Virus record (IMG/VR): IMGVR_UViG_3300036715_000408
Coordinates: 1 to 37,432 of that record
Length of the DNA: 37,432 bases
DNA from: a virus
Reading direction: 5' to 3' (one strand)
Position numbers and translations under genes: made by a program. Every line of letters starts with the position of its first letter. Within the stretch, counting starts at the first letter, position 1. Below are positions 1-37,432 of this stretch, in pieces. Below the pieces are notes generated by a model. It was not told where the DNA came from, did no database searches, and was given only the letters and a program-made list of their open reading frames with translations.

Positions 1-71
1 TTTTTGATGTATCCTATTGATTAATAAAGACATTACGGGAAATATTTTAACACAGCTGCAGGGTTTTGGGC

Positions 72-902
72 TTAACTTAACGGCATTGGGCACGTTCCCG
101 CTGTGACTGATGATACATCACCCATTCCATTTTCTGGGTTCAATACTATGCATATTTTAATGGCTGGTTTAATAAGCTCCTCACCGGGGCGCGGTTGAGT
201 GCCTCCAGCATTGTAAACATAATACGTTTCTCCGTTTTGAGTGCTAAATGCATAGCCATCGCCAGATTCTGAATAATCATCGACTTTGCTTACCACAACG
301 GTTTTCTTGGCTTGTTGAGAAACTGCAACGCTGGTATTAGTGTGATTATGATCTATCTCATCTGAGATGGTTTGGCTGTTAGCTTGGTTATTGGATGCTC
401 CATAGACTACTTCCGTGCTTGTCTGCGCTGGAGACTCGGCAATTTTCCTAATCTTTTCCAAGTAAGTGTTTCTCGCCTTTTGGCATAGTTCCGATGCTGC
501 CCATTTTTTAACCAATCTACCGTTAATTTCGCCTGTTCCAAAGCCAACACTTTCTCTTGCCTTGTTTATGGCTAGGTTTGAGTAATGATTGACACGAGCG
601 CCAACTGAAAGATTGTAACGAGCAATGCTCATATTCCCACTTACATTTGTCAATTCATCCTCAGATTTCCTAGCGGCATCCTCTAGGGCAAGTTTATATA
701 ACTCTCTTGCCTCACTATTCCAACTTAAATCTTCTCCCCCCATCTCAGGAGAGACATATTCCAACGCAACTATGCATTGTCCTGCCTCCTCTAGGTCGTC
801 AGAAAGAAAATCACGCTCCATATTCCATTTATTGAATGCTGGCCACCATTCAACGACAGCAAATAGAGAAAGGGCTATTATAGACAAATGCCATTTTTTC
901 AA
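72..902 (-). CDS. Hypothetical protein with N-terminal membrane anchor
   Basis: I do not recognise a family for this 276-residue protein. Residues about 5-22 are hydrophobic (signal anchor or signal peptide), followed by a polar, probably helical region to about 165, a Ser/Thr/Asn/Gln-rich linker, and a C-terminal part with two cysteines that could be outside the inner membrane. The start is TTG with the Shine-Dalgarno AGCGAGG a few bases upstream. It is clearly more AT-rich than the phage structural genes. It lies in the 1-1805 flank, which is not part of the closed phage circle, downstream (leftward) of attC-like cassettes, so it may be the last cassette gene seen or host DNA. No attC is visible after its stop before the window edge. 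Confidence 0.7.
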   Translation of the reverse strand: MKKWHLSIIALSLFAVVEWWPAFNKWNMERDFLSDDLEEAGQCIVALEYVSPEMGGEDLSWNSEARELYKLALEDAARKSEDELTNVSGNMSIARYNLSVGARVNHYSNLAINKARESVGFGTGEINGRLVKKWAASELCQKARNTYLEKIRKIAESPAQTSTEVVYGASNNQANSQTISDEIDHNHTNTSVAVSQQAKKTVVVSKVDDYSESGDGYAFSTQNGETYYVYNAGGTQPRPGEELIKPAIKICIVLNPENGMGDVSSVTAGTCPMPLS

Positions 903-1007
903 AATAACCTCGCTTTTTTATTCGGAAATTGATAATTGCGCGCTAGTGTCATGTTTTGAAACCAAGCATAGAAGAAAGCGGCTTGCGCGGCTTTCTGGGC
1001 AGGTCCG

Positions 1008-1036
1008 CTCGACTGCCGGGTTGGGCGGCAGTCGAG
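1008..1036. repeat. GC-rich hairpin, possible degenerate attC half
   Basis: A perfect 10-bp inverted repeat (CTCGACTGCC at 1008-1017, GGCAGTCGAG at 1027-1036) with a 9-nt loop that contains GTTGGGC (GCCCAAC on the minus strand). It follows the stop of the leftward gene 1051-1236 and precedes gene 72-902. There is no T-tract, so a terminator is less likely. Its place between two small leftward genes and the GCCCAAC box suggest one half of a decayed attC site, but I cannot find the matching outer box. Confidence 0.4.
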
Positions 1037-1050
1037 TACAGGCGCAAATG

Positions 1051-1236
1051 CTAAATTTCCTTGATTTCGACCACATCAACATCTTTGTTCTTGTATGCGG
1101 AATTGCTGTTCTTGAACTTGTTAATAGCCAGCTGCGCAGCGGTTGACTCGCTTCCTGCCTCAACATTAATGGTTTGAGAGCTGTGCTTGTATTCGCCAGG
1201 GTTCCCATATTTGATCTTTACTTGATACTTTGCCAT
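1051..1236 (-). CDS. Small hypothetical cassette protein
   Basis: A 61-residue basic/acidic protein beginning MAKYQVKIKYGN, with a beta-strand-like N-terminus and a helical middle (AAQLAINKFK). No family recognised. The ATG at 1236 has a good Shine-Dalgarno (AGGAG) 9 bases upstream; the stop is TAG. It resembles in size and style the small leftward proteins at 35445-35672 and 35700-35924 (short MTK/MAK start, beta-strands, then an A-rich helix), but I cannot show homology. It is flanked on its 5' side by the attC-like site 1306-1395 and on its 3' side by the hairpin 1008-1036, so it reads as one leftward gene cassette. Confidence 0.7.
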   Translation of the reverse strand: MAKYQVKIKYGNPGEYKHSSQTINVEAGSESTAAQLAINKFKNSNSAYKNKDVDVVEIKEI

Positions 1237-1305
1237 TTAAATACTCCTGCTTGTGTTTCCCCTCACTGCAATAGGAGCCAGTAGTGGAGGGGATATACTA
1301 CTGAC

Positions 1306-1395
1306 GCCCAACGTAGAGCTAACCGGCGCCCGTGAGCCGGCCAGAGAAGACCAAAGCCGGATGTTCGGGTGTCCGGGTTGAGCGCCATGTTATGG
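1306..1395 (-). other. attC-like integron recombination site (site 1)
   Basis: Outer boxes GCCCAAC (1306-1312) and GTTATGG (1389-1395) bound 90 bp of imperfect palindrome; inner arms AGCTAACCGGCGCC and GGGTTGAGCGCC pair. On the minus strand the arm nearer gene 1397-1627 has an extra C (GCTCAACC against GCTAACC), the asymmetry expected when gene and attC have the same polarity. The site begins two bases beyond the stop of gene 1397-1627. This is the best canonical gene-plus-attC unit in the window, and it lies in the flank outside the phage circle. Confidence 0.75.
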
Positions 1396-1396
1396 G

Positions 1397-1627
1397 TCAT
1401 TTTTTCTTGCCAAGCGTTAGCTTTATTTCTTTCAGGATGGTTGCGAAATCATCAACTGCAATGCGTATTTCTGAAGGATCAACAACCCTGTGTGTCTCTG
1501 GGTAATTGTTCATATGGATTTCATCGGCTTTCACTGGCCTACCACGCATTGTTGAAACAAGGTATTCGTGCCGTTCTTGAAGTTTTTTAACCAGTTTATC
1601 AACCGCGTTTTCGGAGTGTGCTGCCAT
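1397..1627 (-). CDS. Small hypothetical cassette protein
   Basis: A 76-residue protein, helical and charged, ending in a Lys run (LGKKK). No family recognised. Its stop TGA lies directly beside attC-like site 1, so gene plus attC form a leftward cassette. The ATG at 1625-1627 overlaps the ATG of the rightward gene 1626-1808 (shared CATG), which is unusual; a weak GGGA lies upstream, and an internal ATG at residue 27 is a possible alternative start. Both divergent reading frames look protein-like, so I keep both. Confidence 0.6.
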   Translation of the reverse strand: MAAHSENAVDKLVKKLQERHEYLVSTMRGRPVKADEIHMNNYPETHRVVDPSEIRIAVDDFATILKEIKLTLGKKK

Positions 1628-1808
1628 GGACTATCCCAGTTTGGATGAAGTAAAGAAAATGATTGCTCTCGCGGATGAACGCTTGAAATCGTTGAAGGAT
1701 TTAGCAGGAGGTTTGAACGCATTGGGCGAAGAAGATGCATCAATGCTCCGCATTGCTATTGGCGACGTGATTACACCGCTGAACCTTGCCATTGAGGCAA
1801 CCTCATAA
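1626..1808 (+). CDS. Small hypothetical cassette protein
   Basis: A 60-residue, mostly helical acidic protein (DEVKKMIALADERLKSL...). No family recognised. The ATG at 1626 has GGAG eight bases upstream. The stop TAA (1806-1808) sits inside the outer box of attC-like site 2, the arrangement typical of integron cassette genes. This gene ends exactly where the 127-base terminal repeat starts; in the other copy of the repeat the gene in the same position is 37072-37308. It is therefore the alternative partner of the same attC site. Confidence 0.65.
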   Translation: MDYPSLDEVKKMIALADERLKSLKDLAGGLNALGEEDASMLRIAIGDVITPLNLAIEATS

Positions 1809-1892
1809 CGCTTTGGTAAGGGGCGCGAGTGATGAACCAACTACGAAGTGAAGTGGCATGTTCGAGCGTCCCGCTTGACCTAAATGTTGGGC
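1803..1892 (-). other. attC-like site 2 (first copy)
   Basis: Outer boxes TCATAAC (1803-1809) and GTTGGGC (1886-1892), 90 bp. Inner arms GGTAAGGGGCGCG and GCGTCCCGCTTGACC pair with single extra bases on the right-hand arm. The extra G in GCTTGACC matches the bottom-strand form of known attC sites, so I infer minus polarity although the adjacent genes run rightward. The TAA of gene 1626-1808 lies in the left box. From base 1806 onward it is identical to 37306-37392. Confidence 0.75.
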
Positions 1893-1932
1893 TTGGAGGA
1901 AATGGAATGGACTGTATTATTTTTCACATTGG
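1806..1932 (+). repeat. 127-bp exact terminal repeat, copy 1
   Basis: Bases 1806-1932 are identical to 37306-37432, the last 127 bases of the window. The bases before each copy differ (TCA before 1806, GCC before 37306). Because the right copy ends at the window edge while the left copy is internal, the contig closes on itself at this point and leaves 1-1805 as a side branch. The exact length 127 is a widely used assembler k-mer. Confidence 0.97.
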
Positions 1933-2074
1933 CGACACCACGATTCAACTGTCCGACGGTGTGGCGATTTTCACGACGTTCGACACAAAAACGGAACTCG
2001 AGCAGTGCATAGAAGTGCCGATAGCACAGCTTACCGATGCTCTGAGCACCGCCAGAATGCTGGTGAAACCATGA
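1907..2074 (+). CDS. Small hypothetical cassette protein
   Basis: A 55-residue acidic protein starting MDCIIFHIGDTT, predicted mostly beta-strand with a C-terminal helix. No family recognised. I chose ATG 1907 because it has a strong GGAGGA seven bases upstream and lies just after attC-like site 2; the longer frame from 1829 would be translated from attC sequence. A shortened attC remnant follows its TGA stop. In the circular phage it follows gene 37072-37308. Confidence 0.65.
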   Translation: MDCIIFHIGDTTIQLSDGVAIFTTFDTKTELEQCIEVPIAQLTDALSTARMLVKP

Positions 2075-2075
2075 C

Positions 2076-2093
2076 GCCCAACGCATGTTATCC
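2076..2093. other. Remnant attC-like site with stem deleted
   Basis: GCCCAAC (2076-2082) and GTTATCC (2087-2093) lie only four bases apart, immediately after the stop of gene 1907-2074. The flanks match the ends of site 1 (TGACGCCCAACG ... CATGTTAT). This is what would remain if the central hairpin of a full attC were deleted. A second short box pair, AATAAC and GTTATT, follows at about 2104-2129. Confidence 0.45.
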
Positions 2094-2242
2094 CCCATCT
2101 GACCAATAACCTGCCAATAGCCATGTTATTTGACACAGGATTTTGTTTTCCCCGTAGCTTCCTAACAGCGGCTTACGCCACGACCTAAAAAACAGTATTT
2201 TTTCGTATGCTTATCCCATGCATGGCAAATAACACGAAGGTA

Positions 2243-2271
2243 TTGACTTAACATTTACACGCTGGTACTGT
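2243..2271 (+). promoter_or_regulatory. Sigma70-like promoter for the YdaS-type gene
   Basis: TTGACT (2243-2248), 17-bp spacer, TACTGT (2266-2271). It lies about 30 bases before the start of gene 2302-2541 and would drive the rightward early genes. Confidence 0.6.
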
Positions 2272-2302
2272 TTGCGACGTTGAACTTAATCTGGTGCAAA
2301 CA
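2269..2302. promoter_or_regulatory. Inverted repeat, candidate operator
   Basis: TGTTTGC (2269-2275) and GCAAACA (2296-2302) form a 7-bp inverted repeat with a 20-bp gap. It overlaps the -10 element and the start codon of the YdaS-type gene, a plausible place for autoregulation. Inference only. Confidence 0.35.
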
Positions 2303-2541
2303 TGGAAAAACTCATCAAGTACATCAATGCAATGCCTGTGATGGAACGCGAAGCGTTTGCGTTTAAGTGCGGGACAACGGTTGGATATTTGCGGAAAGCG
2401 TGCAGTGTTCGTCAGGCGCTTGGTCCTGTTATCTGCCTCGCAATCGAGCGCACCACCAACGGAGCGGTGACGCGGCGCGATCTGCGCCCGGACGATTGCG
2501 CATCGATATGGCCCGATCTTACCGAGAAGGTTGCGGCTTGA
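2302..2541 (+). CDS. YdaS/Cro-like HTH regulator (copy 2)
   Basis: A 79-residue protein of the YdaS (Cro-like) family known from the Rac prophage: an N-terminal helix (MEKLIKYINAMP), a helix-turn-helix of the type FAFKCGTTVGYLRKA, then the typical IERTTNGAVTRRDLRPDD element. These proteins bind operator DNA and act as Cro-like regulators. A sigma70-like promoter and an inverted repeat lie directly upstream, and a tandem hairpin/terminator follows. The C-terminal half is nearly identical to the gene at 36191-36427, with 62 bp identical at DNA level, whereas the HTH part differs, suggesting two different DNA specificities. No divergent repressor gene is seen. Confidence 0.85.
   Translation: MEKLIKYINAMPVMEREAFAFKCGTTVGYLRKACSVRQALGPVICLAIERTTNGAVTRRDLRPDDCASIWPDLTEKVAA
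2434..2495 (+). repeat. 62-bp exact repeat shared by the two YdaS-type genes (copy A)
   Basis: Bases 2434-2495 equal 36314-36375 without mismatch, in frame in both genes. Sequence on either side diverges. It marks a duplication or recombination between the two regulator genes. Confidence 0.95.
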
Positions 2542-2563
2542 TGCCACTGTTACAAGCTCCCTT

Positions 2564-2616
2564 GCCGTGCGCCGCGATTCGCACGGCTTTGCCTGGCCTT
2601 CTGGCCGGGCTTTTTT
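2564..2616 (+). terminator. Tandem hairpins with T-tract after the YdaS-type gene
   Basis: Two stems in a row: GCCGTGCG/CGCACGGC (2564-2571 with 2580-2587), then GCCTGGCC, TTCT loop, GGCCGGGC (2591-2610) followed by six T (2611-2616). The second is a standard intrinsic terminator; together they would limit early read-through into 2740-3216. Confidence 0.8.
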
Positions 2617-2739
2617 ATTCCATTCCCGTGAGCGCATCACGGCCGGCTGCCGTCTTTTGTCGAAGCGGTTGCTGGGTCTCCCTAATCCTGCCGCCGGACA
2701 GGGTATGCGTTTCCGGCACCAATTCCCAAATGTGCGCGC

Positions 2740-3216
2740 ATGGCTAAACTCGTCGGCGATTCCGTCGAACGGCGCTTTAAGACCGGCGTCAAGGCGGTGA
2801 TATGGCACACCTCTCCGGCCTGCGCGCGCTACCTCGAATACCTGGAATGCCACGGCGACACATCGCCAGACGTGCTCGCTGCGCAGTGTCACACGCAAGT
2901 CAAGTACGCCTACGGGCTGACGATGCAACTCAAGTCTGCTGGCGTCATCCGTGTTGTCGCCTGGCGTCATAACGTGCGCGGCAACCCGACCCCGATATAT
3001 CGGCTTGGTCCTGGTAAGAATAAGTCTATGCCGGAGCCGGCAACATCGGCCCAGCGACTGAGAAATCGTTACTCCTCGATGGTACGCCTGTACGGCTCAA
3101 CGGTAGCCAACAAGGTATTGAACAAGAACCGGAGCAAAACACAGGTGGTAATCGACGGGCGCCGTGTGCGTAGCTGTGACCATGACGCGCATCTGGCTGG
3201 ACGGGTGAGCAGATGA
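2740..3216 (+). CDS. Predicted DNA-binding protein (winged-helix-like)
   Basis: A 158-residue basic protein. Residues about 25-90 (CARYLEYLECHG ... LKSAGVIRVVAW) look like a winged-helix domain for replacement of a repeat-type HTH, with GNPTPIYRLG as a wing-like hairpin. The C-terminal 60 residues are rich in Arg/Lys/Asn. I do not recognise a named family; position at the head of the replication genes suggests an early regulator or replication-initiation accessory. No clear Shine-Dalgarno precedes ATG 2740, so the start is uncertain. About 120 bases of non-coding DNA lie between the terminator and this start. Confidence 0.65.
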   Translation: MAKLVGDSVERRFKTGVKAVIWHTSPACARYLEYLECHGDTSPDVLAAQCHTQVKYAYGLTMQLKSAGVIRVVAWRHNVRGNPTPIYRLGPGKNKSMPEPATSAQRLRNRYSSMVRLYGSTVANKVLNKNRSKTQVVIDGRRVRSCDHDAHLAGRVSR

Positions 3217-3317
3217 ACCGATTACTCGACATGCCGACTAAGGTATCGATCCATCGCATGTTTTGTTGTAAGATGTAGTCAGGGCTGTGAGAGGCCCATT
3301 GTGTGAGCGCAAGCAGT

Positions 3318-3413
3318 CCCCTCTGGCGGCCGGCTTGTTGCCCGTCTCATCAACCGCAACGGTTGGCGCGCCATGCCGGAACTTCTCACCGACAGGTCGG
3401 CCACCAGAGGGGA
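3318..3413 (+). promoter_or_regulatory. Structured leader pairing with the HNH ribosome-binding site
   Basis: TCCCCTCTGGCGGCCG (3318-3333) is complementary to CGGCCACCAGAGGGGA (3398-3413) at 15 of 16 positions. The right arm contains AGAGGGG, the Shine-Dalgarno of the TTG start at 3419. Inside lies a small AACC/GGTT hairpin. In RNA the long stem would hide the ribosome-binding site, so HNH translation may be structure-controlled. The 3217-3317 stretch before it holds only a GGGC/GCCC hairpin. Confidence 0.5.
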
Positions 3414-3418
3414 TTTAG

Positions 3419-3676
3419 TTGAATCAACGAAGTTGTGCATCTGCCGGATGGCTAAAGTTAAGAGCAGAAAAACTGAAATTACAGCAGCCGAAGTTTTTTA
3501 CCGGTCGTGTAACTCGTGTAACACCAGAATTTTGGTGCGAGAAATGCGGGAAGATTGCTGATCATGTTCATGTCCATCATTTGCGATACGCGAGTGTTGG
3601 AAACAGGCTGATCGTTCCGCTTGACGATCTCGTCATCCTGTGCGGAAAGTGTCACACGGCAGAGCATGGTGGTTAG
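3419..3676 (+). CDS. HNH endonuclease
   Basis: An 85-residue HNH-family nuclease. Two zinc-knuckle pairs (CEKC near residue 41 and CGKCH near 77) frame the core VHVHHLRY with the HH metal/catalytic pair and a later DLVILC ... H, the usual HNH order. Phage HNH proteins nick or cut DNA and often assist packaging or act as homing enzymes. The start is TTG, chosen for AGAGGGG six bases upstream. It lies among early genes rather than beside the terminase, so a role in packaging is less obvious. Its RBS is within a predicted stem. Confidence 0.75.
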   Translation: MNQRSCASAGWLKLRAEKLKLQQPKFFTGRVTRVTPEFWCEKCGKIADHVHVHHLRYASVGNRLIVPLDDLVILCGKCHTAEHGG

Positions 3677-3678
3677 TT

Positions 3679-4401
3679 ATGAGCATCCCATACTTTGCGC
3701 TGTACCCATCTGACTATCTGGCTGACACGGCCCATCTAGGGCTGACAGAGCATGGCGTTTACTGGCGCATGCTTCTGCACTACTACCAGCACAGCAAGCC
3801 GCTGCCTAACGATCTCGACAAAATATGCCGGATTGTGATGGCTGTTACACCGGAGGAACGTCGTGTAGTCGAGTTCATCCTTGGCGAGTATTTCAACCTG
3901 CAATCTGATGATGGTGTGATGTGCTGGCATCACCGTCGCGCAGACAAGGAAATCGCAACAGCAGAAAACAAACACATGACAAATGTTTTGAAGGCGCGTG
4001 CTGCTGCTGAAGCAAGGTGGGGGAATGCTCCAAGCAATGCTCCAAGCAATGCTCCAAGCAATGCTCCAAGAATGCACCAAGCAATGCCACAAGCAATGCT
4101 CAAGCAATGCCAACCAGAACCAGAACCAGAACCAGAAGAAAAAACAAAACCAAAAACCCCCCCTCCTGAAGGGCTGGATTGGAAGACGTGGCAACGTTGG
4201 TTCGATTACCGCAAGGAAATCAAAAAACCTATAAAGCCAGCATCGGTTCATGCCGCACAAAAACTGTTGGCTGCGTTTGGCCCTTTACAGGGGGCGGTTG
4301 TTGAGCAGTCGATTGCAAACGGATGGAAAGGTCTGTTTGAGTTGAAGGGCAGTCAACCACCTGCTACAGCATCACTAGGGGCGCAACATGACTGGATTTA
4401 G
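3679..4401 (+). CDS. DUF1376 (YdaU-like) replication-associated protein
   Basis: A 240-residue protein starting MSIPYFALYPSDYLADTAHL, a recognisable DUF1376 N-terminus (residues about 3-85) found in lambdoid and Rac-like prophages beside DnaC/DnaB-like loaders. A low-complexity middle follows: repeated SNAP units and a run of Pro-Glu pairs, then a conserved-looking C-terminal region (GLDWKTWQRWFDYRKEI...) about residues 165-225. Such proteins are thought to act in replication initiation. I use ATG 3679 because the family begins there. It overlaps the next gene by 14 bases. Confidence 0.85.
   Translation: MSIPYFALYPSDYLADTAHLGLTEHGVYWRMLLHYYQHSKPLPNDLDKICRIVMAVTPEERRVVEFILGEYFNLQSDDGVMCWHHRRADKEIATAENKHMTNVLKARAAAEARWGNAPSNAPSNAPSNAPRMHQAMPQAMLKQCQPEPEPEPEEKTKPKTPPPEGLDWKTWQRWFDYRKEIKKPIKPASVHAAQKLLAAFGPLQGAVVEQSIANGWKGLFELKGSQPPATASLGAQHDWI
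4024..4137 (+). repeat. Coding tandem repeats (12-bp and 6-bp units)
   Basis: Four copies of AATGCTCCAAGC (4024-4071, last base varied), degenerate copies to about 4110, then four CCAGAA units (4114-4137). All preserve the DUF1376 frame, encoding SNAP and PE repeats, so copy number can change without a frameshift. A linker expansion by slippage is likely. Confidence 0.9.
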
Positions 4402-4807
4402 CGCCTGGATCGAATCGCAGCCACGACTACCCCAGATCAACAACAGCCGCGATGCCTTGGACATAATTGCCAGATACCGCAAGTCACTACGTATCCGTTA
4501 CCCGGTATTCGGTACCGAACTGGCAGGCTACCGCAAGAAGCGTCAACGCCCAGCCGGTCGCATCGTGGTGACTGACGATCCCGATGTGGCCGACGGACTG
4601 ATAACCCTCGATTGGGCGGATTACCCGCTGCTGATCGACGGTCATTCGTCCTACGACTTCTCGCCGTTGTTTGGCCTTCCGGTGCTGTATCTGATGCCAG
4701 ACAGATTTTGGGCGCTGGATGTGGCGTGCCAGATTGCAGAAGCCGATCCGTCAGAGTTCGCGCTGATATGGCCCCTGACCGAAAAGGAGGAAGTGCTGTG
4801 GAGCTGA
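4388..4807 (+). CDS. Hypothetical early protein
   Basis: A 139-residue protein with no family I recognise. It has a basic central segment (YRKKRQRP near residue 48) and a C-terminal half with hydrophobic strands (LITLDWADYPLLIDG, VLYLMPDRFW). It overlaps DUF1376 upstream by 14 bases and the helicase downstream by 10 bases, so all three are probably translated together. Its place between a replication-initiation protein and a helicase suggests a replication accessory role. Confidence 0.75.
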   Translation: MTGFSAWIESQPRLPQINNSRDALDIIARYRKSLRIRYPVFGTELAGYRKKRQRPAGRIVVTDDPDVADGLITLDWADYPLLIDGHSSYDFSPLFGLPVLYLMPDRFWALDVACQIAEADPSEFALIWPLTEKEEVLWS

Positions 4808-5688
4808 TACCCGACGACGTGGATTTCAACGAGTTTGAGCACCGCGACGAATGGCACAAGGTAAAGCCTGCATCGTCTTGGCTTGCTGACGTTGAAGACC
4901 GTTTTGCAAACCCTGGACAGCACTTCGGCGATGCGTTGCCGTGGAGCAAGATCGACGGCTACCACATGCGCAAGAGCGAGGTTTCAGTCTGGTTCGGGAT
5001 CAACGGTCACGGAAAGTCGATGCTGCTATCACACGTCATGCTGCACACGATGGCGAAAGGTAAGCGCGTGGTCATTTGCTCGATGGAAATGACCCCGACA
5101 AAGACCATGATGCGCATGGTTCGACAGGCTTCGTGCGGGTCTATGCCGTCATCCGAATACCTGCGCAAGTTCCACCAGTGGACAGACGGCAGAATGTGGA
5201 TTTACGACCATCTTGGCATGGTAAAGCCGAACAAGATGCTGGCAGTTCTGCGCTACTGCCACGAGAAAATTAAGGCCGATCATGTCGTTGTTGACAGCCT
5301 GATGAAGTGCGGCATGGCTCCAGACGATTACGGCGCGCAGAAGTCGTTTGTCGATGGGCTATGCGGCGTGGCGTTGGAAACCGGAATGCACATCCATCTG
5401 GTTGCGCATGCCCGCAAAGGCGATAAGGAAACAGACCGGCTCGACAAGTTCGACCTGAAGGGATCAAGCGAGATTGCAGATCAGGTGGACAACCTGCTGA
5501 TCGTCAGCCGCAACAAGCGCAAGGAAGCGGACAAGGACGGAAAGCACAAAGATGATCCAGATGCGTTTCTCAGCGTGGTCAAGCAGCGTCATGGAGACTG
5601 GGAAGGAACTGCCGGACTTTGGTATGACCACGGAAGCCAGAGTTACCTGCCGTTTGCAGATGCACCACTGATAGGAGTAGACCTGTGA
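4798..5688 (+). CDS. DnaB-like replicative helicase (RecA-fold ATPase)
   Basis: A 296-residue RecA-fold ATPase. Walker A is GINGHGKS (about residues 70-77), followed by a MEM motif after beta-2, Walker B-like VVVDSLMKCG near 165, HLVAHARK near 203 and GSSEIADQVDNLLIVSRNK near 222, the signature order of DnaB-type helicases. The N-terminal DnaB scaffold is missing, so it resembles the short phage helicases. It should unwind DNA at the phage fork. The start is GTG 4798, chosen for the strong AGGAGG eight bases upstream. Confidence 0.88.
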   Translation: MELIPDDVDFNEFEHRDEWHKVKPASSWLADVEDRFANPGQHFGDALPWSKIDGYHMRKSEVSVWFGINGHGKSMLLSHVMLHTMAKGKRVVICSMEMTPTKTMMRMVRQASCGSMPSSEYLRKFHQWTDGRMWIYDHLGMVKPNKMLAVLRYCHEKIKADHVVVDSLMKCGMAPDDYGAQKSFVDGLCGVALETGMHIHLVAHARKGDKETDRLDKFDLKGSSEIADQVDNLLIVSRNKRKEADKDGKHKDDPDAFLSVVKQRHGDWEGTAGLWYDHGSQSYLPFADAPLIGVDL

Positions 5689-5889
5689 ATGTGCGGGATG
5701 GCGAAATGCGAGAAACCGAACTGCACCTGGGGCGAGGCGCACAGGTTGGCGTGTCTGGCGCGCGCAGTGGCGAAGCTTCCTGGACTGGAAGTGCGTCGGG
5801 AATGGATCAGGAAGTTCCGGGCCGGGAACGGGGATGTGGCGGCGGACAACCTGGAGCGGGAAATCAAGGCTCAATGGTCGAGTCGATAA
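5689..5889 (+). CDS. Small conserved phage protein, Cys-containing
   Basis: A 66-residue basic protein with an N-terminal Cys pair (CEKPNC) and LARAVAKLPGLEVRREWIRKF, a pattern I have seen in small proteins next to RusA in proteobacterial phages; no function known to me. It starts at the ATG just after the helicase stop and overlaps the RusA gene by 16 bases. GGAG lies 11 bases upstream of the ATG. Confidence 0.6.
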   Translation: MCGMAKCEKPNCTWGEAHRLACLARAVAKLPGLEVRREWIRKFRAGNGDVAADNLEREIKAQWSSR

Positions 5890-6329
5890 AACTCAACTTG
5901 CCGCCTGCCATTTCGGCCAATCGGTACTGGAGAAGTTTTGTCCCTCGCGGTCATACACGCTCAATCGTTGTTGTTTCCGACGAGGCCAAAGCCTTCAAGT
6001 CACAGGTCAGATGGATCGCCAAACAGGCAGGCATCCGCACCCCGTTTCCCGGCCGCGTGCAGGTTGATTGCCAGCTATACCCAGCCATGCCGAAAGACGC
6101 TGCGAGCAGGATGCGGAAGCACGGCGACGGCTGGGACGACGACGTGCGCAGCATCGACCTCGACAACGCGCTGAAGGTCACTATCGACGCACTCAAAGGC
6201 ATCGCCTACGAGGACGATAAGCAGGTGTGGCGCATCAACGCAGAGCGCATGGAGCCGACCGGAGATGCACGCATGGTTGTTACCATCACACAGATCATCA
6301 CTGACTCGCCACAGGCACGACTGATCTGA
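5874..6329 (+). CDS. rusA: RusA-family Holliday junction resolvase
   Basis: A 151-residue RusA-family endonuclease. RusA is a dimeric, metal-dependent nuclease that cuts four-way junctions, resolving recombination or replication intermediates before packaging. The family core is clear: LPPAISANRYWR near the start, and DDVRSIDLDNALKVTIDAL ... YEDDKQV at about residues 86-115, carrying the catalytic Asp residues. I start at ATG 5874 since the family begins there; the upstream extension is a frame shadow of the preceding gene. Its product may act on intermediates made by RecT and the YqaJ exonuclease. Confidence 0.88.
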   Translation: MVESIKLNLPPAISANRYWRSFVPRGHTRSIVVVSDEAKAFKSQVRWIAKQAGIRTPFPGRVQVDCQLYPAMPKDAASRMRKHGDGWDDDVRSIDLDNALKVTIDALKGIAYEDDKQVWRINAERMEPTGDARMVVTITQIITDSPQARLI

Positions 6330-6529
6330 TGACAGTCGATTCGTACCGATACCGCGATCCGCTCGAAGTGCTGATCGCCGACGAGTCCAGGACGTGCAAG
6401 GGCTGCGCACACGAGATAAGAACCGAATTCAGAACTGGTGGACAGAAGCAGGTTTTCCAATCGTGCAGCAAGGCTAGTAAGCACGGCCGGCGTTGCAAGC
6501 AATACCGAAATAAAACGGAGACACCATGA
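6329..6529 (+). CDS. Small zinc-finger-like phage protein
   Basis: A 66-residue basic protein with spaced cysteines CKGC, CSKASKHGRRC, suggesting a metal-binding knuckle. The N-terminus (YRYRDPLEVLIADESRTCKGC) recurs in small early proteins of proteobacterial phages, function unknown to me. Its ATG overlaps the RusA stop by one base, and its stop overlaps the next ATG. Confidence 0.65.
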   Translation: MTVDSYRYRDPLEVLIADESRTCKGCAHEIRTEFRTGGQKQVFQSCSKASKHGRRCKQYRNKTETP

Positions 6530-7041
6530 TAGATGAGCCGCTTTTCCCACATGCTCACGCCGCCCTCGTGTTTGCCTTCCGGTTTTCCGGACAATCCGGA
6601 GCAGCACCTACACCGATGGCGAAACTCATGCGCGGGCCAGTCGCAACCGGGAAAGGGCTCACCGGCCTTGATGGCGCAGCTCAGTCCGGAATGATTCGCG
6701 CAGAAGTTGACGCGATGGCTCCGGTGCTGCGAAACATCATCGTGGCGCGGTTCGCGTTTGAGGAAAAGGAGCGTCTGGAGGCGTTGCTCGAACTCATTCC
6801 ACACGCCGCCGCGCAACTCGGCACCGGAATTAATAGTCGCCGCATGGTCGATGCGCTTGTACAGAAATTTTTCGGCGCGCGGGTGTTCCTACGCGACCTG
6901 GCCGATCAACTTGGCTGCCACGCAAACACCATAACGCCGAAGTGGGGTGCGATCAGGTCACGGTTCAGAGCAGACGAGGACCGTGCCCACGATGAAATCT
7001 TCCACCGCCTGCAACGAGCCGGGCTATTGCCGGAGGCATGA
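6526..7041 (+). CDS. Candidate Q-like late antiterminator / regulator
   Basis: A 171-residue protein, last gene before the late region. The C-terminal third has a helix-turn-helix-like stretch (FLRDLADQLGCHANTITPKW, about residues 120-140) followed by a basic segment. I do not see a sure family match. The evidence for a Q-like role is position: it directly precedes a promoter with an immediate downstream terminator and then terS, the lambda Q-PR'-tR' order. It has a good RBS (GGAG) and overlaps the preceding gene by four bases. Alternatives are a transcription activator of late genes or a small-terminase-like DNA-binding protein. Confidence 0.55.
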   Translation: MIDEPLFPHAHAALVFAFRFSGQSGAAPTPMAKLMRGPVATGKGLTGLDGAAQSGMIRAEVDAMAPVLRNIIVARFAFEEKERLEALLELIPHAAAQLGTGINSRRMVDALVQKFFGARVFLRDLADQLGCHANTITPKWGAIRSRFRADEDRAHDEIFHRLQRAGLLPEA

Positions 7042-7046
7042 AAATG

Positions 7047-7074
7047 TTGACACTGTGATTTTTTTGCCCAAAAT
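7047..7074 (+). promoter_or_regulatory. Candidate late promoter
   Basis: TTGACA (7047-7052), a 16-bp spacer with a T-run, CAAAAT (7069-7074). The -35 is perfect; the -10 matches 4 of 6. Transcription would start near 7081 and reach the terminator at 7110 about 30 nt later. Confidence 0.5.
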
Positions 7075-7109
7075 AGGCATTAATCGACAAACCCAGAATT
7101 CCCACCAAA

Positions 7110-7140
7110 GCACGGAATGCACTCGCGACCGTGCTTTTTT
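7110..7140 (+). terminator. Intrinsic terminator before terS
   Basis: Stem GCACGG (7110-7115) with CCGTGC (7129-7134), extended by flanking A/T pairs, 13-nt loop, then TTTTTT (7135-7140). It lies between the candidate late promoter and terS, so late expression should need read-through. Confidence 0.8.
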
Positions 7141-7157
7141 CATTACAGGCGTGTCCG

Positions 7158-7592
7158 ATGAGCAAGCTATCGCCCCGTTTAGAGAAGTTCGCGCAGGGTG
7201 TTGCCAATGGCCTAAGCCAGGCAGAGGCGTACCGGCAGGCATTCCAGAATTCATTGAATTGGAAGGATGCGACTGTCTGGAACAAGTCCAGCGCAATCAT
7301 GCGCCGTGGTGAGGTTTTGGCTAGGGTAGATGAACTTCGTGCCGATCTGGAAAAACAGGCTCTGTGGAGTCGCATGGACTCCGTTGCGACGTTGAAACCA
7401 ATCGCCTTAGCCGCGGAGAAAGACAGCGACCGGATAGCGGCGGTAAAGGTGCTAAACGAGATGCACGGGTACAACGCGCCGATTCGTACGGAAGTCAGCG
7501 GCCCGAATGGCGGGCCAATGCATACCCGATCTACGGCGGACCTGACCGATGAAGAACTCGCGGCAGAAATCGCCAAATTCGGTATCCAATAG
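7158..7592 (+). CDS. terS: Terminase small subunit
   Basis: A 144-residue terminase small-subunit-like protein, which recognises the packaging site and loads the large subunit. The N-terminus (LSPRLEKFAQGVANGLSQAEAYRQAF) is a typical small-terminase helix-turn-helix as in the terminase_2 type, and the middle helices would form the oligomer core. It lies directly before terL, overlapping it by 44 bases. ATG 7158 is chosen to match family length. There is no strong Shine-Dalgarno. Confidence 0.82.
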   Translation: MSKLSPRLEKFAQGVANGLSQAEAYRQAFQNSLNWKDATVWNKSSAIMRRGEVLARVDELRADLEKQALWSRMDSVATLKPIALAAEKDSDRIAAVKVLNEMHGYNAPIRTEVSGPNGGPMHTRSTADLTDEELAAEIAKFGIQ

Positions 7593-9036
7593 TAGAAAAC
7601 TAGAGCTTCTTCGGGAGCACTCAATCCGCCTAGCGCGGAAAGACTTCCTGCACTTTCGCAGGCTGGTGAACCCGAAATCAAAGCGGGGCTGGTGGCAAAC
7701 AGAGATCGCACGAGAGTTGCAGGCGTTTTACGATGATCTGGTGGCGGGCAAGCGCCCAAAGTTGGTCATCCAGGCACCGCCGCAGCATGGCAAGTCTGTT
7801 CAGATCATCGACTTCATCGCATGGCTTGCTGGCAAAAATCCGGATTACAGGACGATATACACGTCATTCTCGGATCGTCTCGGGATTCGCGCCAATTTGA
7901 GATTGCAGCGGCTGTACGACAGTGAGATTTACCGGAGCATTTTCCCAGGAACACGAATCAACAGCTCAAGCGCTGTTTCTGTATCGGCGCAGCACCTTCG
8001 CAATCGCGAAATCGTTGAATACGTTGGGCATGACGGTTTTTTCCGTAACACGACCGTTCGCGGATCAATCACTGGCGAAAGCCTGGACCTTGGCGTCATT
8101 GATGACCCCATACGCGGGCGGGCAGACGCCAACAGCGCGGCGATCAGACAGGCGGCATGGGATTGGTTTACAGACGATTTCTTTACCAGGTTTTCTGAGG
8201 ATGCCGGCCTGCTTGCCATCCTAACTCGATGGCATATCGATGATCCGATAGGCCGGCTGGTGGAGCGTTACCCCGAAATAAGGGTGCTGAGCTACCCGGC
8301 CATTGCAGAGGTAGACGAGCCGCACCGAAAGGCCGGTGAGGCGCTTTTCCCGGAGCTCAAGAGTCTCGATTTCCTGTTGGAACGCAAGCAGGTGATGAGC
8401 TCCAGCAACTGGTTGGCGCTTTACCAACAGCGGCCAACAGCGGCAGAGGGCAATCTGTTCAAACCAGAGAAGCTGGAGATCGTCGACGCAATTCCAGCGG
8501 GCACTCGATTCGTCCGTGGTTGGGATTTCGCGTCAACGGCGGACGGCGGAGACTGGACAGTCGGCGGGAAACTTGGTGTAACACCTGGCGGGCGCTGGAT
8601 CATCGCAGACATCGAGCGCTTTCGCGGCGGTCCTGAAACGGTCGAGGCATCATTGCTAAACACCTCGAGGCGCGATGGAACGGCATGCCGCGTTCGAATC
8701 CCGCAAGACCCTGGACAGGCCGGAAAGTCGCAGGCCGCGAACTTCACGAAGCTGCTGGTCGGCTTCGGCGCGACATCAAAGCCGGTGTCAGGAGACAAGG
8801 TCACACGGGCCGAGCCATTCGCGGCGCAGGTCAACGTCGGAAACGTGATGATGCTACGCGCAGACTGGAATTCGCCGCTGATCGATGAAATGCGAGTGTT
8901 TCCAAACGGCACTCATGACGATCAGGTCGATGCGCTCTCGGATGCCTTTGACGAACTGAACATCAACAATTTCGGCATGCTGGATTGGATACGCCAGCAG
9001 GCCGAGGCACAGAAGGAAAAAGCATGCCAAACGTAA
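7549..9036 (+). CDS. terL: Terminase large subunit
   Basis: A 495-residue large terminase: ATPase motor and nuclease for DNA packaging at the portal. Walker A APPQHGKS lies at about residues 76-83, a Walker B-like hydrophobic stretch ending VIDDP near 182, and a motif III-like region after it. The C-terminal nuclease domain begins with RGWDFAST (acidic metal ligand) near 323 and ends with HDDQVDAL near 455, the conserved final acidic motif. Full length for the family. It overlaps terS upstream and the gene at 9024 downstream. Confidence 0.93.
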   Translation: MKNSRQKSPNSVSNSRKLELLREHSIRLARKDFLHFRRLVNPKSKRGWWQTEIARELQAFYDDLVAGKRPKLVIQAPPQHGKSVQIIDFIAWLAGKNPDYRTIYTSFSDRLGIRANLRLQRLYDSEIYRSIFPGTRINSSSAVSVSAQHLRNREIVEYVGHDGFFRNTTVRGSITGESLDLGVIDDPIRGRADANSAAIRQAAWDWFTDDFFTRFSEDAGLLAILTRWHIDDPIGRLVERYPEIRVLSYPAIAEVDEPHRKAGEALFPELKSLDFLLERKQVMSSSNWLALYQQRPTAAEGNLFKPEKLEIVDAIPAGTRFVRGWDFASTADGGDWTVGGKLGVTPGGRWIIADIERFRGGPETVEASLLNTSRRDGTACRVRIPQDPGQAGKSQAANFTKLLVGFGATSKPVSGDKVTRAEPFAAQVNVGNVMMLRADWNSPLIDEMRVFPNGTHDDQVDALSDAFDELNINNFGMLDWIRQQAEAQKEKACQT

Positions 9037-9842
9037 CCATGACCGCGCCGAATGGAATTACGCAGATTACTGCTGGCAACTACACCTATCCAGTTGTGAA
9101 TGGCGGCGTAACGGTTCCTGCGGAGTTTTCCAGCGAGCTACTTGATGCCGGATTTACGCCGCAGATATTATCCACTGACGCCAACGGCAACCCGGTGCTG
9201 CTGGGTCCGGATGGGGTTTCTTACGCTATCTCTGACTATGCGGCTGTGTTGTTCGCCAATTTGCCAGACCCAACGAAGGTACAGGCTGGCGTACATTACT
9301 ACGTAAGCGATGTAGGTGTTGGCGGAAGCCAATGGTATTCGGACGGCACCCGCTGGCGTGCGCTAGGTGGAACTGTTGTCCTCAAAAACAACTATACCGA
9401 CGTTACTTCTGTTGCAAATACAAACGAGCAGATTCTTGATCAGTTTTTATTCAAAGCGAACTTAATTAAGGCCGGAGATATTGTCCGCGTTAAAAGTCGA
9501 TACGATAAATCTTCTACCGTTGATACATGTTCTAGGCGATTTAGAATTGGCACTGCTGGTGATGTGGGGGATATGCAGATTGCATTGATTGCACAACCGG
9601 CCACATCAAATAGATCATTACACGACCTTCGTGAATTTGTTTTTAACACGGCTACTAGCATACGTAATTTAACGTCTACAGTTCCGACCGGGTATGCTTT
9701 AAGCACCGCAGCCGCAGCTGATACGGCAATTCCAAGCATATCAAATGCGCTTTACATGACGGTAACGACGCAAATGACTACCGGCGCGGAAACAATGACG
9801 TTGAAAGATTTTATTATTGAACTGGACACTTGCGGTAACTAA
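9024..9842 (+). CDS. Hypothetical virion-associated protein (moron between terL and portal)
   Basis: A 272-residue protein. The N-terminal half (residues about 1-115) resembles short phage decoration/fibre modules with a segment of the type VQAGVHYYVSDVGVGGSQWYSD seen in virion surface proteins; the C-terminal half is Thr/Ser/Ala-rich beta-type sequence. The second half is markedly AT-rich compared with terL. ATG 9024 has AAGGAA upstream and overlaps the terL stop by 13 bases. Its stop overlaps the start of the next gene by one base, so both were probably gained together. Function unknown; a capsid or tail surface role is an inference. Confidence 0.7.
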   Translation: MPNVTMTAPNGITQITAGNYTYPVVNGGVTVPAEFSSELLDAGFTPQILSTDANGNPVLLGPDGVSYAISDYAAVLFANLPDPTKVQAGVHYYVSDVGVGGSQWYSDGTRWRALGGTVVLKNNYTDVTSVANTNEQILDQFLFKANLIKAGDIVRVKSRYDKSSTVDTCSRRFRIGTAGDVGDMQIALIAQPATSNRSLHDLREFVFNTATSIRNLTSTVPTGYALSTAAAADTAIPSISNALYMTVTTQMTTGAETMTLKDFIIELDTCGN

Positions 9843-11416
9843 TGGCCGATTATTACATCGACGCAAATCGCGGCCTGGATACCAATCCAGGAACGTTATT
9901 GCTTCCGTGGAAAACACTTGGCAAGATCAACTCTGACTTGGCATCACTTGGACCGGGCGACAGCCTAAACTTAGCCAACGACTCACATTGGATACTGAAT
10001 TCCTCGCCAGCCGATAACCTTACCTGCAATGGATGGGTGGGTACTGAAGAGTATCCAATTCTGATTCGCGGGTATGAAGCTGGCGGTGGCTCTGGCGCTT
10101 ACCCAATTATCGAGTCTTGGTATGAACCAAAGACAGCAGAGTGGACTTGGGATGCGGTAAATGGGGCATGGTATTACACCAATGGCTCAGCATTCTACGG
10201 AGCTTTTGCACTGGTGATGTTGGGCGATCCTCTCGTTTATGGCGTTGGGCAAGACCCGACAAAAGATATCAATACGCTAGTTGCAGATGGGGATTACATT
10301 TTCCCTTCTGCGGATACAACAAAGTTCTACTTATACGCTCCTGCTGGGATTGACCCAACAACGTATTATGGCAAGGTGCGCGTAAGTTCTGGTTCCCGCG
10401 GTGTCTTTAAGATAATGGGAAACAACTGGAACCATTTACATTTTAGTGATCTGAAATTTCAGTATTCCGGAGCCTGTATTAATCCTCTTCAGGGGGTTGG
10501 AGGAGATGTACGAGTTCTGCGCGCCACCAATATCCATGGATACCACGCTTGTGGTTTGGTGTCTGCGTCTGCTGAATCAGGCTCGGTGTTTGATATTGTC
10601 GCAGAAGGTTTGCACGCTGATACCAGCCCATGTTTATTCGTCTGGGGTAACGCTAAAGGCGGGCTTGGGCGGTATAGTAGGTTTGAAGTAAAAAACTCGA
10701 CTTTTCTGAGAAGTGGTCAGGCATACCCTCAAGGCGCCGTTTACCTGAGCATGGACGGCGCCTACATTCACGATAACGAATTCGGTTACTGTGGCGGTTC
10801 GAACAAATTCAAGTTATGGGATGGATGCGGGGCATACACGGAAATAAGCAGCGCGAATACTCGCGTAATGCGTAACTATTTCCACCACTCGCAGCGTGCA
10901 ATGCAGGATAACTCCGCAGCATCACAGGAGTTTGTTGGAAATATCATTGATACCTGTGGCGTAGGCATGCAAGTAACTGGTGTAACTACCGGGCATGTTT
11001 ACTGCAATAACACTCATGTAAATGTCGGCTTGACTGACTATCGCGGCCCTACGGTTTATGAAGCCGAAGCCGCATGGACTGAGGTTGTCACTGGTGGAGT
11101 TTTCAGGGTAGATAACAACATCGTGGTCGGTGCGACTGGCGCTGCTTCAGCATTCCGTACCAATGCGACCGGATTCAAAAACAACTGCGTTTCAGGGGTT
11201 GCTGTAACGGGACTTACAGGTGATAGCGGCACAATTTCTGCTAATCCTTTGCTGAACAGCAATTATGTGCCGGCAATTAGCTCACCTTGTATAAATGGTG
11301 GCGTGCGTGTGCCAGCGCACTATGTTGATTACAACGGGCATCGCTTCGCAGGAATGCCAACGATTGGGGCGATTGAACCAAAACGCACTGCGCATTTGAG
11401 ACGAGTCCAAGCGTAA
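9842..11416 (+). CDS. Parallel beta-helix protein, possible spike or polysaccharide-active enzyme
   Basis: A 524-residue protein that reads as a right-handed beta-helix: an N-terminal DANRGLDTNPGTLLLPWKTL motif common at the start of such proteins, then many short repeats with Asn/Gly turns (VKNSTFLRSG, IHDNEFGYCG, MRNYFHHSQR, VGNIIDTCG), ending ANPLLN ... GAIE, as in pectate-lyase-like and tailspike families. Such folds often bind or cleave polysaccharides. No catalytic residues can be assigned. Its place between terL and the portal is unusual, since tailspikes normally sit at the end of the tail genes. GC is lower than in the flanking genes. Confidence 0.8.
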   Translation: MADYYIDANRGLDTNPGTLLLPWKTLGKINSDLASLGPGDSLNLANDSHWILNSSPADNLTCNGWVGTEEYPILIRGYEAGGGSGAYPIIESWYEPKTAEWTWDAVNGAWYYTNGSAFYGAFALVMLGDPLVYGVGQDPTKDINTLVADGDYIFPSADTTKFYLYAPAGIDPTTYYGKVRVSSGSRGVFKIMGNNWNHLHFSDLKFQYSGACINPLQGVGGDVRVLRATNIHGYHACGLVSASAESGSVFDIVAEGLHADTSPCLFVWGNAKGGLGRYSRFEVKNSTFLRSGQAYPQGAVYLSMDGAYIHDNEFGYCGGSNKFKLWDGCGAYTEISSANTRVMRNYFHHSQRAMQDNSAASQEFVGNIIDTCGVGMQVTGVTTGHVYCNNTHVNVGLTDYRGPTVYEAEAAWTEVVTGGVFRVDNNIVVGATGAASAFRTNATGFKNNCVSGVAVTGLTGDSGTISANPLLNSNYVPAISSPCINGGVRVPAHYVDYNGHRFAGMPTIGAIEPKRTAHLRRVQA

Positions 11417-11436
11417 TCAACAACCCACATCGGCCA

Positions 11437-11583
11437 ATGAAAATTGACTGCCTCCACTGCTTCGCGCTCGGCGCATTGTTTGCCAGTGCGCTGATTGTGG
11501 CGGTGATTGTTTCACTCACGGTTTATCCCGTCTCGGCGGGTTTTTATGCCAATAAACAGGTAAAACAGAATGGCGAATCGTAA
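11437..11583 (+). CDS. Small membrane protein
   Basis: A 48-residue reading frame (start MKIDCLHCF) with one hydrophobic segment, about residues 9-31, and a polar C-terminus. It fills the gap between the beta-helix gene and the portal gene, overlapping the portal start by 14 bases. A clear Shine-Dalgarno is lacking, so translation is uncertain. A CCCG/CGGG hairpin followed by five T lies inside it (about 11527-11547). Confidence 0.45.
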   Translation: MKIDCLHCFALGALFASALIVAVIVSLTVYPVSAGFYANKQVKQNGES

Positions 11584-13714
11584 CGGGCAGGGCAATCATG
11601 TTGAGCCGCACCTCGTCGCGCGTGTCGCCGGAATGACACGGCAAAACCCTGATTGGTTCGGCCCTCTCAAGCCGCTCGCCCCGATTGCACCGGAAGCGGC
11701 TGGGCGACAGTTTGATTACCCTTCTGGCTACAACACCACGGCCAAACCGCGTCAGGGTGAGTCGATAACGTTCCCCCAGTTGCGCGCGCTGGCAGACAAC
11801 TACGATCTGCTTCGCCTGGTAATCGAGACGCGCAAAGACCAGTTGGCAAAGATGCGCTGGACGATCAAGCCGCGCGACACAGGGCAGAAGCCAGACGCAC
11901 GCTGCAAAACGATCGAATCCTTCTTCGCAATGCCGGACCGCGAGCACAGCTGGGACGAATGGCTGCGGATGCTGATCGAGGACCTGCTTGTGATAGACGC
12001 GCCGGCTGTCTACCCGCGCTTGACGGTAGGCGGGCAGCTTTACGCGTTGGAGCCAATCGACGGCGCGACAATCAAGCGGGTAATTGATGCCACGGGCCGC
12101 ACCCCGCTGCCACCGGCTACCGCGTACCAGCAGATCATCAAGGGCGTGGCGGCAGTGGATTACACCCGTGACGAGATGATTTACCGGCCGCGCAATCCGC
12201 GAACGCACAAGGTGTATGGGTTCTCTCCGGTCGAGCAGGTGGTGATGACCGTGAATATCGCCCTGCGCCGGCAGCTGCATGTCATGGAGTACTACCAGTC
12301 CGGCAGTGTGCCTGACGCGCTTGCTGGGGTTCCTGCCGATTGGCAGCCGGAGCAGATTCGGCAGTTCCAGGACTACTGGGACACGCTCATGGAGGGCGAC
12401 AGCGCAGCTCGCCGCCGGCTTAAGTTCGTTCCTGGCGACATCTCCAAGAACTTCAAGGAGACCAAGCAGCCACCACTAAAGGACATGTATGACGAGTGGC
12501 TGGCGCGCGTGATCTGCTTTTGTTTCTCCATCGAGCCGACGCCATTCGTCGCGCAGGTCAATCGAGCCGTCGCCGAAACATCCCGCGAGCAGTCGCTTGC
12601 CGAAGGTCTGGCGCCGCTGCAGAACTGGATCAAGGGATTTGTCGACTCGGTATTGATCAGGTACTTCGGCTTCAGCGATCTCGAATTCTCGTGGGCCGAA
12701 GAAACCTCTATCGACCCACTTGTCCAGGCGCAGGTAAACAACATCTACATCACAGCCGGGGTGAAGACGCCAAACGAGGTGCGTGCAGAGCTTGGCATGG
12801 GACCACTGGACGAGGTTCCAGACCCTGAACCGGGCGGAGAGACTGAGACATCCGTAAAGGTGGAAAAGGCAAAAAAAGCGCTGCGCCTCATCGACCGCGA
12901 CAGACCGGTGGTGAGGCGCGCTCGAAAAGCCCTATCAGGCAGTATTAAGCGATTCCTCAAGCAACAAGCCGGGAAGATCGCCGCGCAATTATCTGACGCG
13001 CTTGGGCTTGAGAAATCCAGCCATAGCGGGCAGCGCAAAGTGTCCGCGCTGGTAGCAAAGGCGCTGGAAGAAATTGATTTCGCCGAATGGGCGGACGAAT
13101 TTCCTGGAATGTTACGTCCTACGTTGGCCGCAATTGCCATCGACGGCGGCATACAGGGGTTGCAGCAAATAGGCGTCACAAGCGACGACCTGGAAGACCT
13201 GCTGCGAGACAAAGCCGAAACATGGGCCGCGGATCGCGCCGCCGAAATGGTAGGAATGCGGCGCGTCGATGGCGAACTGGTGCAAAACCCTGAAGCCAAG
13301 TGGCGACTTGACGAAGGCACGCGCGACATGCTGCGCAGTACCACAGAACGTGCTTTGAACGAGGGATGGAGCTCCCAAGAGATGGCCTCAGAGATTGAGG
13401 CGTCCTATCCATTCAGCGAGTCGCGCGCAGAGATGATCGCCAGAACAGAAATCGCCAAGGCGGACATCGCAGGGACGATGGAGGGTTATCGTGCATCTGG
13501 GATCGTCGCAGGTAAGACGTGGCTTACAGCGCAAGACGATATGGTCAGCGACGAATGCCGCGAGTGCGGTGAGGCCGGAATCATCGGGCTTGATGACAAC
13601 TTTCCTAGCGGCGAAGACGCGCCTCCGAATCACCCGAATTGCCGGTGCGTAGTGTTGCCGGTTTTTGATGACGAAATGCCCGTTCTTTCGAGCGGTGAAG
13701 GAGAAATCGAATGA
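11570..13714 (+). CDS. Portal protein fused to Mu gpF-like head morphogenesis domain
   Basis: A 714-residue fusion. Residues about 1-420 are a phage portal protein (LVIETRKDQLAKMRWTIKP, YSPVEQVV-like region, VEQVVMTVNIALRRQ, FVAQVNRAVAETSR), forming the ring through which DNA enters the head. Residues about 560-700 match the MuF/SPP1 gp7 minor head domain: SRAEMIARTEIAKADIAG, then W.TAQDD and CRECGEAG ending PPNHPNCRCVVLPV, the usual Cys/His-containing terminus. Portal and MuF proteins are mostly separate genes, but fusions occur. A coiled basic linker joins them. It overlaps the next gene by four bases. Confidence 0.9.
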   Translation: MANRNGQGNHVEPHLVARVAGMTRQNPDWFGPLKPLAPIAPEAAGRQFDYPSGYNTTAKPRQGESITFPQLRALADNYDLLRLVIETRKDQLAKMRWTIKPRDTGQKPDARCKTIESFFAMPDREHSWDEWLRMLIEDLLVIDAPAVYPRLTVGGQLYALEPIDGATIKRVIDATGRTPLPPATAYQQIIKGVAAVDYTRDEMIYRPRNPRTHKVYGFSPVEQVVMTVNIALRRQLHVMEYYQSGSVPDALAGVPADWQPEQIRQFQDYWDTLMEGDSAARRRLKFVPGDISKNFKETKQPPLKDMYDEWLARVICFCFSIEPTPFVAQVNRAVAETSREQSLAEGLAPLQNWIKGFVDSVLIRYFGFSDLEFSWAEETSIDPLVQAQVNNIYITAGVKTPNEVRAELGMGPLDEVPDPEPGGETETSVKVEKAKKALRLIDRDRPVVRRARKALSGSIKRFLKQQAGKIAAQLSDALGLEKSSHSGQRKVSALVAKALEEIDFAEWADEFPGMLRPTLAAIAIDGGIQGLQQIGVTSDDLEDLLRDKAETWAADRAAEMVGMRRVDGELVQNPEAKWRLDEGTRDMLRSTTERALNEGWSSQEMASEIEASYPFSESRAEMIARTEIAKADIAGTMEGYRASGIVAGKTWLTAQDDMVSDECRECGEAGIIGLDDNFPSGEDAPPNHPNCRCVVLPVFDDEMPVLSSGEGEIE

Positions 13715-14865
13715 AGCTCTACGCTGACATCAGTAAGACAGAAGAACAGGACGATGGCACGATCAAGGTCTGGGGTTACGCATCCAGCGAGGTGACGGAT
13801 TCGGATGGCGAGACCGTGACTGCGGACGCGATGAAAGCCGCGCTTCCTGGTTATATGAAATTCGGCGCGGTGCGAGAAATGCATCAGCCCAAAGCAGCCG
13901 GTACGGCCATTGAGGCCAATGTCGAGGACGACGGACGCACATTCTTCGGCGCACATATCGTCGATGCCGAAGCCGTAAAGAAGGTTAAGGCGAACGTCTA
14001 CAAGGGATTCAGCATCGGCGGCAAGGTCACGAAACGCGACGAGATGAAAAAATCCGTAATCAAGGGACTCAATCTGGTCGAAATCTCGCTGGTTGATCGC
14101 CCAGCAAACCCGGAAGCCATTTACACCATGTACAAGGCCGAGATGGTCGAAGAGCCTGGTCTCGGTGTGTCTGCCGAACCAGAGAAAACGGAAGACATCC
14201 AGAAGAGCATGTATGACGTGTCCAATTTCGCGCAACTGCTCAACAACCTTGGATACCTTGCCAGCGATACCGAATGGGAGTCTCAGAGCGAAGGCGACAA
14301 CTCGCCTATCCCACAGGCCATGCGCGACTGGCTATCGCAGGGGATCGTTATCTTCCAGGCGATGGCCGCCGAAGAAACGGCCGAGATGATGGCCCGCCTG
14401 CAGGCGATGGTTCCAGCATCGAACGTGATCGATTCCATCAATGCCGGCGCGAAAACCGATGACCTCGCCAAAGCCGGCGCAAAGTTCAGCACAGCAACCA
14501 AGGCAGCACTCAAGGCCGCGCATGACGCATGCAAGGCGGCTGATAAAGCACTGGCCGATCTGGGTTATGACCAGGAAGCAGACGACGAGGACGCCGGAAA
14601 AACCGACAACGGCGGCGATCTTGCGAAATTGGCAGGCGAACTCGATACCGTCAAGGCCGATCTGGTCAAAGCCAGCGACGAGCGCGACATCCTGAAAAAG
14701 CGGGTTGCCGAACTCGAAGCACAGCCCGCGCCGACGAAAGGCGCTGTCAAAGCAATCACTGTCGAGAAGTCGCAAGACACATCGGCCGTGAATGACGATG
14801 CGCCGAAATCAGCGTTCGACGCTATCAAGAAAGCCCATCAGACCGGGGGCAGATCGCTTTATTGA
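13711..14865 (+). CDS. Prohead protease (XkdF-like) fused to scaffold
   Basis: A 384-residue protein. Residues about 5-145 are an XkdF/HK97-type prohead serine protease: GYASSEVTDSDGE, the catalytic His in VREMHQPK near residue 56, the serine in FSIGGKV near 98, and VEISLVDRPANPEA near 125. The remaining 230 residues are helical, Ala/Lys/Asp-rich, with a coiled coil (LDTVKADLVKASDERDILKK), as expected for an assembly scaffold that the protease later digests. It sits just before the major capsid gene with a terminator between. Confidence 0.88.
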   Translation: MKLYADISKTEEQDDGTIKVWGYASSEVTDSDGETVTADAMKAALPGYMKFGAVREMHQPKAAGTAIEANVEDDGRTFFGAHIVDAEAVKKVKANVYKGFSIGGKVTKRDEMKKSVIKGLNLVEISLVDRPANPEAIYTMYKAEMVEEPGLGVSAEPEKTEDIQKSMYDVSNFAQLLNNLGYLASDTEWESQSEGDNSPIPQAMRDWLSQGIVIFQAMAAEETAEMMARLQAMVPASNVIDSINAGAKTDDLAKAGAKFSTATKAALKAAHDACKAADKALADLGYDQEADDEDAGKTDNGGDLAKLAGELDTVKADLVKASDERDILKKRVAELEAQPAPTKGAVKAITVEKSQDTSAVNDDAPKSAFDAIKKAHQTGGRSLY

Positions 14866-14889
14866 AACCGGCTGTACCTGCGTAACCCG

Positions 14890-14909
14890 GCCCCTGATGG
14901 GGCTTTTTT
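14890..14909 (+). terminator. Terminator upstream of the major capsid gene
   Basis: GCCCC (14890-14894), TGAT loop, GGGGC (14899-14903), then six T (14904-14909). The capsid RBS GGAGG follows. It may attenuate upstream transcripts. Confidence 0.75.
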
Positions 14910-14927
14910 CATTTCTGGAGGTCAAAC

Positions 14928-16391
14928 ATGAACGCGACTCAAAATACGCTTGATGCAATCAAGAGCGCCCAGCTTAACCCGCTGTCCGACGCGATTACCA
15001 AGTCTTACAACCAGGCGCTCGGCCTTGTCAATTACGACCTCGAACCGGCCGCGAAGCTGTTGTTCCCGGTGCTCACACCGCTGCGTAATCGCATCCCTCG
15101 TGTGAATGGCAACGGCGGTACTGCCACCAACTGGAAGGCGATCACCGCGATCAACTCCGGACAGGTGCAAGCTGGCGTATCTGAAGGTAAGCGCGGCGGC
15201 GTTGTTACCACCACAAAGCTCGATTACACCGCATCCTATAAAGGTATTGGCCTGGAAGATGACGTTTCATTTGAAGCCGACTATGCGGCCGAAGGTTTCG
15301 ATGATGCGAAAGCGCGCGCAGTAGAAGGACTGCTGCGTGCCACGATGATTCAGGAAGAACGGCTTATTCTTGGTGGCAATGGAGCGGCCGTCGCTCTGGG
15401 CACGACTCCGACCCCGACGCTTGTTGCCAATGGCTCTGGCGGTAGCTTGACGGCCGGCACGCTATACGTTGCATGCGTCGCGTTGACGCTGGATGGCTGG
15501 AAGCGCGCAAGCGTATCCGGCGGCGTGGTAATGACGACTACGCGAACCAATGCAGACGGCACGACGGACACAGTAAGCGGCGGCTGTGCGAACAAATCGG
15601 CCGATGCAACTGTTTCCACAGTGGCAAACGATTCTGTGAATGCCAGCGTTGCACAGGTCAATGGCGCTGTCGCTTACGCTTGGTACTGGGGCACCGCCAC
15701 CGGCACGAAACTGCTCGGTGCGATCACTACGGTGAACTCTCTGGTCATTAAGGCCGCCGCCACCGGCACGCAAAACGCGACCGCGATCACAGCCGACAGA
15801 TCACAAGATGCCCTGGTGTTCGACGGCCTGCTGTACCAGGCGTTCAAGCCTGGCTCTGGCGCGATCATTCAGTCGCTCGCAACAGGAACTCCGGGGATTG
15901 GTACGTCTTTTACCGGAACGAATTCGTCATGCAACGAAATCGACGCGATGCTGTCCTCGTTCTGGGACAACAGCCGTTTGTCGCCGAGTCACATGTTCAT
16001 GTCAGCAAAGACAAACAAGGCGTTGGCACTGGCAATTGCGAAAGACGGTTCGAACAGCCTCATTCGACTGAACGCGGCTGTGAACGAGGGCGCTCTAGGT
16101 CTGGTTGGTGGCGTGCGCATCGGCTCTTACATCCATCCGTTCCTGAACAACGAAATCAAGATCGAAGTCCACCCGGACATGCCGGACGGGATGGTCCTGT
16201 TCTATACCGAGTCGGTTCCTTACCCGCTCTCCGGCGTGGGCAACATCTGCCAGATCAAGACTCGCCGCGACTACTACCAGATCGAGTGGCCGGTGAAGAC
16301 CCGCAAGTATGAGTACGGCGTCTATGTGGATGAATTGCTCCAGCACTACTTCCCGCCCGCGCTTGGGGTTCTCTTCAATATCGATGTGTAA
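14928..16391 (+). CDS. Major capsid protein with inserted Ig-like domain
   Basis: A 487-residue HK97-fold capsid protein, identified from position (after protease-scaffold, before connectors) and from segments such as RNRIPRVNGNGGTATNW, EERLILGGNG and, at the end, IKTRRDYYQIEWPVKTRKYEYGV style strands. Compared with usual capsids of 300-350 residues it has an insertion of roughly residues 155-290, Thr/Val/Gly-rich, reading TLYVACVALTLDGWKRA ... YAWYWGTATGTKLLG, typical of an Ig/fibronectin-like surface domain. Strong RBS GGAGG seven bases before ATG. Confidence 0.88.
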   Translation: MNATQNTLDAIKSAQLNPLSDAITKSYNQALGLVNYDLEPAAKLLFPVLTPLRNRIPRVNGNGGTATNWKAITAINSGQVQAGVSEGKRGGVVTTTKLDYTASYKGIGLEDDVSFEADYAAEGFDDAKARAVEGLLRATMIQEERLILGGNGAAVALGTTPTPTLVANGSGGSLTAGTLYVACVALTLDGWKRASVSGGVVMTTTRTNADGTTDTVSGGCANKSADATVSTVANDSVNASVAQVNGAVAYAWYWGTATGTKLLGAITTVNSLVIKAAATGTQNATAITADRSQDALVFDGLLYQAFKPGSGAIIQSLATGTPGIGTSFTGTNSSCNEIDAMLSSFWDNSRLSPSHMFMSAKTNKALALAIAKDGSNSLIRLNAAVNEGALGLVGGVRIGSYIHPFLNNEIKIEVHPDMPDGMVLFYTESVPYPLSGVGNICQIKTRRDYYQIEWPVKTRKYEYGVYVDELLQHYFPPALGVLFNIDV

Positions 16392-16414
16392 GCCATACGA
16401 TCAGTGATACCAAC

Positions 16415-16440
16415 GGCCTCGCGTTTGACTACGCGGGGCC
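16415..16440 (+). terminator. Hairpin after the major capsid gene
   Basis: GGCCTCGCG (16415-16423) pairs with CGCGGGGCC (16432-16440) including one G-T pair, then TTCTCATTTT. A strong stem with a poor T-tract; it may protect the capsid mRNA or give partial termination. Confidence 0.6.
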
Positions 16441-16464
16441 TTCTCATTTTCCTTGGAGATGCAC

Positions 16465-16746
16465 ATGAACAGACTCAAAGCGCCGGAAGGTACGACAAAT
16501 GTGTCATACGGAGGCGAGAACTACCAGGTCGGCGATGATGGAATAATCGAGGTGCCGGAAACCGCCGTTCAGACTTTGCGCGAATTCGGCTTTGAGCAAG
16601 CCCCAGCGCAAGCCGAAATCCCCGCGCCGGAGCCGTCAAAACCCATGACAAAAGCCGAACTGAAAGCGCTGGCGCAGGAACAGGCGCAGGCAGAAGCAGA
16701 GGCACAGGCGCAGGCAGAAGCGCAAGCCGAACCCTCCGCGCAATAA
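16465..16746 (+). CDS. Small head protein with Gln/Ala/Glu repeats
   Basis: A 93-residue protein. The N-terminal 45 residues (APEGTTNVSYGGENYQVGDDGIIEVPE) resemble the small beta-sandwich found after major capsid genes, probably decoration- or head-related. The C-terminus is a low-complexity run of AQAEAEAQ repeats (about residues 68-90), encoded by GCGCAGGCAGAAGC-type repeats. ATG 16465 has GGAG six bases upstream. Function not known. Confidence 0.7.
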   Translation: MNRLKAPEGTTNVSYGGENYQVGDDGIIEVPETAVQTLREFGFEQAPAQAEIPAPEPSKPMTKAELKALAQEQAQAEAEAQAQAEAQAEPSAQ

Positions 16747-16755
16747 GGTCGCCAC

Positions 16756-17304
16756 ATGGCCGATATGACCACGCTGGACAACGTCAAGCAGTACATTGGC
16801 GTGAGCTCGACCGACGATGATGCGCTGCTTTCTCGGCTCATCACGGCCGTGAGCGAGGGATTCGAGTCCTGCCTTAACCGTGTCATATCGTCAGCGCAGT
16901 ACACCGAGTTAAGAGATGGCAACGGCAAGCAGGCGATGATGTTCGCCAATATGCCGGCGACAGCGGTTTCCAGCGTCAAGGTGAATGGTGTCTCTATACC
17001 GGCCGCACCCGACATCACCAGCTACGGCTACCGATTCGATGAATCACTGCTCACGCTGAATGGTGCGACGTTCGAGAAGGGGCGACGAAACATCGAAATC
17101 GCCTACACAGCCGGATACGTAACGACGCCGAAAGACTTGGAACAGGCATGCATCGAAGTTGTTGCGCTGCGATACAAGGAACGCGACCGTATCGGACACC
17201 AATCCAAGTCCATCGGCGGCGAAAACGTGACATTCATCACCGCCGAAGCGCCGAAATCCGTCCTAGTGGCACTCGACTGGTATAAGAAGGTGGTGCCGCT
17301 GTGA
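16756..17304 (+). CDS. Head-tail connector protein (HK97 gp6-like)
   Basis: A 182-residue adaptor of the HK97 gp6/phiE125 gp8 type, which sits below the portal. The pattern is an N-terminal helical start (TTLDNVKQYIGVSSTDDDALLSRLITAVSEGFE), central beta part with NGVSIPAAP, and the late YTAGYVTTPKDLEQACIEVVALRYKERDRIG helix typical of the family. It overlaps the next gene by four bases (ATGA-like overlap). Confidence 0.85.
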   Translation: MADMTTLDNVKQYIGVSSTDDDALLSRLITAVSEGFESCLNRVISSAQYTELRDGNGKQAMMFANMPATAVSSVKVNGVSIPAAPDITSYGYRFDESLLTLNGATFEKGRRNIEIAYTAGYVTTPKDLEQACIEVVALRYKERDRIGHQSKSIGGENVTFITAEAPKSVLVALDWYKKVVPL

Positions 17305-17786
17305 TAACGGGATACATCACTGGCGATAACGCACTTGTTACCCGCTTGCGTTCGATGCCAGAAGCCGTCGAAAGCGGCATGAAGGCATCAATCGGTAGGC
17401 TTGTGCTTCGGCTTCAGCGGAAGGTTAGGCAAGACAAGCTGACCGGACAGGTGTTGAAAGTTCGCACTGGAACGCTACGCCGCTCAATCGATCAGGTTGT
17501 GTTATCGGAACCCGGCGCGGTGATTGGCATCGTGAGCACAAACGTAAAATACGGCAAGGCGCACGAGTACGGTTACAAAGGCCAGGTCAACATCAAGGCA
17601 CACATGCGGCTAATCAAGCAGGCATGGGGCAAGCCGCTCAAGTATCCTGTGTGGTCAAGCGTGAAGGCGCACACCGCCAATGTTGATCTGCCTGAACGAT
17701 CTTTCCTGCGGTCTGCTTTGCGTGACATGGCTCCAGAGATCAAGGCGGACATTGCCAGCGCCATCAATGGGGCAATTCGCAAATGA
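17301..17786 (+). CDS. Head-tail joining protein (HK97 gp10-like)
   Basis: A 161-residue protein of the HK97 gp10 family. Diagnostic stretch: RTGTLRRSI near residue 55 and YGKAHEYGYKG near 86, followed late by ERSFLRSALRDMAPEIKADI. It links the connector to the tail. GTG/ATG overlaps on both sides show tight coupling with its neighbours. Confidence 0.88.
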   Translation: MITGYITGDNALVTRLRSMPEAVESGMKASIGRLVLRLQRKVRQDKLTGQVLKVRTGTLRRSIDQVVLSEPGAVIGIVSTNVKYGKAHEYGYKGQVNIKAHMRLIKQAWGKPLKYPVWSSVKAHTANVDLPERSFLRSALRDMAPEIKADIASAINGAIRK

Positions 17787-18205
17787 ACCGCGAGGCAATC
17801 TATTCGGCGTTGTTCGCCAAGCTCTCTGCGATTCCAGGGCTGAAGACCAATAGCCGACGGCTCAAGCACTGGTCGGACGTTGATAAGAGCGCACAACCAG
17901 CGCTTTTAATGGCGCAGACAGGCGAGAGCGCGCAGACGACAACCGGGCAGCCAACACGCTGGACCTTGCGCGTCGATGTGTACCTCTACGCGCGCACGGA
18001 CGGTAATAAGGTTCCCGGCCAGATCATCAATACATTGCTCGATGCGGTCTGCGATGCGCTCAAGCCTTCGCCAGTTTCAGGCCGGCAAGACCTCGGTGTG
18101 CCTGGCGTCGAGTGGTGCAGAATCGAGGGGCATATCGAAACAGACGAAGGGACGTTGGGCGATCAACTGGTTGCCATCGTTCCAATCGTCATTCTGGCGT
18201 CATAA
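17783..18205 (+). CDS. Tail terminator / minor tail protein U-like
   Basis: A 140-residue protein located between the gp10-like protein and the tail tube, the standard place for a tail-terminator protein. Sequence features agree: short helical N-terminus (REAIYSALFAKLSAIPGLKT), then PALLMAQ, a central strand block (RWTLRVDVYLYARTD), and a late VEWCRIEGHIETDEGTLGDQ segment. A hairpin follows its stop. Confidence 0.78.
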   Translation: MNREAIYSALFAKLSAIPGLKTNSRRLKHWSDVDKSAQPALLMAQTGESAQTTTGQPTRWTLRVDVYLYARTDGNKVPGQIINTLLDAVCDALKPSPVSGRQDLGVPGVEWCRIEGHIETDEGTLGDQLVAIVPIVILAS

Positions 18206-18211
18206 CCCACC

Positions 18212-18228
18212 CCCGCGCTGCGGGTTCT
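18212..18228 (+). terminator. Hairpin before the tail tube gene
   Basis: CCCGC (18212-18216), loop GCT, GCGGG (18220-18224), then TTCTTT. Short stem with interrupted T-tract; weak terminator or mRNA end. Confidence 0.5.
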
Positions 18229-18254
18229 TTATCGCATCACATTGGAGGTAAATC

Positions 18255-19016
18255 ATGGCTCAATACTCATTCGGCTCCGGCGTCCTGTGGGGCATCCCAA
18301 CGGCAGACGCGAACGGCACTGCAATCGCCAATCCGACGCCTGTGCAGTTCGGCGTGTTGCAGGATGTCTCTGTGGACCTAGGCTTTGAAACCAAACTGCT
18401 GTATGGTCAAAACCAGTTCCCGGTATCGGCCGGTCGCGGCAAGGGCAAGATCAGCGGAAAGGCCAAGTTTGCACAGGTCAACGGCGCGCTGTTCAACAGC
18501 CTGTTCTTCGGACAGACAATGACCAGCGGCATCATCGCCGACGTGTATGCGACATCCGGCATTGCCATCCCGGCAACCCCTTTCCAGATCACTGTGACTC
18601 CCCCGAACAGCGGAACTTACTCGTTTGACTTGGGCGTGCGCGATGCAAACGGTGTCCCAATGACCAGGGTGGCAAGCGCGCCGGCAACAGGACAGTACAG
18701 CCAGTCCGGAGCCATCTATACCTTCGCGGCAGCCGATACGGGCAAGATCGTCTACATCAACTACCAGTACACAGCATCCAGCACCACGGCTAAGAAGATT
18801 GGAGTCATCAACTTGCCGATGGGCTACGCCCCGACATTCAGGGCAGAGCTATCCATTCCCTACAACGGCCAGAGCCTGATCATGACGTTGCCGAACTGCA
18901 TCGCCAACAAGCTCCAGTTTGGGACCAAGCTGGACGATTTCACGATTCCCGAGTTCGCCTGGGATTCTTTCGCCGACTCCGCCGGCAACGTCCTGACCTT
19001 GTCGCTGTCGGAGTAA
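18255..19016 (+). CDS. Major tail tube protein
   Basis: A 253-residue tail tube subunit by position and composition: N-terminal VLWGIPTADANGTAIANPTPVQFGVLQDVSVDL, a RGKGKISGKAKFAQVNG segment, and a C-terminal beta-rich end before the tail chaperones. Tubes stack around the tape measure to form the DNA conduit. Good RBS (GGAGGT) six bases upstream. Confidence 0.82.
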   Translation: MAQYSFGSGVLWGIPTADANGTAIANPTPVQFGVLQDVSVDLGFETKLLYGQNQFPVSAGRGKGKISGKAKFAQVNGALFNSLFFGQTMTSGIIADVYATSGIAIPATPFQITVTPPNSGTYSFDLGVRDANGVPMTRVASAPATGQYSQSGAIYTFAAADTGKIVYINYQYTASSTTAKKIGVINLPMGYAPTFRAELSIPYNGQSLIMTLPNCIANKLQFGTKLDDFTIPEFAWDSFADSAGNVLTLSLSE

Positions 19017-19020
19017 ACCG

Positions 19021-19353
19021 ATGACTGTCACCGTCAAGATAAAAGGTATTCCGGTCACTCTGGCCGGGGTGGAGTACATCATCCCGCCTATCTCCCTAGG
19101 CGCGCTGGAACAGCTACAGGATAGAATCGGCCAGTTCAACGGCAATGTTTCCGACAAGGGGCAGGTCGCTACCGTCATTGATGCCGCCTATACCGCGCTG
19201 AAACGCAACTACCCCGACCTGACCCGCGATGCGGTTGCCGACATGATCGACGTGGGCAACATGGCAGAAGTGTTCGAGTCAGTCATGGATGTGTCTGGCC
19301 TCAAGCGCAAGGAATTGGAGGCCGGTACACAGGGGGAAGAGAGGCCGGGGTAA
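19021..19353 (+). CDS. Tail assembly chaperone (G-like, frame 0)
   Basis: A 110-residue protein directly after the tail tube and before the tape measure, the G gene position. It is the N-terminal part of a chaperone pair that binds the tape measure during tail assembly. The C-terminus contains a G-run (CAG GGG GAA, 19330-19338) at which translation could slip by -1 to give a G-T fusion with the reading frame ending at 19613. Confidence 0.8.
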   Translation: MTVTVKIKGIPVTLAGVEYIIPPISLGALEQLQDRIGQFNGNVSDKGQVATVIDAAYTALKRNYPDLTRDAVADMIDVGNMAEVFESVMDVSGLKRKELEAGTQGEERPG

Positions 19354-19613
19354 TCAGCGACTGGGGCGAGTTGTACGCCCACGTCATCGCCTGCACTGGC
19401 TGGACGTGGGACTACATCTCCGAACACGTCGATCTACCCCGGCTTGAATCCATGAATCGGTATTGGGAGCAATTCCCGCCCCTGCACGTCATGGTCGCCG
19501 CCTACTTCGGTATCACACCGAAGAAGCAGCAGGAACCGGCCAGTGTTGATGAACTGCTCGCCATGTTTCCCGTTACCGACACACGCCATGCCGCCCGTTC
19601 GGGCGAGGAATGA
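19332..19613 (+). CDS. Tail assembly chaperone T-like extension (-1 frame)
   Basis: The -1 frame is open from the G-run to 19613 and encodes a conserved-looking domain, GVISDWGELYAHVIACTGWTWD... and MNRYWEQFPPLHVMVAAYFG, found in chaperone T regions. It has no good ATG or RBS of its own (the first start-like codon is TTG 19371), so expression by -1 frameshift at 19332-19338 (G GGG GAA) is the best reading. Product would be a fusion of about 200 residues with the 19021 frame. Confidence 0.7.
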   Translation, partial: GGREAGVISDWGELYAHVIACTGWTWDYISEHVDLPRLESMNRYWEQFPPLHVMVAAYFGITPKKQQEPASVDELLAMFPVTDTRHAARSGEE

Positions 19614-19625
19614 AAAGAGATCAAC

Positions 19626-22124
19626 ATGAGCGACAACCAGATCGACGTTCGAATCAGCGCGGAATCCGGGCCGCTCAATCGCGGCATGGAGCAGGCCGCC
19701 CAGTATGTAGAGCAGTCCGCGCAGAAGATGCGCGAATCGTTCTCCGGCCTGAAAGACCAGGTTCAGGGGCACATGGACCGCATGCAAGACGCGGTGAAGA
19801 CCTCGACCGACGGCATGGCGGGCCATTTCTCGGCGCTCACAGAGGTTTTCGGCCGCGTGAATACCGCGCTGGCTGCCGTCGGTGCAGCCCTTGCCGGCGG
19901 CGCGGCTTTCCGTGCCGGGATCGATGAATCCAAGCAATTCACGGGCGAGGCCATCGCACTCTCGCGCGCACTTGGAATCAGCGCCACAGAGGCCAGCACG
20001 CTCAATATCGCATTGGGCGATGTCTACACCAGCAGCGAGGATTTCATCGGCGCGTCGCAGATGCTTTCGCGCCAACTGCGAATCAACGAGGATGCGCTCA
20101 ACAGCATGGGCCTCAGCACGCGCGATGTGAATGGCGAGTACCGAAAAATGAAGGACATCATGTTCGACGCCATCACGGTAATCAACGGCTACAAGGAAGG
20201 ACTGGACCGTAACCTCGCCATGCAAACGCTGTTCGGGCGCGGCGCTGCCTCCGCAACGTCCCTGCTGCGCCTAAACAATGAAGTGGTCGACGAAGCCAAG
20301 AAGAAGCAGGAGGAACTCGGGCTGATCGTTGGCAAGGAAAACGTCGAGGCGCTGAAAGCCTACAAGGCATCGATGAATGATGCCGGTGACGTGATGAGCG
20401 CGGTCAAGAAGACCGTGGGCGATGCACTCATGCCCGTACTGACCAAACTAGGCGTGTGGTTTGCGGACATCGGCCCAGCCGCAGTGGTAGCCATCAAGGG
20501 TGCTATCGGCAGCCTAACGGCGGCATTCTGGTTACTGAAAAACGGCGTGACCGTCGTATGGGAAACGCTCAACGCGATGGTCGTCAGCGTTGCCGAACCG
20601 TTGCGCGCACTCGCCTCTGCGATGTGGAAGCTGATGAATGGCGACTACAAAGGCGCGTGGCAGGAATTCGGGCAGTCCGGGCAAACGATGGCTTCTGCCT
20701 GGAAAGGCGCGATGCGTGAGATTGCGGAATCCTCCGAGGAGACGCGCGACAAGATATGGAATTTGTTCGCGAAGCCAGCTTCCATCGGCGGGAAACGCGC
20801 GACCGGCAAAGACTACGAAGACCCGAAGGAAAAAGGCGAGAAAACCGAGAAGACAAAGAAGACAAAGGGCGAGAAGTACAGCGAAGCCGAATGGGCGATG
20901 GAAGAAGAAGCCCACCTTCGCCGCACCTATTACCAGATCGGAGAGGAACGCGCGGCATCCGAACAGGCATCGTTTGATCGTGCCACGAAGTTCGCAGAGG
21001 ATTGGGAAGAGGACCTTGATCGAGCGAATAAGAGTGTTGCCGCTGACGCCAAGAAGACAGCGGAGCAGCGTGTCCAGATAGAATATGCCTGGTCGCAGAA
21101 CGCCGCCGCCGCGCGGTTGGCTGTCGTCGATTCCGACCAGGAACAGGCACGCTATGCCGTGGAAATCGGCAGTATGACAAAAGAAGAACTGCTTGCGCAG
21201 GAAATCCAGTTCGAGCAGCAGCGCAACGAAATCCGCCAGCAGGCATTGCAAGCACGCCTGGCGATGATCGACAAAGATAAAGACCATGTAGCCTACGCTC
21301 AAACGCTGGTGGCACTGGAAGAACTGGAGCGCCAGCATCAGGCCACGATTACGGACATCAAGCATCGGCAGAAAGTTGATGATATGGCCCCGGCGAAGTC
21401 GTTTTTTGGAGACATGGGCGTCGCGTTTGAAAGCGCCATTGATGGCATGCTTACCAAGGCAACGACGCTGAAAGCTGCGATGGATAATATCTGGCGCAGC
21501 ATGGCAGCGAGCTTTGTGCGCGAATTCATTGCCAAGAAGATTTCCGCAACGATCCAATCATTTGTGCAGGAGAAAGCATTGGCCGTAGGCAATGCGATGA
21601 CACAGACCAGCCTGTACCAGATGATCACAGGTGCAAAAGTATCCAGCCTGGCAACAGGCACCGCTGCAAACGTCGCGTCCGTTGGGCCAGACGTTGCGGC
21701 AAGCGGCGCAAAAGCAGCCGCATCATTGGGCGATGCCGCTGCAAAGGGCGCTAGTGCCGTGGCACCCATCCCATTTGTAGGCCCAGCCCTGGCTATCGCA
21801 GCATTCGCCGCGATCATGGCCTTGATGGGCGGTGGCGGCAGCAAAACAACTACCACCAGTCGCACGCTACCGTCAGCCGCTGGCGGCTACGACATCCCGG
21901 CCGGCATTAACCCGATTACCCAACTACACGAGCAAGAGATGGTATTACCCGCGCGCATTGCCGAGCCGTTGCGCCAGTCGCTAGACGGCGGTGGCATCGG
22001 TGGCGGAGATGTGCATCTGCATGTCAGCGCCGTTGATGGCGCAAGCGTGCGCCGGATGTTCATGGACCACGGCCCGGCGCTGGCCGATGCGCTCAAAGCG
22101 CAAGTCAGGGGCTTCCGCACATGA
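19626..22124 (+). CDS. Tape measure protein
   Basis: An 832-residue tape measure protein: the longest gene of the tail region, after the chaperones. N-terminal coiled part with GPLNRGMEQAAQYVEQSAQKM, then a hydrophobic stretch (AALAAVGAALAGGAAF), long helical charged middle with KGEKTEKTKKTKGEK, and near the C-terminus a hydrophobic VGPALAIAAFAAIMAL segment that could contact the membrane. Length implies a tail of about 120 nm by the usual 1.5 angstrom per residue. It overlaps the next gene by four bases. Confidence 0.93.
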   Translation: MSDNQIDVRISAESGPLNRGMEQAAQYVEQSAQKMRESFSGLKDQVQGHMDRMQDAVKTSTDGMAGHFSALTEVFGRVNTALAAVGAALAGGAAFRAGIDESKQFTGEAIALSRALGISATEASTLNIALGDVYTSSEDFIGASQMLSRQLRINEDALNSMGLSTRDVNGEYRKMKDIMFDAITVINGYKEGLDRNLAMQTLFGRGAASATSLLRLNNEVVDEAKKKQEELGLIVGKENVEALKAYKASMNDAGDVMSAVKKTVGDALMPVLTKLGVWFADIGPAAVVAIKGAIGSLTAAFWLLKNGVTVVWETLNAMVVSVAEPLRALASAMWKLMNGDYKGAWQEFGQSGQTMASAWKGAMREIAESSEETRDKIWNLFAKPASIGGKRATGKDYEDPKEKGEKTEKTKKTKGEKYSEAEWAMEEEAHLRRTYYQIGEERAASEQASFDRATKFAEDWEEDLDRANKSVAADAKKTAEQRVQIEYAWSQNAAAARLAVVDSDQEQARYAVEIGSMTKEELLAQEIQFEQQRNEIRQQALQARLAMIDKDKDHVAYAQTLVALEELERQHQATITDIKHRQKVDDMAPAKSFFGDMGVAFESAIDGMLTKATTLKAAMDNIWRSMAASFVREFIAKKISATIQSFVQEKALAVGNAMTQTSLYQMITGAKVSSLATGTAANVASVGPDVAASGAKAAASLGDAAAKGASAVAPIPFVGPALAIAAFAAIMALMGGGGSKTTTTSRTLPSAAGGYDIPAGINPITQLHEQEMVLPARIAEPLRQSLDGGGIGGGDVHLHVSAVDGASVRRMFMDHGPALADALKAQVRGFRT

Positions 22125-23242
22125 GCAACGCCGTTTTCCCGACACTGCCTGGCCTGACTTGGGGCTCCACCAAGGAACCGATGTGGACCACTCATGCCAA
22201 GCGCAGCGCCTCCGGCATGGAGCAACGCGCCGGATATATGAGCTATCCGCTTTACCGGATCAAACTGAGCTACGAGTTCCTCCGCGCCGGTGCGGAAGCC
22301 GATCTGCAAACACTGATCGGCTTTTTCAACCAGCGCGGCGGCGATCTGGAATCGTTCCTGTTCTATGACCCTATCGACAACGCGGCAGTAGATCAGCAGT
22401 TTGGCGTTGGCGATGGCACGACAACCGTGTTTCGGCTGGGGCGCACGCTGGGCGGTGCGTATGAGCCTGTCAGTGCAACTTATGGCACGCCCAACGTGCA
22501 GGGCAATAACCTACTGAAGAGCTCTCAACAGATTGAGCAGTCGCCATGGTCGCAATTCCAGAACGCCGATATCGACGTCTCTCCGGATGTCGCCACCGCA
22601 CCGGATGGCACAAACACCGCCGAGAAGTTGTACGAGGCGACTACTGCAAACTCTATACATCAGGTCACACAACCATTAACCGCGACTGACAACACGGTCT
22701 ATACCGCCAGCGCTTTTTTCAAAGCAGCAGAGCGAACGCAGGTCTTAATCAGCTTATTCGCCAAGGACGGTACATTCAAGTCGGTCCAGTTTGATCTATC
22801 CGCCGGCACAGTGATCGCCAATCTCGGTGGAGCGACCGGCGCAATCCAGGGTGTCGGAAATGGCTGGTATCGGTGTATTTGCACCGCCAACATCGGCGCC
22901 GGCGCAAGCGCCCCATTCGTCTTATTACAGATCAACAATTCCGGCACTGGCATATACGTCGGCACCATCGGAAGCGGTGTCTATGTATGGGGCGCGCAGT
23001 GCGAAGCCGGAACCATCGCCACACCCTACATGAAAACGACATCCCTGGCCTCAAGCGTGACGCTCGATGTCAACACAGCCATCGCCACCTATACCCCGGC
23101 ACCGGCGGCAGGCACGCCGCTGCTCTGGTCTGGACGGTTTTACAAGCGAGTTCGGTTCGAAAAATCCAGCCTCGAATTCAAGGAATTCCTGCGCGAACTA
23201 TGGGAAGCCAAAACACTTTCCCTGCTAACGGTGAAGACATGA
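22121..23242 (+). CDS. DUF2460 tail protein with inserted carbohydrate-binding-like domain
   Basis: A 373-residue protein. The ends match DUF2460 (distal tail, GTA-like): start VFPTLPGLTWGSTKEPMW, FFNQRGGDLESFLFYDP near residue 75, and the end GRFYKRVRFEKSSLEFKEFL ... LWEAKTLSLL. Between them, about residues 125-300, lies an extra domain (NNLLKSSQQIEQSPW ... TASAFFKAAERTQV ... YVWGAQCEAGTIATPY) of the carbohydrate-binding-like type common on virion proteins. Usual DUF2460 proteins are near 200 residues, so this is an insertion. It may add glycan binding to the tail tip. Confidence 0.85.
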   Translation: MSNAVFPTLPGLTWGSTKEPMWTTHAKRSASGMEQRAGYMSYPLYRIKLSYEFLRAGAEADLQTLIGFFNQRGGDLESFLFYDPIDNAAVDQQFGVGDGTTTVFRLGRTLGGAYEPVSATYGTPNVQGNNLLKSSQQIEQSPWSQFQNADIDVSPDVATAPDGTNTAEKLYEATTANSIHQVTQPLTATDNTVYTASAFFKAAERTQVLISLFAKDGTFKSVQFDLSAGTVIANLGGATGAIQGVGNGWYRCICTANIGAGASAPFVLLQINNSGTGIYVGTIGSGVYVWGAQCEAGTIATPYMKTTSLASSVTLDVNTAIATYTPAPAAGTPLLWSGRFYKRVRFEKSSLEFKEFLRELWEAKTLSLLTVKT

Positions 23243-24081
23243 AATCCGCCAGCCCGGAACTGATCGCCCTGATGGACTCCATCGAATACCGCCTGGCCGA
23301 CCTGTACACCATCACCCTGTCGACCGGTGCAGTCCTGCGCTACACATCGGCGGATATGCCGATTACTTACGCCGGCAACACCTATCAGCCAGTCCCGATA
23401 GAGCGCAGCCGTACCAGGATCGTGATCGGCGTCGAGGTCGACGAACTGGACATCTCCGTTACCCCAACGAACTCCATGCTGGTCAACGGCAACCCGTTCT
23501 TGCAATCGGCTTATGCTGGCGCGTTCGATGGCGCACTGGTCAAACTTGAACGGGCATTCATGCCTACCTGGGGAGACGTTTCTGCCGGCGTGCTGCATCA
23601 GTTCGAGGGCAACGTCTCCGACACCGATGTCGATGGCTACACGGCGCGGATCAAGGTTCGCTCGCTACTGGAGCTGCTCAACACCAAGATGCCGCGCAAC
23701 GTGTATCAGTCCACATGCTGCAACAGCCTGTACGACGCCGCTTGCGGCGCCAGCCGTGCCACATACGCGGTCAACGGCACAGCTACCGGCGGCTCGATCC
23801 TGTCTGTGACATCCGGCTTGGGCCAATCCTCCGGCTATTTCGATCAGGGCGTCATCAAGTTCCTAACCGGCGCCAATGCCGGCGTTACGCGCACCATCAA
23901 ATCGTTCGAGGGAGGGGCGTTCGCGCTGTCTGTTCCGCTATCGCTACCGGTCACGGCTGGCGACACATTCACAGCCTGGCCGGGCTGCGACAAGACCCTG
24001 ACCACCTGCACCAGCAAGTTCAGCAACGCGACCAAATACCGGGGGTTTCCGTGGATTCCAGTACCCGAAGCCGCGTACTGA
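23239..24081 (+). CDS. DUF2163 tail-tip protein
   Basis: A 280-residue DUF2163-type protein of GTA-like tail tips: ITLSTGAVLRYTSADMPITYAGNTY near residue 28, IEVGVEVDELDISVTPT-like strands, and a C-terminal Cys-rich domain (PGCDKTLTTCTSKFSNATKYRGFPWIP). Such proteins form the hub with DUF2460 and the NlpC peptidase. ATG 23239 overlaps the previous stop (ATGA). The C-terminal Cys pair plus the early CCNSLYDAACGA suggests iron-sulphur or disulphide binding, unproven. Confidence 0.85.
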   Translation: MKSASPELIALMDSIEYRLADLYTITLSTGAVLRYTSADMPITYAGNTYQPVPIERSRTRIVIGVEVDELDISVTPTNSMLVNGNPFLQSAYAGAFDGALVKLERAFMPTWGDVSAGVLHQFEGNVSDTDVDGYTARIKVRSLLELLNTKMPRNVYQSTCCNSLYDAACGASRATYAVNGTATGGSILSVTSGLGQSSGYFDQGVIKFLTGANAGVTRTIKSFEGGAFALSVPLSLPVTAGDTFTAWPGCDKTLTTCTSKFSNATKYRGFPWIPVPEAAY

Positions 24082-24473
24082 GCGAGGCCAGAGACTGGAT
24101 CGGCACGCCATGGCACCACCAGGGCGCGCTGAAAGGGGTAGGCGTGGACTGCGCGCGCTACCTGTGCGAAGTCTTCCACAACGCCGGACTAACGCCCGAG
24201 ATCGACCCGCGCCCATACCCGTCCGATTGGCACTTCCATCGTGATGAGGAAAGATTCCTCGGCTGGCTGTCCGAGTACGCGGAGGAAGTCGATTCTCCTG
24301 AACCGGGCGATGTCGCCGTATTCAAGTTCGGGCGCTGCTTCAGCCACGGCTCTATCGTGATCGACTGGCCGCTGGTCATTCACGCCTACATGGGCGATGG
24401 CGTGCGCGAGCAGGACGCAGCAACCGGCCGGCTGTCTGGCCGCGCCGTCAAATTTTACCGAGTGAGATCATGA
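24051..24473 (+). CDS. NlpC/P60 peptidase of the tail tip
   Basis: A 140-residue NlpC/P60-type cysteine peptidase. Catalytic Cys is in GVDCARY (near residue 35), His in FSHGSIV near 102, with PGDVAVFKFG between, the family order. Tail-tip peptidases cut peptidoglycan during DNA entry. The start is GTG 24051, in frame, preceded by GGGGG; it overlaps DUF2163 by 31 bases. It overlaps the next gene's ATG as well. Confidence 0.87.
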   Translation: MDSSTRSRVLSEARDWIGTPWHHQGALKGVGVDCARYLCEVFHNAGLTPEIDPRPYPSDWHFHRDEERFLGWLSEYAEEVDSPEPGDVAVFKFGRCFSHGSIVIDWPLVIHAYMGDGVREQDAATGRLSGRAVKFYRVRS

Positions 24474-26962
24474 GCTTCGGCGCTCCCAACACCACCAGCC
24501 GCGCGGAACGCATCAACGGCGTCAGCGTGCAATCATCATGCTATGGCAAGGTTATCCCCATCTACTACGGGCCTAACCGGATGTCACCAAATATTCTGTG
24601 GTCGGGTGATTTTGTCACGACTGAACACAGCGTTACGCAGGGCGGCAAGGGTGGCGGCGAACAGACCAGCATCACCTACACCTATACCACCGCATTGATG
24701 CTGGGCTTGGGCGAGGGCACCATCAACGCCACCAGCATCATGCCCAACAAGGACGGGTGGAAACCGCCGGCAGACTGGGGCTTTGAGGCATTCTCCGGCG
24801 ACGTCGGGCAGGCGGTATGGGGCAACCTCACCAGCAAACACCCATCAGAAGCAATCGGCTATTCCGGCACTGCGCACCTGTCCGTATCCGCGTTCGACTT
24901 GGGCAACACCGCATCCATCCCAAATTTTTCGGTCATTGGCACCGGCCAGGCATTGACAACCAGCCTCGGCTTGTACATCAACGACTATTTGACCAACAGC
25001 CGCTATGGCGCAGGATTCCCAGGAGCCCGCCTTGCCGGAGTCGCGGACGTGGATGCCTACCTGCTTGCTCAAGGTGTCACCTTTTCGCCGTTCGCAGTCG
25101 AGCCGCGCCAAGCGGCTGAAACGTTGCGCGAGTGGACCGATTCCGCCAACGTCGCGATTGTCTGGTCGGATGGCCTGCTCAAACTGATTCCTCGGCTGGA
25201 TAGTGCAGCGGTGGCCTACCAGCTAGGTCCGGATGACCTTATTACCTCCGGCAGCGAAGCACCGATCAAGATCAGCCGCAAACCCACGGCAGACGCATTC
25301 AACCAGCTCCAGGTCGAGTATCTGGACGGCGCGCACGAGTACAACGTAGCGATTGCCGAAGCCAAGGATCAGGCCAACATCGACCAGTTCGGCCTTCGCC
25401 CAGCCAGCACGGAAACCTGCCACGCGGCCAAATCTTCCGCCGTCGCCCGCTGGATCGCCCAGCACAGACTGCAGCGCGCCCTGTACGTCCGCAACACCTA
25501 CCGATTCAGCCTTGGCTGGAAACACTCCCGTTTGGAGCCAATGGATGTCGTTACCCTCACCGACCCACTGCTTGGCCTCAACGCTGTCACAGTCATCATC
25601 AATGAAATCAGCGAGGACGAATTCGGAACCCTCGAAGTTGTGGCAGAGGATTACAGCGGCGCAGTCACTGGCGCGCAGACATACCCATCACAGGCACCAT
25701 CCGGCCACACAGTCAATCAAGGCATTGCACCCGGCAACGCAGCCGCGCCGGTGATCTTCGAGCCTCCAGTCTCGCTCGCAGGTACTGCGCAACTATGGAT
25801 GGCTACATCGGGCGGCGCAGACTGGGGCGGGTGTGAGGTGTGGGCTTCATTCGACGATGCCACTTACTCAAGAGTCGGCATCCTGGAGGGTAAATCACGC
25901 CACGGCACATTGCGCTCCAGCCTGGCAACCGGAACCAGCCCAGACACCAGCCACACGCTGGCCGTGCATATGGTAAGCGGGCAGCTTGCCGCAGGCACCA
26001 CACAGGACGCAATCGACCGACGCACACTTTGCTACGTCGATGGTGAATACATCGCCTACCGAGATTCAACGCTGGTAGGCGCTGGTGATTACGACCTCGG
26101 CTACCTGGTGCGCGGTTGCTACGGCTCAACCATCACCAGCCACGCCAGCGGAAGCAAGATTGCCCGTTGCGATGACTCGCTGTTTCGCTTGTCCATGACC
26201 GATATCTGGACCGGCCGCACGGTCTACATCAAGCTGCTCTCGTACAACATCTGGGGCGGCGGCAAACAGGCGCTGTCCGATGTCTCGCCATACACCTACA
26301 CGGTCTCAGGGTTCCCTGTTGTCAGCATCACCGGACTCGGTGCGACCGTGTTTCAGACCTCGATCACACTGTCCTGGAACGCGGTCGCAGCCCCGTCCAA
26401 TTACGACCACATCGAGGTGCTGCGCAGCGATGACAACAACGCGGCGAATGCTGTCGTGGTCGCTGTGCTTGCAACTGGGGCGACTCGGTACACCGACACG
26501 GTCGGGGTTTCGGGCGCAACCAGGTACTACTGGATGCGCCTGGTCGGCACGCATGGAGAGGCCGGTCCGCTGTCGAGCATGGCAACAGCCGTCACAGCCA
26601 CCATCGGCGGCCTGTACGTCACCGCCACAATGCCCGGCTCAACATATCTGGGATATGACGTTGTGTATTACTCGGTCGGCGAGGATTTGTGGGAGTGGGA
26701 CGGATCAGCCTACGTCCGCGCCGCGCCGGTAGTAAATGCCAGCCAGATCAATGCCGCCAGCCTGTCGGCGATCAGTGCCAATCTGGGGAGCATCACAGCG
26801 GGTGCGCTGAATATTGCAAACAAGTTCATTGTCGACAGCGCCGGCGCGGTGACAATTCAAAACGCGACATCTGGTGCGCGGTTGCAGGTATTCAACAACG
26901 TCATCAAAGTCTACGACAGCGACGGTATATTGCGTGTCAAGCTTGGCGATCTGAGCGCGTGA
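24470..26962 (+). CDS. Tail-tip hub / host-specificity (J-like) protein
   Basis: An 830-residue J-like hub protein. The N-terminal part (YGKVIPIYYGPNRMSPNILW, LGLGEGTIN) and central FRQAAETLREWTDSANVAIVWSDGLL region match GTA/HK97-type tail-hub proteins; a fibronectin type III-like domain lies at about residues 615-710 (ITLSWNAVAAPSNYDHIEVLR), followed by a C-terminal helical/beta segment with ISANLGSITAG, as in DUF1983 tips. It should contact the receptor and form the exit of the tail. Confidence 0.9.
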   Translation: MSFGAPNTTSRAERINGVSVQSSCYGKVIPIYYGPNRMSPNILWSGDFVTTEHSVTQGGKGGGEQTSITYTYTTALMLGLGEGTINATSIMPNKDGWKPPADWGFEAFSGDVGQAVWGNLTSKHPSEAIGYSGTAHLSVSAFDLGNTASIPNFSVIGTGQALTTSLGLYINDYLTNSRYGAGFPGARLAGVADVDAYLLAQGVTFSPFAVEPRQAAETLREWTDSANVAIVWSDGLLKLIPRLDSAAVAYQLGPDDLITSGSEAPIKISRKPTADAFNQLQVEYLDGAHEYNVAIAEAKDQANIDQFGLRPASTETCHAAKSSAVARWIAQHRLQRALYVRNTYRFSLGWKHSRLEPMDVVTLTDPLLGLNAVTVIINEISEDEFGTLEVVAEDYSGAVTGAQTYPSQAPSGHTVNQGIAPGNAAAPVIFEPPVSLAGTAQLWMATSGGADWGGCEVWASFDDATYSRVGILEGKSRHGTLRSSLATGTSPDTSHTLAVHMVSGQLAAGTTQDAIDRRTLCYVDGEYIAYRDSTLVGAGDYDLGYLVRGCYGSTITSHASGSKIARCDDSLFRLSMTDIWTGRTVYIKLLSYNIWGGGKQALSDVSPYTYTVSGFPVVSITGLGATVFQTSITLSWNAVAAPSNYDHIEVLRSDDNNAANAVVVAVLATGATRYTDTVGVSGATRYYWMRLVGTHGEAGPLSSMATAVTATIGGLYVTATMPGSTYLGYDVVYYSVGEDLWEWDGSAYVRAAPVVNASQINAASLSAISANLGSITAGALNIANKFIVDSAGAVTIQNATSGARLQVFNNVIKVYDSDGILRVKLGDLSA

Positions 26963-26963
26963 T

Positions 26964-27869
26964 ATGAGCCACGGACTACGGGTTTTTAGCGCGACTGGAA
27001 GCATCCTGCTAGACACTAATGATGGCATTGCCAGATTGGTCGGTGAATATCTGGTAAGCGGACTGTCTTCTGGCAGCAGCGTTTTTATATCGGTCCCTGG
27101 AATGGGCAGCGATGGCAATTGGATGGTATTCCAAGTGTCACATACGAATGGGCTGTTTGCCACCATCAGCGCTGGCGGATTCACCGTGACATGTGGGTAT
27201 CTTGATGTCACTGAAACCACCTGGACTGTGTTGAGAAAGGACGGCGCAGCATCTGCTGGACATGGGTTCATGGCTATAAACGATTCCGGAGATGTACAGA
27301 TAGATCAAGACTTTACGAATTACGTCAAGCTTGATTCTGGAACGGGTAGGGCATCAGGAACCATGCTTCCGAGCGTAGCTGGCGCAAGTATCTATGCGGT
27401 TAGACCGACAGCCGCAGGTGTCGGAATTAATATGACCGCCAGTAAAGGCGTGGAAGTTACATCTGGCACATATGATTGGATCGCGTATGGCAGGCAGGAT
27501 TCTGCAATCCTGCCTTCTACTGGGTTCGGACTGCGCGTTTACAGAGCAGATGGATCAGTGGCATATGACAGCGATGCCCGGCTACTTAGGCCAATCAATA
27601 GCCTTTTATTTCCATCTGACAGCTATTCTCATACCGCCAGCCTAGATGCTGGACCATATGGTATGAGGCCTTATGTATCGCACTTCAACTTAGCCCCGAT
27701 TTCAAGCCAAGACCTGGGATTTAGTCTTGGAGTTATGATCGGCCCGCGCGTTACATTCAATAGCGATACCAGCATAACAACGCTTGCAACGGCACTTTGG
27801 AACGGACCTCCTATCTCATCTGGTCCGTGGGTAGCCAATTACCCGCTGCAATTCTTCACTGACTACTAG
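26964..27869 (+). CDS. Tail-tip accessory protein (possible receptor-binding)
   Basis: A 301-residue, Ser/Gly-rich beta-type protein directly after the hub gene, the usual place of receptor-binding or fibre proteins. It contains repeats of the same kind: SHGLRVFSATGSILLDTND at the N-terminus and TGFGLRVYRADGSVAYDSD near residue 188, indicating a duplicated module. I do not recognise a family. It begins two bases after the hub stop and is lower in GC than the hub. Confidence 0.72.
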   Translation: MSHGLRVFSATGSILLDTNDGIARLVGEYLVSGLSSGSSVFISVPGMGSDGNWMVFQVSHTNGLFATISAGGFTVTCGYLDVTETTWTVLRKDGAASAGHGFMAINDSGDVQIDQDFTNYVKLDSGTGRASGTMLPSVAGASIYAVRPTAAGVGINMTASKGVEVTSGTYDWIAYGRQDSAILPSTGFGLRVYRADGSVAYDSDARLLRPINSLLFPSDSYSHTASLDAGPYGMRPYVSHFNLAPISSQDLGFSLGVMIGPRVTFNSDTSITTLATALWNGPPISSGPWVANYPLQFFTDY

Positions 27870-27880
27870 CGAGGTAATCC

Positions 27881-28057
27881 ATGAGATTTTTGCTTGTTAT
27901 TGCGGCAGTCATGCTTTCTGGTTGCGCCACATCAAAAATAATAGACCCGGCCAACGTTCGAACTTTCGATGATCCAGCCACTCGATTGCGATGCTACGAG
28001 CTGATTGATAGTTCCGCCGCCTCGCACTTTGTTTGCACGAAAATGGACAAGCCATGA
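27881..28057 (+). CDS. Small lipoprotein
   Basis: A 58-residue gene that was easy to miss. It starts MRFLLVIAAVMLSGC: a short signal peptide with the lipobox LSGC at residues 12-15, so a lipid-anchored outer or inner membrane protein. After the Cys there is a 43-residue polar tail with two further cysteines. RBS GAGGT lies seven bases before the ATG. The stop overlaps the next ATG (ATGA). Place just before the muramidase suggests lysis or superinfection exclusion. Confidence 0.8.
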   Translation: MRFLLVIAAVMLSGCATSKIIDPANVRTFDDPATRLRCYELIDSSAASHFVCTKMDKP

Positions 28058-28296
28058 CCAACAGACCAAGCTACGAAGCGCCATACGATGGACCCGAGCG
28101 CCGCGCAATGCCGCTCTCAGAAGATCAGATCGAAGCTATCGCTGAGAAAGCCGCAGACCGTGCAATCGAGAAGATGAAGGCATCAGCGCTACAGGGCGTC
28201 GGAACCTGGACCCTGAACAAAATCAGTTGGATTTTCACGCTGGGCGCAATCGGCTTGTACTGGTGGATGCTGAAGAACGGATGGATCAAACCATGA
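28054..28296 (+). CDS. Small membrane protein, lysis-associated
   Basis: An 80-residue protein with a polar, helical N-terminus (EDQIEAIAEKAADRAIEKM) and one C-terminal membrane segment (about 58-75, ISWIFTLGAIGLYWWMLK). It resembles proteins found before phage muramidases; a holin-like or membrane-anchoring role is possible. Start ATG 28054 overlaps the lipoprotein stop; its own stop overlaps the muramidase ATG. Confidence 0.7.
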   Translation: MTNRPSYEAPYDGPERRAMPLSEDQIEAIAEKAADRAIEKMKASALQGVGTWTLNKISWIFTLGAIGLYWWMLKNGWIKP

Positions 28297-28772
28297 GCAA
28301 CTTCGATGCCGCATTTATCCGCATCGTCGGGCTTGAAGGCAGATACTCAGACGACCCCAAAGACCCCGGCGGAAAAACCAAGTTCGGCATCACCGAGAGC
28401 GTCGCCCGCGCCCACGCCTACCAGGGCGACATGCGTGATCTGCCGCTTGACTTCGCAGGCAAGATTTACCGCACTGATTATTGGGATATCTGCCACTGCG
28501 ACAGTCTGCCCTGGCCGTTGGCGCTCTACGTGTTCGACGCCGCCGTCAACCAGGGTCAGGAAACCGCAATCAAGATGCTGCAACGCGCCTTGGACACCGT
28601 GCAGGACGGCCATATCGGCCCGCAAACCCTGGCCCTGGCCGCCAAGTCAACCGACTGGCACGCCGCCCGCTTACTCGCCTTCCGCGCATTGCAATACACA
28701 GCCACGCGCGGCTTCGATACCTACGGCGTAGGCTGGCTGACGCGGCTTTTTGAAATTGGGAGACAGCCATGA
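28293..28772 (+). CDS. Endolysin, GH108-type N-acetylmuramidase
   Basis: A 159-residue endolysin. The N-terminus IVGLEGRYSDDPKDPGGKTKFGIT is the GH108 core with catalytic Glu15, followed by YRTDYWD and a C-terminal peptidoglycan-binding part (MLQRALDTVQDGHIGPQT). The enzyme cleaves glycan chains of the cell wall. There is no signal peptide, so a holin is needed; ATG 28293 was chosen at the family start and overlaps the previous stop. Confidence 0.9.
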   Translation: MSNFDAAFIRIVGLEGRYSDDPKDPGGKTKFGITESVARAHAYQGDMRDLPLDFAGKIYRTDYWDICHCDSLPWPLALYVFDAAVNQGQETAIKMLQRALDTVQDGHIGPQTLALAAKSTDWHAARLLAFRALQYTATRGFDTYGVGWLTRLFEIGRQP

Positions 28773-29017
28773 AATGGATCAAAGACGCACTGACCGAAAC
28801 AGACGGTGAGAGCTACGACCATATCCGCATACTGGCGGTTCTCGCCGTGGTAATCGGCCTAGCGCTGCAAGTGTGGGTAGTCATTCGGTGGATTGGTCCG
28901 GCACCGCAGGTGTTCGACTTCCAGTCATTCGGCCTTGGCTTGGGCGCTGTGTTTGCCGGTGTCGGCGCGGCGCTCAAGCTCAAACCGGAGACACCGGCCA
29001 AGGATGCCGACCAATGA
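28769..29017 (+). CDS. Putative holin
   Basis: An 82-residue protein with two hydrophobic segments (about residues 20-42 and 52-70, ILAVLAVVIGLALQVWVVIRW and FGLGLGAVFAGVGAALKL) and a charged C-terminus, directly between the endolysin and Rz: the standard holin place and shape. ATGA overlaps on both sides. Confidence 0.8.
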   Translation: MKWIKDALTETDGESYDHIRILAVLAVVIGLALQVWVVIRWIGPAPQVFDFQSFGLGLGAVFAGVGAALKLKPETPAKDADQ

Positions 29018-29526
29018 ACCCATATCTCATCATCGGCCTGCTGATCGGATGGGCAGCCAGCCTCGCGGGTGTCGGCTGGTGGCAGAACGAGGCCGGACAT
29101 ACCGCAGAGCGCACTGCCTGGCAGACGCGCGAGAACACAGAACTTCGCGCCGCGAACGCCAAGATCATCACCCTACAGACCAGCGTCAGGAGTATCGAGC
29201 AGGCGCACGCCATTGCGCTGTCGGATGTTTCGACAAATTACCAAAAGGAGTTGAGCAATGCGAACAAACAACATGCCGCCGATGTTGCTGCTGTCCGTGC
29301 TGGCACTATCCGGCTGCGCTACCCAAATACCTCCAGCATCTACACCATTGGAGATCGCCCCGCCGAAACTGGCCCCGGCACCGGCGGATGTGATGGTCCC
29401 CAGGGAGCCGAACTTCCGGCAGCGACTTCTGAATTTCTTCTCAGCCTCGCCAACGACGCCGACGACATCACCCGCCAGCTCACCGCATGTCAGCGAGTGA
29501 TCATTGAGGATCGGGCCGAGCGCTGA
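29014..29526 (+). CDS. Rz-like inner-membrane spanin
   Basis: A 170-residue protein: one N-terminal membrane helix (LIIGLLIGWAASLAGVGWW) and a long helical periplasmic part (TELRAANAKIITLQTSVRSIEQAHAIAL). This is an Rz-type i-spanin. The gene for its partner, Rz1, lies inside it in another frame, as in lambda. It disrupts the outer membrane at the end of lysis. Its end overlaps the convergent gene 29501-29737. Confidence 0.88.
   Translation: MNPYLIIGLLIGWAASLAGVGWWQNEAGHTAERTAWQTRENTELRAANAKIITLQTSVRSIEQAHAIALSDVSTNYQKELSNANKQHAADVAAVRAGTIRLRYPNTSSIYTIGDRPAETGPGTGGCDGPQGAELPAATSEFLLSLANDADDITRQLTACQRVIIEDRAER
29258..29500 (+). CDS. Rz1-like outer-membrane lipoprotein spanin
   Basis: An 80-residue lipoprotein coded wholly inside the Rz gene in another frame. 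Signal MRTNNMPPMLLLSVLALSGC has the lipobox LSGC at residues 17-20; the mature part is Pro-rich (PPASTPLEIAPPKLAPAP), typical of Rz1. It forms the outer membrane half of the spanin complex. Confidence 0.9.
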   Translation: MRTNNMPPMLLLSVLALSGCATQIPPASTPLEIAPPKLAPAPADVMVPREPNFRQRLLNFFSASPTTPTTSPASSPHVSE

Positions 29527-29737
29527 TTGATAGAATTTGGCCGTCTTGCGCGGAATTCGCCGCCGTCATGTCGCCACGTTTCGCGGCCTTGTCTCGTTTC
29601 CGCTGCAACTTCGCTGCGGTCTCTTTTATCGCTTCGTGGTCGTCAGGGTGCGCGTACATTTCCAGTCTTTTCAGGCCGGATTCTTGGCGGCGCTTGCGAA
29701 ACGCCGCCACCCTTTCGGCTGTCGGTTTTGATTCCAT
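29501..29737 (-). CDS. Small RHH-like DNA-binding protein
   Basis: A 78-residue basic protein. MESKPTAERVAAFRKRRQESGLKRLEMYAHPDDHEAIKE reads as a ribbon-helix-helix type start with a following helix, as in small phage Arc-like regulators. It follows gene 29738-30091 with no gap and is convergent with Rz, overlapping it by 26 bases. A 7-bp GC palindrome lies in its coding part. Function not known. Confidence 0.65.
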   Translation of the reverse strand: MESKPTAERVAAFRKRRQESGLKRLEMYAHPDDHEAIKETAAKLQRKRDKAAKRGDMTAANSAQDGQILSISARPDPQ

Positions 29738-30091
29738 TTAGTGCCAGCATGCACTTTTACGCGCGGTCTTTGCTGCACGTCTCATCCTAACGGCCCTGGA
29801 TGGTGATTTGTTGTAGTTGAACGCCCGTGTATTGGTTGTTTTTGTGGTTGTTCGCGTAACACTTACTGACTCTTTTTTGTCTTCGCACAAAAGTTTAATC
29901 ACTTCTCGCAATGCGATATCGCGTAAATCTTTATCACGCGATGTTTTTCTCGTGCAGTCAACCAATTCGCTAACAAATTGGCTTGCATTTTTTATCAATA
30001 CGGCACGCTCTATGTTATCAACGCACGAATGAAAGTTATTAACCATAATCCGCAAATCCTCGGTTTGTTCGCGGTACATTGTGATGTCCAT
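29738..30091 (-). CDS. Hypothetical protein of an AT-rich moron
   Basis: A 117-residue helical, charged protein with no family recognised: MDITMYREQTEDLRIMVNNF ... then a Thr-rich stretch and a very basic C-terminus. Start ATG 30091 is chosen for GGAG six bases upstream and because a sigma70-like promoter (30122-30150) would start transcription near 30115; upstream ATG 30163 would lie before that start. The gene is more AT-rich than its surroundings, which with its own promoter marks it as a moron (late acquired gene). Confidence 0.6.
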   Translation of the reverse strand: MDITMYREQTEDLRIMVNNFHSCVDNIERAVLIKNASQFVSELVDCTRKTSRDKDLRDIALREVIKLLCEDKKESVSVTRTTTKTTNTRAFNYNKSPSRAVRMRRAAKTARKSACWH

Positions 30092-30121
30092 GTCGTTCTC
30101 CGGTGCGTTGTTGATGGTATA

Positions 30122-30150
30122 ACTATAGTTCGCCGTAACCGGTAACGCAA
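30122..30150 (-). promoter_or_regulatory. Sigma70-like leftward promoter
   Basis: On the minus strand TTGCGT (30145-30150), 17-bp spacer, TATAGT (30122-30127). It would transcribe genes 29738-30091 and 29501-29737. Confidence 0.6.
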
Positions 30151-30185
30151 TAAGATTCTCCATCAAATGATTTTATGGCTGTCAC

Positions 30186-30257
30186 GGATAACTCTCTGTT
30201 ACAGCCGCGATCACGGCCATAAATCCGGCCGGTCCGGCTTGAATCTGGGCGTTAGGC
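30186..30257 (-). other. attC-like site 3
   Basis: Outer boxes GGATAAC (30186-30192) and GTTAGGC (30251-30257), 72 bp, with an AGCCG/CGGCT inner stem and a CCGGCTTGAATCTGGGCG right arm. The TAA stop of gene 30252-30482 sits in the GTTAGGC box. Arm asymmetry suggests same polarity as that gene. The right 60 bases are similar to 34981-35040. Confidence 0.65.
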
Positions 30258-30482
30258 CACAACAACAGCCTCAGATGCACGCAACTCCTTGATTGCTTCG
30301 CTTGCCTTGTCTGCGGAGTCGAAAAACATCGGCTCGGTGCCTTTGGCAACGTGCATCCAGGCGCCTCCCTTCTCGCGCTTAGTCTGCACGCCATAGATGA
30401 TCGTTGCTTGCGTGGCGTTAATCGCCTCGTCGCTTGTGTCGATCCACTGGGAAACTCGGTACTGCGGAAATTTGATACCCAT
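30252..30482 (-). CDS. Small cassette protein
   Basis: A 76-residue protein starting MGIKFPQYRVSQWIDTSDE, with beta strands and a C-terminal helix (FDSADKASEAIKELRASEAVV). No family recognised; such FDSADKA... endings are known in small phage proteins. Its TAA stop overlaps the attC box, and the next attC (site 4) precedes its start by 25 bases: one cassette. Weak AGGA RBS. Confidence 0.65.
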   Translation of the reverse strand: MGIKFPQYRVSQWIDTSDEAINATQATIIYGVQTKREKGGAWMHVAKGTEPMFFDSADKASEAIKELRASEAVVVA

Positions 30483-30507
30483 GCCTAGGTTCCTATCGTT
30501 GGTTGTG

Positions 30508-30562
30508 GCCTAACCCAGCCAATCAACCGGACCATTCGGGCCGGTTATTGGCACCGTTATGC
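30508..30562 (+). other. attC-like site 4
   Basis: GCCTAAC (30508-30514) and GTTATGC (30556-30562), 55 bp. Inner arms AATCAACCGG and CCGGTTATT pair with one extra C on the left; loop ACCATTCGGG. The clearest compact site in the left arm. Asymmetry implies plus polarity, opposite to the genes. Confidence 0.78.
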
Positions 30563-30744
30563 ACAGCAGAGTCGGATACTACGGTGCGGTATATTGGTAT
30601 GTAGTTTGCACACTCAATGCCACGCTCAGATACCGTGTATTGGAACGTAGCCACGCTTTGCCAGTCGCTAGCCTTCGCCCGCACTCGATAGCAGTGCTCT
30701 GCGTTCGGGCAAAGTGTCTGGGTGCACATCGTAATGTCAGCCAT
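30523..30744 (-). CDS. Small Cys-containing cassette protein reading into attC
   Basis: A 73-residue protein with CTQTLCPNAEHC at the N-terminus, suggesting a metal-binding knuckle, and Cys again at ECANY. No family recognised. Its last 12 residues (VHNGANNRPEWSG) are encoded by attC site 4, and its start (30744) lies one base after the upstream gene's stop. So the two genes share an operon, and the stop codon is inside the attC palindrome. Confidence 0.6.
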   Translation of the reverse strand: MADITMCTQTLCPNAEHCYRVRAKASDWQSVATFQYTVSERGIECANYIPIYRTVVSDSAVHNGANNRPEWSG

Positions 30745-30745
30745 A

Positions 30746-31039
30746 TCAGTCCTTCCGTTGCATAACTGTGCTTTCGATCTGGACGCCAGCGATAAAGCCG
30801 CTGTCGCCCCTCAAAGCGGCGTTATGGCGCTTGCACCCGAGAGCCGAACGAGCCAGCGCAACATTCCTCGGCGTTTCTCCACCGTAGTACGCTTCGAGCT
30901 GGGCAATCTCTTTCAGTGCCGCCCGTGTGCGCCTTACTTCATCGGCCAGCGTCGCAACAACGTCACGCGAGCGCAGCCGGCCAACCGTTTCCGGCGTGCA
31001 GTTCTTCTCGGCCCATTGCAAGGCTTGTTCCAGTGTCAT
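30746..31039 (-). CDS. Cassette gene reading through an attC site
   Basis: A 97-residue protein starting MTLEQALQWAEKNCTPETVGRLRSRDVV, helical, charged, with LADEVRRTRAALKEIAQLEAYYGG in the middle. No family recognised. ATG 31039 has GGAGG seven bases upstream. The final 27 residues (RHNAALRGDSGF ... VMQRKD) are translated from attC site 5, which lies wholly within the reading frame, so the attC supplies the C-terminus. Stop TGA is one base from the next start. Confidence 0.65.
   Translation of the reverse strand: MTLEQALQWAEKNCTPETVGRLRSRDVVATLADEVRRTRAALKEIAQLEAYYGGETPRNVALARSALGCKRHNAALRGDSGFIAGVQIESTVMQRKD
30760..30827 (+). other. attC-like site 5
   Basis: GCATAAC (30760-30766) and GTTATGG (30821-30827), 68 bp. 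Arms GCTTTCGATCTGGACG and CGCCCCTCAAAGC pair, extra bases on the left; inner CAGCG/CGCTG stem. The site is inside gene 30746-31039. Asymmetry implies plus polarity. Confidence 0.75.
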
Positions 31040-31054
31040 GTCTTTACCTCCGCG

Positions 31055-31118
31055 CCATAACCCGGCGCTCAAGCGTGGCGGGCGAAAAGACGCCAGCCCA
31101 TTAATTCGGGCGTTAGGC
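31055..31118 (+). other. attC-like site 6
   Basis: CCATAAC (31055-31061) and GTTAGGC (31112-31118), 64 bp. Arms GCTCAAGCGTGGCGGGCG and CGCCAGCCCATTAAT pair imperfectly. The TAA of gene 31113-31313 lies in the right box. Polarity is unclear. Confidence 0.75.
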
Positions 31119-31313
31119 CCGCCCGCGCTCGGCCAGCATTGCATCAGCCAACGTGTAGGCATCGCGCGCATACATCTCGGGGCCTGATTGCGGCTGAACC
31201 GGGCAGGCGATCATCCCTTGCAGCGCAGCCGCTGCGAAGTAGTCGCGCAGCGCCATGCCGTGCGACTGCCACTTGGATAATTCTTGCACTGGAAATGCAG
31301 GTTCTTGGCCCAT
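31113..31313 (-). CDS. Conserved small phage protein (DYFAA-type)
   Basis: A 66-residue protein: MGQEPAFPVQELSKWQSHGMALRDYFAAAALQGMIA ... AYTLADAMLAERGRA. This arrangement, a MTLRDYFAA-like element followed by an AY..ADAML ending, recurs in many proteobacterial phages; function unknown. I chose ATG 31313 for GGAG six bases upstream. The stop TAA is in the outer box of attC site 6, and attC site 7 lies just before its start. Confidence 0.7.
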   Translation of the reverse strand: MGQEPAFPVQELSKWQSHGMALRDYFAAAALQGMIACPVQPQSGPEMYARDAYTLADAMLAERGRA

Positions 31314-31336
31314 CGTGTTCTCCATAGTAAGTTGCT

Positions 31337-31400
31337 GCATAACAAATCATTCCAGCGGGATGCGCGAAAATCCGCGCGCCACTGAATTCAGGCGTTATGC
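31337..31400 (+). other. attC-like site 7
   Basis: GCATAAC (31337-31343) and GTTATGC (31394-31400), perfectly complementary boxes, 64 bp. Arms CATTCCAGCGGGATGCGCG and CGCGCGCCACTGAATTC pair, extra bases on the left arm. It shares the 16-mer CTGAATTCAGGCGTTA with site 9 (inverted). The TAA of gene 31395-31658 is in the right box. Confidence 0.82.
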
Positions 31401-31658
31401 ATCACCAATAGCCGAGAACGCGCAGCGCCAATCCTTAACGTCGCCGTCATTCCACCAAGCTTCTCCGAATGCGTTGTGGTGATCTGGAAGTTTGTGCGGC
31501 TTGTCGGCCTCAAACTCAAGTATCACACCCCGTCCGACCTTCATCGCCCAGGCCATCGCCGCTTGCATTGTGGTGAAGCCACGCACGGGCGCATGGATCG
31601 CTCCGATTTGCCGGTACAGCTTCGCCTTCTTCTGCGTTGTCGCGTGGTATAGCTTCAT
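31395..31658 (-). CDS. Cassette protein, ADP-ribosyl-like start
   Basis: An 87-residue protein starting MKLYHATTQKKAKLYRQIGA, like the first strands of ADP-ribosyltransferase/RNA 2'-phosphotransferase-type folds (YHATT), followed by a helix and VGRGVILEFEAD. Short for a full domain, so catalysis is not claimed. ATG 31658 has GGAG; it starts two bases after the stop of gene 31661-31870, so the pair is one cassette. Stop TAA is in attC site 7. Confidence 0.65.
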   Translation of the reverse strand: MKLYHATTQKKAKLYRQIGAIHAPVRGFTTMQAAMAWAMKVGRGVILEFEADKPHKLPDHHNAFGEAWWNDGDVKDWRCAFSAIGDA

Positions 31659-31660
31659 TC

Positions 31661-31870
31661 TCAGTCTCCATTTGCGTTTGGAGTCAATGCTGACTTTGCT
31701 ACGTCCAATGCGCGTCTTTCGACAACACCTTTCCAATCATCTATCGGTGCCCGCATCGCCTCCACAGAAATGCGCAGCGCTTCGCGAAGCGCTGCGTTTT
31801 TGGCTTCAAGGCGATTAATCATCACAGCGCATTCTCCGTGGATGTCTCCACCTGATTTTTCATCAAACAT
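31661..31870 (-). CDS. Small hypothetical cassette protein
   Basis: A 69-residue protein with HGECAVMINRLEAKNAALREALRISVEAMRAP, a leucine-rich coiled helix of the kind common in small phage early proteins. No family recognised. AGGAG RBS eight bases upstream of ATG 31870. It is the first gene of a two-gene cassette with 31395-31658; attC site 8 follows on its 5' side. Confidence 0.65.
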   Translation of the reverse strand: MFDEKSGGDIHGECAVMINRLEAKNAALREALRISVEAMRAPIDDWKGVVERRALDVAKSALTPNANGD

Positions 31871-31892
31871 TCCGTTTCTCCTGTGCTGTCAA

Positions 31893-31964
31893 GCCCAACA
31901 AGGCGCTAAAGTCTCGACATGGCGCGATAACCAAGCGCCAGTTGGCCTTAACTAAGCGTTATCC
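31893..31964 (+). other. attC-like site 8
   Basis: GCCCAAC (31893-31899) and GTTATCC (31958-31964), 72 bp; arms AAGGCGCTAAAG and GGCCTTAACTAAGC with an inner GGCGC/GCGCC stem. The right arm CCTTAACTAAGCGTTA is close to that of classical attC sites in plus orientation. It lies between recT (ending 32019) and the cassette block, so it bounds the block on the recT side. Confidence 0.75.
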
Positions 31965-32018
31965 GGCAGTTCATCGAATTCTTGGGCACCGTAGGTATTG
32001 CACGCGCGCGCTCATGGG

Positions 32019-33080
32019 TTATTCCATGTTCATCGGTTGACGTTCGCGTCTACCGCGCGGCGCTTGTTGCTGCTCTGCCTCAGCAATTTCTTGGGCGCGG
32101 ATCGCTGCGGCCTCTTCTTCCGTCGGTTGCCATTTGCCGGGCGGTACGACATTCGACGACTGCGATTCGATCTGGCGCAGCGCTTCGTCGTCATGGTCGA
32201 CGACTTGCGCCGGCGGCGCTTCATCTTCCATTGTCACGTCGAACGCGACTTCCTCAATCGGTGCGGCTTGCTTGATGGCATGGCCGTCAATGGCCCCAGC
32301 GAAGGCGAGCGATTCGATACTGATTGGCAGGTACTTGAACAACCGGCGCAGCACGGTCTTGCGCCCCATTTCGATGTAGTTGTCCGCCCAAGGCCCGGTG
32401 ATGATAGGCTTGCCTTCCTTATCCTTCCGAACTCGGTTTTTCTCAGCCGACTTGTCGCGGATTGCGTTCACTTCATCGATGCTCATGAACTCAAACGAAT
32501 AGCCGCCTCCGGTGAGCTTTGCGACTGCGTAGAAGCCGATGACGTTTCCGCGCGCGTTGAGTGATGGCTTGTGAACCAACTCTTCATCTAGGCCGTAGGC
32601 GAAGCGGAATTCATCGCGCTCACAGACTTCATGCGCCGCGATGCTGACGATCTGTCCAGAGCGACGTGCCAGGTCGAGCATGCCCTTGTATCCGATGATG
32701 ACCTGCACTTGTGTTTCTACCGTTACCCAATCGTTTCCGCGCTTCTCGCGCTTGTCGAATGGCAGCAGGTAGGCGTGGCCCAGTGGTGTATTCGGCTCAA
32801 GTCCGAGCTGGGCACAGGTCACGACCGCGCCAAGAAGTGATTGAACGCTGGCGCCGGACAGCTTCGGCGTGGTGCGCATGGCTCCGAAGGCCAATTTCAA
32901 CATTCGATCAGCATCAAAATGCTTTGGCAGCAGGGCGACGAGCGTGCCACGGTTGGCTTCGAAGAACTTCTTCACGGTGGCTGTTCCGACCTGCGATGCG
33001 GTTTGCTTGGCGACAGCGGCCATTTCCTGACCGGTCATGGTGGTTGCGACGGCGCGCAACTGGGATGCGGGTGCGTTCAT
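32019..33080 (-). CDS. recT: RecT-family single-strand annealing protein
   Basis: A 353-residue RecT-type annealing protein. Core segments are present: AFGAMRTTPKLSGASVQSLLGAVVTCAQLGLEP near residue 75, PFDKREKRGN ... VETQVQVIIGYKGMLDLARRSG near 115, and KEGKPIITGPWADNYIEMGRKTVLRRLFKYLPIS near 225. It pairs single strands for recombination with the YqaJ exonuclease encoded just upstream. GGAG RBS before ATG. It stands next to the attC-bounded gene block, so its annealing activity may matter for cassette exchange (inference). Confidence 0.93.
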   Translation of the reverse strand: MNAPASQLRAVATTMTGQEMAAVAKQTASQVGTATVKKFFEANRGTLVALLPKHFDADRMLKLAFGAMRTTPKLSGASVQSLLGAVVTCAQLGLEPNTPLGHAYLLPFDKREKRGNDWVTVETQVQVIIGYKGMLDLARRSGQIVSIAAHEVCERDEFRFAYGLDEELVHKPSLNARGNVIGFYAVAKLTGGGYSFEFMSIDEVNAIRDKSAEKNRVRKDKEGKPIITGPWADNYIEMGRKTVLRRLFKYLPISIESLAFAGAIDGHAIKQAAPIEEVAFDVTMEDEAPPAQVVDHDDEALRQIESQSSNVVPPGKWQPTEEEAAAIRAQEIAEAEQQQAPRGRRERQPMNME

Positions 33081-33103
33081 GGTTTCTCCAGTGGGGGTGA
33101 GAG

Positions 33104-34051
33104 TTATTTCAGAAGCAGCGGCCGGGCTCCGGCCGTTGTTGTGGTGTGAGCTGCGATGACGTCAGCGGGTGCATTGAGCGAGGCGGCGACAGACTTCCAG
33201 TCGGTCTTGACGGAATCCTTGTTGTTCTTCCAGGTCGCAATCGGCTTTCCGTCGTAACCAAGCAGCACGGCGGCTTCGCCCATGCGGGCCTTGATCCTGG
33301 TGGCGAGCAGTTCGATTTGCGCTTCCACAGCCTTTGCAGTCGCCTTCAGGTTTTTCAGGTCGTCGCACAGCGCAATAAGATCTGAATCGGCCTCGATTGC
33401 TGTGCCGCCGTCGCGCTGATACAGCCACTTCACGTCATCGGCAGTTTCGGGGTCTGGCGGGTCCATGTTCTGGATGCGTTGCCAGAACGCGATTTCTTTG
33501 GCGCGGATGGCTGCGATTGTTTCCTCGTCGCGATCCATCCATCGAATCATCGGGCGATCGTCGAAACCGGTGACGGCGGCAAACACCACGCGCTGGCGCG
33601 GTTTGATCATCAGACCGTGCATTCCCTGTGCTGCGTAATAGATCGGTATGTCTTCGGCGTCGTACACTCCCCAGCCGGCAGCGGCGAAGCGGTTGGCGGT
33701 CTTAATTTCCGCGTTCACTTCCACGCAGTCGATCAGCAGCTCTGCATCCAGTTCACAGGCCAGGAATGGCAGTTCTGGATCGGTGTAACGCCGGTTGGTT
33801 GCCATGACTTCGACCGAATGGCCGCGCTCTTGCAGTTCGTCGACCAGCATTTCCAGCACGATCGGTTCCCACCGATGGCCGCGATCCAGGATGCGCTGCT
33901 TTGACGGGGTGATTTCCTCGACGTAGGCACCGATCTTCTGTTGGTACAACTGGAAAGGCGATTTCCATGGCGATATGCCCAGGATTGCGCCAACGTCGCT
34001 TCCGCCTATGAACTTTGTGCGGTCGTGTGTGATGATTTCTGGTGCGTTCAT
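33104..34051 (-). CDS. YqaJ-like viral recombinase (exonuclease)
   Basis: A 315-residue YqaJ-type exonuclease, partner of RecT. Motifs: FIGGSDVGAILGISPW near residue 14, RGHRWEPIVLEML near 57, and the catalytic ELDAELLIDCVEVNAEIKTAN near 99-119 (Asp, Glu, Lys of the restriction-like fold). It resects double-strand ends to give the 3' tails annealed by RecT. Its start overlaps the upstream gene's stop (ATGA). Confidence 0.92.
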   Translation of the reverse strand: MNAPEIITHDRTKFIGGSDVGAILGISPWKSPFQLYQQKIGAYVEEITPSKQRILDRGHRWEPIVLEMLVDELQERGHSVEVMATNRRYTDPELPFLACELDAELLIDCVEVNAEIKTANRFAAAGWGVYDAEDIPIYYAAQGMHGLMIKPRQRVVFAAVTGFDDRPMIRWMDRDEETIAAIRAKEIAFWQRIQNMDPPDPETADDVKWLYQRDGGTAIEADSDLIALCDDLKNLKATAKAVEAQIELLATRIKARMGEAAVLLGYDGKPIATWKNNKDSVKTDWKSVAASLNAPADVIAAHTTTTAGARPLLLK

Positions 34052-34233
34052 GATTGATCATCAATTCCATATTTGAATTGAATGTCCGCGATGATCTTAT
34101 GGACGGTTGATTGCGCGGACTTGTGTGCAGATGTGTAGCGTCGGTCTAATGCCAGACGGCAGGATTCTTTCCCGGCGGCGATCAACTTCGACAGTTCTGG
34201 CTCCGGGATTGGGCGGGGGATGCGGACTGTCAT
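34048..34233 (-). CDS. Small hypothetical protein
   Basis: A 61-residue basic protein, MTVRIPRPIPEPELSKLIAAGK, then helical. No family recognised. It overlaps the exonuclease start by four bases and the small membrane gene 34230-34337 by four bases, so it is part of the leftward early operon. Confidence 0.7.
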   Translation of the reverse strand: MTVRIPRPIPEPELSKLIAAGKESCRLALDRRYTSAHKSAQSTVHKIIADIQFKYGIDDQS

Positions 34234-34337
34234 AGCGCCCCCTGCTCGATCAGAGAGCCAAAAATCAGGAAGCCATAAAGCAACGCCAGCAACGCAAGCA
34301 TTGCTACCAGGTCCGTGAGGTAGTCGCGCATTTTCAT
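34230..34337 (-). CDS. Tiny membrane protein
   Basis: A 35-residue protein with one strong hydrophobic segment (about 11-28, VAMLALLALLYGFLIFG). The ATG at 34337 overlaps the stop of the upstream gene and has GGAGG six bases before it; its stop overlaps the next ATG. The overlap chain and RBS make it a real small gene despite its length. Function unknown. Confidence 0.75.
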   Translation of the reverse strand: MKMRDYLTDLVAMLALLALLYGFLIFGSLIEQGAL

Positions 34338-34501
34338 CTTCTGTCCTCCCATCTCTGGAGGAATGCCTTCACGTCGATCATGTCGCCGACCGGCTCATCC
34401 TCGTTGGTTTCCTCGATCTTATTCATGCGGCTGATGCACCAGACCAGTGCGATCAGCAGCGCGGCGGCAACCGCCAGAGCAATGAGTATTCTGGCGCTCA
34501 T
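34334..34501 (-). CDS. Small membrane protein
   Basis: A 55-residue protein starting MSARILIALAVAAALLIALVWC, one N-terminal membrane segment and a polar acidic tail (NKIEETNEDEPVGDMI). No family recognised. ATG overlaps the previous stop (ATGA). It has one Cys in the membrane segment. Confidence 0.7.
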   Translation of the reverse strand: MSARILIALAVAAALLIALVWCISRMNKIEETNEDEPVGDMIDVKAFLQRWEDRR

Positions 34502-34839
34502 GCCGCCTCCGTCAATGTATGGGTGGCGACCTGCACCGCGCACGCTTTGACCATGCGAATTACCGCATTACCGACCAGGACAGCCGCGTCGCGCTCAGTA
34601 ACCCGAGTGGCAAGAATATCCTGGCCGATTTGGGCCAGCGCGAACGCGGCGATGTGCACGATGCTTCCGCGCTCATCAATGAGCAGCTCATAGCCATCCG
34701 CCGATTCTTCGGCCTTCGATTTCACAGCCCATTCGGCCAGCAGCGCATCAGCCTGCGCTGAGATTTCTGCCTGAAGCCTCTCGTGGTCGATGGCGGCAGC
34801 TTCATATGGCGACTCAAGAAACTTGTCGTGTGCGTTCAC
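34498..34839 (-). CDS. Hypothetical early protein
   Basis: A 113-residue acidic helical protein; GTG start (34839) with GGAG eight bases upstream. It contains LLIDERGSIVHIAAFALAQIGQ and ends with a hydrophobic helix. No family recognised. First gene behind the leftward promoter at 34872-34900, so it heads the operon of small genes, exonuclease and recT. Confidence 0.72.
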   Translation of the reverse strand: MNAHDKFLESPYEAAAIDHERLQAEISAQADALLAEWAVKSKAEESADGYELLIDERGSIVHIAAFALAQIGQDILATRVTERDAAVLVGNAVIRMVKACAVQVATHTLTEAA

Positions 34840-34871
34840 TTCGTTCTCCGGTTGTTGATGGGGTGAACCAA

Positions 34872-34900
34872 AGATTAGACGAGCGCTAACATCGAGTCAA
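34872..34900 (-). promoter_or_regulatory. Strong leftward early promoter
   Basis: On the minus strand TTGACT (34895-34900), 17-bp spacer, TAATCT (34872-34877). It lies about 33 bases before the GTG of gene 34498-34839 and would drive the YqaJ/RecT operon and the cassette block. Confidence 0.78.
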
Positions 34901-34980
34901 TAGCATTTTGTAAATTTATTTTCCGACAGCGTTACCGGGCCATCGAACCTTGCAGATGGTGGCATTGAATGCGCCGCGCC

Positions 34981-35040
34981 CTAACGCCCCAGATTCAGTC
35001 CAGCCCGGCCGGATTTATGACCGGGATCGCGCCAGCAACA
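34981..35040 (-). other. attC-like element, degenerate
   Basis: On the minus strand this 60-bp stretch (CGCGATCCCGGTCATAAAT ... CTGAATCTGGGGCGTTAGG) is similar to the element at 30199-30257, but inverted. It covers the last 14 codons and stop of gene 34995-35432. Only the GTTAGGG box is clear; no left box is visible. Next to it is an imperfect inverted repeat CGTTA...TAACG (34930-34986). Confidence 0.5.
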
Positions 35041-35432
35041 TGAGAAGCAGCGCGCCTAATACCCAAGGACAAATCACCGTCGCCAAACTGGCGTAGGGTG
35101 TCGGCGCTTGCGTCGTCGATGCTGATGTTCCGGCGCTTGAGGCCGGTGGCGCCATCACTCGATTTTTTGCCCTGACCACGGCCTGGGCCGCCACGACCGG
35201 CGCGGACTTCGGCCAGTGCGGCCGCAACCTTGCTTTGTGGCAAGGTTCGCACCGCTCCGGCGTTGACTTGGATAAAGATGCCGGTAGCATCGATCCGCAC
35301 CAGCGCACCTGTGTCTCCGTGGCTGCTGGTTATGGTGCCGAGCGCCCGGCTACCCGACGGGATGGTGCTGGTGTACAGCCGCCACGCGCCGCCAAGGGCG
35401 ACGGTGAGGCGGCCACGATTTTGGTGAGTCAT
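34995..35432 (-). CDS. Hypothetical protein with RHH-like C-terminus
   Basis: A 145-residue protein. The N-terminal half is beta-type (LGGAWRLYTSTIPSGSRALGTI, IDATGIFIQVNAGAVRTLP); the C-terminal half RRNISIDDASADTLRQFGDGDLSLGIRRAA resembles the strand-helix-helix of small regulators. GGAG eight bases before ATG. The last codons lie in an attC-like element. A DNA-binding function is likely but not certain. Confidence 0.65.
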   Translation of the reverse strand: MTHQNRGRLTVALGGAWRLYTSTIPSGSRALGTITSSHGDTGALVRIDATGIFIQVNAGAVRTLPQSKVAAALAEVRAGRGGPGRGQGKKSSDGATGLKRRNISIDDASADTLRQFGDGDLSLGIRRAASHVAGAIPVINPAGLD

Positions 35433-35444
35433 GGCCGCTGCTCC

Positions 35445-35672
35445 TTACCAGATTTGCTCAAGTACGCCGCTGGCGGACTGGCGGAAGGAAACTCCGCCAT
35501 ACGACTTTATTTCTGCCGCCTTTATGGCGCGAGTGGATCGCTTGGTGCTGGTGGAAACGAACTCATCGCGGGCAGCTTTGGATGGGAATTCGATCGCGAA
35601 CCAGGTGTTGAAGAAGCCAACATCGGTTTCAGTGCCGTAGTGGTTATCTGCTGCGTAGAAGGATTTGGTCAT
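35445..35672 (-). CDS. Small hypothetical early protein
   Basis: A 75-residue protein starting MTKSFYAADNHYGTETDVGFF, alternating strands and a basic helix (STSTKRSTRAIKAAEIKS). No family recognised. AAGGAG RBS six bases upstream. Second gene after the promoter at 35989-36016. Confidence 0.7.
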   Translation of the reverse strand: MTKSFYAADNHYGTETDVGFFNTWFAIEFPSKAARDEFVSTSTKRSTRAIKAAEIKSYGGVSFRQSASGVLEQIW

Positions 35673-35699
35673 TTTAAGCTCCTTACCCCTGATCAGATG

Positions 35700-35924
35700 T
35701 TAGGAATTTTTGATGATGGCGAAATACGCTGTGCTGAATGCGTGGCGCGGCTCAGCCACATCGTAGACGGAGAAGTCCCAATTTCCGCCGGAAAATGTGC
35801 TTTCGACTTCTGGCATATCAGCCCCGGCGCAAGAGAACTCGGCCCTGAGCGCGTCCATTGCTGTTTCGCCTTGCTGTTCAGATTCGATGCCGCTGCGATA
35901 GTCGATTTTGAAGGTCTTGGTCAT
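35700..35924 (-). CDS. Small hypothetical early protein
   Basis: A 74-residue protein starting MTKTFKIDYRSGIESEQQGETAMDALRAEF, similar in plan to the previous gene. No family recognised. I start it at ATG 35924 (GGAG upstream) because the promoter -10 lies at 35989; the longer frame to 36086 would begin upstream of the promoter. First gene of the leftward transcript. Confidence 0.65.
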   Translation of the reverse strand: MTKTFKIDYRSGIESEQQGETAMDALRAEFSCAGADMPEVESTFSGGNWDFSVYDVAEPRHAFSTAYFAIIKNS

Positions 35925-35988
35925 TTTCATCTCCAGCCCCTGTTGCCCCGAGGCGCGGTAGAGAAGCAATCTGCATCCCATGAGTTGA

Positions 35989-36016
35989 ATTATACACACA
36001 AAACAAAACAACACAA
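35989..36016 (-). promoter_or_regulatory. Leftward promoter of the divergent region
   Basis: On the minus strand TTGTGT (36011-36016), 16-bp spacer rich in T, TATAAT (35989-35994), a perfect -10. It faces away from the YdaS-type gene 36191-36427. Confidence 0.7.
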
Positions 36017-36128
36017 GAACTTTTTGTAATTTTTTCGCCCGTAGCAGCGTCGCCTCGAACCGGTGATGATGTCTCACTGGCCCCATAAGCCAAGGATGAA
36101 GATGGCAGAGAAAGACGAGGCATATGTC

Positions 36129-36157
36129 TTGACATCGGTATTAGCCAGAGGTTAGCC
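36129..36157 (+). promoter_or_regulatory. Rightward promoter/operator with direct repeat
   Basis: TTGACA (36129-36134) with a weak TTAGCC at -10 position, and a direct repeat TTAGCC at 36141-36146 and 36152-36157 (11-bp spacing, one DNA turn). The repeat is a candidate binding site for a YdaS/Cro-type regulator. Confidence 0.45.
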
Positions 36158-36190
36158 TGCACATATCAGGACTCATGATTTCTCAAAACT

Positions 36191-36427
36191 ATGAACCTAA
36201 AAGAATATCTCAGCACTACAGGCTCGTCGGTTGCTCTTGCCATAAAAATCGGCGTCACGCCAGTGATCATTAGCCAGTGGAAGACGGGCGTTCGCCCTGT
36301 ACCAATAAGGCGTTGCCTCGCAATCGAGCGCACCACCAACGGAGCGGTGACGCGGCGCGATCTGCGCCCGGACGACTGGGAAAGCATCTGGCCTGAACTG
36401 GCTGAGAAGGTGGCGGCTAACGCCTGA
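36191..36427 (+). CDS. YdaS/Cro-like HTH regulator (copy 1)
   Basis: A 78-residue YdaS-family protein: N-terminal MNLKEYLSTTGSSVALAIKI, HTH of the type IGVTPVIISQWKTG, then CLAIERTTNGAVTRRDLRPDD shared with the copy at 2302-2541. The HTH differs from that copy. It is the first rightward gene, divergent from the leftward promoter at 35989, so it has the cro place. The stop codon is followed by attC-like site 9. No good Shine-Dalgarno. Confidence 0.85.
   Translation: MNLKEYLSTTGSSVALAIKIGVTPVIISQWKTGVRPVPIRRCLAIERTTNGAVTRRDLRPDDWESIWPELAEKVAANA
36314..36375 (+). repeat. 62-bp exact repeat of YdaS-type genes (copy B)
   Basis: Identical to 2434-2495, in the same reading frame of the other YdaS-type gene. 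Confidence 0.95.
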
Positions 36428-36479
36428 ATTCAGGGTGAGGGCTGCTTTTCGCCCGTCCAGCTTGAATGCAATGTTTTGC
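36415..36479 (-). other. attC-like site 9
   Basis: GGCTAAC (36415-36421) and GTTTTGC (36473-36479), 65 bp, boxes imperfectly complementary. Left arm CGCCTGAATTCAGGG, right arm CCAGCTTGAATGC, loop stem GGGC/GCCC. The 16-mer TAACGCCTGAATTCAG is inverted relative to site 7. Extra bases on the right suggest minus polarity. It overlaps the last codons of the YdaS-type gene. Confidence 0.65.
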
Positions 36480-36491
36480 ATGGAGAACAGG

Positions 36492-36755
36492 ATGAAACTG
36501 GAAATTGAGATTACCGAAGAAGAAATTAAGCGCGCGGTTGAGCGTAAGGTAAGAGCTGCAATTGTCGACCAGACAAACCAGTGGAATACCGACCAATTTA
36601 TCAAGGAGCGCGTAAAGGCACACTGGTGCTCCGCGATTGACGCGCTTGTGCTTGAAGTATTGAACGACAGCAAGTCGCTGCGCGAAAAGGTTGCTGCTGA
36701 ATTTGAAAAGAAGCTGCGGGCACAATTGTCTTCGGCGATCAAGAATGCCGCCTAA
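36492..36755 (+). CDS. Small hypothetical cassette protein
   Basis: An 87-residue, highly charged helical protein (MKLEIEITEEEIKRAVERKVRAAIVDQ). Coiled-coil likely; no family recognised. ATG 36492 has GGAG six bases upstream. The stop TAA lies in the GCCTAAC box of attC site 10, and attC site 9 is upstream, so gene plus attC make one cassette. Confidence 0.72.
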   Translation: MKLEIEITEEEIKRAVERKVRAAIVDQTNQWNTDQFIKERVKAHWCSAIDALVLEVLNDSKSLREKVAAEFEKKLRAQLSSAIKNAA

Positions 36756-36809
36756 CGATTGAATTAAGGGGCGCGCTTTAGCGCGTCCCGCTTGAATTAG
36801 GTGTTAGGC
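36750..36809 (-). other. attC-like site 10
   Basis: GCCTAAC (36750-36756) and GTTAGGC (36803-36809), perfect complementary boxes, 60 bp. Arms AATTAAGGGGCGCG and CGCGTCCCGCTTGAATT pair with extra bases on the right; loop CTTTAG. A textbook attC layout. Asymmetry implies minus polarity while the gene runs plus. Confidence 0.85.
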
Positions 36810-37205
36810 ATGCCCTACATCCACGAAGACTTAACGCTCGACACTTACAGCGGCGAGATCACCAAGTGTGACCGCTGCGGGAAGATTGAGAAAACAATGG
36901 AAGCCACGCTAGATATTGTGAGCTATTGGCACCATGTTTTTTTCAAGAGACATAAGCCTGAATTTGGTGTTTTTTGCTACGAGTGCGCAAAAGCGGTGAC
37001 ACCGCTGGTGTACCAGTTGCGAGATGTTGATGAACTGACCATGTACGTAAACAAACTTGAAAGGGCAATAAATGAAAGCAGGAAAAATCGAAACCACCGG
37101 ACAACTGCGCACGATGCTGGCGAATGCGGCAAAGGGTGTGCTCAACGGAGATTTGGACATCGACCGGGCGATTGCTTTGCACAAGCTGGCGAAGAACATT
37201 TCTGA
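36810..37205 (+). CDS. Cassette protein with zinc-ribbon-like cysteines
   Basis: A 131-residue protein starting MPYIHEDLTLDTYSGEITKCDRCGKIE, with CDRC and later CYEC pairs, suggesting a zinc ribbon in residues 18-62. The C-terminal 44 residues overlap the next gene (37072) in another frame and look unlike protein; a one-base indel near 37070 would give the usual ATGA overlap. The true end may be near 37074. Start ATG is directly after attC site 10. Confidence 0.55.
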   Translation: MPYIHEDLTLDTYSGEITKCDRCGKIEKTMEATLDIVSYWHHVFFKRHKPEFGVFCYECAKAVTPLVYQLRDVDELTMYVNKLERAINESRKNRNHRTTAHDAGECGKGCAQRRFGHRPGDCFAQAGEEHF

Positions 37206-37308
37206 TTCCCTCTACTCTGAGACGAAGATTGCGATGTTCAGCAATGAGATCGGCAAAGACATTCCTGCGATGGGCGAGCTGCGCATCGGTGACGGAAGCG
37301 ATGCCTAA
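37072..37308 (+). CDS. Small hypothetical cassette protein
   Basis: A 78-residue protein starting MKAGKIETTGQLRTMLANAAKGVLNGDLDIDRAIALHKLAKNI, a pattern common in small proteobacterial phage proteins. Function unknown. Its stop TAA is in attC site 2 (second copy). It overlaps the preceding frame. In the circular phage it is followed by gene 1907-2074. Confidence 0.75.
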   Translation: MKAGKIETTGQLRTMLANAAKGVLNGDLDIDRAIALHKLAKNISDSLYSETKIAMFSNEIGKDIPAMGELRIGDGSDA

Positions 37309-37392
37309 CGCTTTGGTAAGGGGCGCGAGTGATGAACCAACTACGAAGTGAAGTGGCATGTTCGAGCGTCCCGCTTGACCTAAATGTTGGGC
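37303..37392 (-). other. attC-like site 2 (second copy)
   Basis: GCCTAAC (37303-37309) and GTTGGGC (37386-37392), 90 bp, identical to 1806-1892 from base 37306. The outer box here is GCCTAAC where copy 1 has TCATAAC. This is the junction that closes the phage circle. Confidence 0.8.
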
Positions 37393-37432
37393 TTGGAGGA
37401 AATGGAATGGACTGTATTATTTTTCACATTGG
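37306..37432 (+). repeat. 127-bp exact terminal repeat, copy 2
   Basis: The last 127 bases equal 1806-1932; the match begins inside the attC outer box and ends at the window edge within the gene that starts at 37407. Confidence 0.97.
37407..37432 (+). CDS. Partial copy of cassette gene 1907-2074
   Basis: First codons of the same gene as 1907-2074, cut by the window end. It is not a second gene if the two repeat copies are one locus in a circular molecule. Confidence 0.8.

Follow-up and report, generated by a model that had tools for sequence, protein, structure and literature searches.

Genome organisation

The DNA under study (the window, a stretch of 37,432 nucleotides analysed as a whole) belongs to a phage, with genes for a portal, tape measure and tail proteins, an endolysin, a DnaB-like helicase, a recE-like exonuclease and RecT. 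Two groups of small genes are interspersed with attC sites (Table 1). Array A (30.2–32.0 kb) consists of six small leftward ORFs between six attC sites and is located downstream of recT. Array B (36.4–37.4 kb, joined to 1.8–2.08 kb in the circular genome) is read rightward and lies downstream of a Cro-like gene. The earlier note had described an integron-like block of six small leftward genes between palindromes, placed between the lysis genes and recT; the six ORFs are in place, and the block is bordered as described by the endolysin region and recT. It had missed the second array on the other strand, the antisense position of the genes and the moves of cassettes between the arrays.

Table 1. 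Features of the two arrays and their surroundings. For attC sites, the strand is that of the attC top strand; scores are those of covariance model R1.
Feature	Position	Strand	Remarks
Endolysin region	28263–28772		PHROG endolysin
attC site 1	30186–30257	+	16.9 bits, weak
Cassette gene, 76 aa	30252–30482	−	Ends TAA in R′ of site 1
attC site 2	30508–30562	+	29.3 bits
Cassette ORF, 73 aa	30523–30744	−	Its cassette (window 30556–30821) is in array B of L278
attC site 3	30760–30827	+	22.9 bits
Cassette ORF, about 97 aa	30746–31039	−	Reads through site 3; in array B of L278
attC site 4	31055–31118	+	34.1 bits; poor fold
Cassette gene, 75 aa	31113–31340	−	PHROG 2201; ends TAA in R′ of site 4
attC site 5	31337–31400	+	52.7 bits
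Cassette gene, about 87–90 aa	31395–31667	−	Ends TAA in R′ of site 5
Second ORF of the 31395–31667 cassette, 69 aa	31661–31870	−	
attC site 6	31893–31964	+	21.2 bits; adjoins recT
recT	32019–33080	−	Upstream neighbour of array A, same direction
Cro/repressor-like gene	36191–36427	+	Upstream edge of array B
attC site B1	36415–36479	−	23.1 bits
Cassette gene, 91 aa	36480–36755	+	Ends TAA in R′ of B2
attC site B2	36750–36809	−	61.8 bits, E 8.5e-14; textbook attC
Cassette ORF, 131 aa	36810–37205	+	
Overlapping cassette ORF, 78 aa	37072–37308	+	Ends TAA in R′ of B3
attC site B3	37303–37392	−	39.9 bits
Second copy of B3	1803–1892	−	31.2 bits; different cassette upstream
Cassette gene after B3	1829–2074	+	Longest frame, start uncertain; in array A of L278
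Terminal R box	2076–2082		After the 1829–2074 gene
attC site	1306–1395	−	42.2 bits; alternative branch 1–1805
attC-like site	961–1026	−	20.4 bits; degenerate R′; alternative branch 1–1805

The window contains an exact 127-bp repeat (37306–37432 is the same as 1806–1932), which suggests the end of a walk through the assembly graph and the presence in the population of two alternative cassettes 5′ of one attC. As judged from the contig and not from reads, the genome would be a circle of 35,500 bp (1806–37305) with an alternative upstream branch, 1–1805. The TAAC of an R′ box is the point where this branch and the main one run into the sequence common to both. A nucleotide search against annotated phages gave matches limited to the recT/endonuclease region and one match in the endolysin region.

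The two Cro-like genes (2302–2541 and 36191–36427) have in common a 105-bp stretch, 88% identical (2434–2538 and 36314–36418), which stops at the edge of array B. In addition, recE and recT adjoin array A, recT adjoins the array of viral contig G314, and erf adjoins that of G010; the location of arrays downstream of recT or erf in three different phages is possibly due to chance and possibly indicates a link with single-strand annealing.

The absence of an integron integrase, claimed in the earlier note, was borne out by profile TIGR02249, which has no match in the window. The tyrosine recombinase profile PF00589 has no match there either, and none in the close relative L278 (contig G001). A complete integron comprises intI, attI and the promoter Pc, and the window, having no intI, does not hold one. 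With clustered attC sites and no integron integrase, the locus is a CALIN by the features tested; one usual feature, a gene on the attC top strand, is absent.

attC sites

The attC sites were located with a covariance model (R1) built from 32 sites that adjoin intI in genomes of Burkholderiales; to keep the test from being circular, the window contributed none of them. The route to this order led from one cassette gene to Lampropedia hyalina and from there to the Burkholderiales, which were searched for an integron integrase; IntI scored above the curated cut-off in 115 of the 300 genomes sampled. Training sites were picked by a strand-symmetric palindrome rule and oriented by intI alone. The resulting polarity is self-consistent, with 240 of 240 matches on the strand predicted from intI.

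With filters off, the model found 12 attC sites in the window, 11 of them with at least 20 bits, and one partial stray match elsewhere. All sites of array A are on the plus strand and all those of array B on the minus strand. The six palindromes reported earlier for 30186–31964 were all recovered, five with at least 20 bits and site 1 with 16.9. In a further 1.54 Mb of viral loci R1 matched ten places, nine of them in contigs with attC-like matches and one (18.7 bits) that looks stray; false matches are thus rare, and the recovery of the six palindromes is far above chance. R1 also recognised the attC sites already described for phages TJE1, PH101 and MW202573, and it found no sites in P12002L. 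A blastn search of a phage collection with single attC sites returned MW202573 and one weak match only, and an Rfam search of the window gave nothing convincing and no known RNA element. Chance palindromes were considered and rejected.

According to the R1 alignment, the R″/R′ and L″/L′ boxes with unpaired bases are present in most sites. Strand preference is strong at 36750–36809 (61.8 versus 17.6 bits), the site with the best E-value in the window. The bottom strand folds clearly better than shuffled sequence at 30508, 30760, 31893 and 36750; the advantage is marginal at 30186 and 31337, absent at 31055 and marginal or absent at the other sites. Sites 1, 4 and B1 are poor folders. Folding, which had been proposed as a check on the six palindromes of array A, is therefore clear for three of them, marginal for two and lacking for one. 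The last, site 4, looks decayed or chimeric, since its fold is no better than chance and its counterpart in a relative scores 52 bits with R1. A degenerate attC-like half site at 34980–35045, 83% like site 1 and located at the end of ORF 34995–35432, was missed by R1.

Cassette proteins

Neither Pfam nor PADLOC assigned a function to the cassette genes of the window. The product of gene 31395–31667 has relatives 70–96% identical in other viral contigs. A relative of the gene is also found in the chromosome of L. hyalina, where it follows an attC in antisense position; that genome also has IntI. A structure model of this protein (mean pLDDT 77) matches ADP-ribosyltransferase/KptA folds weakly (best E 0.11), and the predicted similarity can serve as a lead. 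R1 found no attC in contigs that carry the gene outside arrays (L023, L024, L026–L029 and L152), so it does not occur solely in cassette form. The protein encoded at 31113–31340 had two weak matches in 399 Burkholderiales genomes. In L278, Type IV CRISPR effector genes (csf1/cas8-like, cas11-like and csf2/cas7-like, 16018–18054) lie directly after an attC at 15967–16023 (PADLOC E 1.4e-30 for cas7); the contig stops soon after them, and they may or may not form a cassette.

Orientation of genes relative to attC

Genes of bacterial integrons usually have the same direction as the attC top strand. Orientation was called here by one procedure for bacterial and viral arrays, from the ORF with the highest codon score in each interval between adjacent attC sites. 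Confident ORFs in Burkholderiales integrons comprised 54 sense and three antisense, whereas the window and contigs G010, G314 and G321 together had nine antisense and none sense. Twenty-one further IMG/VR contigs, picked by a gene-blind attC pattern and not each proved viral, had 27 antisense and two sense, bringing the viral total to 36 antisense against two sense, compared with three against 54 in bacteria (Fisher p 3e-20). The six contigs with phage-type flanking genes (the window, G010, G314, G321, L233 and L257) had 13 antisense and none sense (p 1e-11). With no score threshold, the contrast is weaker and still clear: sense-to-antisense ratios are 149:45 for bacterial and 32:73 for viral arrays (p 7e-15). 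The reversed polarity is not universal. In the published phage arrays, the annotated genes of PH101 and MW202573 are antisense and those of TJE1 are sense, the opposite polarity.

The confident genes of the window are on the attC bottom strand. Along a gene, the order is attC, gene and then a stop codon at or just before the crossover (RYYYAA/C on the coding strand, with the slash at the crossover). The R′ box reads GCC or GCA, then TAA and C; in frame, this is an alanine codon followed by a stop codon, and five genes of the window end in this way. A swap at this point keeps every protein whole. The earlier observation that three genes of array A end with TAA inside the outer box holds for exactly three (30252–30482, 31113–31340 and 31395–31667), and the box is R′.

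Comparison with known systems

According to Qi et al. 2023 (PMC9892861), 17 CALINs occur in phages, and IntI1 recombined five of the six phage attC sites tested. The earlier view of the locus holds as regards an integron-like array with no integrase, but this way of keeping phage genes is not entirely new, phage CALINs having been reported in 2023. The arrays described in that article (TJE1, PH101, P12002L and MW202573) resemble the present ones in having attC sites, small genes and no integrase. In contrast, the window has two arrays on opposite strands, cassettes exchanged between near-identical phages and antisense genes. In the parts of the article consulted, we found no remark on the orientation of genes against attC in phage arrays, and orientation is the feature that we did not find described.

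The sedentary chromosomal integrons of Burkholderiales, from which R1 was derived, are similar in attC sequence and structure, but they have their own intI, and their genes lie for the most part on the top strand of attC (54 of the 57 ORFs called with confidence). The Lampropedia array holds a relative of one window gene as a cassette. In an experimentally inverted chromosomal integron of Vibrio cholerae (PMC11023631), the orientation of attC strands likewise affects folding and the frequency of excision; there, however, the whole array is turned against replication, whereas in the window each gene is turned against its own attC.

Movement of units between arrays and phages

The backbone of L278 is 97–98% identical to the window over several kilobases. 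Two units of the window (30556–31112) are in array A, leftward and by recT, and in L278 they are in array B, oriented with that operon and flanked by the 36480–36755 gene on one side and the 36810/37072 genes on the other. Conversely, array B of the window holds the gene at 1892–2082 (ending at 2074), which in L278 belongs to array A. The units that differ in array thus lie on opposite genome strands in the two phages. Comparison with relatives, suggested in the earlier note, has therefore revealed whole gene-plus-palindrome units that are shuffled, with exchange at box boundaries. Viral contig L262 shares a whole attC-plus-gene unit (window 36418–36757); this unit and a stretch of the lysis region are its only matches to the window longer than 100 bp. 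L278 and L266 carry an identical 65-bp attC between different flanks, and attC sequences that are identical or nearly so recur in L266 and L233 amid other genes.

Ten of the 11 placeable block edges fall inside an attC or a terminal R box, which make up 24% of array sequence (binomial p 6e-6), and seven are at most 3 bp from an R′ box (4.4% of array sequence, p 9e-8); these p-values assume independent edges, which is true only roughly. The mobile unit appears to be a gene with its attC, exchanged at the R′ core, as expected of a gene cassette. Since whole units swap arrays and the edges coincide with attC sites and R′ boxes, the units of the window can be regarded as exchangeable cassettes, the recombination being deduced from the compared sequences. 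Simple exchange between two attC sites does not explain the edges at 1891, 31103 and 31345, which lie at R″ or inside an attC and off the R′ crossover, or the edge at 2071, which is 5 bp beyond a terminal R box. The first three point to some second process that also acts.

Annealing by RecE/RecT, which would swap modules at attC sites as mere short common sequences and with no integrase, accommodates such edges, as well as identical attC sequences with different flanks and the recE/recT, recT (G314) and erf (G010) genes beside the arrays. It is nevertheless an unlikely general explanation: seven of the 11 edges lie at the R′ box, where exchanged attC sites have little more than about 7–9 bp in common. 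Moreover, R1 still scores strand-specific asymmetry in most sites, which simple homology would not keep, and an intact palindrome with unpaired bases corresponds to the needs of IntI, not RecT. The arrays could also be fossils, pieces of host chromosomal integrons that were taken in bulk and no longer move. Bulk pick-up of this kind is known for Vibrio anguillarum phages (PMC9892861), and several sites here are degenerate. This account is disfavoured and seems very improbable: unlike in host integrons, the genes are antisense to attC and follow the direction of the phage operon, and two arrays on opposite strands swap cassettes between near-identical phages.

Apart from the named phages, all the contigs are metagenomic, and misjoins at repeats are possible. 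The 127-bp end repeat of an internal stretch is what assemblers typically leave when halted by a repeat, so the rearrangements might be assembly artefacts at repeated attC sites. There is, however, little chance of this, as the attC sequences differ at most junctions, and a contig from a second metagenome matches L278 at 99.97% over 7.3 kb, including the start of its array B. Terminators or mRNA hairpins unrelated to integrons would also lie as palindromes between the genes of one operon, but this can practically be dismissed, given the lack of an Rfam element, attC model E-values down to 8.5e-14 with strand preference and edges at R′ boxes.

Proposed mechanism and biological meaning

The phage carries two true cassette arrays without an integrase, in which back-to-front cassettes are probably moved by IntI in trans and would form a partly separate pool. 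The most likely engine would be an IntI supplied in trans from the host, or from some other element within the cell, because both the window and L278 are without a PF00589 tyrosine recombinase; it would recombine folded bottom strands during infection. One idea is that the transcribed, displaced strand aids the folding of attC. The phage operon would express whatever occupies the array. As attC recombination is directional and the array runs against the phage operon, back-to-front cassettes would be favoured, and their pool would be partly separate from that of bacterial integrons. A separate phage pool, expressed in phage operons, silent in bacterial integrons by directionality and sharing with them the host integrase, is conceivable, if somewhat short of probable. 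The Lampropedia unit, which is antisense and follows an attC in an IntI-bearing genome, fits the leakage of a cassette of this kind into a bacterium.

That several unrelated phages and two of the three published arrays examined have the reversed polarity suggests that direction sorts phage from bacterial cassettes. Integron integrases are SOS-induced in many hosts; therefore, shuffling could be set off by infection itself or by the induction of a prophage. Phage accessory regions vary, and the gain and loss of single small genes in them is mostly unexplained. Here, this turnover of small genes is explained by a site-specific system in which whole cassettes pass from array to array and from phage to phage, apparently by means of an integrase borrowed from the host.
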